Positions 1-48,087 of a stretch of 48,087 nucleotides of DNA are shown piece after piece. The DNA lies in assembly GCA_937139565.1 (NCBI GenBank), contig CAKZQH010000054.1, positions 1-48,087 on the forward strand. The letters run 5' to 3'. The position numbers and the translations under genes are program-made. The notes beneath the pieces are model-generated. The model was not told the origin of the DNA, made no database searches, and worked only from the letters and a program-made list of their open reading frames with translations. This stretch comes from an uncultured Nitrospiraceae bacterium (GTDB lineage: Bacteria; Nitrospirota; Thermodesulfovibrionia; Thermodesulfovibrionales; Thermodesulfovibrionaceae). The stretch's first letter is position 1, and each line of letters opens with the position of its first letter.

Positions 1-1606
1 TTTCACATATTTGTAGAGCAAGGGTTTTGGCTCCATTTAACAGGGTATCAAGCTCCTCTTCTTTTTTTGTTTCTACGTAAATTCTAATTTTTGGTTCTGT
101 TCCAGAAGGTCTTATCATAATCCATGAATGGTCCTCAAAAACAATTTTTATGCCATCAATATTTATTATAGATGAGATTTTCTTTTCTAATTCGCCTAAT
201 TTAAAGGAATCCCCTTTTTTAAAATTTTCGGACAAAGAGTTAACATGTTTTTTTACATGAGGTCCATAATTTTGGAGAGGAATCTCTATCCCTGTTCTAT
301 CAGGATAATATCTTCCATGCTTTGATTCGATTTCTTCTAAGTATTCGCTAAGATTTTTGTTAAAATGAGCCATCATTTCTAAGGCAAGGAGAACTCCAAA
401 TAGGGCATCCTTTTCAAGGGTATGATTTTGTACGGAAATGCCGTCTGATTCTTCAAATGCAACAATAGCCTTTTTTTCTGCCTCTGGTAAAAGATAAGGT
501 CTAAAGTTTTTAAATCCAACCTTTGTTTCAATAACTTCAATATCTAAGCTTTGAGCAATTGAGTTAACAAAATTGCTTGTACCAACACTTTTTACAACAA
601 CCCCTCTCATCCCTTTAACAGAATGCAGATAGTGCAGAGCCATGCCTCCAAAGTAGTTCATTGGAATCTGTCTTTTTAGATCTGCAAACCTAACTCTGTC
701 TCCATCTGGATCAATTATAGCAGCAAATCCGAGGGAATTTTCCTTTAGATGGGAAAGGGCATAAGCAAGATTTTCTTTGCTTGGTTCTGGAGAGAGCCCT
801 TCAAAGAGAGGGTCATCTTCTCGTCTTAAGCAGATAAAGGTCCCCGGAGGAGTTAATAGGATTTTTGCAATTTTCCCTCTTGTAGAACCATGCATGTGAT
901 CAACTGCAATGGTTGTTGATTTGGTTTTTAAAAAATTTCGGATTTTATCAATTTCTAAAACATTTCTTTTCTCAATAAATCCTCTGTAGAGCTCTGTTGC
1001 ATCTATGTTTTTAATCTTTTGTGGAAGTGTTGATTTAATCAAATTTCCTCTTTTCATTATTTCGTTAGCTATATTTTCTATAGGCTTTGTAAGTTCATCA
1101 GGAGCAGGGCCACCGTCAGAAGGATTTAATTTCAACCCACCGTAATTAGGTGGATTGTGGCTTGGCGTAAGATTTATTGAGGCTGCTGCTTGGAGTTCAA
1201 CTACACTTGCTGATAGTTCAGGAGTAGCAGCCTCCCCAGCGTAATAGCATTTTATACCTTCTTGTTCAAGAATTCCCATAATCTCGTAAGAGAACTCTTT
1301 ACCAAGAACTCTATTATCATGGCCCACAACTACGCCTCTTTCTTTAAAATCATTAAATGAATTGACTCCAAAGGAGGAAAGGATAGCCTTATCCTCGCTT
1401 TTTACTGCCTCAATAATTGCTTGTGTTAGAACTCTAATATTTTGCATTGTAAAATCAGAACCTATTTCACCACGCCAGCCAGATGTGCCAAAATGAATTA
1501 CTGTAGGGTCTGAATTTTCTCTGGCAAGCTTTTCAATTTCTTTTATTAGATGGCGATTTGTATTGGGATTACTTAGGATATTTTTCCATATTTGTGAAGC
1601 CTTCAT
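1..1606 (-). CDS. Phosphoglucomutase/phosphomannomutase family protein, 3' end cut by window edge
   Basis: The reading frame is open from an ATG at 1606 to base 1, about 535 codons with no stop, so the C-terminus lies outside the window. It encodes an alpha-D-phosphohexomutase, which moves phosphate between C1 and C6 of a hexose through a phosphoserine. The catalytic loop reads TPSHNPPNYGG with the serine at about residue 149, and the metal-binding loop reads IDPDGDRVRF further on. Near the N-terminus FGTSGWRGEIG matches the conserved substrate-binding start of the family. The ATG follows a GAGGAG-type ribosome site at 1612-1620. The gene diverges from the Lon-type protease gene. Family is clear; substrate (glucose or mannose phosphate) cannot be settled, so no symbol is given. 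Confidence 0.9.
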   Translation of the reverse strand, partial: MKASQIWKNILSNPNTNRHLIKEIEKLARENSDPTVIHFGTSGWRGEIGSDFTMQNIRVLTQAIIEAVKSEDKAILSSFGVNSFNDFKERGVVVGHDNRVLGKEFSYEIMGILEQEGIKCYYAGEAATPELSASVVELQAAASINLTPSHNPPNYGGLKLNPSDGGPAPDELTKPIENIANEIMKRGNLIKSTLPQKIKNIDATELYRGFIEKRNVLEIDKIRNFLKTKSTTIAVDHMHGSTRGKIAKILLTPPGTFICLRREDDPLFEGLSPEPSKENLAYALSHLKENSLGFAAIIDPDGDRVRFADLKRQIPMNYFGGMALHYLHSVKGMRGVVVKSVGTSNFVNSIAQSLDIEVIETKVGFKNFRPYLLPEAEKKAIVAFEESDGISVQNHTLEKDALFGVLLALEMMAHFNKNLSEYLEEIESKHGRYYPDRTGIEIPLQNYGPHVKKHVNSLSENFKKGDSFKLGELEKKISSIINIDGIKIVFEDHSWIMIRPSGTEPKIRIYVETKKEEELDTLLNGAKTLALQICE

Positions 1607-1627
1607 ACATTTCTCCTCAGAAATTTT

Positions 1628-1633
1628 ATTATA
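1628..1633 (-). promoter_or_regulatory. Possible -10 element for the phosphohexomutase gene
   Basis: On the minus strand the bases read TATAAT, 22 bases before the ATG at 1606 with a ribosome site between. No convincing -35 hexamer is seen at 16-18 bases, so this is a weak call. Confidence 0.35.
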
Positions 1634-1703
1634 AAAACTTAAAGCACTCTAATTGAAAAATTCAAGTTTTATCTTTGTTGGTTAATGTTCTTTTAAAAAT
1701 TAA

Positions 1704-1712
1704 TGGTATAAT
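1704..1712 (+). promoter_or_regulatory. Extended -10 promoter of the Lon-type protease gene
   Basis: The sequence TGGTATAAT is a perfect extended -10 (TGn before TATAAT). No good -35 is visible, as is common for extended -10 promoters. Transcription would begin near 1719. That rules out an upstream in-frame ATG at 1715 and supports the ATG at 1742, which follows a strong ribosome site at 1729-1737. Confidence 0.6.
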
Positions 1713-1741
1713 TAATGAAAAATAAGAAGGAGGAGGGAAAA

Positions 1742-4162
1742 ATGGTGATAAAGCTTTCTCCTAAAGATGTTTATAAAAAATGTGATGAAACTATTTTTGA
1801 TTTTGAGACAACAGAGGAACTTCCGCCTCTTACGGGCACAATTGGACAAGACAGAGCAATTGCTTCATTAGACTTTGGATTAAATCTCCCTGCAAAGGGT
1901 TTTAATATATACGCCCTTGGAGCTCAGGGAACAGGTAAAATGAGAGCCATCAGAACACTTCTATCAGAAAAGGTAAAAAACGAGCCTGTTCCGCCAGATT
2001 GGTGTTATTTGTACAACTTTAAAAAACCTGATACTCCAATTGCAGTGAGCCTTCCTGCTGGAAAAGCACGAGAGTTTCAAAGAGATATGGAGAACCTTAT
2101 AAATACTTTGAAGGTTGAGATTCCAAAGGTATTCGAATCTAAGGAATATGATAAACAGAGAAGCAAAATCCTTGAAGATTTTCAACAAAAACAGAAAGAG
2201 TGGTTTTCAGCTATTGAAGAAGAGGCAAGAAACAAGGGATTTGCCATCCGAAAAGCTCTTGCAGGCTTAATTATTGTACCAATAAAAAGAGACGGCGAAC
2301 CACTTACAGAAGAAGAGTTTCAGGCTCTTGATTTTGAGACAAGAAAACGAATTGATGAACTAGGTAAATCTCTTCAAGAAAAGCTTGATGATGTGGTAAG
2401 AGCAGTTAGAGAGGCTGATAAAATGGTTAAGGACATGCTTATTAAGCTTGAGAGACAGATTGCCCTTGATGTAATAGATCAGCCTATAGAGGATTTAAAA
2501 AGTAAATACTCATTTAGTGAAAAGATTGTTAACTATCTTGATGCAGTAAAGGATGACATTCTTAATAATATTCAGGATTTTAAAATTCAAGAGGAAGTCT
2601 CTCCTCCAATGCCTCCATTCATGAGAATTCCACGGGAGGCTTCCTTTGTGAAATACAGCGTTAACATTTTAGTTGATAATTCAAATACTGATGGTGCACC
2701 TGTAGTATTTGAACCTAATCCGACTTATCTTAATCTTTTTGGAAGCATTGAATACAAAATTCAGTACGGCATGGCAGTAACTGATTTCACTATGATAAAG
2801 GGTGGAGCCCTTCATAGAGCAAATGGCGGATATCTTGTTATAGATGCAATGGCTTTAATTAGAAATCTTTTTTCCTATGATTCTTTAAAGCGAGCTTTAA
2901 GAAATAAAGAGATTCGGATTGAAGATGTATGGGAACAGTACAGATTAATTACTACATCCACTTTAAGGCCTGAGCCAATTCCATTAAATATTAAGGTAAT
3001 ACTTACTGGAACACCCTATTTGTATTATATTCTTTATAATTACGATGAAGAATACAAAGAACTTTTTAAAGTAAAGGCTGATTTTGATATCAGAATGCCA
3101 CGGAATGAGGAAAATGTGAAAAAATACGCTCAATTTGTCTCTCTATGTCAAAAAGATGAAGGACTTCTTCCTTTTGATCGTTCTGCCGTTGCAAAAATAG
3201 TTGAATATGGTTCAAGACTTGCTGAACATCAGGAAAAACTTTCAACCCAATTTAGCATCATCGCTGACATTGTGAGAGAAGCCTATTATTGGGCAAAAAA
3301 GGACTCAAGCAATATTGTGAAGGCTTCCCATGTTTTGAAAGCTCTTGAACAAAGAGTTTACAGGTCAGCAAGTATCGAGGAGAAATTAAGGGAACTTATT
3401 CTTGAGGATGTATTAATTGTGGAAACGGAGGGAAAAAAAATAGGACAGATAAACGGACTTGCAGTGCTTGATCTTGGCGATTACAGTTTTGGAAAGCCTT
3501 CAAGAATTACAGCAAGAACCTATTTAGGAAGAGCGGGCATTGTGAATATTGAAAGAGAAACAAAAATGTCAGGCAAAATTCATGAAAAGGCAATAATGAT
3601 ACTTTCCAGTTATCTTTTGAGTAAATATGGCATAAAAAAGCCGATAAGTCTAAGTGCTTCTTTAACCTTTGAGCAGTTGTATGAAATGATAGAAGGAGAT
3701 AGTGCGACCTGTGCTGAACTTTATGCTCTCTTAAGTAGTATTGCAGAGATTCCGCTTAAACAGAGCATAGCTGTCACTGGTTCAATGGATCAGAAAGGTG
3801 AAGTTCAGCCAGTTGGCGGAATAAATGAAAAAATAGAAGGATTTTTCGAATTATGTAAAATTCGTGGCTTAAATGGTTCCCATGGAGTGATTATTCCTAA
3901 GAGGAATGTTAGACATTTGATGTTAAAAGATGAAATACAGAAAGCAATTGAAGATGGAAAATTCCATATATATGCAATTGACTTTGTCGAAGAAGGACTG
4001 GAGATTCTAACAGATATGAAAGCAGGGCAGCTGCAGCCTGATGGAACCTATCCAGAAGACACTATCAACTATCTTGTTATGAGAAAGCTGGAGGAGATGT
4101 CAGAACTTCTTAAGAAAAAGGAAAAAGAAAGGGAAAATGATAAAAAAGAAAACGAGAAATAA
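1742..4162 (+). CDS. Lon-family ATP-dependent protease (AAA_32/Lon_C, LonB-like)
   Basis: This 806-residue protein belongs to the Lon-related group with an N-terminal AAA_32 ATPase part and a C-terminal Lon protease domain, not to classical LonA, since the LAN substrate domain is absent. The P-loop is GAQGTGK with Lys at about residue 66, and ANGGYLVIDA near the middle is the family's Walker B region. The protease dyad is Ser654 (in EGDSATCAE) and Lys697 (in GGINEKIEG), a 43-residue spacing as in E. coli Lon. The insert between the ATPase parts is rich in charged helix. It would degrade unfolded or regulatory proteins in the cytoplasm. The frame opens at 1715, but the ATG at 1742 is preferred because of its ribosome site and the promoter position. 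The lysine/glutamate-rich tail is probably flexible. Confidence 0.93.
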   Translation: MVIKLSPKDVYKKCDETIFDFETTEELPPLTGTIGQDRAIASLDFGLNLPAKGFNIYALGAQGTGKMRAIRTLLSEKVKNEPVPPDWCYLYNFKKPDTPIAVSLPAGKAREFQRDMENLINTLKVEIPKVFESKEYDKQRSKILEDFQQKQKEWFSAIEEEARNKGFAIRKALAGLIIVPIKRDGEPLTEEEFQALDFETRKRIDELGKSLQEKLDDVVRAVREADKMVKDMLIKLERQIALDVIDQPIEDLKSKYSFSEKIVNYLDAVKDDILNNIQDFKIQEEVSPPMPPFMRIPREASFVKYSVNILVDNSNTDGAPVVFEPNPTYLNLFGSIEYKIQYGMAVTDFTMIKGGALHRANGGYLVIDAMALIRNLFSYDSLKRALRNKEIRIEDVWEQYRLITTSTLRPEPIPLNIKVILTGTPYLYYILYNYDEEYKELFKVKADFDIRMPRNEENVKKYAQFVSLCQKDEGLLPFDRSAVAKIVEYGSRLAEHQEKLSTQFSIIADIVREAYYWAKKDSSNIVKASHVLKALEQRVYRSASIEEKLRELILEDVLIVETEGKKIGQINGLAVLDLGDYSFGKPSRITARTYLGRAGIVNIERETKMSGKIHEKAIMILSSYLLSKYGIKKPISLSASLTFEQLYEMIEGDSATCAELYALLSSIAEIPLKQSIAVTGSMDQKGEVQPVGGINEKIEGFFELCKIRGLNGSHGVIIPKRNVRHLMLKDEIQKAIEDGKFHIYAIDFVEEGLEILTDMKAGQLQPDGTYPEDTINYLVMRKLEEMSELLKKKEKERENDKKENEK

Positions 4163-4299
4163 AATAATAATTCAAATGATTTTATCTTTTAGAGAGATTT
4201 TTATTTATTCCGGAAGTGTCAAGTAGATTAAATAGCATTGTGTTCCTAAAATTTCTACTCCTCTTAAAGGAAAGTGAATAAAGAATTAGTGAGTTAATA

Positions 4300-4381
4300 T
4301 GCCGAAGGCGGGACTCGAACCCGCACGGGTTTCCCCACACGCCCCTCAAACGTGCGTGTCTACCAGTTCCACCACTTCGGC
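4300..4381 (-). tRNA. tRNA-Leu (anticodon GAG)
   Basis: The minus strand folds as a class II tRNA: acceptor stem GCCGAAG/CTTCGGC, a D arm with GGTAGACA, an anticodon stem CACGT/GCGTG with loop TTGAGGG giving anticodon GAG, an extended variable arm, and a T arm with GGTTCGAGTCC. The discriminator base is A, as expected for leucine. CCA is not encoded. It reads CUC and CUU codons. A short open frame across it on the other strand is not a gene. Confidence 0.95.
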
Positions 4382-4449
4382 TAGATACTTAATAATAATA
4401 CCAAGAATCACCTTTTTGTTTCAACTTTTTTTAAGACTCACAGAATTTG

Positions 4450-5362
4450 ATCCGATTTCATCAAATGAAGACTCATTTAATTCAAAAAACTAAATATTTC
4501 GAATATTGATATCTTCCCATCCAATCAACATAGCTAAACTTTTATAATTTTTAAAGCCATTTTTTCTTGCTTGGCATACGAATATCAAAAATCTCTCCTA
4601 CAAAGCTTGTAGAAAAAATGTCTCCCTCTCTCTTGCTTGCAACCATTAATCCATCCTAATTCCAGGGATAATCTTGTTGATATGAAGGCATCGCGGTTAA
4701 CAAAAGACATGGATATATGGAGATTGATAAAGGATAGTGCGACCGATGAATGAGCGGAAAATTATAGGATGGAGATCTTTGAGAAGTTAGAGTTTGCACT
4801 TTTGTCATTATGAGGGCCTCGATTGTCCGAAGGTGTCTTTCTCCTTAGTCACTGTAAAGTTTTTTTTGTCACTGCGAGGAACTCGATGTCCCGAAGCAGT
4901 CTCTAAAACCAATGGAATGAGATTGCTTCGTCGCTTGCGCTCCTCGCAATGACAGAGAAGAAAAGCCTCGCAATGACACTTCCTTTCGTCACTGCGAGGG
5001 GCTTGATGTCCCGAAGCAGTCTCTAAGTAAAGTTTACGAAAAGACAACTATGAGATCCCTTCGCTTCGCTCGCAATGACGGAAATGGGGAGAGACGAGAT
5101 TGCGGAGCCTCTTCTGAACGTAGTGAGGAATTCCGCTCCTTGCAATGACCCTCTTCCACCATCATTCCGAGCGGAGCGAGGAATCTTATTGAGGATCGTA
5201 TTGAGATTGCTTCGGAGCTTCCGCTACTCGCCATGCTTGTAAAAGAGGTGCTTCTAATAGTGAAATAGAAGTCGATTATACGGCGATGATCAGATGATTA
5301 TCAGCAGATGATAGTTAATTGATTTACAAAGGTTTTTTAAGTTTCTATTAATGAAGTCGGGT
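4450..5362. mobile_element. IS-derived element, copy A (degenerate), filled with palindromic repeats
   Basis: This fills the 1.15 kb gap between the tRNA and dnaJ. The left end (ATCCGATTTCATCAA, 4450) and the reverse complement of the right end (ACCCGACTTCATTAA, ending 5362) form imperfect terminal inverted repeats. Bases about 4540-4720, read on the minus strand, hold a decayed coding remnant; SFVGEIFDI matches copy B, but a frameshift precedes it. From about 4845 to 5235 lies an array of GTCACTGCGAGG...GCAGTCTCT and GTCATTGCGAG-type palindromic units. The right 60 bases (TTTACAAAGG then TTTTTTAAGTTTCTA) match copies B, C and D. No intact transposase remains, and short open frames inside the array are artefacts of the repeat. 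Confidence 0.65.
4845..5235. repeat. Array of GTCA(T/C)TGCGAGG palindromic repeats inside copy A
   Basis: At least seven half-units in both orientations are seen, including CTCCTCGCAATGAC at 4940-4953, CTTCGCTCGCAATGAC near 5064-5079, and two units with CCCGAAGCAGTCTCT near 4890 and 5011. Pairs of opposed units can form long hairpins. The opening stretch, GTCACTGTAAAG followed by a T run, recurs at the same place in copy B, so the array appears to have moved with the element. Confidence 0.75.
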
Positions 5363-5400
5363 TAAAGCAAATCCTGGGTTATGGCTATTTTTTCTTTTCT

Positions 5401-5433
5401 CTCAACAAAAAATTAATTCAATAATTTGTTGAG
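5401..5433. other. 9-bp perfect inverted repeat upstream of dnaJ
   Basis: CTCAACAAA at 5401-5409 is exactly mirrored by TTTGTTGAG at 5425-5433, with 15 AT-rich bases between. It lies about 100 bases upstream of the dnaJ start, outside the mobile element. It could be a protein-binding site or a weak hairpin; there is no T run that would make it a clear terminator. Confidence 0.4.
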
Positions 5434-5497
5434 ATTGAGGCAAATAAGGGATTATTAAGGAATTTTTTATTAAACCTAATATAAAATGAATTAACAT

Positions 5498-5518
5498 GTT
5501 GATATAAAATAACTCAAT
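5498..5518 (+). promoter_or_regulatory. HAIR-like operator for HspR before dnaJ
   Basis: GTTGATA, seven bases, then ACTCAAT matches the layout of the HspR-associated inverted repeat (CTTGAGT-N7-ACTCAAG) with exact spacing and the TTGA/TCAA cores intact. It covers the -35 hexamer of the promoter described next. The MerR-type protein encoded directly after dnaJ is the obvious ligand, which implies negative autoregulation. The outer bases differ from the actinobacterial consensus. Confidence 0.65.
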
Positions 5519-5527
5519 ATGTTATAT
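5499..5527 (+). promoter_or_regulatory. Promoter of the dnaJ-hspR-clpB-hsp20 operon
   Basis: TTGATA (5499-5504) and TTATAT (5522-5527) are separated by 17 bases, a good sigma-70 type promoter. The ATG of dnaJ begins only seven bases after the -10, so the transcript should start at or next to the start codon and be leaderless. No ribosome site is visible there. Confidence 0.65.
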
Positions 5528-5534
5528 TAACTTC

Positions 5535-6602
5535 ATGGAGCGTAAGGATTATTATAAAATTCTTGGAGTAGGTAAAGATGCCTCCCAGGAGGATATAAAG
5601 AAGGCTTATAGAAAGCTGGCGAGAAAGTATCATCCAGATTTAAATCCTGGAAACAAGGAAGCTGAAGAAAAATTTAAAGAGATCAATGAAGCTTATGCTG
5701 TTTTAAGTGACCCCAAAAAAAGAGAAGAATATGACAGAGGCGAAAGCTTTGATTTTCAAGGTTACGACTTTGGTGGTTTTGACTTCAAGGGAGGATTTGA
5801 TTTAGGTGATATTTTTAGTGATCTATTTGGAGAGACTTTTACTGCTACAGGAAGAACCTATGTAAAAGGTGAAGATGTGGTTGTTCCTGTAAGCTTAACC
5901 TTTGAAGAAGCCTATAATGGAACAGTAATTCCTGTTACTTATCGCAGATATATTGAGTGTTCTGCCTGTAATGGAAGCGGTGCGGATAGATTGGATATAT
6001 GTAAAAAATGTGGTGGAAGTGGGAGAATTCAAGCCTCACGGGGCTTTATGAGAGTAAATCAAATCTGCTCAAACTGTGGTGGAAGAGGTAAAACAGCCTC
6101 TTCTGTATGTAAAAATTGTCGAGGAGAGGGAAGAATTTTAAAAACAGAGACAGTTAAAGCCAAAATTCCTGCTGGTGTTGATACAGGCTCTACCGTCAAG
6201 GTAAAGGGATATGGTAATGCTGGATTAAACGGTGCTCCCTCAGGCGATCTTATTTTAGAGGTTAGCGTTACACCGCATCAGTTTTTTACAAGAAAGAGCG
6301 ATGATATATACATTGAACTTCCTATTACCTTTGTTGAAGCAGCTCTCGGAGCTAAGGTAGAAGTACCAACTCCGGAAGGAAAATCTGTAACCATGAAAAT
6401 ACCAGAAGGAACACAGAGTGGTCAGAAGTTTAGAATTTCCAACAAGGGTTTTCCCTCTGTTAAGGGTAATAGGAGGGGAGACATGTATGTTATTACCAAA
6501 ATCGTTGTTCCAAAAGGACTTACCGCTTCGGAAAAGGAGGAGATAAAAAAACTCGAAAAATTCTATTTTGAAAATCCTAGAAAGCAGATGTTAGGGGGTT
6601 AA
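5535..6602 (+). CDS. dnaJ: Co-chaperone DnaJ (J domain, zinc finger, C-terminal substrate domain)
   Basis: This 355-residue Hsp40 stimulates the DnaK ATPase and delivers unfolded proteins. The J domain (residues 1-70) carries HPD at 33-35. A Gly/Phe/Asp-rich linker follows, then the zinc region at about 142-199 with all four CxxCxGxG motifs ([32 protein letters not shown]), then the two-part substrate domain and dimerisation tail. It is slightly shorter than E. coli DnaJ (376), mainly in the linker. It heads the operon with hspR, clpB and hsp20; no dnaK or grpE is present in the window. The ATG has no ribosome site and sits at the predicted transcription start. Confidence 0.95.
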
Positions 6603-6604
6603 AG

Positions 6605-6943
6605 ATGGGAAGAGAAGACAGATTTTACATGATTAGTATGGTCTGTAAGCTTCTTAATGTTCATCCTCAAACACTTCGCCTATATGAAAGGGAAGGATTT
6701 ATTAAACCAAAAAGAATAAAGAAACAAAGGATTTATACAGATGAAGATTTACAGAGGCTCAATTTTGTAATAAAACTTACGAAGGAACTCGGTGTTAACA
6801 GAGCAGGAGTAGATATTATTCTTCGAATGAGAGAGAGAATGTTAATCATGCAGGAGGCTATGGAGGAAATTCTTAGGCATGTAGATGAAGACATTAGAAC
6901 AGAAATCGAACACAGGTTAAAAAAATTATTTCAAGAGTTTTAA
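6605..6943 (+). CDS. hspR: MerR-family heat-shock repressor (HspR-like)
   Basis: This 112-residue protein has a MerR-type winged helix-turn-helix at about residues 8-78, with HPQTLRLYEREG as recognition and wing start and RIYTDEDLQRL after it, then a short helical tail. It lacks the long effector domain and the cysteines of metal-sensing MerR proteins. In actinobacteria HspR represses dnaK and clpB operons through HAIR sites and uses DnaK as co-repressor. Here it lies two bases after dnaJ and 12 before clpB, and a HAIR-like site precedes the operon. The name rests on size, motif and context; experimental support would be needed for the DnaK link. Confidence 0.82.
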   Translation: MGREDRFYMISMVCKLLNVHPQTLRLYEREGFIKPKRIKKQRIYTDEDLQRLNFVIKLTKELGVNRAGVDIILRMRERMLIMQEAMEEILRHVDEDIRTEIEHRLKKLFQEF

Positions 6944-6955
6944 GGAGGAGAAAAG

Positions 6956-9586
6956 ATGAGATTTGACAAGTTTACATATAAAACACAGGAAGCGATAAAA
7001 AAAGCTCAAACCATTGCTTCTCAATATGGTAATCAGCAGATTGATGTGGAACATTTATTTTACGGTCTTGTTGATGATGCTGAAGGCCTTGTAAATAGAA
7101 TTCTTAAAGAATGTGGGGCTGACATACACTCTCTTAAAATAGAGCTTAAAAAGGCAATAGAAAAAATCCCAAAAGTCTATGGTGCTCAATCCCTTGAGCA
7201 CATATATATAACTCCAAGGCTAAGTCAACTTTTTGAAAAAGCCGAAAAGGAAGCCGAACATTTAAAGGATGAATATATAAGTGTAGAGCATCTTTTGATT
7301 GCCCTTTTTGATGTTGGTGGTCCTGCTTTTGATGCCATTAAGAAGCAAGGAATTACAAGGCAGAAAGTGCTTGATGCAATGAGATCTATAAGAGGTGTGC
7401 ATCAGGTAACAGATCCTAATCCTGAAGAAAAGTATCAAGCACTTGTTAAATATGGCAAAAATCTCACGGATCTTGCAAGGAAAGGAAAGCTTGATCCAGT
7501 TATTGGTAGAGATGATGAGATAAGGAGAGTTATACAGGTTTTAAGCCGAAGAACAAAAAACAACCCGGTGCTAATTGGTGATCCTGGAGTTGGAAAAACT
7601 GCTATTGTAGAAGGACTGGCTCAAAGAATTATTGCTGGTGATGTGCCTGAATCTTTAAGGGACAAGGATTTAATTGCCCTTGATATTGGTTCTTTGCTTG
7701 CAGGTGCCAAATACAGAGGAGAATTTGAGGAAAGACTCAAGGCTGTTCTTAAGGAAATAACACAGTCAGATGGAAGAATTATTACCTTTATTGATGAGCT
7801 TCATACCTTAGTGGGTGCAGGTGCAGCAGAGGGAGCTGTTGATGCAGCAAACATGCTTAAGCCCGCTCTTGCAAGAGGTGAATTAAGATGTATTGGTGCA
7901 ACCACAGTAAATGAATACAGAAAATACATTGAAAAAGATCCAGCCCTTGAAAGAAGGTTTCAGCCTATTTTAGTGAAAGAGCCTTCAGTGGAGGATACAA
8001 TATCTATTTTAAGAGGGCTTAAGGAAAGATATGAGGTTCATCATGGCGTGAAAATAAAAGACTCAGCTTTAGTAGCTGCGGCAATGCTTTCAGCAAGATA
8101 TATTACAGATCGATATCTTCCTGATAAGGCCATAGATCTTATTGATGAGGCTGCAGCCAAGCTTAGAATGGAGATTGATAGTAGTCCCATTGAACTTGAT
8201 GAGATAGAAAGAAAACTTAGACAGCTTGAGATCGAAAGGCAGGCTCTTAGTAAAGAGCCGACAGAAGATGCAAAAGAGAAGATTGATAAAATCTCTCTGG
8301 AGATTGAAAATTTACTACAAAAGAAGGAGCAGCTAAGCAGCCAGTGGCAAGCCGAGAAAGAGGTCATCTTACAAATTCGTGAGATTAAGGCAGAGATTGA
8401 ACAGACTCGAATTGCCAGCGAACAAGCAGAAAGACAGGGTGATTTAACAAGAGCTGCGGAATTAAGATATGGAAAGCTAATTGAACTTCAGAAAGCCCTT
8501 GATGACGCCAATTCTCGACTTAAGGAAATTCAAAAGTCCAGAAAAATGCTTAAAGAAGAGGTAGATGAAGAAGATATTGCAGAGGTTGTTGCCAAGTGGA
8601 CAGGGGTTCCTGTGAAAAAGCTTCTTGAGAGCGAAACGCAGAAGCTAATAAAAATGGAAGAGCGACTCAAAGAAAGAGTGGTTGGACAGGATGAAGCCAT
8701 TTTTGCAGTAGCTAATGCAATTAGAAGAGCTAGGGCAGGGCTTCAAGACCCCAACCGCCCAATAGGTTCCTTTATGTTCCTTGGGCCAACAGGAGTAGGA
8801 AAAACAGAGCTTGCAAAGGCCTTAGCAGAGTTTCTTTTTGACGATGAAAATGCCATGATTAGAATTGATATGTCTGAGTATCAGGAGCGACATACGGTAA
8901 GTAGGCTAATTGGTGCTCCTCCTGGATATGTTGGTTACGAAGAGGGTGGACAGCTTACAGAGGCAGTACGCAGACGTCCTTACAGTGTTGTGCTTTTTGA
9001 TGAGGTTGAAAAAGCTCATCCTGAGGTATTTAACATTCTTCTACAAGTTTTAGATGACGGTCGTCTTACAGATGGACATGGAAGAACAGTCGATTTCAGA
9101 AACACAATTATAATAATGACATCGAACATAGGCAGTGCTCACATACATGAATTTCTTGAAAGTAGAGATTCTGAGCATTGGCAGGACTTTAAGAGAGATC
9201 TCAAGTCTAAGATTAACGATGAATTAAGGGCATTTTTTAGACCCGAGTTTTTAAACCGAATTGATGAGATAATAGTTTTCAATCCTCTAAGTAGGGAGAT
9301 TATGAAGGATATAATAGAGATTCAGATAAGAAAACTTAAGCACTATCTCAAGCAGAAAAAAATTGACCTTGTACTTACAGAAGAGGCAAAGGATTATATT
9401 GCTCGCATTGGATATGATCCAGTATATGGAGCAAGACCTCTTAGAAGGGTGCTTCAGAAAGAGATACTTGATTTACTTGCTTTGAAGTTAATAGAAGGTG
9501 TTTTTAAAGAAGGAGACACTGTAGAAGTTGATTTTAAAGATGATAAAATTCTATTAAATAGGATTGTTTTAGGAGAAATATCTTAG
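6956..9586 (+). CDS. clpB: Disaggregase ClpB (Hsp104 family)
   Basis: This 876-residue hexameric AAA+ protein resolubilises aggregates together with DnaK/DnaJ. The N domain (1-145) has the double Clp_N repeat. The first ATPase has GDPGVGKT at 208-215 and FIDELH as Walker B. The coiled-coil middle domain (about 405-530), rich in Glu, Lys and Arg, distinguishes ClpB from ClpA and ClpC. The second ATPase has GPTGVGKT at 610-617 and [10 protein letters not shown]. The C-terminal D2-small domain is complete. No IGF-type ClpP-binding loop is evident, consistent with disaggregation rather than proteolysis. A strong ribosome site (AAGGAGG) precedes the ATG. Confidence 0.97.
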
Positions 9587-9600
9587 GAAAGGAGGAAAAA

Positions 9601-10050
9601 ATGTCTATTGTAAAGTGGAGTCCCTTAAAAGAAATTGAAGAGATAAGAAGAGAAATGGATAAGCTATTTGAGGAATTTCTCTCACCTGTTAGAAGAAGAA
9701 GGGTGGTAAGCACAGAGGGTGTTATTTCACCAAATGTTGATATTTTTGAAAGAAATGGTGAAGTTTTTGTTCAGATAGAACTTCCTGGGGTGGCTAAAGA
9801 ACAGGTAGAATTAACTCTTACTGATGATAGATTAATTATCAAAGGAGAAATTAAAAGGCCAGAAGGAATTAGAGAGGAAGATTATATTCTCAGCGAAAGA
9901 TGCTTTGGTCCTTTTACAAGAACAATTAATCTTCCTGGTGATATTGACAAATCTTCTATCCGTGCATCTCTTAGAGAGGGAGTTTTAGAAATAGTATTGA
10001 AGAGGAAGGAAGAGGCAAGGGAAAGAGAGATTAAGATTCAATTGGAATAG
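9601..10050 (+). CDS. Small heat-shock protein, Hsp20/alpha-crystallin family
   Basis: This 149-residue ATP-independent holdase is last in the heat-shock operon, 14 bases after clpB with the ribosome site AAAGGAGG between. The N-terminal arm contains PLKEIEEIRREMDKLFEEF, typical of bacterial class A Hsp20. The alpha-crystallin domain spans about residues 45-140, with VDIFERNGEVFVQIELPGV at its start and the conserved A-x-x-x-x-G-V-L (ASLREGVLEI) near its end. An I-x-I type tail (IKIQ) follows. It would bind unfolding proteins and pass them to ClpB and DnaK. Gene order supports joint control by HspR. Confidence 0.93.
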   Translation: MSIVKWSPLKEIEEIRREMDKLFEEFLSPVRRRRVVSTEGVISPNVDIFERNGEVFVQIELPGVAKEQVELTLTDDRLIIKGEIKRPEGIREEDYILSERCFGPFTRTINLPGDIDKSSIRASLREGVLEIVLKRKEEAREREIKIQLE

Positions 10051-10059
10051 AGGTGGTTA

Positions 10060-10090
10060 ATGTCCGCCTTTATGAAGGCGGACATTTTTC
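10060..10090 (+). terminator. Rho-independent terminator after hsp20
   Basis: An 11-bp perfect stem (ATGTCCGCCTT/AAGGCGGACAT) with a TATG loop is followed by TTTTCTTTTTC. It ends the heat-shock operon. The left arm and the nusB stop region overlap, so the last codons of the convergent nusB lie in the stem. On the minus strand there is no U run after the stem, so it is a good terminator only for the plus strand. Confidence 0.9.
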
Positions 10091-10513
10091 TTTTTCTTTT
10101 GCAATTCTGTCAAGGATTCCATTTATAAAGGCTGCACTTTCTTTTGTCGAGTATTTTTTTGCAATTTCAACGGCTTCATTTATGGTAACCTGAAAGGGAA
10201 TGTCTGGACAAAAGAGGATTTCATAAATTGAAAATCTGAGGATATTTCTATCAATTGTTATCATTCGGTCTATATCCCATTTGTTTGCGTAATTCTTGAT
10301 GATTCCATCAATTTGAGACAAATTTTCAAGGGTGCCTTCAATAATTTTATTAGCAAAGGTTTTAATATCTTTGTTATCAACAATGTTACGTTCCCAAAAA
10401 CTCTCAAGTTCTTCTTGCACAGTATTGTAATCATACGAGTTTCTTAATTTTTCATTCATGTCCCAGGCATATAGGAATTGAAGCACATATTCTCTCGCGA
10501 CTCTTCTTTTCAT
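10070..10513 (-). CDS. nusB: Transcription antitermination factor NusB
   Basis: This 147-residue all-helical protein binds boxA RNA with S10 (NusE) and supports antitermination of rRNA transcription. The start RRVAREYVLQFLYAWDM is the usual opening of the family, and PFQVTINEAVEIAKKYS plus AAFINGILDRIAKE in the C-terminal half are its most conserved part. It lies after ribH, a frequent bacterial pairing, with a 54-base gap holding its ribosome site. Its last codons and stop are in the stem of the hsp20 terminator. Confidence 0.95.
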   Translation of the reverse strand: MKRRVAREYVLQFLYAWDMNEKLRNSYDYNTVQEELESFWERNIVDNKDIKTFANKIIEGTLENLSQIDGIIKNYANKWDIDRMITIDRNILRFSIYEILFCPDIPFQVTINEAVEIAKKYSTKESAAFINGILDRIAKEKEKCPPS

Positions 10514-10567
10514 ATCAAGTTTCTATCTCCTTAGTTACATCTTATTGAAGTCTAAAAAGTTAAACTT

Positions 10568-11029
10568 CTAAATTTGCTCAATAACCCTTGCCATTTCAAT
10601 AGCTACCATTGCTGCATCCCATCCTTTATTTCCAGACTTTGAACCTGCCCTTTCAATGGCCTGCTCAATTGTCTCTGTGGTAATCACTCCAAAGGATACT
10701 GGTACTCCGGTTTCGAGGCTTACTAAGGCAATTCCCTTTGAAACCTCTGCTGCAATATAATCAAAATGGGGTGTTGCTCCTCTAATAAGGGTTCCGAGAC
10801 AGATTACCGCATTAAATTTTCCAGATTGAGCCAATTTTTTTGCAACAAGAGGAATTTCAAATGAACCTGGCACTCTCACTATCTGAATATCTGTCTCTTT
10901 TGCGCCGTGCCTTATTAAAGCATCAAGGGCTCCATCAAGGAGCTTGGAGGTTATAAATTCATTGAATCTACTAACTACAATTGCAAACTTTAAGCCTTGG
11001 GCTTGTAATTTTCCCTCTACAATTTTCAT
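10568..11029 (-). CDS. ribH: 6,7-dimethyl-8-ribityllumazine synthase
   Basis: This 153-residue enzyme condenses 5-amino-6-ribitylaminouracil with 3,4-dihydroxy-2-butanone 4-phosphate, the penultimate step of riboflavin synthesis. Family motifs in order are [46 protein letters not shown] and [15 protein letters not shown], with the catalytic His in the third. It usually assembles into a 60-subunit shell. It follows rodA by 11 bases and precedes nusB. No FMN riboswitch is seen nearby, and other rib genes are not in the window. Confidence 0.96.
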
Positions 11030-11040
11030 CTATTTCCTCC

Positions 11041-12168
11041 TTATGGATAGAATAGTTCAAATCTTCTCATTCTAACATTTATTACCAATGCGATGCCGAT
11101 AAAATTTGCAAGAAGTGTTGTGCCTCCATAGCTCATAAATGGTAGTGGAATTCCGACAACAGGCATGATTCCTATGGTCATGCCGATGTTAATAAAGAAG
11201 TATATAAGAAAAATTGATGTAAATCCCACAGATATGAGTTTTCCAAAGTTGTCTTTTGCAACCATTGAAGTTTCAAAGCATCTTAAGAATATCAGATAGT
11301 AGAGCCCAAGCAGAATCAGACATCCCAAAAAGCCCCATTCTTCTGCGAATATGGGAAAGATAAAATCCGTATGCCTTTCGGGAAGAAATTTAAGAGGTCC
11401 CTGGGTGCCTTCAAGAAATCCCTTTCCAAAAAAGCCACCTGAACCTACAGAAATAACCGATTGCATAATGTTATATCCTATTCCCTTTGGGTCAATGTGA
11501 GGATCAATAAAGGCAATAAGTCTGTTCTTTTGATATTCCTTTAATCCTTCCCACAGGATTTCCCATAGGAATATTATGGATATGACTCCTACTGAGAGTA
11601 GTAATAAAAGGAGTCTTATAGGAAGTCCCTTGTAAATGATCATTACGAAGGTAAGTAAAAAGATTAAAAGAGCTGTTCCTAAGTCTGGCTGTTTGAGTAT
11701 AAGTAAAAAGGGGATAATTCCAAAAATAAGAAGGGTCTTTAATACATCCTTTGTGGATAAGGGGGATTTCTTATTTTCAAGAAAGGCAGAAATGCTTATT
11801 ATGAAAATAATTTTGAAAATTTCAGATGGTTGAAATGAAAAAAATCCAAGATTTATCCATCTTTTTGCTCCCATGGCTGTTTTTCCAGTAAATAGGACAA
11901 TTACGAGTAAAATAATCCCAAATATATAGAAAATTAGCCAAAAATCCCGAAGTTTTGCATAGTCAAAGCTTACGAAAATTATTAGGGCTATTGTTGCAAT
12001 TATTAGCCATAGGAGTTGCTTTACATAGAAGGGCGGATGTTCTCCTTCATCAAGAGGAGGTCTTGTGGCACTGTAAATCGTTAATATACCTACAATGCAG
12101 ATTAAAATAACTACTCCAAAGGTTATCCAGTCGAAATGTTCGATCATTCTTCTATCAATTCTTAACAT
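11041..12168 (-). CDS. rodA: Peptidoglycan glycosyltransferase RodA
   Basis: This 375-residue SEDS-family membrane protein polymerises lipid II during cell elongation, working with the transpeptidase PBP2. About ten hydrophobic segments are seen. Diagnostic stretches are GAKRWINLGFFSFQPSEIFK, LKQPDLGTALLIF and LPERHTDFIFPIFAEEWGF, with the catalytic Asp expected in the last, and GIPLPFMSYGGTTLL near the C-terminus. Its start overlaps the end of mrdA by 14 bases, implying translational coupling. It closes the mreBCD-mrdA-rodA shape cluster. Confidence 0.96.
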   Translation of the reverse strand: MLRIDRRMIEHFDWITFGVVILICIVGILTIYSATRPPLDEGEHPPFYVKQLLWLIIATIALIIFVSFDYAKLRDFWLIFYIFGIILLVIVLFTGKTAMGAKRWINLGFFSFQPSEIFKIIFIISISAFLENKKSPLSTKDVLKTLLIFGIIPFLLILKQPDLGTALLIFLLTFVMIIYKGLPIRLLLLLLSVGVISIIFLWEILWEGLKEYQKNRLIAFIDPHIDPKGIGYNIMQSVISVGSGGFFGKGFLEGTQGPLKFLPERHTDFIFPIFAEEWGFLGCLILLGLYYLIFLRCFETSMVAKDNFGKLISVGFTSIFLIYFFINIGMTIGIMPVVGIPLPFMSYGGTTLLANFIGIALVINVRMRRFELFYP

Positions 12169-13906
12169 TTAGTTGCCTCTTTTTAATAAGATATCCTTCA
12201 AGAATGTTTTTTGCGACCGGAGCTGCAACTCCTCCACCGCTTCCACCGTGTTCTATGATCAGGGCAAAGGCTATCTCTGGATTATCAACAGGTGCAAATC
12301 CAATAAACCAAGCATGATGTTCAATGTTTATCCGACGGGTCAGTTTTTCTTTAGTCTTTTTGCTAACCACCTGCACAGTTCCTGTTTTTCCTCCGAATTT
12401 TATCATAAATGAACGGGCTTGGGCAGCAGTGCCCTGTGGTTCATTAACAACTGCATTTAATGCCTCATTAATCACTGCGAGATTTTTAGGATCAAAATTT
12501 AAATCCTGTTTATCAATGCTTTTTCCTCTTAATATTTGAGGAGTATATTTTATCCCTCCATTGACCATGGTAGCCATCACATTTGCCATTTGTATTGGAG
12601 TTACCTTTAAAAAACCCTGTCCAATGGAGGTGTTAAAGGTGTCACCCAAAAACCAACCTATTTTTTTTGTAGTCTTCTTCCATTCTTCGTCTGGAACCAG
12701 TCCTGCTTTTTCGTCTGAGAAAAAACCCGTTGGACTACCTAAACCTAAGAGAGTAGCATACTTTTTGATTTTTTTTATGCCGAGAATCTTTCCTAATTCG
12801 TAAAAATAGACATCACAGGATTCAGCAAGGGCTCTTTTTAAGTCAACAGGCCCATGACCTTCTTTTTTCCAACATCCAAATGTCCATGTACCAAAACTAA
12901 TTCCTCCACTACAGTTTGTGAGAATTCTCTCTGGTGTTATCACTTTTTCTTCAAGGCCTGCCAAAGCAGTAATTACTTTAAATGTTGAACCTGGTGCGTA
13001 TAATCCTTGAATTGCACGGTTAAGTAAGGGATTCTGAGGATTGGTAGTTAGTTCCCTCCAGTATTCACCCGATACACCTTCAATGAACATGTTAGGATCG
13101 AATGAGGGAGCACTAAAAAGAGCTAGTACCTCTCCTGTGTCAGGTTTTATTGCTACAAAGGCGCCTGAATGACCTTCAAATGCCTGGTAGACTGCTTCTT
13201 GTAAAAGTGCATCAATGGAAAGATAGATGTCCTCTCCTTTGGAGGGAGGTGTTTCTTTTATTAATCTTAATTCTCTACCAAGCGCATCTACTTCAATAAT
13301 TTTCTCACCAGGAGTTCCAATTAATTTTTCATCAAATAATCTCTCAAGGCCTGTTTGACCAACCATAAAATATGAGGGCAATTTTTGATAGACAGGATTT
13401 TTGGTAACCTGTTCTTCTGTGATTTTACCCAAATATCCTACTAAATGGGCTGTTGCAGCACCTAAAGGATAATGTCTTCTCATTTCAATATCTATTATTA
13501 TTCCGGGAAGTTCATTTTTTCTTGCCTCAAGCATAGCGATTTCTTTAAAAGTTATATCTTCTTTAATTCTTATTGGAAGATAAATGCTTTCAGGTTTTCT
13601 TTTAAGTTTTTTTTCCATTTCTTCGTAGGGAATATTTAAAATCTTAGAAAGAAGAGCCTTATCCACTTTATCCGCATAATCAGCAGAGACAGAAACACTG
13701 AAGGAAGAAATATTTTCAACAAGAGGAATGCCATTTCTATCATATATTATTCCTCGTGGAGCAGGTATTTTTACTATTCTAATTCGGTTTTGTTCAGAAA
13801 GTTTCCTGTATTTTTCATAATTTATTACCTGAAGTTGCCATAGTCTTAGGATAAGTATGGAGAAAATGATAAAAACTACTACTACAAAAACTCTATTTAC
13901 ATTCAT
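12155..13906 (-). CDS. mrdA: Penicillin-binding protein 2 (elongation transpeptidase)
   Basis: This 583-residue class B PBP cross-links peptidoglycan in the elongasome. One N-terminal membrane helix (about 5-25) is followed by the pedestal/dimerisation domain and the transpeptidase domain. The active-site motif is STFK with Ser307 and Lys310; SCD in AESCDVYFYE is the second motif (SxD, as in PBP2, rather than SxN); KTG occurs in GGKTGTVQV. The insertion between them has two Cys. The ATG overlaps the mreD stop as TGATG, and the end overlaps rodA. Confidence 0.96.
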   Translation of the reverse strand: MNVNRVFVVVVFIIFSILILRLWQLQVINYEKYRKLSEQNRIRIVKIPAPRGIIYDRNGIPLVENISSFSVSVSADYADKVDKALLSKILNIPYEEMEKKLKRKPESIYLPIRIKEDITFKEIAMLEARKNELPGIIIDIEMRRHYPLGAATAHLVGYLGKITEEQVTKNPVYQKLPSYFMVGQTGLERLFDEKLIGTPGEKIIEVDALGRELRLIKETPPSKGEDIYLSIDALLQEAVYQAFEGHSGAFVAIKPDTGEVLALFSAPSFDPNMFIEGVSGEYWRELTTNPQNPLLNRAIQGLYAPGSTFKVITALAGLEEKVITPERILTNCSGGISFGTWTFGCWKKEGHGPVDLKRALAESCDVYFYELGKILGIKKIKKYATLLGLGSPTGFFSDEKAGLVPDEEWKKTTKKIGWFLGDTFNTSIGQGFLKVTPIQMANVMATMVNGGIKYTPQILRGKSIDKQDLNFDPKNLAVINEALNAVVNEPQGTAAQARSFMIKFGGKTGTVQVVSKKTKEKLTRRINIEHHAWFIGFAPVDNPEIAFALIIEHGGSGGGVAAPVAKNILEGYLIKKRQLNVKN

Positions 13907-14394
13907 CAGGGCTTTCTCCAGCTTGATATTAAGCCTAAGGGAATATTAACCAATCCTTTAATTATAAAACTCTTAACAAGAAAAAATGGGTCTACATAGT
14001 AGTTAAAAAAGTAGATTACAATGAAACTATAGATTGCTTCGTCTAAAATTGTAAAAAAGCAAATGACTAATGCTTTAAAAAATTCTGTCCAGTGAAAAAA
14101 AAGCTGTTTAACCAAAATCATTAAGATTACTCCGGTTAGTGTTTTTGAAATTATAGCGGGACCTATTATCCCTTGGAATAGGTCTTCTAGTAATCCGATA
14201 GTAGCAAAAAAAATAACAGGTAAAAACTCAGAGGGTGCTATTTTTTTTCGCTCTGATTTATAGAAAAAGTGATTTATTACAAACAGATAAATTAGAAGAA
14301 AAGAGAGATTTAAACTTATCCCATCAATGGCAACAAGTTCTTCTGTAAGAAAAACAAAAAAAACAAGCAATATCCATTTGAGAGTTATTTTCAT
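13906..14394 (-). CDS. mreD: Rod shape-determining protein MreD
   Basis: A 162-residue protein with about five hydrophobic helices, placed between mreC and mrdA as in most rod-shaped bacteria. MreD sequences diverge strongly and motifs are weak; the aromatic, Lys-poor membrane stretches and PLGLISSWRK at the C-terminus fit. It would link MreC and the synthases in the membrane. The ATG overlaps the mreC stop as ATGA. The call rests on size, topology and position. Confidence 0.8.
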   Translation of the reverse strand: MKITLKWILLVFFVFLTEELVAIDGISLNLSFLLIYLFVINHFFYKSERKKIAPSEFLPVIFFATIGLLEDLFQGIIGPAIISKTLTGVILMILVKQLFFHWTEFFKALVICFFTILDEAIYSFIVIYFFNYYVDPFFLVKSFIIKGLVNIPLGLISSWRKP

Positions 14395-15155
14395 TGTAAG
14401 CTGTTAAGCACCGCCACTTCTTCTATAGTTAATTCAGATTGAAGGGGTATTACTTCAATTTCCTGAAAAAGTCCCTTTTGAGTATTTACTTTTTTTACAG
14501 CTCCAACTTTTATTCCTTCAGGAAATATTCCATCTATTCCAGAAGTAATAAGTCGGTCACCAACCAATATTTCTTCTTCAAGAGGTATATATTTAAGGGT
14601 GCAAAGATTTGTGCTTTTTCCGCTTAATATACCTTCTATGCGGTTTCTTTCAACTCTTACAGAAACAGAAAAGTTTGCATCAGTAAGAATTAATACCTCA
14701 GAAAACTCATCAGTTGAAAGAATGACCCTTCCTACCAATCCATTAGGTGTTATTACGGGCATATCCTTTAAAATTCCATGTTTTTGTCCTTTATCAAGCC
14801 ATATGGTTTTTAAAAATTTATTTGATCCTCTTCGAATAACTTTTGCAATAGCGACCACTTCCTTTTTTTTCTCCTTTAGTTGAAGAAGAGCTCTTAAACG
14901 AGCATTTTCTCGAATAAGTTCTTCATTGGATTTTTCCTTGATTATAAGCTCGTAAAGCTGTTCCTTTAATTTTCTATTTTCATCTTTTGCGGATAGGATT
15001 TCATTAAGAGAAATTTTTAAAAAATGAAGGGGTGTTAGAAAATGAGAAAGATGAAGTTTGTCAAAATTCACCCATCCCTTTGTTTGATAACTTATAATAA
15101 AAAAAGAAGCCACTATTAAGAGTACCAAAATAAAAAGGGTGCTCTTTTTTAACAT
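14391..15155 (-). CDS. mreC: Rod shape-determining protein MreC
   Basis: This 254-residue bitopic protein has a membrane helix at about residues 5-25, a coiled coil at about 50-95 (KDENRKLKEQLYELIIKE and following) and a periplasmic double beta-barrel domain. GRVILSTDEFSEVLILTDANF and GDRLITSGIDGIFPEGIKVG are conserved MreC stretches. It regulates RodA/PBP2 from outside the membrane. It is coupled to mreB through a TAATG overlap and to mreD through ATGA. Confidence 0.93.
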   Translation of the reverse strand: MLKKSTLFILVLLIVASFFIISYQTKGWVNFDKLHLSHFLTPLHFLKISLNEILSAKDENRKLKEQLYELIIKEKSNEELIRENARLRALLQLKEKKKEVVAIAKVIRRGSNKFLKTIWLDKGQKHGILKDMPVITPNGLVGRVILSTDEFSEVLILTDANFSVSVRVERNRIEGILSGKSTNLCTLKYIPLEEEILVGDRLITSGIDGIFPEGIKVGAVKKVNTQKGLFQEIEVIPLQSELTIEEVAVLNSLQ

Positions 15156-16186
15156 TAGCTAACATTAAGGGAGACTCTTTTAAGTAGCTCAAGTTTATCG
15201 AGCATAGCTCCACATCCTCTAACAACAGCCTTAAGTGGATCATCTGGTATTATCACTGGTACACCTGTTTGCTCTCTTATAAGTATGTCAAGTCCTCTTA
15301 GCAAAGCGCCGCCTCCAGCAAGCACTATTCCTTTGTCTGCAATGTCAGAGGCAAGCTCAGGTGGTGTATTTTCAAGGGTTACTTTGATTGTATCGAGAAT
15401 AATTGAAACAGGTTCCTGTAAAGCATCTCTAATTTCTTCTTCAGTTATTGTGATTGCCTTAGGAATGCCAGTTATAAGATCTCTGCCTTTTATTTCCATC
15501 GTTTTATTTGAATTTATAGGATAGGCACTCCCAATGTTGATTTTTATTGACTCAGCAGTTCTTTCACCTATCATTAGATTATATTTTCTCTTTATATATG
15601 CAATAATCGCTTCATCCATTTTGTCACCACCTACTTTCACTGCCTTTGAACATACTATACCATCAAGGGATATAACTGCCACATCAGTTGTGCCTCCGCC
15701 TATATCCACTATCATATTACCTGAAGGTTCTCCTACAGGAAGACCAACTCCAATTGCTGCTGCCATTGGTTCTTCAATAAGATAAACTTCTCTTGCTCCA
15801 GATGATATGGCAGCATCTTTTACTGCCCTTTGTTCAACCTGTGTAATTCCAGAGGGAACTCCAATAATGATTCGCGGAGAAATGAAACATTTTCTGTTAT
15901 GGGCCTTAGTTATAAAATACTTTAACATTTCGCCAGTTGCATCAAAGTCGGCAATAACACCATCTTTAAGAGGCTTTATGGTAATTATATTGGCAGGTGT
16001 TTTTCCCATCATTTCCTTCGCTTCTGTTCCAACAGCAATTACTTTTTTATTGTCCCTTCTCATAACAACAACAGAGGGTTCATCGCAAATAATTCCTTTG
16101 CCTTTTACATATACCAGGGTATTTGCTGTACCTAAGTCAATTGCAAGGTCATTAGAAAATCTTCCAACAAATTTTTGAATAAGCAC
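15155..16186 (-). CDS. mreB: Rod shape-determining protein MreB (actin homologue)
   Basis: This 343-residue cytoplasmic actin-like ATPase forms filaments that direct lateral wall synthesis. The phosphate 1 motif is AIDLGTANTLVYVKG, phosphate 2 is IVDIGGGTTDVAVISL, and the adenosine motif is GIVLAGGGALLRGLD. An N-terminal amphipathic segment (LIQKFVGRFSN) could bind the membrane. Translation starts at a GTG preceded by GAGGAGG (16194-16200). It heads the mre-mrd operon; the RDD gene upstream reads in the same direction with a 58-base gap. Confidence 0.97.
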   Translation of the reverse strand: MLIQKFVGRFSNDLAIDLGTANTLVYVKGKGIICDEPSVVVMRRDNKKVIAVGTEAKEMMGKTPANIITIKPLKDGVIADFDATGEMLKYFITKAHNRKCFISPRIIIGVPSGITQVEQRAVKDAAISSGAREVYLIEEPMAAAIGVGLPVGEPSGNMIVDIGGGTTDVAVISLDGIVCSKAVKVGGDKMDEAIIAYIKRKYNLMIGERTAESIKINIGSAYPINSNKTMEIKGRDLITGIPKAITITEEEIRDALQEPVSIILDTIKVTLENTPPELASDIADKGIVLAGGGALLRGLDILIREQTGVPVIIPDDPLKAVVRGCGAMLDKLELLKRVSLNVS

Positions 16187-16244
16187 TCTTTTTCCTCCTC
16201 GAAAGTTAATAAAGGTTAATATTTAATTCTAAATTATTCGAAGC

Positions 16245-16649
16245 TTATTCTTCTATTACATAGGTGTTTGCAAAGAAATCTCCAAGTCTTTTCCCTTCAC
16301 TATCACCAACCATCAGGATAAATTCGAATAATATAACTAAGAGACAGATTAGCCATCCAAGAATAGGTATTAATAAAAAGAATAGGGATAGACCTAAAAG
16401 AAGATTCCTAATAATAGAATCTCTAAAATCTGCATTGCTTTCTCGTTTGAAGTTCACAACCTTAATTCTTAAAAAATTTTTTCCAATGCTTTTTCCCTTA
16501 AACATTCCATCACTTATCAAAATATAAAATATACCAATAAAAAGACCTGCCTGAGAAAGCATTTTCCATAGAACAACGACTATTATTAAATCAATTAGTT
16601 TTGCTAGTCCTCTAAAAAAAAGAATACTCCAATTCAATCTATTAGCCAT
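16245..16649 (-). CDS. RDD-family membrane protein
   Basis: A 134-residue protein of the RDD family, so named for Arg-Asp-Asp residues. Here the pattern is varied: RGLAKLIDLIIV at the start carries the Arg and Asp of helix 1. Three hydrophobic segments are seen at about 15-35, 70-100 and 95-115, and GKSIGKNFLRIKVVN is the conserved inter-helix segment. Function in the family is poorly known; some members are linked to ion exchange. It lies upstream of mreB in the same direction and may share its transcript, although the gap could hold an mreB promoter. Confidence 0.8.
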   Translation of the reverse strand: MANRLNWSILFFRGLAKLIDLIIVVVLWKMLSQAGLFIGIFYILISDGMFKGKSIGKNFLRIKVVNFKRESNADFRDSIIRNLLLGLSLFFLLIPILGWLICLLVILFEFILMVGDSEGKRLGDFFANTYVIEE

Positions 16650-16706
16650 TTTTATTGTTTTATTATTATTTTAAATATTCTATAATATATTAGCACTTGC
16701 CTCTTT

Positions 16707-16736
16707 TTTACATAAACAATTATGATAGGATACAAT
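16707..16736 (+). promoter_or_regulatory. Probable promoter of the Ig-like protein gene and ftsY
   Basis: TTTACA (16707-16712) and TACAAT (16731-16736) are 18 bases apart, each one mismatch from the sigma-70 consensus. The downstream leader holds a strong GAGGAGG ribosome site just before the ATG at 16789. Confidence 0.5.
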
Positions 16737-16788
16737 AAATTTGACTGATAAAGCAAAAAGGTGAATAGAAATTACAGAGGAGGTCAAG

Positions 16789-18525
16789 ATGGACAATAAA
16801 ATTTTAAGAGTAGGAAGTTGGGCAGGTTTTTTCATTTCTTTATTTTTCCTGATTATTCCGAATGTTTATGGAGAAATCCTTTCTAAACCAGGCACTTTTG
16901 ACCACTTCCAAATTGAGGTTCCTAATACGATTATCGCAGGCGAAGAATTTAAAATTATCCTCTATGCTGTAGATGCTTTTGGCAATCCAGTTAATATGCC
17001 TCCAGATAGCCTAAAAGAGTATAGGCTAAGTGTTACAGGTTCAGCTAATATTTCACTTCAACATATAAAATCAAAGGACATTACGCAAAGAGGTGTACCA
17101 ATAACTATTAAGAGTGAAAAAGCAGAGGAAGTAACACTAATTTTCTATGATATAAATAGTCCTTTTCCTTTATTTGAAAAAAAGATTTATGTGGTACCAA
17201 ATGACATCAGTGCTCTTAAAATACAGGTTCCTCAAACCGTAACTGTGGGTAGTGAATTTATAATTGAGGTTTCAGGTAGAGATAAATTTGGAAATAAGGT
17301 ATGTAGAGATTTTGATCCTAAGGTTCTTAACATATTTTTTAGTGGAGATGTTTCTCCTCAAATAAGAGATTTTCAATATAATCCTGAAAACTGTATAGCA
17401 AATCTTAGACTTTATTCTGAGAAGATCGGAAAGTTTTATGTAGAAGCAGAATTATTAAATAAAGATGTTTCGGGCAAAAGCGCTCCTGTTGAAATAATTA
17501 ATTCAGATATAGCTTATTTTCTTATTGAATCTCCTGATGAAGCTATAGTAGATGAGCCCTTTGAGATAAACATTTTAGCAGTTGATAGATTTAAAAACAT
17601 AGTTAAAAATTTTTCAACTAAAAGGAGCAAGGTATTAATAGAAGCTCAAGGAAAAGGTTATGTTTTCCTAACTGAACTTTCCACCCTTGCTTTTTCTGAT
17701 GGTAAGGCAAAGGTTAGTTTAACTTACAATAGAGCTGAGGAGATAAAGATTATATGTAAAGTATTAGATGGAAGCCAAATAAAGGGAGAAAGTAATCCTG
17801 TTAAAATAAATCCTCCAAGGATAAAACGATTTGAAATAGTATCACCTGAAACAATCGTTGCTGGTCAAAGATTTAAAGTAAAAGTCATAGCCTATAACCA
17901 TTTAGATAAAGTAATGTCCAACTACAACCAGTATGGTAAAACAGTGTTCTTAAGGTCAACAGGTTCAGGAAGCCTTATGCCTGATAGAATTCCGCCAACT
18001 GCATTTATAAATGGAGTTGCTATTGTAGAACTTATGTATGACAGAGCTGAAAAATTTGAAATTATTGCTACTGTTGAGGATCAGGTAGTTCCTTCTGAAG
18101 AGGTAAAAGTTAAAGAGGAAAAAAAGCATGAGACTCCTAAAAAACAAGTAAAAGCTGTAAAAAAAGTAAAAGAAAAAGGGAAAAAAACAGTTTCTCGTGG
18201 TACACCCTTGGAGCTTAAAAATATATCACTTATTGAAACTAAAAGTAGTGCTACATTAACCCTTTCTATTCCTAATTTTGGCAAAAAAGGAGGTTATTAT
18301 CCTCAGACACAAAAAAAAGGAAACACCATGTCAGTTATAGTGGATATTTATCCAATTGTAAATAAAATTGAAACAATGCCCCATATAGAATCTGATTTCA
18401 TAAAAGGAGTTTCAATTTCTGAGGAAGCTAATAATATAGTATTGACAATAGAGCTAAAAAAGCCTCTTAAATACCGTGCTATAAAGAAGGCAGATGAACT
18501 CATAATTGAGTTCAGGAGAGGTTAA
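16789..18525 (+). CDS. Exported protein with four Ig-like repeats and a C-terminal AMIN-like domain
   Basis: Unnamed 578-residue protein. A signal peptide (basic start, hydrophobic 10-25, VYG cleavage near 29) sends it across the membrane. Four repeats of about 100 residues follow, each opening with a phrase such as FQIEVPNTIIAGEEFKI, LKIQVPQTVTVGSEFII, FLIESPDEAIVDEPFEI or FEIVSPETIVAGQRFKV and then a D-x-F-x-N or similar turn; these look like Ig-like/invasin-type beta domains. A Lys/Glu-rich linker (about 437-470) leads to a final domain with VIVDIYPI and LIIEF-type strands like an AMIN domain, which in other proteins binds peptidoglycan or secretins. The stop overlaps the ftsY start (TAATG). 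The role is unknown; envelope anchoring is inferred. Confidence 0.75.
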   Translation: MDNKILRVGSWAGFFISLFFLIIPNVYGEILSKPGTFDHFQIEVPNTIIAGEEFKIILYAVDAFGNPVNMPPDSLKEYRLSVTGSANISLQHIKSKDITQRGVPITIKSEKAEEVTLIFYDINSPFPLFEKKIYVVPNDISALKIQVPQTVTVGSEFIIEVSGRDKFGNKVCRDFDPKVLNIFFSGDVSPQIRDFQYNPENCIANLRLYSEKIGKFYVEAELLNKDVSGKSAPVEIINSDIAYFLIESPDEAIVDEPFEINILAVDRFKNIVKNFSTKRSKVLIEAQGKGYVFLTELSTLAFSDGKAKVSLTYNRAEEIKIICKVLDGSQIKGESNPVKINPPRIKRFEIVSPETIVAGQRFKVKVIAYNHLDKVMSNYNQYGKTVFLRSTGSGSLMPDRIPPTAFINGVAIVELMYDRAEKFEIIATVEDQVVPSEEVKVKEEKKHETPKKQVKAVKKVKEKGKKTVSRGTPLELKNISLIETKSSATLTLSIPNFGKKGGYYPQTQKKGNTMSVIVDIYPIVNKIETMPHIESDFIKGVSISEEANNIVLTIELKKPLKYRAIKKADELIIEFRRG

Positions 18526-19430
18526 TGGGTTTTTTTGACAAGCTCAAGGAGAAATTAACAAAGACAAAACAAAATATTATCGAAAAGATAGAAGCTGTAG
18601 TACCGGTAGGAAAGAAAATAGATGAAGGTACCATTGAAGAGATTGAAGAGATTTTAATTTCATCGGACATAGGAACTAAAGCAACAAAGGATATTATCGA
18701 AATCCTAAAGAAAAAAATTAAAGAGGGAGCTTTAAAAGACTCAAAAGATGTAAAAGAAATTCTGAAGGATGAGCTTAGAAAAATTCTGGAAAATAATACA
18801 TCTCTAAAATTAACTCAAAGGCCCTCTGTAATACTTATAGTTGGAGTAAATGGAGTTGGTAAGACAACCACAATCGGAAAGTTAGGTTATAAATTTAGGC
18901 AAGAAGGTAAAAGCGTAGTTTTTGCAGCGGCAGATACATTTAGGGCTGCGGCAATTGAACAGCTTGAAATATGGGCTAATAAGGTTGGAGCAGATATTAT
19001 TAAAAACAAAAGCGGAGCAGATCCTGCAGCAGTAGCATTTGATGCTACTGAATATGCAAAAGCAAAAAATAAGGATATAGTAATCATAGATACAGCAGGC
19101 CGTCTTCATACAAAATTTCCATTAATGGAAGAATTGAAAAAAGTAAGTAGAGTGATAAAAAAATCTATTCCTGAAGCCCCTCACGAAACTTTGCTAATTG
19201 TAGATGCTACAACAGGACAGAATGCTATTAGACAGGCAGTTTTATTTAATGAGGCAGTAAATCTCACAGGCGTTGTAGTAACAAAACTTGATGGCACAGC
19301 AAAGGGTGGAGTAATTTTTGCAATAAAGAAAGAAATAGGTGTTCCCATTAAAATGATAGGAATTGGCGAAGGAGAAGATGATTTAAAGGAATTTAATGCT
19401 CAGGAATTTGTGGATGCTATCTTTGATTAA
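18525..19430 (+). CDS. ftsY: Signal recognition particle receptor FtsY
   Basis: This 301-residue SRP GTPase docks ribosome-SRP complexes at the inner membrane. It consists of the NG domains with a short Lys-rich N-terminus and no long acidic A domain. GTPase motifs are GVNGVGKTTTIGKL (P-loop 107-114), DTFRAAAIEQL, DTAGRLHT and TKLDGTAKGG, with GIGEGEDDLKEF at the C-terminus as in other FtsY proteins. The ATG overlaps the stop of the upstream exported-protein gene, so both are made from one message. Confidence 0.96.
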   Translation: MGFFDKLKEKLTKTKQNIIEKIEAVVPVGKKIDEGTIEEIEEILISSDIGTKATKDIIEILKKKIKEGALKDSKDVKEILKDELRKILENNTSLKLTQRPSVILIVGVNGVGKTTTIGKLGYKFRQEGKSVVFAAADTFRAAAIEQLEIWANKVGADIIKNKSGADPAAVAFDATEYAKAKNKDIVIIDTAGRLHTKFPLMEELKKVSRVIKKSIPEAPHETLLIVDATTGQNAIRQAVLFNEAVNLTGVVVTKLDGTAKGGVIFAIKKEIGVPIKMIGIGEGEDDLKEFNAQEFVDAIFD

Positions 19431-19436
19431 CTTTTA

Positions 19437-19510
<74 letters not shown>

Positions 19511-19552
19511 ATATTTTTAAATATAGCATAAAAAATTTTAATGTGTCAATTT

Positions 19553-20167
19553 ATGGAATTAGTACTTGCTTCGAGAAATAAAAAAAAGGTTGAGGAATTA
19601 AGAAGAATTCTCAAAGATTTACCAGTAAAAATCCTTTCTGTAAATGATTTTCCACACCTCGAAGAAGTTGTTGAAGACGGAGAGACTTTTGAAGAAAATG
19701 CGTTAAAAAAAGCAAGATATGTCTGTAAAAAAACAGGTCTTCCCGCACTTTCTGATGATTCAGGCTTAGAAGTTGAAGCTTTAGGGGGAAAGCCAGGAGT
19801 GAAATCGGCAAGATATGCAGGTGAGGAAGCTACTGATGAGGAAAATATTAGAAAATTATTAAAAGAATTAGAGGGATTGCCTACTGAAAAAAGAAGTGCT
19901 CAGTTTGTTTGTTGTTTAGCGTTAGTAATGCCATCTGGAGAGGAATATCTCTTCTGGGGCTATGTCAAAGGAAGAATCTCAGATAACCCAATTGGAAGCA
20001 AAGGATTTGGTTATGATCCGGTTTTTATTCCAGATGGATACGAGATCACATTTGCTCAAATGGAATCAGAAGAAAAAGACGCCTTAAGCCATCGAAGAAA
20101 AGCCATTGACAAATTTAAGCAATTTTTGTTAGAATTGCCCAATTTTTATAAGCAAAATTTATCATAA
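19553..20167 (+). CDS. rdgB: XTP/dITP pyrophosphatase (RdgB/HAM1 family)
   Basis: This enzyme hydrolyses non-canonical purine triphosphates (XTP, ITP, dITP) to monophosphates, keeping them out of nucleic acids. Motifs in order: [14 protein letters not shown] (substrate entry), [17 protein letters not shown] (metal-binding Asp), [18 protein letters not shown] and [10 protein letters not shown] near the end. The frame is open from 19541, but the ATG at 19553 gives the family's usual start (204 residues); neither has a good ribosome site. It lies 89 bases before adk. Confidence 0.93.
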
Positions 20168-20256
20168 AATTATAAAAATTAAGTTGCTTTTTAATCTGTA
20201 ATAAGTTAAATTATAAACCAAACAGTTTAATTTTAAATCAATTTAAGGAGGCTTCA

Positions 20257-20907
20257 ATGAGATTAGTATTCTTGGGTGCTCCCGGAGCAGGCAAAGGAAC
20301 TCAGGCAAAAAGACTTGTTGAGAAATATGGAATACCTCAGATATCAACAGGAGATTTACTTAGAGCAGCTGTAGCAGCAGGAACTCCACTTGGTAAAGAA
20401 GCAAAGGCATATATGGATAGAGGAGAGCTTGTTCCTGACCAAGTAGTTCTTGGAATGGTCAAGGAGAGACTTTCGCAGGATGACTGCAAAAAAGGATTTA
20501 TTCTAGATGGTTTTCCGAGAAATGTAGCGCAGGCAGAGGCTCTTGACAAAATGCTTGCAGAGATGAACATGTCTTTACAAATGGCATTAAACTTAGATGT
20601 TCCTTTTGACGATCTGATGAAAAGGCTTACCGGTAGAAGGACCTGCAAAGCCTGTGGTCAAATGTATAATGTTTACTATTCGCCATCAAAGGTAGATGGC
20701 AAGTGTGATAAATGCGGTGGAGAACTTTTCCAAAGAGATGACGATAAGGAAGAGACAATAAGAAAGAGGCTTGAGGTATATAGGGCACAAACAGAGCCAT
20801 TGATAGATTATTATTCTAAAAAGGGAATATTGAAAAGCGTAGCAGGCACAGGTAATATAGATGAAATATTTAATAATATCTGTGCAATAGTAGAAAAAAC
20901 TAATTAA
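20257..20907 (+). CDS. adk: Adenylate kinase (zinc-lid type)
   Basis: This 216-residue enzyme interconverts ATP + AMP and 2 ADP. The P-loop is GAPGAGKGTQ at 8-17, GFPRN is the AMP-binding segment, and the LID carries four cysteines (130, 133, 150, 153) that bind structural zinc, as in Gram-positive and many thermophilic enzymes. It lies 17 bases before sat. In sulfate reduction the APS reductase step releases AMP, so an adenylate kinase is needed to return AMP to ADP; the gene position suggests this copy serves that purpose, besides general metabolism. Confidence 0.97.
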   Translation: MRLVFLGAPGAGKGTQAKRLVEKYGIPQISTGDLLRAAVAAGTPLGKEAKAYMDRGELVPDQVVLGMVKERLSQDDCKKGFILDGFPRNVAQAEALDKMLAEMNMSLQMALNLDVPFDDLMKRLTGRRTCKACGQMYNVYYSPSKVDGKCDKCGGELFQRDDDKEETIRKRLEVYRAQTEPLIDYYSKKGILKSVAGTGNIDEIFNNICAIVEKTN

Positions 20908-20924
20908 TTCTAAGGAGGGAAGGT

Positions 20925-22310
20925 ATGCCGGAAGTAAGAATTAAAACTCTGCCTCCACCTCATGGTGGGAAGCTGGTTGACAGGGTTGTCAGAGACCCAG
21001 AGATGGCAAGGAAGTTAATGCAGAAATGTTCAGCCGTTTATGACATCAAGCCTACTCTTTTTAAGGGTAATCCTGTAAGAAATGTCTACAGAGAAATTAT
21101 GTCAGTTTGTTATGGTTTCTTCAGTCCAGTTGAAGGCTCAATGACAAAGGCTGAACTCGAGAGTGTTCTTGAAAAAAGAAGACTTTTAAGTGGATGGGTG
21201 TTCCCCTATCCAATTCTTTTTGATATTTCTGAAGAAGATTTCAAGAAATTAGGTGTTGGAGCTGGTGATTGGCTCCTTTTAAGATTGAAAGGCGAACCCT
21301 TTGCAATCCTTGAGATTGAAGAGGTCTATGAGATTGTTCCAGGAGATGTGGCAGTTAGAACTTTTGGAACTCCAGAGAAAAATCCAGAAGTTGTTAAGGT
21401 TCCATTTGATCAGAAGCATACAGGATACAACATCTATTGTTCATTAAATCCAATTATTCTTGCAGGAAAATACACCATAATTAATGAGCCAAAACTGAGA
21501 GAGCCCTTTAACAGATTTTGGTATCCACCAAAAAGAGCAAGGGAAGAGTTTGAAAAGAGAGGGTGGACAACGGTTATTGCCCATCAGACAAGAAATGTGC
21601 CACACACTGGGCATGAAGCATTAATGAAGAATGCTGCATACATCGGTGATGTAAAACCATGTGATGGTATTGTGGTAAATGCAATAGTTGGTGCAAAAAG
21701 AATTGGTGATTTCCCAGATGAAGCCATTGTGGAAGGTCATGAAATGGTTCATCTTGCAGGATACATCAAGCCAGATCGTCATCTTGTAACTTTTACACTT
21801 TGGGATATGAGATATGGAAATCCAATTGAATCCCTAATTCATGCTGTAATCAGGCAGAACATGGGAATTTCCTTCCACATGTTTGGAAGAGATCATGCTG
21901 CACTTGGTGAATACTATGATATCTTTGCTACACAGATTCTTTGGTCTAAGGGAATTCCAAGTTTTGGCTTTGAAGCCCCACCTTATGCAGTAGATGGTGG
22001 ATTCTATATAAGACCACAGAACATTGAAGAGTTCTGGTTCTGCCCGAAATGCAAAGAGTTTGCATATTCTGCAAACTGCTCTCATAAAGGTATATACTCA
22101 AGATACTCAGGTAGCTTCATTAGAGGTCTTATCAATGAAGGTGTAATGCCTCCACCTGAGATATACAGACCAGAAGTTTACAAGGTAGTTGTAAAATGGT
22201 GGCAGAAGTTCGGATATCCATTCAATAACGAGAAGTACTTAAAAGAGAGAGAGGAGAGATTAGAGGTTGATCTCCCTCACATGGAACTTCCAGCTCACTT
22301 AAAAAAATAA
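20925..22310 (+). CDS. sat: Dissimilatory ATP sulfurylase
   Basis: This 461-residue enzyme makes adenosine 5'-phosphosulfate (APS) and pyrophosphate from sulfate and ATP, the activation step of sulfate respiration. The active-site motif is QTRNVPHTGH at 221-230, and GRDHAALGEYY is the second nucleotide-binding segment. A PUA-like N-terminal domain precedes the catalytic domain. CPKCKEFAYSANCSH in the C-terminal part is a Cys/His cluster like the zinc site reported in thermophilic bacterial ATP sulfurylases. There is no APS-kinase-like extension. A strong GGAGGGAAGGT ribosome site precedes the ATG. Confidence 0.97.
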   Translation: MPEVRIKTLPPPHGGKLVDRVVRDPEMARKLMQKCSAVYDIKPTLFKGNPVRNVYREIMSVCYGFFSPVEGSMTKAELESVLEKRRLLSGWVFPYPILFDISEEDFKKLGVGAGDWLLLRLKGEPFAILEIEEVYEIVPGDVAVRTFGTPEKNPEVVKVPFDQKHTGYNIYCSLNPIILAGKYTIINEPKLREPFNRFWYPPKRAREEFEKRGWTTVIAHQTRNVPHTGHEALMKNAAYIGDVKPCDGIVVNAIVGAKRIGDFPDEAIVEGHEMVHLAGYIKPDRHLVTFTLWDMRYGNPIESLIHAVIRQNMGISFHMFGRDHAALGEYYDIFATQILWSKGIPSFGFEAPPYAVDGGFYIRPQNIEEFWFCPKCKEFAYSANCSHKGIYSRYSGSFIRGLINEGVMPPPEIYRPEVYKVVVKWWQKFGYPFNNEKYLKEREERLEVDLPHMELPAHLKK

Positions 22311-22322
22311 AGGAGGTGAATA

Positions 22323-22727
22323 ATGGCTAAGTTTTTAGGCGTAATAATTGATGAGAAAAGAATGGCAGCCATAAAGGGTACTCCCCTTGAGGAAAAAGTT
22401 GAATCAATCTTTGGTGGAGCCTTAAGAAGGTTGGTTATCGAAGTGCCTGATGACCTTGGTCAGAAGGTCATTGATCAATTTACAAAGGCAAGATTCGATG
22501 CAAGAGGATTCATAGAGGAAACACCAGCAGCCTTTAAAAGGGCAATTTTTAAGAGAATTGCCGAGATGAAAGAGTTATCAGCAGCAGTAGTAGAAAAGGT
22601 CCTTGCTGAAGATCTTGAAAAGGTAAAGGAAGAGGCTGCAAAGGAAGACAAAGAGCTTCCTGTTCCAGATATTGACATAAGTGATGTACTGGAATTACAG
22701 AAAAATCCAGTGCAAAAACCAGCATAA
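22323..22727 (+). CDS. Unknown protein in the sulfate-activation operon
   Basis: A 134-residue soluble protein with no cysteine, signal peptide or membrane helix. The first 80 residues read as a small alpha/beta domain (FLGVIIDEKRMAAI, RRLVIEVPDDLGQKVIDQF), then come Ala/Glu/Lys-rich helices and an acidic, Pro-containing tail (LPVPDIDISDVLEL). It starts 12 bases after sat and ends 25 before aprB, each with its own AAGGAGG-type ribosome site, so it must be co-expressed with them. The lack of Cys argues against electron transfer; a structural or regulatory partner of Sat or AprBA is possible. The family is not recognised. Confidence 0.85.
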   Translation: MAKFLGVIIDEKRMAAIKGTPLEEKVESIFGGALRRLVIEVPDDLGQKVIDQFTKARFDARGFIEETPAAFKRAIFKRIAEMKELSAAVVEKVLAEDLEKVKEEAAKEDKELPVPDIDISDVLELQKNPVQKPA

Positions 22728-22752
22728 TAAAACAAAAAAAGGAGGTTAAGCT

Positions 22753-23181
22753 ATGCCAAGTTTTGTAATGGTTGAAAAGTGCGATGGCTGCAAAGCCCAG
22801 GACAAGACAGCTTGTCAGTACATCTGTCCTAATGACCTTATGACTCTCGACAGAGAGAAAATGAAGGCCTATAACCAGGAGCCAGATCAGTGCTGGGAGT
22901 GCTACAACTGCGTAAAAATCTGCCCTCAGCAGGCAATTGAGATCAGAGGTTATGCAGATTTCTTCCCTCTCGGCGCCAGTGTTATTCCAATGAGAGGCCA
23001 GGATGCAATCATGTGGACAGTCAAATTCAGAAACGGTTCACTTAAGAGATTCAAATTCCCAATAAGGCTCACTCCTGAGGGATATTGGAAGGCTGAGAAC
23101 ATTTACGAAGGATTACCTGAGCCTGATTATTCAAAGATTAAAGGTCCTGGCTACTTTAACTATGAAGCCAGAAAAGAGTAA
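22753..23181 (+). CDS. aprB: Adenylylsulfate reductase, beta subunit
   Basis: This 142-residue iron-sulfur subunit carries electrons to the FAD of AprA. Cysteines 10, 13, 21 and 25 with 47, 50, 53 and 57 form two [4Fe-4S] sites in the ferredoxin fold (CDGC, CQYIC, CWECYNCVKIC). The longer loop between Cys13 and Cys21 is characteristic of AprB. After residue 60 a beta-sheet part and an extended tail follow, which in known structures wraps around AprA; the tail is somewhat shorter than in Desulfovibrio. Ribosome site AAAGGAGG. Confidence 0.96.
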   Translation: MPSFVMVEKCDGCKAQDKTACQYICPNDLMTLDREKMKAYNQEPDQCWECYNCVKICPQQAIEIRGYADFFPLGASVIPMRGQDAIMWTVKFRNGSLKRFKFPIRLTPEGYWKAENIYEGLPEPDYSKIKGPGYFNYEARKE

Positions 23182-23205
23182 AAAAACGAAGAAGGAGGTA
23201 TAAAA

Positions 23206-25194
23206 ATGGAAAAAGAGACTTGCACTTTTTCATATTGTCAAAGACCAGAAGTCGTAGAAGTTGATACTGACTTTCTTATAATCGGCGGTGGTATGGCTGC
23301 TTGCGGTGCTGCATTTGAAGCATGCAGATGGGCAACACCAAAGGGAATTAAAGTAACAATGGTTGATAAGGCAGCCACAGACCGTTCCGGCGCAGTTGCA
23401 ATGGGTCTCAGTGCTATTAATACCTACATTGGAGAGAATAAGGTCGAGGACTATGTAAGATATGTTCGTGCAGACCTTATGGGAATTATCAGAGAGGATT
23501 TAGTATTCGACCTTGGCAGACACGTTGACAACTCCGTTCACATGTTTGAGGAGTGGGGTCTTCCTATTTGGAAAAAGAGCGATGATGGATGGTCACTTGA
23601 TGGCTTCCAGGCAAGAGATCAGGGCAAGCCAAAACTCAAAGATGGTGGAGTCCCATGCCGTTCAGGAAAATGGCAGATAATGATCAACGGTGAATCCTAT
23701 AAGGTCATCGTTGCTGAGGCTGGAAAAGCAGCCCTAGAATACAACAGAAAGGCTCTCAATATCCCACAGAACCTCTTTGAGAGAGTTTTCATCGTAAAAC
23801 TTCTCAAAGATGCAAAAGAGCCTAACAGAGTTGCTGGTGCAATTGGTTTCAGCGTGAGAGAGAATAAGGTATTTCTCTTTAAAGCAAAAGCAATTCTCTG
23901 CGCTGCAGGTGGTGCAGTTAATGTATTTAGACCAAGATCAGCTCGTGAAGGACAGGGTAGAGCATGGTATCCTGTTTGGAACTCTGGTTCCGGATACTAT
24001 CTCGGAATGTCAGTCGGTGCAGAACTCACAATGATGGAAAACAGATTCGTACCAGCAAGATTTAAAGATGGATACGGACCTGTTGGCGCATGGTTCCTAT
24101 TCTTTAAGGCAAAGGCAACAGATTCACTTGGTGCAGATTATTGCGCAAAAGACACACCAGAGTTCAAGGAAGCAGTTGAGAAATACGGAAAATGGGCAGA
24201 GGCCCTCGGAACTGCTATCAGAAACCATCTCATGATGCAGGCAATGAAGAAAGGTAGAGGTCCAATCCTTATGAATACCCATACTGCAATACAAGAACTT
24301 GCAAAGCAGATGGATCCAAAGAGACTTAAACACCTTGAAGCCGAAGCATGGGAAGACTTCCTTGACATGTGTATATCCCAGGCAGGCCTCTGGGCAGCCA
24401 ACAATGTTGAACCAGATAAGGTTCCATCCGAAATCATGCCAACCGAGCCTTATCTCCTTGGTTCCCATGCTGGTTGCGCTGGCTTCTGGGTAAGCGGACC
24501 CGGAGATATTCCTGGAGCACCTGCTGAGTGGTTCTGGGGCTACAACAGAATGAGCACTGTAACAGGCCTCTTCATGGCAGGTGACATTGTTGGAGCATCA
24601 GGACACAAATTCTCCTCTGGTTCCCATGCTGAGGGTAGAATTGCAGCAAAAGCAGCAATTGCATTTATCCTTGACAACGCTGGCTACACACCAACAATAG
24701 CTGAGGATATAAATGCTCTTGTTGCAGAGCTATACCTGCCATTTGAGATTTACGAGAAATACAAGACATACTCTACTGATCCTAATGTTAACCCATACTA
24801 CATTAGACCAGCTATGTATCAGGCAAGACTTCAGAAGATTGCTGACGAATACTTCGGAGGAGTAAGCACCTGGTACATGACCTCTAAGACCATGATAGAG
24901 GAAGGACTGAGAAAACTTCAGATGCTCAAAGAGGATGCTGCAAGATTAGCAGCTTCTAACCTCCATGAGCTTCTCCGTTGCTGGGAGAACTATCACAGAG
25001 CTCTCTCACTTGAAGCTCATGCAAGACACATCCTCTTCAGAGAAGAGTCCAGATATCCTGGTTACTACTACAGAGGCGACTTTGACTTTGTTGATGACAA
25101 CAACTGGCGTGCATTCGTCAACTCAGTCTATGATCCAGCAACAGACACATTTACACTTAAGAAAGTTCCTTACGTTCAGATCATTCCTGATTAA
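23206..25194 (+). CDS. aprA: Adenylylsulfate reductase, alpha subunit
   Basis: This 662-residue FAD protein reduces APS to sulfite and AMP in the cytoplasm. The dinucleotide fold is DFLIIGGGMAACGAAFEA near residue 20, RSGAVAMGLSAIN is the flavin loop, and GHKFSSGSHAEGRIAAKAA is the C-terminal FAD contact. Long conserved Trp/Tyr/Arg-rich stretches (RAWYPVWNSGSGYYLGMS and others) fit the dissimilatory group rather than succinate dehydrogenase. Codon use is strongly biased and C-ending codons are more frequent than in neighbours, as expected for a very highly expressed protein. Ribosome site GAAGGAGG. Confidence 0.97.
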   Translation: MEKETCTFSYCQRPEVVEVDTDFLIIGGGMAACGAAFEACRWATPKGIKVTMVDKAATDRSGAVAMGLSAINTYIGENKVEDYVRYVRADLMGIIREDLVFDLGRHVDNSVHMFEEWGLPIWKKSDDGWSLDGFQARDQGKPKLKDGGVPCRSGKWQIMINGESYKVIVAEAGKAALEYNRKALNIPQNLFERVFIVKLLKDAKEPNRVAGAIGFSVRENKVFLFKAKAILCAAGGAVNVFRPRSAREGQGRAWYPVWNSGSGYYLGMSVGAELTMMENRFVPARFKDGYGPVGAWFLFFKAKATDSLGADYCAKDTPEFKEAVEKYGKWAEALGTAIRNHLMMQAMKKGRGPILMNTHTAIQELAKQMDPKRLKHLEAEAWEDFLDMCISQAGLWAANNVEPDKVPSEIMPTEPYLLGSHAGCAGFWVSGPGDIPGAPAEWFWGYNRMSTVTGLFMAGDIVGASGHKFSSGSHAEGRIAAKAAIAFILDNAGYTPTIAEDINALVAELYLPFEIYEKYKTYSTDPNVNPYYIRPAMYQARLQKIADEYFGGVSTWYMTSKTMIEEGLRKLQMLKEDAARLAASNLHELLRCWENYHRALSLEAHARHILFREESRYPGYYYRGDFDFVDDNNWRAFVNSVYDPATDTFTLKKVPYVQIIPD

Positions 25195-25209
25195 TATGAG
25201 AGTAGCAGG

Positions 25210-25241
25210 GGGAGGGAGCAATCTCCCTCCCTTTATATTCT
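25210..25241 (+). terminator. Hairpin with T-rich tail after aprA
   Basis: GGGAGGGAG/CTCCCTCCC (9-bp perfect stem, CAAT loop) is followed by TTTATATTCTT. This is a good intrinsic terminator or a 3' processing/stability hairpin that ends the sat-aprBA message and lowers read-through into qmoA. Confidence 0.8.
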
Positions 25242-25259
25242 TATCTGGTTTACATTAGA

Positions 25260-25296
25260 AATTCGTAATGCAGTTTCAAACTGTATTACGAATTTT
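25260..25296 (+). terminator. Second long hairpin before qmoA
   Basis: AATTCGTAATGCAGTTT and AAACTGTATTACGAATT form a near-perfect inverted repeat (one G-T pair) with a one-base centre, followed by TTT. It lies only about 30 bases before qmoA, leaving little space for a promoter after it. It may be a second terminator, a protein site or an RNA processing element. Confidence 0.6.
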
Positions 25297-25327
25297 TATG
25301 TTTAAGATAATTCAATAAAGGAGGCTG

Positions 25328-26584
25328 ATGATGCATCACAATGGTAGCCCTAATCGAATCTTAGTAATTGGCGGTGGGTTCAGTGGTCTAACTGCAGGAA
25401 TTGAGGCTGCCGAGACAGGTGCTGAAGTAATAATTGTTGAGAAAAATCCCTATCTCGGTGGAAGAGTTGCCCAGTTAAATAAGTATTTTCCAAAAATTTG
25501 CCCACCCCTTTGCGGCTTAGAAATTAACTACCGTCGTATTAAGGTAAATCCAAACATAACCTTCTACACCATGGCACAGGTTGATTCTATCTCTGGTGTT
25601 TCCGGTGATTATAATGTAAAAATAAAAATTAAACCTCGCTATGTTAATGAAAACTGCACTGCCTGTAATGCCTGCGCTGAGGTATGCCCGGCTGAAAGGG
25701 ATAGTGACTTCAATTTCGGACTTAACAAAACAAAGGCTATTTATTTACCCTTTGAACAATCTTTTCCATTAAGGTATGTGCTTGATAGAACTGCCTGTCC
25801 AAAAGATTGTTCTGCTCCCTGCGTAGCTGCCTGTAAGTATAATGCAATTGATTTAAATATGCAGGAGCAGATTATTGAGGTAAAGGTTAATTCAATTGTG
25901 GTTGCTACAGGTTGGAAGCCCTATGATGCAGCAAAGATTGATAATCTTGGATTTGGAAAGGTAAAGAATGTTATTACAAATATGATGCTTGAAAGGATGG
26001 CATCAACCAATGGTCCTACCGAAGGACAAATTATTAGGACCTCTGATGGTAAGCCAGTTGAAAAAGTTGCATTTGTTCAGTGTGCTGGAAGCAGAGATGA
26101 AAATCATCTTCCATTCTGTTCATATATTTGCTGTCTTGCCTCACTAAAGCATACTCTTTATATTAAGGAACAAAATCCAGATGCAGAGGTTTTCATCTAC
26201 TATATTGATATTAGAACGCCTGGCAGATACGAGAAATTCCTAAATCAAGTTCTTGAAAAAGGTGGAGTGAATCTTATTAAAGGAAAAGTTGCAGCCATTG
26301 AGCAAGATGCTGACTCTGATGATGTTATTGTGACAGCTGAAGATATTCTTAGTGGAACAAAGATAAAACAAAAAGTCGATATGGTTGTCCTTGCCACAGG
26401 AATGCAGCCAGAAGGGTTAGAGTTTAAAGTCCCAGGGCTTAAGTACGCAGTTGATGGATTTGTGATTGACGCTGATGGTATCTATTCTGCTGGATGTGCT
26501 AAGAATCCGATGGATGTCGCAGGATGTGGAAAAGATTCAACTGGCGCAGCCCTAAAGGCAATTCAGATTGGTGTAAGGAGGTAA
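25328..26584 (+). CDS. qmoA: Quinone-interacting oxidoreductase subunit QmoA
   Basis: This 418-residue HdrA-like flavoprotein is part of the Qmo complex that links the quinone pool to APS reductase. The FAD fold begins VIGGGFSGLTAG (14-24). Two Cys groups are visible: CTACNACAEVC (110, 113, 116, 120), a standard [4Fe-4S] motif, and a less regular CPKDCSAPCVAAC (157, 161, 165, 169). GWKPYDAAK and FVQCAGSRDENHLPFCS are HdrA-family signatures. Two adjacent ATGs (25328, 25331) follow AAAGGAGG. It is separated from aprA by two hairpins. Confidence 0.94.
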   Translation: MMHHNGSPNRILVIGGGFSGLTAGIEAAETGAEVIIVEKNPYLGGRVAQLNKYFPKICPPLCGLEINYRRIKVNPNITFYTMAQVDSISGVSGDYNVKIKIKPRYVNENCTACNACAEVCPAERDSDFNFGLNKTKAIYLPFEQSFPLRYVLDRTACPKDCSAPCVAACKYNAIDLNMQEQIIEVKVNSIVVATGWKPYDAAKIDNLGFGKVKNVITNMMLERMASTNGPTEGQIIRTSDGKPVEKVAFVQCAGSRDENHLPFCSYICCLASLKHTLYIKEQNPDAEVFIYYIDIRTPGRYEKFLNQVLEKGGVNLIKGKVAAIEQDADSDDVIVTAEDILSGTKIKQKVDMVVLATGMQPEGLEFKVPGLKYAVDGFVIDADGIYSAGCAKNPMDVAGCGKDSTGAALKAIQIGVRR

Positions 26585-26587
26585 TAG

Positions 26588-28822
26588 ATGGAAAAGAAAA
26601 TAGGACTTTATATCTGTAAAGGCTGCGGTATTGGAGATGTGGTTAATACAGAGAAAATTGTAAACATAGCAAAAAATGCTCTTAGAGTTCCAGTTGTAGC
26701 TGAGAGTGATGTGCTGTGCAGCAAAGAAGGTGTAGATCTAATTAAAAAGGATATAGCTGAACAAGGCGTAAATAGCATCGTTATCGCAGGTTGTTCACCA
26801 AGAGTAAAAACTGAGGAATTTAACTTCCCTGGTTGTTTTGTAGAGCGTGTCCCTGTTAGAGAGCTTGCTATATGGACAATTGAAACTGACGAGGAAAAGC
26901 AGCTTGCTGCAGAAGACTATATCAAAATGGGAGTTATAAAAGCTCAGAAAGCAGATATTCCAGAGCCTTATGTTATTGAAATTGTTAAGAATGTTCTTGT
27001 TGTTGGCGGCGGTGTCTCAGGAATGACTGCTGCACTTGAGGTAGCAAATTGCGGATATGAAGTGGTTCTGGTAGAAAAAGAGTCAGAACTCGGAGGCTTT
27101 GCAAGAAAACTTTACAAGAAAGTACCAACCGATGATTACTCAAAAGGAGTTTTAGCAGATGTTAATCTGGAACCACTTATAAATAATGTAACCACACATC
27201 CAAAAATAAAGGTATATACCTCCTCCAGGATTGAAAAAATAGATGGACAACCTGGAGACTTTGATGTAACCATTTCTAAGAACGGCTCATCAGAGACAAT
27301 AAAGATAGGAGCCATTATTCAAGCAACTGGCTGGAAGCCCTATGATGCAAAGAAACTTGCAAAAAAATACGGCTATGGCAAGTTTAAGGATGTGGTGACA
27401 AACTTTGAGTTTGAGGAAATTGCAAAGAATAATAATGGCGTTATTAAGAGACCCTCAGATCAAAGAGTGGTTACTTCTGTGCTATTTATTCAGTGTGCTG
27501 GTCAAAGAGATAGTGAACATATACCCTATTGTTCTGGAATGTGCTGTACAACCTCTCTCAAACAGGCAAGATATGTAACCGATGGAAATCCTGATGCTGC
27601 AGCAATGATTATTTATAAAGATATGAGAACACCTGGTAAACTTGAATACTACTACAAAGAGGCGCAGAATACACCTGGAGTCATGTTAGCAAAAGGCGAG
27701 GTTACAGCAATAAGAGAGGAATACGACAAACTCATTGTAACAGTTGAAGATTCGCTTCTTGGCCAAAAGACAGATATAGAAACAGAAATGGTTGTGCTTG
27801 CAACTGGTATGGTTCCAACCACAAAGGAGCCCCAGGATTATCTTATTGGGCTTTCTCAGGCAGCTGCAAAGGGAGATGAAGAAAAAGCAAAATATCTTGA
27901 GACAACAAAAAAACCTGAATTTATTCTTAATCTTGGTTATCGTCAGGGACCAGAACTTCCATTCCTCGAAGGTGGATTTGGATTCGTTGATTCCAACTTT
28001 ATATGCTTCCAGTATGAAACAAGAAGAACGGGAATTTATGCAATTGGCCCTGTTCGTCAGCCAATGAACATGACAGAAGCACAGGAGGATGCTCGCGGAG
28101 CTGCATTAAAAGCAATTCAGTGTATAGAACATGTTGCAAAAGGTATAGCAGTTCATCCAAGAGCATGGGATACTTCATTCCCTGAGCCAAATCTTACAAA
28201 GTGCACTGCCTGTAAGCGTTGTACAGAGGAATGTCCATTTGGTGCAATAGATGAGGATGAAAAAGGAATTCCCTTCTATAAGCCAAATAGATGTCGCAGA
28301 TGTGGAACATGCATGGGAGCATGCCCAGAGAGAATTGTTGCTTTCAAGGATTACAATGTTGATATGCTTGGAACCATGATGAAGAATGTTTCTGTACCGA
28401 GTGAGGACGATAAGCCTAGAATTATTGTCCTTTGCTGCGAAAATGATGCATTCCCTGCTACAGAGACAGCAGCATTAAAGAGATTAAAATTAGACCCAGC
28501 AGTAAGATTTATTCAGCTTAGATGTCTTGGTTCCATGAACCTTGTTTGGATTGCCGATGCTCTCTCAAGAGGTGTTGATGGCATGTTGTTATTAGGTTGT
28601 AAATTTGGTGAAAATTATCAGTGCCATTTCGCAAAGGGTAGTGAACTTGCAAAATACAGACTTGGTAAGGTTCAGGAAACATTAGATAGACTACAACTTG
28701 AATCAGACAGAGTGCAGATGTTTGAACTTGCTATTGATGAGTATTGGAGAGTGCCGCAGATAATTAATGAATTCATGGATAAAATTAGAGAAATTGGTCC
28801 TAATCCATTTAAGGGCTTCTAA
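26588..28822 (+). CDS. qmoB: Quinone-interacting oxidoreductase subunit QmoB
   Basis: This 744-residue protein combines an HdrA-like flavoprotein with an MvhD-like end. The N-terminus has IGLYICKGCGIGDVVN, then the FAD site VLVVGGGVSGM at about 136-146, and FIQCAGQRDSEHIPYCS. Two ferredoxin motifs follow: cysteines 539, 542, 545, 549 and 569, 572, 575, 579. The last 130 residues (IIVLCCENDAFPA, IQLRCLGSMN, LLGCKFGENYQCHF) match the MvhD family, which passes electrons between hydrogenase and HdrA in methanogens. The start is three bases after qmoA, with the ribosome site inside the qmoA end. Confidence 0.95.
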   Translation: MEKKIGLYICKGCGIGDVVNTEKIVNIAKNALRVPVVAESDVLCSKEGVDLIKKDIAEQGVNSIVIAGCSPRVKTEEFNFPGCFVERVPVRELAIWTIETDEEKQLAAEDYIKMGVIKAQKADIPEPYVIEIVKNVLVVGGGVSGMTAALEVANCGYEVVLVEKESELGGFARKLYKKVPTDDYSKGVLADVNLEPLINNVTTHPKIKVYTSSRIEKIDGQPGDFDVTISKNGSSETIKIGAIIQATGWKPYDAKKLAKKYGYGKFKDVVTNFEFEEIAKNNNGVIKRPSDQRVVTSVLFIQCAGQRDSEHIPYCSGMCCTTSLKQARYVTDGNPDAAAMIIYKDMRTPGKLEYYYKEAQNTPGVMLAKGEVTAIREEYDKLIVTVEDSLLGQKTDIETEMVVLATGMVPTTKEPQDYLIGLSQAAAKGDEEKAKYLETTKKPEFILNLGYRQGPELPFLEGGFGFVDSNFICFQYETRRTGIYAIGPVRQPMNMTEAQEDARGAALKAIQCIEHVAKGIAVHPRAWDTSFPEPNLTKCTACKRCTEECPFGAIDEDEKGIPFYKPNRCRRCGTCMGACPERIVAFKDYNVDMLGTMMKNVSVPSEDDKPRIIVLCCENDAFPATETAALKRLKLDPAVRFIQLRCLGSMNLVWIADALSRGVDGMLLLGCKFGENYQCHFAKGSELAKYRLGKVQETLDRLQLESDRVQMFELAIDEYWRVPQIINEFMDKIREIGPNPFKGF

Positions 28823-28833
28823 GGAGGGAAGAG

Positions 28834-29982
28834 ATGGACAAACCAGTAAGACCAGATTTACAGTTTGCAAAAGAAATCATAAAAGCTGGTGGAGAGTCCC
28901 TAAAAAAATGCTATCAGTGCTCCACATGCACTGTAGTTTGTAGCCTTGCTCCAGAGGACAATCCGTTTCCACGCAAAGAAATGCTTTATGCACAGTGGGG
29001 CTTGAAGGAGAAGCTTTACAAGAATCCTGATATCTGGCTCTGCCATCACTGCGGTGATTGTACTGCCTACTGCCCAAGAGGTGCGAAGCCTGGTGAGGTT
29101 CTCGGTGCTGTGAGAAAGCTAATGATCAAAGATTACTCACCACCTAAGTTTCTTGCTAATTGGGTAGCTGATCCTAAGTATCTGCTGCTTATCTTCTTAA
29201 TTCCTATTCTTCTTTTCATGGGCGAACTATTCCTCTTAGGTTACTTTAGTGGAACAGAGATTCCTCGTGGTGATAATGGTGAAATGGCCTATTCAGCTTT
29301 TCTACCAGCTGTTCCCTGGATTGATCTTCCATTTATGGCTGTAGCTGGCTTTGCAGTAATATGCTTCTATCTTGGTGTTAAAAAGTACTGGCTTGATCTG
29401 GCCTCCCAATATGAGATAAAGCGCAAAGACATCTATAACTGCATATATGAAACTATTAAGGATATTCTTCTTCACAAAAAATTCCAACTGTGTACCACAA
29501 ACAAGAGCAGATATTCGGCTCACATTTTGGTTCTCTATGCATTTATAGGATTAGGAATAACCACAGGTATTGCTGCATTTTACGAATGGGTACTTCATTG
29601 GAAATCACCCTATCCTCAGACCAATATAGTGAAGATCATAGGAAACATTAGTGGAATTGCTCTTATAGTGGGAATTTTCTTAGTAATCGTAAACAGAAGT
29701 AAGAATGCTGCAAAGCAGGGCATTGGAAGCTATTTCGATTGGCTATTAATCTTCATAATAGCCGGTGTTGGAGTGACAGGCTTTCTTGCTCAGCTCCTGC
29801 GCTTAGCTGAAATTGAAACACTTGGTTACGCATCCTATGTAGCACACCTCGTATTTGTATTTACCCTATTTACTTATGCACCACATTCAAAAATGGCTCA
29901 CATGGTTTACAGAGCCACAGCAATGGTGTTCGCAAAAGCGGCATTGCGAGAAGAAGGAGTTAAAAAACAGGAAGCTGCATAA
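28834..29982 (+). CDS. qmoC: Quinone-interacting oxidoreductase subunit QmoC
   Basis: This 382-residue membrane subunit is a natural fusion of HdrC-like and HdrE/NarI-like parts. The N-terminal soluble part has two [4Fe-4S] motifs, cysteines 26, 29, 32, 36 and 70, 73, 76, 80. From residue 110 onward about six hydrophobic helices follow, with His residues suited to b-type haem and quinone binding. It takes electrons from menaquinol and passes them to QmoAB. The ribosome site AAGGAGGGAAG directly follows qmoB. A terminator follows the stop. Confidence 0.95.
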   Translation: MDKPVRPDLQFAKEIIKAGGESLKKCYQCSTCTVVCSLAPEDNPFPRKEMLYAQWGLKEKLYKNPDIWLCHHCGDCTAYCPRGAKPGEVLGAVRKLMIKDYSPPKFLANWVADPKYLLLIFLIPILLFMGELFLLGYFSGTEIPRGDNGEMAYSAFLPAVPWIDLPFMAVAGFAVICFYLGVKKYWLDLASQYEIKRKDIYNCIYETIKDILLHKKFQLCTTNKSRYSAHILVLYAFIGLGITTGIAAFYEWVLHWKSPYPQTNIVKIIGNISGIALIVGIFLVIVNRSKNAAKQGIGSYFDWLLIFIIAGVGVTGFLAQLLRLAEIETLGYASYVAHLVFVFTLFTYAPHSKMAHMVYRATAMVFAKAALREEGVKKQEAA

Positions 29983-29989
29983 AAAATGG

Positions 29990-30034
29990 AAAGCCTTTAT
30001 GGGCGGTTAATCCGCTCATAAAGGCTTTTAAAAA
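29990..30034 (+). terminator. Terminator between qmoC and the M16 peptidase gene
   Basis: A 17-bp stem (29990-30006 with 30012-30028, one G-T pair, five-base loop) is followed by TTAAAAA on the plus strand; on the minus strand the stem is followed by TCCATTTTTT. It can serve both convergent genes. The stop codon of the M16 gene (30028-30030) begins at the end of the right arm. Confidence 0.85.
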
Positions 30035-31257
30035 TCAATTTCCTCTCTTTTTATTGAACCTAAAAGTGTTATTGCCGGTGATTTATCCCTCAAAAAATTT
30101 GCTACTGATTTTAAATCATCCAACCCAACTTTCTCTATATTTTTAAGATATTCATTGCTGTCGAAAGTTTCTCCTGTGTATAATTCCTGATAGGCTAAAT
30201 TATGCATTATTGCACTTGGTGATTCTAAAGAAAAAAGGATTTGTGATGATGTCTGTCTTTTTGCTCTCTCTAACTCCTCCGCAGTGATAGTATCAGGTAG
30301 GGTCCTTAATACATCTTTAATAATAGATAGGATTTCATTGACCTTTTTAGCATCGCAGGCTGTATAAATTTCAAATAATCCTGTGTCAGAGTAAAAGGAA
30401 ACATAAGAATAGATATTATAGACAAGTCCTCTTTTTTCTCTAATTTCCTGAAAGAGTTTAGAACTTACACTTCCGCCTATTATGCAATTAAGTAAAAGAA
30501 GGGGAAACCGATAGGAGCTCTTAAATGGAAAAGTATCAATTCCTAAGGAAAGATGCACCTCACTTAAATTTTTTTCAAAGACATTAATTGAAGACGAAAA
30601 TTTTGGAGGATTAATACTTAATGTTTGATTGGAGCTTCTAAAAACTAAATTTTTCTCAAGACAACCAATCAGGGACCTTTCGTCGAAATTGCCAGTGCAG
30701 CTAATAATTGAGTTTGTGGTTGCATAGTAAGCCTTAAAACACTCAAGAATATCAGGCTTTTCTATCCTGGATACAGTATCCTCTTTCCCCAATATTGGCT
30801 GGCCAAGACCATTAAGAAATGCCTGCTCCATAAAAATGTCGTGTATAAGCTCATCAGGAGTGTCCCTAACAGTTCTTATTTCGTCAAGTATAACGGCACG
30901 CTCCTTCTCTATCTCTACTTCATTAAAAAGGGGATTTGAGAAAATGTCACCCAAAAGCTCAATTGCTTCAATCATATATTTCGAGAGAACTTTCACATAT
31001 AAAACTGTGAACTCACGAGATGTAAAGGCATTTAACTCTCCTCCTAAGTTATCAATTTCATAGGAAATAGCACTGGCATCTCTTTTTTGAGTGCCTTGAA
31101 AAAAAAGATGCTCTATGAAGTGTGAAAGTCCATTTTTTGACGGAGGCTCATGTCTTGAGCCATGTCTTATCCATATGCCTAATACAAAAGAACTAAGATG
31201 GGGCATTTGATACATTAACAATGGGATGCTGGAGAAAAGCTGAACCTTTTTTGTCAT
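30028..31257 (-). CDS. M16-family zinc metallopeptidase
   Basis: A 409-residue peptidase of the pitrilysin/mitochondrial processing peptidase type. The inverted zinc motif HFIEH is at residues 46-50, with the third ligand expected in NEVEIEKERAVILDEI downstream. The second M16 domain (GGSVSSKLFQEIREKRGLVYNIYSY) is the Arg/Tyr-containing part. Length fits bacterial half-size proteins that act as dimers. The gene follows pnp, as in many bacteria where rpsO-pnp-M16 is conserved. A TTG at 31260 lies just upstream in frame; the ATG at 31257 is preferred, though neither has a clear ribosome site. Confidence 0.93.
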   Translation of the reverse strand: MTKKVQLFSSIPLLMYQMPHLSSFVLGIWIRHGSRHEPPSKNGLSHFIEHLFFQGTQKRDASAISYEIDNLGGELNAFTSREFTVLYVKVLSKYMIEAIELLGDIFSNPLFNEVEIEKERAVILDEIRTVRDTPDELIHDIFMEQAFLNGLGQPILGKEDTVSRIEKPDILECFKAYYATTNSIISCTGNFDERSLIGCLEKNLVFRSSNQTLSINPPKFSSSINVFEKNLSEVHLSLGIDTFPFKSSYRFPLLLLNCIIGGSVSSKLFQEIREKRGLVYNIYSYVSFYSDTGLFEIYTACDAKKVNEILSIIKDVLRTLPDTITAEELERAKRQTSSQILFSLESPSAIMHNLAYQELYTGETFDSNEYLKNIEKVGLDDLKSVANFLRDKSPAITLLGSIKREEIDF

Positions 31258-31269
31258 CAAGCTATGTTT

Positions 31270-33393
31270 TTATTCAGTTCCGCCTTTAATTTCCTTTAAG
31301 GCTTCCTTTCTGCTCAAACGAAGCCTTCCCTGCTCATCAATTTCAATAACCTTGACTGGAATTTGCTCACCAATCTTTAATACATCAGTGACCTTTTGAA
31401 TTCTTTTGTCAGCTATCTGAGAAATATGAAGAAGCCCTTCAATTCCAGGAAGTATTTCTACGAATGCTCCAAAGTCAACAATTCTCGAAACTTTTCCCAT
31501 ATAAATTTTACCTAACTCAGCTTCCTGAGTAATACCCTTAATTATTTCAATTGCCTTTTGAGCTGAGGCTTCATTTGATGAAGCGATTCTAACAATTCCA
31601 TCTTTGTCTTCTATATCAATTTTTACTCCTGTCTGTTCAATAATACCTTTGATGACCTTGCCACCAGTGCCAATAATGTCTCTTATTTTTTCAGGTTTTA
31701 CTCGGAGAGTATAAATTCTTGGAGCAAAAGGAGAAAGTTCAGATTTTGGCATAGGAATAGTTTCCTTAATTTTTTGAATTATGGCCAATCGTGCATCCTT
31801 TGCCTGATCAAGAGCTCTCTTGAAAGTTTCATAGTCTATGCCAGAGATTTTAACATCCATCTGAAAAGCAGTAATTCCTTCCTCAGTGCCAGCAACCTTG
31901 AAATCCATATCACCGTAATGATCTTCCATTCCAAGAATGTCGGTAAGAATAACTGTTTTTTCAGATTCCTTAATAAGTCCCATTGCAACGCCTGCTACAG
32001 GTGCTTTTATAGGAACGCCTGCGTCCATAAGAGAAAGAGTACCACCGCAGACTGTTGCCATTGATGATGAACCGTTGGATTCAAGAATGTCAGAGACAAC
32101 TCTTATCGTGTAAGGAAACTCTTCTTTGGACGGTATAACATAGCTTAATGCTCTTTCAGCCAAATATCCATGTCCTATTTCTCTTCTTCCAGGTGCTCTA
32201 AGAGGTTTAACCTCGCCAACACTAAAGGGCAGAAAGTTATAGTGAAGCATGAAGGATTTAAACACCTCACCCTCAAGGGAATCAACCTTTTGCTCATCCT
32301 CTGATGTGCCAAGAGTTGTAGCAACCAGTGCCTGCGTTTCTCCTCTTGTAAAAAGTGCTGAACCATGAACTCTTGGTAGAATTCCTACCATGCATGTTAT
32401 AGGCCTTATTTCCTCTGGTTTTCTTCCATCCACACGGATACCCTTTTCAATAATCAGATTCCTCATCCATTGCTTAACTATATCATCAAAAATTTTAACT
32501 ATATCACCCTTGATTTCTGCCTGCGGATCTAAACCTATTTTTTCACGGAACTCTTTTGTATCTAATTCTCTTAGACAATCATTAAGAAGTTCATCAATAG
32601 CCTGCTGTCTTTTCTTTTTTTCTCGAATAAGTAAGGCATTTTCTAATTTATCAGATAAAAGACCCAAGAGAGCTTCTCTAATTTCTTCTCTGTCTTTTGG
32701 AAAATCTATTTGCCTTTTGACACAACCTATTTTTTTCTGAAGTTCCTTTTGAATATTAATAATCTCTCTAATGTGATTGTGGGCAAACTTGAGAGCTTCA
32801 AGGAGTGTTTCTTCAGAGCATTCAGAAGCTCCACCTTCAACCATAGTTACAGCATCTTCTGTACCCGCAACAACCAGATTCAGTGAACTCTTTTCTACCT
32901 CAATATTATCAGGGTTTAGTACAAATTTATCTTCAATTTTTCCAACTCTAACTGCTCCAACAGGGCCATTAAAGGGAATGTCAGAGATAGTAAGTGCTGC
33001 TGACATTCCTATGATACTTAATATATCCGCAATATTTTCATCTCCATAAGAGAGAACTGACGCAATTCCCTGTGTTTCAAAGTTATAGCCCTGAGGGAAA
33101 AGAGGTCTTATTGGCCTATCAATTAGACGAGATACAAGAATTTCTCTATCTGTTGGTTTGCCTTCCCTCTTAAAAAAACCGCCCGGTATTTTACCGGCAG
33201 AGTATGCTTTTTCATGATAATCAATTGTCAGCGGTACAAAATCTAAGGCTTCTTTTGGCGTTTTATCAGAGACAACTGTACATAGTACATAGGTGTCTCC
33301 ATATTTTACTAAAACTGAGCCATTTGTTTGCTTTGCAAGTATACCTGTCTGTAAAACAAGCTGCTTCCCTTTAATTTCAATCTCTACTTCCAC
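31270..33393 (-). CDS. pnp: Polyribonucleotide nucleotidyltransferase (PNPase)
   Basis: This 707-residue trimeric exoribonuclease degrades RNA phosphorolytically from the 3' end and can add tails. It has two RNase PH domains separated by a helical domain, then KH (IRDIIGTGGKVIKGI) and S1 (GKVSRIVDFGAFVEILPGIEGLLHI, split between two strands) domains. Conserved first-domain stretches are VPLTIDYHEKAYSAGKIPGG and RLIDRPIRPLFPQGY; the catalytic core shows MATVCGGTLSLMDAGVPI and GDMDFKVAGT. Translation starts with GTG after an AGAGGG-type ribosome site. It lies 16 bases after rpsO. Confidence 0.97.
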   Translation of the reverse strand: MEVEIEIKGKQLVLQTGILAKQTNGSVLVKYGDTYVLCTVVSDKTPKEALDFVPLTIDYHEKAYSAGKIPGGFFKREGKPTDREILVSRLIDRPIRPLFPQGYNFETQGIASVLSYGDENIADILSIIGMSAALTISDIPFNGPVGAVRVGKIEDKFVLNPDNIEVEKSSLNLVVAGTEDAVTMVEGGASECSEETLLEALKFAHNHIREIINIQKELQKKIGCVKRQIDFPKDREEIREALLGLLSDKLENALLIREKKKRQQAIDELLNDCLRELDTKEFREKIGLDPQAEIKGDIVKIFDDIVKQWMRNLIIEKGIRVDGRKPEEIRPITCMVGILPRVHGSALFTRGETQALVATTLGTSEDEQKVDSLEGEVFKSFMLHYNFLPFSVGEVKPLRAPGRREIGHGYLAERALSYVIPSKEEFPYTIRVVSDILESNGSSSMATVCGGTLSLMDAGVPIKAPVAGVAMGLIKESEKTVILTDILGMEDHYGDMDFKVAGTEEGITAFQMDVKISGIDYETFKRALDQAKDARLAIIQKIKETIPMPKSELSPFAPRIYTLRVKPEKIRDIIGTGGKVIKGIIEQTGVKIDIEDKDGIVRIASSNEASAQKAIEIIKGITQEAELGKIYMGKVSRIVDFGAFVEILPGIEGLLHISQIADKRIQKVTDVLKIGEQIPVKVIEIDEQGRLRLSRKEALKEIKGGTE

Positions 33394-33409
33394 TCTAACC
33401 CTCTTAATT

Positions 33410-33679
33410 TTATTTTCTGATACTTAGTCTTTCAATGAGCCTACTGTATCTTTCCTTGTCAGTTTTTTTAAGATAATTTAAAAGCTTTCTTCTCTGAGCA
33501 ACTAATTTAATTAATCCTCGTCTTGAATGATGATCTTTTTTATGAGTCTTAAAATGCTCTGTAAGGTAATTAATCCTTTCTGTCATAAGAGCAATCTGAA
33601 CTTCAGGAGAACCGGTGTCAGAATCGTGAGTTTTAAAACTCTCAATAATTTCTCTTTTTCTCTCTACTGAAATACTCAT
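33410..33679 (-). CDS. rpsO: 30S ribosomal protein S15
   Basis: This 89-residue protein binds the central domain of 16S r[40 protein letters not shown] and the C-terminal [11 protein letters not shown] are the family signature. The frame can be extended four codons to a GTG at 33691, but those codons overlap the ribosome site AAAGGTGGTG; the ATG at 33679 yields the universal start and length. The upstream neighbour usually found here (truB) is absent; a mobile-element copy lies there instead. Confidence 0.96.
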
Positions 33680-33691
33680 TTTTTTCACCAC

Positions 33692-33924
33692 CTTTCTTCA
33701 AATGATTCTTTCAAAGAATAATAACTTTAAAAATTAACATAAAAATAAAGGTTTAGTAAAGTTTAGTAAAAACATTACAGAGTGTCAAACGAATTATGTC
33801 TGATAATAGGAGAACCACACTACAAATATTCTTCCCATGTGGGATTTCTCTTCACAATAACCCTTAAAATAATATTTCCAATTCTTTAACTTTCTCCTCA
33901 AAAATTTCTCATTCTCGTATTTCA
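33692..33924. other. rpsO leader and upstream gap
   Basis: This AT-rich stretch upstream of rpsO holds a small perfect inverted repeat, ATTCTTT/AAAGAAT (33705-33719), just before the ribosome site, and two direct copies of GTTTAGTAAA near 33753 and 33764. No open frame or firm promoter hexamers are seen. S15 autoregulates translation in other bacteria through its leader, but no specific structure could be assigned here. Confidence 0.35.
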
Positions 33925-34453
33925 GTACAACTTCGTCAATTTATGGCAGATATTATATAAAACCAAATTTTCAAAGACTTATATCTTACCTATCCACCCA
34001 ATTTATTCAATAACTTTTACGCTTTTTGGAGTCAATTTTTCTCTTTCTTAGTTTACTAATATCAAAAATCTCTCTGACAAAGCTTGAATTAAAATATGAA
34101 TGCATTCTCTTTTGATTTCCATCTATAATCCGTTGAATTCTACGTATAATCTTTTTGTTGTAAAGGACATAACGATTAACAAAAGCTTTAGTCACTGTAA
34201 GTTTTTTTTGTAACTGCGAGGCTACAAAGTGGCCGAAGCAGTCTCAAAGTGCTTCAAACAACGAGACCCCTTCGCTTTGCTCGCAATGACAAAAAAAGAA
34301 GATCACTATAAGATCACATCGAGGGAGGTGGAAAATATACTAGCTAGAGGGAAATCGAATAATTTAAATATAGCTAAGAGGGTGTGTACTAATTTGTAGA
34401 TGCTAAATCATTTATTTAAAGCGGTTTTTAAGTTTCTACTGATTGAGTCAGGT
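33925..34453. mobile_element. IS-derived element, copy B
   Basis: About 530 bp. The left end matches CTTCGTCAATTTATGGC in the same alignment as copy C; the right end (reverse complement ACCTGACTCAATCA) matches copies A, C and D. The left third carries a coding remnant on the minus strand, and the middle holds two GTCACTGTAAG/GCAGTCTC-type units with the same T-run junction as copy A. The right part from about 34331 (GGAGGTGGAAAATATACTAG onward) aligns with copy C up to the end. It lies between rpsO and the helicase gene. Confidence 0.65.
34007..34195 (-). pseudogene. Decayed C-terminal remnant, probably of the element's transposase
   Basis: A 62-codon frame rich in Arg, Lys and Ile (NRYVLYNKKIIRRIQRI; SFVREIFDISKLRKRK). 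The same text, frameshifted or eroded, recurs at the matching place in copies A (about 4540-4720) and C (about 37155-37260). It has no ribosome site and no intact upstream part. Its place next to a terminal repeat in three copies suggests the 3' end of a lost transposase gene. That identity is inferred; no catalytic motif is visible. Confidence 0.4.
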
Positions 34454-34512
34454 TGCATACATTTGCACGGTTAGGCAAAAATAGAAATCAATAGATCTAA
34501 GCCTTGCATCAC

Positions 34513-36798
34513 ATGAACGTAACTGCGACCATAAAAGACATAGTTGAGTCACTCAAGAGGGATCGCCTTACAGGCCAAGGTATCACATACTACAAATACA
34601 TCCCACCTGAAAAGCCAATGTACAGCGATATTGAAATTGAAAAGGAACTTAGAGAGGTTCTCAAAAGAAGAGGGATTGAAAGGCTATACAGCCACCAGGC
34701 AGAGGCAATCGATCTCATAAGGACTGGCCACAATGTAGTTGTAATGACTCCGACAGCAAGTGGCAAAAGCCTAATCTACAACATCCCCGTGATTGAGTCA
34801 ATACTTAAGGATCCGGAAACTCGAGCCCTGTACATCTTCCCCCTCAAAGGCCTCGAACAGGATCAGGTGAAAAACCTAAACAGCCTCCTTGGAGAAATCG
34901 GTAGACTTCGGGGAATGGATAATGATTGCGTGGCTGAGGTCTATGATGGAGACACAACACCCTATCGGCGACAGAAAATTCGTAAGTCTCCTCCAAATGT
35001 GATCTTCACCAATCCTGACATGCTTCACCTTGCTCTAAATCCCTTTCACCAGAAATGGGAGAGATTTTTCAGAAACCTGCGTTTCATCGTCATCGATGAG
35101 ATCCACACCTATCGGGGAGTCTTTGGCTCCCATGTAAGCCAGGTATTTAGAAGACTTAGAAGGATATGTGCCAACTGGGGAAGCAATCCCCAGTTTATTG
35201 CCTGCTCAGCCACAATCGCTAATCCTAAGGAACATGCCGAAACCCTCGTAGGAGTACCTTTTCACCTTGTTGACAAAAACGGCGCACCTCGATCTGGTAA
35301 ACACGTTCTCTTTATAAATCCCATTGATAGCCCCTATACCGAGACAACCAGAGTATTCCTCAGGTGTATCAATGCTGGATGGAGGACCATACTCTTTACC
35401 AAAGCAAGAAAGATCACAGAACTTATCTACCGATGGAGCATTGAACGGGCACCCCATATAGCAGACCGAATAAGTCCCTACCGAGCAGGATTTCTTCCAG
35501 CTGAAAGAAGAGAGATAGAGAGAAAGCTTTTTAACGGTGAACTCATTGGAGTGATCTCAACAAGTGCCCTTGAGCTTGGAGTGGACATCGGAGGACTCGA
35601 TGTATGCATACTGTGTGGATATCCTGGATCCATCTCAAGCACCTGGCAAAGGGCTGGAAGGGTAGGACGAAGATATGACGAAATCAGTCAAGACTCTCTG
35701 GTAATACTTATTGCCCTGAAAGATGCTCTTGACCACTACCTTGTCACCCATCCGGAGATCCTCTTTGAAAGACCCCATGAGGCATCCATATGCGATCCCT
35801 TTAACAGAAATATTCTTAAAAGCCATCTCCTATGCGCAGCTGATGAAATTTATCTTAGAGTTGATGATCCCATCTATGGCAGGGATAAAGCAGGAGATCT
35901 CATAGAAGAGCTGGTTAAAGAGGAGCACTTACGTCCAGGCAGGTTTGGTGACATATGGTTCTCAAGGAAGAGAAATCCCCAGAGGGATATTGAGATAAGG
36001 GCAGTTGGAAAACCTTTAAAACTCAAAGATGAAAGGGGCAGACACATAGGTGATCTGGATGGAAGACGAATATTCAGAGATGCCTTTCCTGGTGCGATCT
36101 ATCTGCACAAAGGTAGGCAGTATCAGGTATCAGAGCTTGATCTTGAAAACTGGCAGGCCTTCTGTCGTGAGGTGGATGTTAACTATTACACTCATGCCCT
36201 ATCAGAGGAACACACAGAAATTCTCGGTACTCCGCAAAAATATGAGATACCAGGAAGTAGGAACTTTGAACTTTATCAGGGAAAGATGCGAATCACCTAC
36301 CAGGTAACTGGATATGAAAAAAAGCGCATCTTCGATGGAGTTAAGCTTTCAAGGCATGAAGTAAAGATACCGAAGTATATTTTTGAAACTGAGGGCATCT
36401 GGATTGTACTTCACGGTACTATTACTGATAAAATAATCGCTAAAGGTTTTGACCTTGCAGGTAGTCTTCACGCAGCTGAACATGTTGCAATTGCCTGCAT
36501 ACCTCTTTTTGCTCTGTGCGATAAAGGAGACATTGGTGGATACAGCTACTCCCAACATCCCCAGCTTGGTTACTCAGCCATATTTATCTATGATGGATAT
36601 GAAGGTGGCATGGGCCTTACCCGTAGAGTGCTCGATGTATTTGAGGAGTGGATTAGAGCATCGATAGAGATACTTAAGGGATGCGAGTGTGACATGGGAT
36701 GCCCCTCCTGTGTTCAGGACTCCCAGTGTGGCTCAGCCAATCACCCTCTCGACAAAAAAGGCGCCCAGTACCTCCTTGAACTCCTGGCAAGAAATTAA
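34513..36798 (+). CDS. DEAD/DEAH-box helicase with C-terminal DUF1998-like zinc cluster (MrfA/YprA type)
   Basis: A 761-residue superfamily 2 helicase. Motif I is TPTASGKS at 79-86, motif II is DEIH at 195-198, SATIANP is motif III, and ALELGVDIGGLD with QRAGRVGRR form motifs V and VI. The C-terminal third is the DUF1998-type region with EGGMGLTRRV and a Cys cluster at about 724-739 (CECDMGCPSC then QC). This arrangement matches B. subtilis MrfA/YprA, a 3'-5' DNA helicase of mitomycin-damage repair. No mrfB-like nuclease gene is adjacent. Codons are richer in G and C than in neighbours, and element copies B and C flank the gene, suggesting acquisition. A TTG three codons upstream is possible; no ribosome site is seen. 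Confidence 0.88.
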   Translation: MNVTATIKDIVESLKRDRLTGQGITYYKYIPPEKPMYSDIEIEKELREVLKRRGIERLYSHQAEAIDLIRTGHNVVVMTPTASGKSLIYNIPVIESILKDPETRALYIFPLKGLEQDQVKNLNSLLGEIGRLRGMDNDCVAEVYDGDTTPYRRQKIRKSPPNVIFTNPDMLHLALNPFHQKWERFFRNLRFIVIDEIHTYRGVFGSHVSQVFRRLRRICANWGSNPQFIACSATIANPKEHAETLVGVPFHLVDKNGAPRSGKHVLFINPIDSPYTETTRVFLRCINAGWRTILFTKARKITELIYRWSIERAPHIADRISPYRAGFLPAERREIERKLFNGELIGVISTSALELGVDIGGLDVCILCGYPGSISSTWQRAGRVGRRYDEISQDSLVILIALKDALDHYLVTHPEILFERPHEASICDPFNRNILKSHLLCAADEIYLRVDDPIYGRDKAGDLIEELVKEEHLRPGRFGDIWFSRKRNPQRDIEIRAVGKPLKLKDERGRHIGDLDGRRIFRDAFPGAIYLHKGRQYQVSELDLENWQAFCREVDVNYYTHALSEEHTEILGTPQKYEIPGSRNFELYQGKMRITYQVTGYEKKRIFDGVKLSRHEVKIPKYIFETEGIWIVLHGTITDKIIAKGFDLAGSLHAAEHVAIACIPLFALCDKGDIGGYSYSQHPQLGYSAIFIYDGYEGGMGLTRRVLDVFEEWIRASIEILKGCECDMGCPSCVQDSQCGSANHPLDKKGAQYLLELLARN

Positions 36799-36849
36799 CT
36801 CCCGAAAAAGCACAACCCACTTCACTCCCCCTCATTGCGAGCAATACAA

Positions 36850-36890
36850 CCCGTCATTGCGAGGAGCGTTAGCGACGAAGCAATCTCACG
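36850..36890. repeat. Single GTCATTGCGAGGAGCG repeat unit after the helicase
   Basis: One full unit, GTCATTGCGAGGAGCGTTAG then CGACGAAGCAATCTC, with a half unit CTCATTGCGAGC just before it. It lies about 55 bases after the helicase stop and outside copy C. The rest of 36799-37064 has no gene that can be supported and stays relatively GC-rich to about 37020. Confidence 0.75.
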
Positions 36891-37064
36891 CCACACTCCC
36901 TCGAAACCCCCTCAGCCAACTCACACCCTTGCAGAGACAAAATCCATCCGCTAAATTTTCAGAGATTCACTCATTAGTATCATTCGCTTCTACAGCTCGC
37001 TCGAACCTCTATAAAACGCCAGATTATTAATGTCTGTAGTTAATCCTTATGCCTTTGTAGCTAT

Positions 37065-38225
37065 ACCCGACCTCATCAATTTGTGGCATATTTTATTTAA
37101 AAAAAATAAATATTTCAGAGACTTATATTTTCCTTTCCCACCTAAAGGTAGTCTAATGTCTTTTACGCTTCTTAAAGCCAATTTCTCTCTTACTTAGTTT
37201 ACTGATATCAAAAATCTTTACCTGTAAAACTTGCAATGAAAAGATGAATACTCTCTCAAAAAGATAGATTTACCCATGAGGGAGAGAATAAAGGCAAGAA
37301 GGGGATCTCTGAGAACATAGCGTATGCCTATTGTCACTGTGAGTCTCTCGATGAGGCGAAGCAGTCTCTGACACCCCTCACATGTCACTGCGAGGGATTC
37401 GATGTCCCGAAGCAGTCTCTATGTAAAACCTACGAAAAGGCAACGACGAGATCCCTTCGCTTCGCTCGCAATGACTCCTCCTCCACCGTCATTCCGAACG
37501 AAGTGAGGAATCTCATTTCGTCCAAGTAGCAGGAACGGCGAGATTGCTTCGTCGCTTGCGCTCCTCGCAATGACAGAAAAAGAAAAGCCTCGCAATGACA
37601 ACTTTTTGTCACTGCGAGGCCACGAAGTGGCCGTGGCAGTCTCTTTCTGTCACTGCGAGGGATTCGATGTCCCGAAGCAGTCTCTATGTAAAACCTACGA
37701 AAAGGCAACGACGAGATCCCTTCGCTTCGCTCGCAATGACTCCTCCTCCACCGTCATTCCGAACGAAGTGAGGAATCTCATTTCGTCCAAGTAGCAGGAA
37801 CGGCGAGATTGCTTCGTCGCTTGCGCTCCTCGCAATGACAGAAAAAGAAAAGCCTCGCAATGACAACTTTTTGTCACTGCGAGGCCACGAAGTGGCCGTG
37901 GCAGTCTCTTTCAGTCACTGCGAGGGGCTCAATGCCCCAAAGCAGTCTCTGATTAATGCGAGTGGTTAGGAGATCCCTTCGCTTAGCTCGCAATGACGGA
38001 AGAGTGGGGCTCGCAATGACAGAAAGGGAGAGAGGTTCTAATTGCAAGAAGAGAGCGGAAGAGAGATGATCAGATTCGCAAATGAGATAACAAGGCAGGA
38101 GGAAAATATAACAGTTAGAGGAAAATAGGATAGTTTAAAAATAGCTTAGAGGGCATTTAGACTAATCTTTAGATGATAAATCATTGATTTACAGTGGTTT
38201 TTAAGTTCCTAGTGATGAATTTGGT
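37065..38225. mobile_element. IS-derived element, copy C (largest, repeat-filled)
   Basis: About 1.16 kb. The left end ACCCGACCTCATCAAT (37065) and the reverse complement of the right end (ACCAAATTCATCAC, ending 38225) are the terminal repeats. Bases 37085-37260 align with copies A and B, including the eroded coding remnant (TTTTACGCTTCTTAAAGCC, AGTTTACTGATATCAAAAAT). The core from about 37330 to 38030 is a dense array of palindromic units containing a 265-bp tandem duplication. The last 130 bases align with copy B. Same orientation as A and B. No intact gene is present. Confidence 0.65.
37384..37913. repeat. Two tandem 265-bp copies of a palindromic-repeat block
   Basis: Bases 37384-37648 and 37649-37913 are identical by eye except for the last base. 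Each unit contains the same series: GTCACTGCGAGGGATTCG, GAAGCAGTCTCT, CTTCGCTCGCAATGAC, GTCATTCCGAACGAAGTGAG, GCTCCTCGCAATGAC and GTCACTGCGAGGCCACGAAG. A third copy starts at 37914 but diverges at once. Near-identity means a recent duplication. Open frames in both units (such as one giving identical 60-residue products) are artefacts. Confidence 0.9.
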
Positions 38226-38390
38226 AAAAATGTAAAATTGAAAAACTGCTACCCTTTTTACTAGGAGCTTATCAGTAAATGAAATTACACGGTTCCTTTT
38301 TCTATTGGGAGTCAGAGTAAAATTGTTTTCGATATACGAATTTGAAAAATTTAAAGAACTTTTACTTTATCGTTACAATAAGTTCCTTTT

Positions 38391-38420
38391 CTGTCATTGC
38401 GAAGAGAGAGATTAATCACT
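38391..38420. repeat. Degenerate half repeat unit before aspS
   Basis: CTGTCATTGCGAAGAGAGAG is a lone, worn half unit of the same family. The rest of 38226-38544 is AT-rich and holds nothing else that can be supported. Confidence 0.5.
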
Positions 38421-38544
38421 TGAAATAGTCTCCACAATATCAAAGACTGTATAGACCAATTCTTGGTTTCGCAGTAAATAAGTTGCAGCCACAATATTAA
38501 TGACTTCTATCCCTTGAAATTTCTATCAATAATCATTGTTTTGC

Positions 38545-38550
38545 TATAAT
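38545..38550 (+). promoter_or_regulatory. Possible -10 element of aspS
   Basis: TATAAT lies 37 bases before the aspS ATG with a GAGGAGG ribosome site between. No good -35 is found at normal spacing, so this is tentative. Confidence 0.4.
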
Positions 38551-38587
38551 AAAAACTTACTTAATTAATTCTTGCCGAGGAGGAAAG

Positions 38588-40372
38588 ATGTTTCGCGATA
38601 AATATTGTGGAGAAATTGGAGAAGAACATATCGGAAAAACTCTTCAGTTGAGCGGATGGGTATTTAGAAGGAGAGATCATGGCGGGCTTATTTTTATTGA
38701 TTTGCGCGATAGAACAGGTATATTTCAGGTAGTCTTTAGTCCTGACATATCTGAACCAACCCACAAACTTGCTCATAATTTAAGAAGTGAGTATGTTATT
38801 TCTGTAAAAGGAAAGGTTAAAAGAAGACCTGAAGGAACAGAAAACCCTGAAATACCAACCGGTAATGTTGAGCTTTGGGCAGAAGAGCTCTCCATATTAA
38901 GCCCATCAAAAACTCTTCCTTTTCAAATAGACGAAGCTGAACAAATTGGCGAACTCCTTAGGTTAAAACATAGATATCTCGATTTAAGAAGACCAGAAAT
39001 GCAGAAAAATTTTCTTCTACGCCATAAAGTAGCAATGTCTATTAGAAAATTTCTTGATGCTGAAGGATTTATTGAAATAGAAACACCAATACTAACAAAA
39101 TCAACGCCAGAGGGTGCTCGAGATTTTCTTGTTCCAAGCAGGCTTAATCCTGGCACTTTTTATGCCTTGCCTCAATCTCCTCAACTCTTTAAACAAATTC
39201 TCATGATATCTGGATTTGACAAATATTTTCAGATTGTGCGCTGTTTTAGAGACGAGGACTTGAGAGCAGACAGGCAGCCAGAGTTTACTCAGGTTGACAT
39301 GGAAATGTCTTTCGTAGGAATTGAAGACATAATCGGTGTGGTTGAAAAAATGATTCATAGGGTATTCAAAGAAGTTTTAGATATGGAAATTAATACCCCC
39401 TTTAAAAGGCTCTCCTATGATGAGGCAATAAATAAATACGGCACAGACAAGCCTGATTTAAGATTTGGGCTGGAGATTAAAGATGTTAGTGAACTTGTGA
39501 AACACTCTCAATTTAAAGTATTTCTTGACACTCTTCAAGGAGGTGGAGTTGTAAAAGCCATTGCTGGGAAGAGTTTTGCATCAATGACGAGAGGAGAAAT
39601 TGACAAGCTTACAGAAAAAGCTCAATCCTTTGGTGCCAAAGGGCTTGCATGGATTAGAGTGAAAGAGGATTTCGAATCTCCGATTGTAAAATTTTTCCCA
39701 AGGGAGCTACTCAAAGAGATTGCTACTGCAGTTGAAGCTGAAAATGGAGATATGATTCTGTTTGTTGCTGATACATTATCTGTGGCCAATCAAGTATTAG
39801 GAAGACTTAGGCTTGAAATTGCTGATATGGCAAAAATTGAAAGAAAGGGCTTTTCTTTTGCATGGATTTTAGATTTTCCACTTTTTGAATGGGATGAGGA
39901 TGAGAAAAGATTTGTTAGCATGCATCATCCCTTCACAAGCCCTCAAGAGGAATATCTGGAGGCTCTCCTTCAAATAGAGGCTGAAGCTTTTAAAAATCCC
40001 GATAGCCCACTCAAATACATGAAAGCAAAGGCCTATGATATTGTTTTAAATGGATATGAGATTGGTGGAGGAAGCATAAGAATTCATAGGGCAGACATTC
40101 AGGAGCAAATATTTAGAATACTTGGCTTAGCACCACAGGAGGTTCAAAAGAGATTCGGCTTTTTTGTTGAAGCTTTAAAATACGGTGCTCCACCTCATGG
40201 AGGTATAGCTCTTGGATTTGACAGACTTGTGATGCTTATTACAGGAGCAAGTTCGCTAAGAGATGTAATAGCATTTCCTAAGACACAGAAAGCTTTTTGT
40301 CCAATGAGTGAAGCACCTTCAGAGGTAGATGAAAAGCAATTAAAAGAATTGAATATAAAGCTTGATATATAG
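38588..40372 (+). CDS. aspS: Aspartyl-tRNA synthetase (bacterial type)
   Basis: This 594-residue class II synthetase charges tRNA-Asp. It has an N-terminal OB-fold anticodon domain ([20 protein letters not shown]), motif 2 in [21 protein letters not shown] (split), the bacterial GAD insertion (about 300-410) and motif 3 in [15 protein letters not shown]. Length fits the bacterial type. Whether it is discriminating or also charges tRNA-Asn cannot be told from the window; gatCAB is not present here. A strong GAGGAGGAAAG ribosome site precedes the ATG. Confidence 0.97.
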
Positions 40373-40416
40373 AGTATTTAAATATTTAGCTTTGAAAGTT
40401 TATAATTTATAGAGCA

Positions 40417-40707
40417 ATGATAAAGATACATATCGATAAAGCAAAAGCAGGAATGAAGGTTGTAAAAGATATAGTCAACGATGCAGGGATGGTAATAGTT
40501 CCTGCAGGGCGAGAGTTAACTGACTCTCTAATCAATAAGCTTTCAATGATTGACATTGAGTATATTTATGTAGAAGGAGAAAAGGAGTTACCTCCCAAGG
40601 AAGAAGTTTTTAAAGAAATAGAAAATAGATTTAAAAGGATAGAAGATTCAAATACACTTTCAATAAAAATGGCGCTGATAAAACATTTAGAGGAAATGTA
40701 TAAATGA
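40417..40707 (+). CDS. Small unknown protein of the HDOD-GGDEF operon
   Basis: A 96-residue soluble protein: an N-terminal beta-rich part (AKAGMKVVKDIVNDAGMVIV, PAGRELTDSLINKL, EYIYVEGE) followed by two helices. The first 55 residues resemble the short domain that precedes HD-GYP domains in many bacterial signalling proteins, here as a free-standing protein. The stop overlaps the HDOD ATG (ATGA), so they are coupled. The start has no ribosome site but lies about ten bases after a TATAAT (40401-40406), so the message may be nearly leaderless. Function unknown. Confidence 0.75.
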   Translation: MIKIHIDKAKAGMKVVKDIVNDAGMVIVPAGRELTDSLINKLSMIDIEYIYVEGEKELPPKEEVFKEIENRFKRIEDSNTLSIKMALIKHLEEMYK

Positions 40708-41540
40708 ACTCTCAAGATGTTATTGCAAGAATTGAGAAAATAGAAAGTCTTCCTACTATTCCACCTGTTTTAAAAAAGATTTTAGTTTTGCTTGAAGACC
40801 CAGGAGTTTCTCTCCAGAAAATAACAGATTTTGTATCTTCTGATCCAACGCTTACAGCAAGAATACTTAAAATGGTAAACTCTCCTGTTTACGGCTTTCC
40901 AGGAAGAATTTCCTCTGTAAGCCATGCAATGGTGATTCTTGGATTAAATGCGGTTAAGGGGCTTCTTTTAGGAGTTTCGGTTTTTGAAATTATGCAGAAA
41001 AATATGATAGGACTTTGGGAGCATTCACTTTCTGCAGCAATTTTTGCAAGAATAATAGCCACGAAAAAAGAACTTTCCTCACCTGAGGAAATATCAATTG
41101 GTGCTCTTTTGCATGATATAGGAAAGGTAATTCTTGTTATGGCCTTCAGAGATGAATATCTTAATTTGATTGAAAAGGCAAAAACAAATGAAAAATTCTT
41201 ATTTGAAATTGAAAGAGACCACTTTGGCATTACTCACGCAGAGATTGGAGGAATTGTGGCAAAAAAATGGAATTTTCCGTTAAAGCTTGTGGAACCAATA
41301 ATGTATCACCACAGACCCCAACTTAGCGATAAATTTCAATTAGAATCTGCAATTGTTCATGTTTCAAATATTCTCTCTTTATCAAGAGGAATAGGATATT
41401 CAGGAGAAATATATGTGCCACCAATTCATCCCTCTGCTTGGAGCTTATTAAATCTATCAGAGGGAGATTATTTCCAAGTCTTTAGAGAGGCTGAAGATCC
41501 CCTTAATAGCTCAGGAGACCTTTTCGCTATTGATGAATAA
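40704..41540 (+). CDS. HDOD-domain signalling protein
   Basis: A 278-residue protein with a full HDOD domain (about residues 10-205), a relative of HD phosphohydrolases that usually lacks catalytic activity and acts in signalling. LPTIPPVLKKILVLLEDPG at the start and SLQKITDFVSSDPTLTARIL are typical; GALLHDIGKVIL keeps an HD pair, and YHHRPQ follows. The C-terminal 70 residues are less conserved. It overlaps its upstream neighbour by ATGA and its downstream GGDEF gene by a few bases, which points to a joint pathway, probably cyclic-di-GMP related. Confidence 0.9.
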   Translation: MNSQDVIARIEKIESLPTIPPVLKKILVLLEDPGVSLQKITDFVSSDPTLTARILKMVNSPVYGFPGRISSVSHAMVILGLNAVKGLLLGVSVFEIMQKNMIGLWEHSLSAAIFARIIATKKELSSPEEISIGALLHDIGKVILVMAFRDEYLNLIEKAKTNEKFLFEIERDHFGITHAEIGGIVAKKWNFPLKLVEPIMYHHRPQLSDKFQLESAIVHVSNILSLSRGIGYSGEIYVPPIHPSAWSLLNLSEGDYFQVFREAEDPLNSSGDLFAIDE

Positions 41541-42456
41541 AAATTTGATAATAATAACAACTGACCCAAATATTAAGAAACAACTTAAAAAAATTCTTTT
41601 AGTTACAGACTACAATGTCTATTATTTTTCTGATGTGAGACAGGCTCTTGAGACAATTTATAATGAAATTCCAGATCTTGTTCTAATAGAAGCTATAACT
41701 AATCCATTTATTGAAATAGGAATTATTAATAGTCTAAAAGCTGATCCAATATTTGTATCGATGAATGTAATAGCAATCGTTGACTGCCAATTTCAAACTG
41801 ATGACTGGAAAAATTTTCTCGTAGATGATTATATACGGATTAATGATTTAGAAGCTGATTTGCTGATGCGAATAAATTTAACCTTTGAGAGAATAGAGAG
41901 AGTTATAGCAACAAGTCCTCTTACGAAACTTCCTGGAAACCTTGTTATACAAAGGGAAATTCAAAGAAGACTTGACAGGGGAGACATATTTGCCCTTGCC
42001 TATGCCGACCTTGATAATTTCAAGCCCTTTAACGACAAGTATGGATTTTCACGAGGAGATGATGTAATAAAAATGCTCGGTCGCCTTATTTTAAATCTTG
42101 TTCGTTCTGACCAGCCAATAGGAAGCTTTGTAGGTCATATTGGTGGAGATGATTTTGTCTATATAATGTCTCCCGATAAGATAGAAGCAACAACTCAAAA
42201 GATAATAACCACCTTTGAAAAATTGGTTCAAAATTTCTATGACGAGGCCGATATAAGAAAAGGCTATATAGAATCGGTTAGTCGAGATGGAAAAAAGCAA
42301 ATATTTCCCTTAATGTCTGTTTCAGTTGGAATTACTTCTAATCAATTTAGATACTTCTCGCATTTTAGCGAGATGGCAGAAACTGCATCAAATATTAAAT
42401 CTTATGCAAAAAAGCAAAAAGACAGAAGATATGCAATTGACCGCAGAAAAAGTTAA
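41533..42456 (+). CDS. Degenerate receiver-GGDEF protein
   Basis: A 308-residue protein. Residues 1-120 have the receiver fold pattern, but the phospho-acceptor position holds Glu53 (PDLVLIEAI) and the acidic pair is reduced (TTDPN). The GGDEF domain (about 130-300) starts with SPLTKLPGN and has YADLDNFKPFNDKYGFSRGD as the metal/base region; the signature reads GGDDF at 204-208. No RxxD inhibitory site precedes it. It may be a weak diguanylate cyclase or a c-di-GMP/GTP sensor. A TTG at 41530 is an alternative start; the ATG at 41533 overlaps the HDOD gene end. Confidence 0.88.
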   Translation: MNKNLIIITTDPNIKKQLKKILLVTDYNVYYFSDVRQALETIYNEIPDLVLIEAITNPFIEIGIINSLKADPIFVSMNVIAIVDCQFQTDDWKNFLVDDYIRINDLEADLLMRINLTFERIERVIATSPLTKLPGNLVIQREIQRRLDRGDIFALAYADLDNFKPFNDKYGFSRGDDVIKMLGRLILNLVRSDQPIGSFVGHIGGDDFVYIMSPDKIEATTQKIITTFEKLVQNFYDEADIRKGYIESVSRDGKKQIFPLMSVSVGITSNQFRYFSHFSEMAETASNIKSYAKKQKDRRYAIDRRKS

Positions 42457-42457
42457 A

Positions 42458-42733
42458 TTACTCAAGTAATAAAAGTAATTCATTTGTTTTTTCTTCAAGT
42501 TTTTTCAATTGCTCCTTAGTAATTTCAAATTCTTTTTTAATTTCTTGAAGTTCATCGCTTATATAAAAACAGGCCAGAATGGCTGCCCTCAAAGGCGGTA
42601 TGTTTGGATTTTGCTCATAAACTTTTCTTAATTTTTCATCCACATAGGCAGCCAACTGCTGAATATATTCAGGAGATTTTTCACCTTTTATAGAGTATTT
42701 CTGCCCAAGGATGTAAACCTCAGTTCTATGCAT
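42458..42733 (-). CDS. zapA: Cell-division protein ZapA-like
   Basis: A 91-residue protein with the ZapA layout: a short beta-alpha globular head (TEVYILGQKYSIKGEKSPEY), a helix with AAYVDEKLRKV and AAILACFYISDEL, and a C-terminal coiled coil. ZapA crosslinks FtsZ protofilaments at mid-cell. It overlaps the upstream coiled-coil gene by eight bases and ends two bases from the convergent GGDEF gene, with no room for a classical terminator. Confidence 0.8.
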   Translation of the reverse strand: MHRTEVYILGQKYSIKGEKSPEYIQQLAAYVDEKLRKVYEQNPNIPPLRAAILACFYISDELQEIKKEFEITKEQLKKLEEKTNELLLLLE

Positions 42734-42932
42734 TTCCGTCTAATTCAAGTTCTTTTAGAAGCTCCTCAATTTGTCTCTTTATTGCTTCTTTCTCAGAGAG
42801 AAGATTTTCAATTTCCTGATTTTTTGATTTCAATACTTCTTCGAGGGTATTTACTTTTTTTTGTAATTCTTCCTTTTCTTGCTTAAGAATTCTAATTCTC
42901 TCAAGGGCTGATAAGATTTTTTCTTCAATCAT
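42726..42932 (-). CDS. Small coiled-coil protein (ZapB-like)
   Basis: A 68-residue protein that is almost entirely coiled coil (ILSALERIRILKQEKEEL with heptad Leu/Ile, and LLSEKEAIKRQIEELL). It starts in an ATGA overlap with the transglycosylase gene and overlaps zapA. Size, composition and the zapA neighbour suggest a ZapB-type partner that bridges ZapA or the chromosome; coiled-coil sequence alone cannot prove it. Confidence 0.7.
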   Translation of the reverse strand: MIEEKILSALERIRILKQEKEELQKKVNTLEEVLKSKNQEIENLLSEKEAIKRQIEELLKELELDGNA

Positions 42933-44836
42933 AACTTTCCTCCTCTGATTTTTATTATTTCTGAAATATGTTCAGCAGTAAGATTTCTGTTACCTCTCAA
43001 ATATTCAAAATATGAGGAAAGGACTTTCTGAACATAGTTCCTTGTCTCTGCAAAGGGTATATCCTCCATAAATTCATCTATCTCTTTGTAACTATAATTT
43101 TTCAACCACGAACTAACTGCCTTTTCTCCTGCATTATAAGCGGCAATGGCAAAAACTATGTTTCCAAACTCCTCAATAAGATTTTTTAAATAGGCACTTC
43201 CAACAAGAATATTTTTTTCCTGTTCAAAAATTTCACTATCTTTTCTGAAATATACTCCAATTCTGCTACCCTCTCTCCTTGCTGTGTCTGGCATTAACTG
43301 CATAAGTCCTAATGCTCCAGCAGGAGACTGAGCAAGTCTATCAAATCTTGATTCTTCCCTCATAATGGCAAATATAAGGTAGGCATCTAAATTAAATCTC
43401 TTTGATGCTTTCAAAACACTATCCTCATAGACTCTTGGATAAAGGAGTTCCTGATAGCTAAAGCGATTTGGAAATTTAGATATTAATCTAACCGATGTAG
43501 GATAATCCCCAAGCTCATACAACAGTCTGCTATAAATGGGTATATTCTCCATATCCCTGTTATCCTTAAGGATTGTCTTTATCTCTCTTAAAGCTTCCTC
43601 TCTAAAGCCTGCCTTAATAAGAATCTCAAGTCTTCTGTTTAATGTTATATTTTCTCGGATTTTAGAAGTCTCAGGAACTAAATTTGTCTTGCCTTTCATA
43701 TAAAGAAGATAAGAGTAAACATCTCCCTGTCTGAATTGGAACGTATATTTTTTTGTAGGGACAACTCCTTTTTTTTCATTTATCCTATCAAGCCAATAAA
43801 AGTATTTTGGTTTTCCATAGCTATCATAAAGTTCTTGTAATATTCTCCTTCCTTCTTCATATTGACCTGAGGTGTAATAATTCCATGCCATATTCCACAT
43901 AGCTTCTTCTTTAGCTTCAGGATATTTTGATACAACCATTTTAAGTATCCTTATTCCCTCATCATTTAAACCAGCTCTTCTCTTTATGTTTGCATAATTA
44001 ATAAATACATCGGCCATTCTAATATCTGAAGATTTTAAATATTCGGGGAGTTCTCTTTCAAAGGTTTCAAAATCTTTAGCTCTAAGAAGAGACCTTGCTC
44101 TCCAGTAGAAATCTCGAGAACGTTTAAAAATCTCAGCGGATTCCACATATTTTTTCTGCATAAAAAGACAATATCCGAGTGCTGAAAGAAACTCGGTATT
44201 TTGCGATCCCTTTATCCTCTGAAGGGCTTCTCTTAAATATCTCTCGGCTTTTTTGAATAGATAGGCATTGTTGAGAATTCTACCTTTTTTTAAAAGATCA
44301 TCAGCGGAAATATCATTCGCAGATAGCTCCTCTTCAGCTTTATCAGCAAAAGATGAGGGAGTGAGAAATATTTCTTTAAAAAGTCTTTTTGCTTTTTCTA
44401 ACTCCCTTTTCTCCTTAAGATAGGTTGCGTATTCGAATTTTATAGCGACTTCTTCTGGATAATCACTAACGAAAGAATCATAAATACTACCTAAACTATT
44501 TAATTTGAGCGTCTTTGCTATTTCAAGCTCTAACTTTCTGCCTTCTTTAATAACGGTTGAACGAGGATAGTTTTTCTTTAACTCTTCTATATCTCTTAAT
44601 GCTTCTTCATACTTTTGAAGGTTATTATAGGCATAAGCTCGCCAAAGAAGTATATAATCACCAATTTCTTTAAATTCAGCTAAGGACTTAGTTAAAAACT
44701 CCTCTGCTCTTACAAAGTCTCCTTTTGCGAGTGATTTTTTTCCCTCTACAAGGGTGAAATAATAAGAGCCTTGAGAGAATGTTGCTGACGGTAAAAATAT
44801 TAGCAAAATTGAAAGAAGCCCTAAAAGATATCTCAT
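42929..44836 (-). CDS. Soluble lytic murein transglycosylase with tetratricopeptide-like N-terminal part
   Basis: A 635-residue exported enzyme that cleaves peptidoglycan glycan strands to 1,6-anhydro ends. A signal peptide (1-21, ending TFSQ) is followed by helical TPR-like repeats to about residue 470 and the SLT domain. Catalytic Glu495 is in EESRFDRLAQSPAGALGLMQ, and AIAAYNAGEKAVSSWL and ETRNYVQKVL are the other SLT motifs. Length matches the Slt70 family. It is coupled to aroC upstream (ATGA) and to the coiled-coil gene downstream (ATGA). Confidence 0.93.
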   Translation of the reverse strand: MRYLLGLLSILLIFLPSATFSQGSYYFTLVEGKKSLAKGDFVRAEEFLTKSLAEFKEIGDYILLWRAYAYNNLQKYEEALRDIEELKKNYPRSTVIKEGRKLELEIAKTLKLNSLGSIYDSFVSDYPEEVAIKFEYATYLKEKRELEKAKRLFKEIFLTPSSFADKAEEELSANDISADDLLKKGRILNNAYLFKKAERYLREALQRIKGSQNTEFLSALGYCLFMQKKYVESAEIFKRSRDFYWRARSLLRAKDFETFERELPEYLKSSDIRMADVFINYANIKRRAGLNDEGIRILKMVVSKYPEAKEEAMWNMAWNYYTSGQYEEGRRILQELYDSYGKPKYFYWLDRINEKKGVVPTKKYTFQFRQGDVYSYLLYMKGKTNLVPETSKIRENITLNRRLEILIKAGFREEALREIKTILKDNRDMENIPIYSRLLYELGDYPTSVRLISKFPNRFSYQELLYPRVYEDSVLKASKRFNLDAYLIFAIMREESRFDRLAQSPAGALGLMQLMPDTARREGSRIGVYFRKDSEIFEQEKNILVGSAYLKNLIEEFGNIVFAIAAYNAGEKAVSSWLKNYSYKEIDEFMEDIPFAETRNYVQKVLSSYFEYLRGNRNLTAEHISEIIKIRGGKL

Positions 44837-46008
44837 CTTTTTTTAAGCCTCTCTTGATAAGCCTTAAAGTTATCAGAAACTTCTTCTAAGCTGTCTCCCC
44901 CGAACTTTTCAATAAAAGCCTCTGCAAGATGCCAAGCAAGAACCGCCTCTCCAATTACACTTGCAGCTGGAACTGCGCAAATGTCAGACCGCTCATAGGC
45001 TGCGGATACAGTTTCTTTAGTGAAAACATCCACTGACTTAAGGGGGCGTCTTAGGGTGGGTATTGGCTTCATGGTAGCCTTTACTATTATAGGCATTCCA
45101 TTTGACACACCACCCTCAATTCCACCCATGTGATTAGTCTTTCTTGAAAAACCCTCATTATAAATTATCTCATCCATTACTTCGGAGCCGAATTTATTTC
45201 CGAGCTCAACTCCATCGCCAATCTCAACTGCCTTTATAGCCTGAATTCCCATAAATCCTTGTGCTATTCTTCCATCAAGCTTTCTGTCCCAATGAACATA
45301 ACTACCCAAACCAACAGGAACAAAAACTGCAAAGCAGACAAAATTACCACCTACGCTATCACCTGTGTTTACGGCTTTATCAATTGCATCTATAAAATCT
45401 CCATCCAATTCAGGAAAGGGACATCTTACCTTTGAGTTTTCAGCATTCTCTGCCAAAGCTAAAAGTTCACTCTCACTTAAAAAGGCTGTTTCAACGGATA
45501 CAGATGCAGAACCAATCGAAGTTACAAAACTGCCGATTTTTATATTAAAAATACTAAGAAATCTTTTTGCAATTGCTCCAATAGCCACTCTTATAGCTGT
45601 TTCTCTTGCAGAGGACCTTTCAAGCACATTTCTTATGTCGTAGTGAAGATACTTCATAATTCCTGCTAAGTCAGCATGTCCTGGTCTTGGTCTTGTCACA
45701 GGTGGAATACTACCTTCAAAGGATGGATGAGGATTCATACCACTTTCCCAATTATGCCAGTCTTGATTTTTTATCAAAAGACCAATAGGAGAGCCTATGG
45801 TTTTACCCCATCGAATTCCTGAGATAATCTCCACTTCATCAGATTCTATTTTCATCCTTCCGCCTCTTCCGTATCCTCCCTGCCTTCTCTTGAGTTCTTT
45901 ATCAATATCTTCTTTCAAAATAGGCACTCCTGCTGGAAGACCTTCGATTATGCCAATAAGTCCTTTTCCATGAGATTCTCCTGCTGTAAGGAATCTAAGC
46001 ATAGGCAT
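44833..46008 (-). CDS. aroC: Chorismate synthase
   Basis: This 391-residue enzyme converts 5-enolpyruvylshikimate 3-phosphate to chorismate with reduced FMN, the last common step of aromatic synthesis. Signatures are LRFLTAGESHGKGLIGIIEG at the start, RPRPGHADLAGIMKY, ERSSARETAIRVAIGAIAK and GGIEGGVSNGMPIIV. Its stop overlaps the lytic transglycosylase ATG. The neighbouring flavin-binding protein upstream could in principle supply reduced flavin; that link is only positional. Confidence 0.97.
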   Translation of the reverse strand: MPMLRFLTAGESHGKGLIGIIEGLPAGVPILKEDIDKELKRRQGGYGRGGRMKIESDEVEIISGIRWGKTIGSPIGLLIKNQDWHNWESGMNPHPSFEGSIPPVTRPRPGHADLAGIMKYLHYDIRNVLERSSARETAIRVAIGAIAKRFLSIFNIKIGSFVTSIGSASVSVETAFLSESELLALAENAENSKVRCPFPELDGDFIDAIDKAVNTGDSVGGNFVCFAVFVPVGLGSYVHWDRKLDGRIAQGFMGIQAIKAVEIGDGVELGNKFGSEVMDEIIYNEGFSRKTNHMGGIEGGVSNGMPIIVKATMKPIPTLRRPLKSVDVFTKETVSAAYERSDICAVPAASVIGEAVLAWHLAEAFIEKFGGDSLEEVSDNFKAYQERLKKR

Positions 46009-46021
46009 ATTTTAAAAAATA

Positions 46022-46555
46022 TCAACTCTTTTTTTCATCTCTAAAATAGACAATTCTTTTGCCTCCTAAGTGCATAGGGATTGTATCACCTTGCCAAACA
46101 CCCTTCTTAAAATATCTTTCGTCTATTCCCACATAAACCACATTACCTAAAAAAGCATAACATTCTCCAGCATCTATGGTTTGATGGAGTTTGCATTCTA
46201 TATAGCTAGCACAACCCTTGATTAAAGGAGCCTTGATTTTAGTTGATGGGATAATCTCGAGATTGGCTCTCTTAAACTTATCCACTTCTCTTCCAGATTT
46301 GCTTCCGCATAGCCATATAGCCTTTTCCATGTCTTTTGTTGGAATATTTATAGCAAATTCGGCAGTTTCAAGAATTAACTCTGCTGTATAATGTTCCTTA
46401 GCAACACATACTATTATCATGGGAGGTTCTTCACTTACAGGTGTTGCCCAAGCACAGGCCATTACATTTGGAACTCCTTCTTTACTTATCGAGGTAAGAA
46501 GAAAAACCACCTTTGGATGAAGAAGCCTGTAAAAATTCTCATCAATCTTTTTCAT
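46022..46555 (-). CDS. Flavin reductase-like, flavoredoxin-type protein
   Basis: A 177-residue FMN-binding split-barrel protein. LLTSISKEGVPNVMACAWATPVS and PPMIIVCVAKEHYTAELI are typical of the flavin reductase-like domain, and LHQTIDAGECYAFLGNVVYV is the last barrel part. It resembles flavoredoxin, an FMN electron carrier of sulfate reducers, and related flavin reductases. It starts the aroC-slt-zapA string, 13 bases before aroC. Electron partner and substrate are unknown. Confidence 0.82.
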   Translation of the reverse strand: MKKIDENFYRLLHPKVVFLLTSISKEGVPNVMACAWATPVSEEPPMIIVCVAKEHYTAELILETAEFAINIPTKDMEKAIWLCGSKSGREVDKFKRANLEIIPSTKIKAPLIKGCASYIECKLHQTIDAGECYAFLGNVVYVGIDERYFKKGVWQGDTIPMHLGGKRIVYFRDEKKS

Positions 46556-46880
46556 TTTTTGCCTCCTTTTTTTTCTTCTATTTTACCTATATTTTTCAAT
46601 ATTATTAATCATCAGTCCCAAAATCCTTGAAGATTTATGCCCCCATTACTGCTATGACTTATTTACAAAACATGACCAAATACTCCAGAGGGGTTTTTCC
46701 GCTATTATTGCTTTGAGGCATGTTTACATAATGAATATTTTAAAATTAACAGTCATATCAGACTAACTATTGAGAAACACCATTTGACAACAATCTATAA
46801 GATATTGGTGTTCAATTAATTGTAACAAAAATTTAACAATATTTTAATGCACCTGTAACCATTATTTTTTAAAATTAATC
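46556..46880. other. Intergenic region before the zinc-ribbon gene
   Basis: AT-rich, 325 bases, no open frame worth calling. It contains an inverted repeat AACACCA (46776-46782)/TGGTGTT (46806-46812) that encloses a TTGACA hexamer (46784-46789); no matching -10 is seen at 16-18 bases. A palindrome CAATTAATTG (46813-46822) follows. These could be operators for the divergent genes. Confidence 0.35.
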
Positions 46881-47177
46881 ATGATGCCATTGACATTACA
46901 ATCAGAAACTTTAGTTAAGTGTCCGGTTTGTAATTCTGATGCCATTTATAAATACGGCAGAACAAAGATTGGAAAGCAGAGATTTAGGTGTCTCATATGT
47001 GGAAGACAGTTCAGTTATGGTACAAAAAGAAGGGAATTACAGGAGAAACCAATTTGTCCAGAATGTGGTAAATCAATGCATATCTATAAAATAGAGGGTG
47101 AAGCAATAAGGTTTAGGTGTGCGGGTTATCCCGTGTGTAAGACATTCATAAAAATCCAAATAAAAAAGGAGGATTAA
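46881..47177 (+). CDS. Double zinc-ribbon protein (InsA-like plus topoisomerase-like fingers)
   Basis: A 98-residue protein with two zinc modules. The first (CPVC at 14-17, YKYGRTKIGKQRFRCLICG) resembles the N-terminal ribbon of IS1 InsA and related transposase fingers. The second (CPECGKSMHIYK, FRCAGYPVCKTF) resembles the C-terminal four-Cys finger of topoisomerase I. No helix-turn-helix or catalytic domain follows. It is coupled to the HMA-like gene two bases on, whose ribosome site lies in its last codons. Two ATGs (46881, 46884) are possible. It may be a nucleic-acid or metal-binding accessory; function unknown. Confidence 0.7.
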   Translation: MMPLTLQSETLVKCPVCNSDAIYKYGRTKIGKQRFRCLICGRQFSYGTKRRELQEKPICPECGKSMHIYKIEGEAIRFRCAGYPVCKTFIKIQIKKED

Positions 47178-47179
47178 CT

Positions 47180-47551
47180 ATGGGTTATTACATGCACAAT
47201 GTCCCAGGAAGGTTGAGAATTAAAAGTCCTGTCATCAAAAACAACAAGAATGTAGCAGACGAACTTAAAAAGACTCTAAGCATGGTTTATGGTGTAGCAA
47301 CGATTGATATTAACCTCATAACAGGTAGTCTTATTGTAAATTATAATCCTAAGGTTGTAAAGTACACGGATATCGTAAACATCTTGCAGAGAAAGGGTTA
47401 CTTTGATGCATCAAAGGCTATAGGCTATGATGAATATGTACACAGGGCTGCATCAAAGGCGGGTAGTTTAATAGGTAAATCTCTCTTCAGTACCTTTGCA
47501 AAAACTGCATTGGAAAAAACACCTTTGTCCTTTCTTGCTATTCTGATATAG
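47180..47551 (+). CDS. HMA_2-like ferredoxin-fold protein without CxxC
   Basis: A 123-residue protein. Residues 1-75 (HNVPGRLRIKSPVIKN, TIDINLITGSLIVNYNP, ILQRKGYF) match the heavy-metal-associated fold of the HMA_2 type, but the metal-binding CxxC is absent and the protein has no cysteine. The C-terminal 45 residues (KAGSLIGKSLFSTFAKTALE, LSFLAILI) form an amphipathic to hydrophobic helix that may contact membrane. The ribosome site AAAAAGGAGG overlaps the upstream gene. Similar domains precede metal-transport ATPases; none is present here. Confidence 0.75.
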   Translation: MGYYMHNVPGRLRIKSPVIKNNKNVADELKKTLSMVYGVATIDINLITGSLIVNYNPKVVKYTDIVNILQRKGYFDASKAIGYDEYVHRAASKAGSLIGKSLFSTFAKTALEKTPLSFLAILI

Positions 47552-47733
47552 AGAATGCTCCGTCTCGCTCTTCCTCTCCTTTTCCATCAGATAGCAAGAG
47601 ATAGATCTATTGTGTGTCTCATTAGTAAAAGCATAAAGTCTTTAATTTCAGCTAATCTATTAGGATATCTCCACGCTATCTTATTGCCTTATAACAATAC
47701 TTAGCATGATCACCGATATTTAATACAAGCTTT

Positions 47734-47760
47734 AAACGGCTTTTAAAAGCCGTTTTTTCT
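47734..47760 (+). terminator. Intrinsic terminator after the HMA-like gene
   Basis: AAACGGCTTTT/AAAAGCCGTTT is a perfect 22-base palindrome followed by a run of T. It lies about 180 bases after the HMA-like stop; the stretch between (47552-47733) shows no gene. Confidence 0.85.
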
Positions 47761-47773
47761 CCTTTTGTCATAA

Positions 47774-48087
47774 ACCCAACTTAATCACTATAAGCTTAAA
47801 AACCTTTGTAAATCAAAAGGAGCGTGATTCCTTGCTATGCTCGGAATGACAGCGAAGGTATTCATTGCGAATTTTTTCTGTCATTGCGAGGATTTTCCTC
47901 TCCGTCATTGCGAGCGTCAGCGAATGGATCTCGTCTTTCTCCTCTCTGTCATTGCGAGGAGCGCAAGCGACGAAGCAATCTCGTCGTTGCCTTTTCGTAG
48001 GTTTTACTTATACCCAACTTCATCAAAAATAACCCCGAAATTTTAAGAAAAACCTTATATTTCAATAAGTTAGCTATTTCTAATCTT
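47774..48087. mobile_element. IS-derived element, copy D (inverted), running to the window edge
   Basis: ACCCAACTTAATCAC at 47774 followed by AAACCTTTGTAAATCA is the right-end type seen in copies A-C, here in inverse orientation. Repeat units follow (GTCATTGCGAGG at 47880, and GTCATTGCGAGGAGCGCAAG at 47949). At 48012 another terminal-repeat-like stretch, ACCCAACTTCATCAA, starts in the same direction, so two elements may be nested or abutted. The window ends before this can be resolved. Confidence 0.5.

What the first reader, a model, noticed from the sequence alone, without database searches (positions are those of the whole stretch)
22323..22727. Unrecognised Cys-free gene inside sat-aprBA
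A 134-residue soluble protein lies tightly between sat and aprB with strong ribosome sites on all three genes, so it should be made at levels near those of the core enzymes. It has no redox cysteine or membrane helix. A high-abundance unknown in the core sulfate-reduction operon may organise Sat with AprBA, channel APS or regulate one of them.
Basis: partly seen in the sequence, partly recalled or inferred. Interest (0 to 1): 0.6.

Follow-up and report, generated by a model that had tools for sequence, protein, structure and literature searches.

The report
DUF6955, partner of one ATP-sulfurylase lineage
The small gene between sat and aprB belongs to a known but uncharacterised protein family (DUF6955) that follows one particular lineage of the sulfate-activating enzyme Sat almost everywhere, even in mycobacteria that have no APS reductase, so it is most likely a dedicated partner of Sat rather than a link between Sat and APS reductase.

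Summary
In detail: a real, strongly conserved 134-aa gene (dN/dS at most 0.07) lies between sat and aprB, with AGGAGG sites on all the genes. It is not unrecognised. It is Pfam PF22271/DUF6955 (2.5e-27), function unknown, and corresponds to ORF2 of the published Archaeoglobus fulgidus Sat-ORF2-AprAB operon. The Sat-AprBA idea fails as the general role. In 80 named loci from bacteria and archaea, DUF6955 directly follows sat in 78, but aprB follows it in only 29 of 75 that can be judged. In 148 Mycobacterium genomes the same 18 carry Sat and DUF6955 (cysC-sat-DUF6955 in the two read) and none of the 18 shows AprB. DUF6955 tracks one deep Sat clade, which carries a conserved 34-42-residue C-terminal extension; genomes with two Sats have it only behind that type. 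DUF6955 distances correlate with Sat (partial r 0.70), not AprA (0.03). In Thermodesulfovibrio both Sat and DUF6955 have diverged sharply while AprBA has not. Best reading: a small accessory or regulatory partner of this Sat lineage. Direct binding is inferred; a read-through AlphaFold model did not show confident docking. No PDB fold match was found.

The parts
22323..22727 (+). DUF6955 gene, 134 aa, the reported ORF
   Evidence: Pfam PF22271 2.5e-27; dN/dS 0.007-0.070; confident core model, pLDDT about 96
22335..22604 (+). DUF6955 core domain, residues 5-94
   Evidence: Pfam match residues 5-94; invariant R13, G32, D59, I64, P68 over 82 relatives
22656..22724 (+). C-terminal tail of DUF6955 (residues 112-134), predicted flexible yet 98% conserved in the genus; likely a short binding motif
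   Evidence: conservation 0.98 vs 0.91 core and 0.71 helix before it; pLDDT 52-58
20925..22310 (+). sat, ATP sulfurylase of the DUF6955-linked lineage
   Evidence: NF003166/TIGR00339; Sat tree
22182..22307 (+). C-terminal extension of Sat (42 residues after the RPEV motif), mark of the DUF6955-linked Sat clade; candidate docking site (inferred)
   Evidence: 34-42 residues in DUF+ Sats, 8-29 in DUF- Sats
22311..22322 (+). sat-DUF6955 gap with ribosome site AGGAGG
22753..23181 (+). aprB
   Evidence: TIGR02060 1.1e-61
23206..25194 (+). aprA
   Evidence: TIGR02061 932 bits
25207..25234 (+). terminator-like hairpin between aprA and qmoA (12 pairs), possible end of the sat-DUF6955-aprBA unit

Best explanation
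The protein is a dedicated small partner of one lineage of homo-oligomeric ATP sulfurylase (Sat). SHOWN: it belongs to DUF6955, its gene sits directly behind sat of that lineage, it comes and goes with that Sat, and it diverges with it. INFERRED: it binds Sat directly as an accessory or regulatory subunit, probably at the conserved C-terminal extension next to Sat domain III, the mobile and dimer-forming domain. There it would stabilise the dimer or tune opening and closing of the active site, and so Sat activity, whatever consumes the APS afterwards (AprBA, APS kinase or a PAPS-reductase-type enzyme). In Thermodesulfovibrio an extra conserved flexible tail (LPVPDIDISDVLELQKNPVQKPA) would add a second contact.
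For: Adjacency: sat directly upstream in 78 of 80 loci from many bacterial and archaeal phyla, aprB directly downstream in 29 of 75 uncensored. Reciprocal tests not selected on DUF6955: Nitrospirota, 23 of 23 intact DUF-type Sats have it and none of the genomes with only other Sats do, apart from a contig-edge fragment in G092; class of G306, 24 of 24; Mycobacterium, 18 of 18 vs 0 of 130. No AprB in those 18 Mycobacterium genomes (the same search rings in 12 of 23 genomes). Two genomes with both Sat types have DUF6955 only behind its type, away from aprBA-qmoABC. Distances: DUF-Sat r 0.72 (0.94 with the fast clade), partial 0.70 given AprA; DUF-AprA given Sat 0.03; AprA-AprB control 0.74. Joint divergence of Sat and DUF but not AprBA in Thermodesulfovibrio. 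Clade-specific Sat extension.
Against: No direct evidence of binding. AlphaFold on the Sat-DUF6955 read-through gave pTM 0.74 and left the tail disordered, so no confident docking; without a Sat-only control and with Sat as a monomer this is inconclusive. Some family members sit away from sat, two of them beside dsrAB, and one (G366) lies behind the other Sat type. From memory, recombinant A. fulgidus Sat is active as a homodimer, so the partner is not needed for basic catalysis.
Confidence: 0.6

Rival explanations
1. Assembly or stability factor: DUF6955 helps this Sat lineage fold or dimerise but is not a lasting subunit and does not regulate the finished enzyme.
For: Same genomic evidence as the best explanation; small soluble protein translated directly after Sat; Sat-specific co-divergence.
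Against: Nothing specific; a strong SD on its own gene suggests more product than a catalytic chaperone needs. No known chaperone fold found.
Confidence: 0.17
2. Product handler: DUF6955 binds APS or pyrophosphate released by Sat (shuttle or buffer) and passes it to whichever enzyme follows, without forming a Sat complex.
For: Works with AprBA, APS kinase and PAPS-reductase-type neighbours; conserved charged residues R13, K35, D59, E65, K72.
Against: An APS carrier should also co-vary with the consumer, but DUF-AprA partial r is 0.03; no nucleotide-binding motif or known fold; absent from many sat-aprBA organisms with the other Sat.
Confidence: 0.1
3. One reading: DUF6955 organises Sat with AprBA or channels APS between them.
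For: Window gene order sat-DUF6955-aprB-aprA; the genus-specific tail could still touch AprBA.
Against: Present without AprB in 18 Mycobacterium genomes, with cysC-sat-DUF in the two loci read, and in Dehalococcoidia L031 and Aerophobetes L075; aprB adjacent in only 29 of 75 loci; over 100 Nitrospirota genomes with AprB lack it; no co-divergence with AprA.
Confidence: 0.06
4. DUF6955 is a regulator of gene expression or an unrelated passenger kept in the operon.
For: No direct biochemistry exists; family members also occur near dsrAB or alone.
Against: A passenger would not survive repeated operon rearrangement beside one Sat type in many phyla with dN/dS about 0.05; no DNA-binding domain.
Confidence: 0.07

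Closest known systems
Pfam PF22271, DUF6955 (family of unknown function)
   Same: Full-length profile match well above cut-off (95.3 bits against 27); adjacent to sat like most members examined here
   Different: Window member is a divergent genus-level form (about 26% identical to typical members) with a 23-residue conserved C-terminal tail and no Cys
ORF2 of the Archaeoglobus fulgidus Sat-ORF2-AprAB operon (AF1667-AF1670, PMC3949148)
   Same: Same gene order; Archaeoglobales loci L096 and L097 read sat-DUF6955-aprB-aprA
   Different: The A. fulgidus gene itself was not fetched here; no function was assigned to ORF2 in the passages read
CysDN ATP sulfurylase (catalytic CysD with regulatory GTPase CysN)
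   Same: Idea of a second protein attached to a sulfate-activating enzyme
   Different: DUF6955 is about 100-134 aa, not a GTPase, and goes with Sat (PF01747), not CysD
AprM of Allochromatium sat-aprMBA (PMC3779200)
   Same: Extra gene lying between sat and aprBA
   Different: AprM is a membrane protein tied to APS reductase; DUF6955 is soluble and tied to Sat

Membership tests
DUF6955 (PF22271) | Match over Pfam's curated gathering score across the domain | tested here: met
   95.3 bits vs 27, residues 5-94, profile 3-91 of 91
DUF6955 (PF22271) | Family-wide conserved residues (R13, G32, D59, I64, P68 in window numbering) | tested here: met
   Invariant in 82 aligned members, window included
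Sat-linked branch of DUF6955 | Gene directly downstream of a sat of the extension-bearing clade | tested here: met
   12 nt after sat; Sat in the DUF clade with a 42-aa extension
ATP sulfurylase accessory subunit (functional claim) | Stable physical complex with Sat | tested here: inconclusive
   AF2 of the window read-through: pTM 0.74, tail disordered, no Sat-only control; needs biochemistry
CysDN-type heteromeric ATP sulfurylase | Second subunit is a GTPase of the EF-Tu type | tested here: not met
   No GTPase or P-loop family in Pfam or NCBIfam; 134 aa
Sat-AprBA scaffold or APS channel | Occurs only where Sat and AprBA both occur | tested here: not met
   18 Mycobacterium genomes with Sat and DUF6955, AprB not detected; L031 and L075 genomes likewise
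Known PDB fold | Significant structural match in the PDB | tested here: inconclusive
   Foldseek best E 0.78; VIA-align best Z 2.3 over 69 residues

The most novel reading that the evidence does not exclude
A deep lineage of ATP sulfurylase used by many sulfate reducers, archaea and some mycobacteria is in life a two-protein enzyme, Sat plus DUF6955 docked on a Sat-specific C-terminal extension, a heteromeric class that was overlooked because recombinant Sat is studied alone.
Probability: 0.35. Interest if true: 0.7.

Novelty: new variant of a known kind. Interest (0 to 1): 0.52.

Why it matters
Sat catalyses the first, ATP-consuming step of sulfate respiration. If one of its main lineages has a dedicated partner, models of how sulfate reducers control that investment are missing a component, and a domain of unknown function gains a concrete, testable target. 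The mycobacterial cysC-sat-DUF6955 locus shows the pair kept outside sulfate respiration, and the split into DUF6955-linked and DUF6955-free Sats gives a simple genomic marker for two kinds of sulfate activation, sometimes in one cell.

Tried and rejected
AprBA bridge or APS channel: rejected as the general role. Redox or metal role: none of the invariant residues is Cys, and a Cys-based metallochaperone for the Sat zinc site is unlikely. Fold search: no PDB relative by sequence (the profile hits CagY at 3e-4 over 46 residues only, taken as chance) or by structure. The read-through AF2 model as a docking test gave no confident interface. The in-frame TAG seen inside AprB of several relatives is simply the true stop before the aprA ribosome site. 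The ascertainment worry, that DUF+ Sats were found by searching DUF6955, was met by reciprocal Sat-first searches in three groups. Two apparent exceptions, G042 and G034, are Sats cut by contig ends. Literature: no paper in the held library names DUF6955, and no Thermodesulfovibrio proteome table could be used (one search lists papers only; supplements were not available).

Full report
Observation. The ORF at 22323-22727 (+) is real: 134 aa, ATG start, no Cys, 12 nt behind sat and 25 nt before aprB, with AGGAGG-type ribosome sites before sat, the ORF, aprB and aprA. Between congeners dN is 0.006-0.051 and dS 0.5-1.06, ratio 0.007-0.070, so it is under strong purifying selection as a protein. 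It occurs once in its own genome.

Identity. It matches Pfam PF22271, DUF6955, over residues 5-94 at 95.3 bits (cut-off 27). NCBIfam has no model for it. No held paper mentions DUF6955, but a transcriptome paper on Archaeoglobus fulgidus speaks of the 'Sat-ORF2-AprAB operon' and reports sat and aprAB, AF1667-AF1670, as highly expressed at all times (PMC3949148). Two Archaeoglobales loci here read sat-DUF6955-aprB-aprA (L096, L097), so ORF2 is almost certainly this family; AF1668 itself was not fetched. The gene is therefore known, without a function.

Distribution. A scan of one genome per species with an alignment of the family gave 80 named loci: Nitrospirota, Desulfobacterota and Deltaproteobacteria, Chloroflexota, Bacillota (Desulfofundulus, Desulfovirgula), Archaeoglobales, Thermoplasmatota, KSB1, Armatimonadota and Mycobacterium. 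sat lies directly upstream in 78 of 80; the exceptions are a contig start (L091) and L075, where a sulfatase and a PAPS-reductase-domain gene stand between sat and DUF6955. aprB follows directly in only 29 of the 75 loci that can be judged. Operon orders differ (sat-DUF-aprBA-qmoABC, aprBA-sat-DUF-qmoABC, aprBA-qmoABC-sat-DUF, lone sat-DUF), yet sat-DUF6955 stays together.

Where AprBA is missing. In Mycobacterium the two loci read are cysC (APS kinase, PF01583)-sat-DUF6955. Of 148 Mycobacterium genomes, 18 have Sat and exactly the same 18 have DUF6955, next to each other (Fisher p 1.6e-23 treating genomes as independent, which they are not). None of the 18 shows AprB (that call carries the tool's warning that nothing rang, but the same search rings in 12 of 23 genomes). 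Dehalococcoidia L031 is sulfotransferase-cysC-sat-DUF6955, and Aerophobetes L075 has a PAPS-reductase-domain gene; neither genome shows AprB, though both are draft assemblies. A bridge to AprBA cannot be the general function.

Two kinds of Sat. Sat trees of 107 and 108 sequences fall on a very long central branch into a DUF6955-accompanied clade and a DUF6955-free clade. Because the first set was found through DUF6955, I searched the other way. In 296 Nitrospirota genomes, 183 have Sat, 130 AprB and only 24 DUF6955. A DUF-type Sat query gives 25 genomes above 300 bits, of which 23 have DUF6955 and two (G042, G034) have a Sat cut by the contig end; no genome with only the other Sat has it, apart from G092, where a DUF6955 fragment lies near a contig edge. 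In 56 genomes of another class, all 24 intact DUF-type Sats carry it directly downstream. Two genomes hold both types: the DUF-free sat heads aprBA-qmoABC, and the DUF-type sat plus DUF6955 stands apart (L167, L168). A Desulforudis MAG has both in tandem (L092). The one exception found, G366, has DUF6955 after a DUF-free-type Sat that is 94% identical to one in a Nitrospirota MAG, which could be a replacement or a binning error.

Co-evolution. In 30 non-redundant loci holding all four genes, DUF-Sat distance correlation is 0.94, DUF-AprA -0.16 and AprA-AprB 0.72. Without the fast Thermodesulfovibrio clade (25 loci) the values are 0.72, 0.23 and 0.74; partial DUF-Sat given AprA is 0.70, DUF-AprA given Sat 0.03. 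Thermodesulfovibrio Sat and DUF6955 are only 44% and 26% identical to the others (69% and 65% among the others), while AprB and AprA are not diverged (74% and 69% against 74% and 63%). The pair has accelerated together, leaving AprBA behind.

Anatomy. Sats of the DUF clade carry 34-42 residues after the RPEV motif, with a conserved KYGxGSPFVTxxYLxxRxPVF; DUF-free Sats carry 8-29 unrelated residues. Domain III, to which this extension belongs, forms the dimer interface in the nearest solved relative, the Methanothermococcus enzyme (PMC10322725). DUF6955 is predicted with confidence (core pLDDT about 96) as a small alpha/beta domain without a PDB match by Foldseek (best E 0.78) or VIA-align (best Z 2.3). 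In Thermodesulfovibrio it has a 23-residue tail that is 98% conserved although predicted flexible, against 71% for the helix before it, as expected of a short binding motif.

A test that did not help. sat and the ORF are in the same frame, so the window DNA with TAA and TGA read as residues gives a Sat-GRRSI-DUF6955 chain. AlphaFold2 with 31 paired and 77 single rows gave pTM 0.74 with the tail still disordered: no confident docking. There is no Sat-only control, and Sat was modelled as a monomer, so this is inconclusive.

Interpretation. Shown: family membership, tight linkage to one Sat lineage, independence from AprBA, joint divergence. Inferred: direct binding, the docking site and the regulatory effect. 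The most likely function is an accessory or regulatory partner of this Sat lineage; the nearest rival is an assembly factor. From memory (not tested here), recombinant A. fulgidus Sat is an active homodimer, which argues for tuning or stabilising rather than catalysis.

Noticed in passing
L253 (4418-4741), L254 (4324-4647): A second, weaker branch of DUF6955 (57-86 bits) occurs in Desulfobacterota away from sat; in these two loci it lies near dsrAB with TPR genes, with a conserved C-terminal KLYNPL.GK..R motif. The family may have a second partner in sulfite reduction.
   Followed up: partly
L248 (4474-4797), L251 (1521-1847), L252 (4045-4371): Further lone DUF6955 paralogues with no sat or apr gene nearby.
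   Followed up: no
window 20257-20907: An adenylate kinase gene ends 17 nt before sat, so AMP recycling may be co-expressed with sulfate activation.
   Followed up: no
window 25207-25234: Strong terminator-like hairpin between aprA and qmoA, suggesting sat-DUF6955-aprBA is transcribed partly apart from qmoABC.
   Followed up: no
L100, L103; Mycobacterium genomes: 18 of 148 Mycobacterium genomes carry a Sat together with DUF6955; the two loci read are cysC-sat-DUF6955. Why they need it is unclear.
   Followed up: partly
L167, L168, L092: Genomes with two Sat enzymes of the two deep types, one with and one without DUF6955, in the same cell.
   Followed up: partly
L256 (G366): DUF6955 after a Sat of the other type that is 94% identical to one in a Nitrospirota MAG; gene replacement, transfer or binning error.
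   Followed up: partly
L243 (G336, 1348-2124): Truncated DUF-type Sat of about 259 aa in a genome without DUF6955; partner and enzyme may have been lost together.
   Followed up: no
AprB of L149, L161, L164, L169: The TAG reported inside PF12139 matches is the ordinary stop codon before the aprA ribosome site, not recoding.
   Followed up: yes
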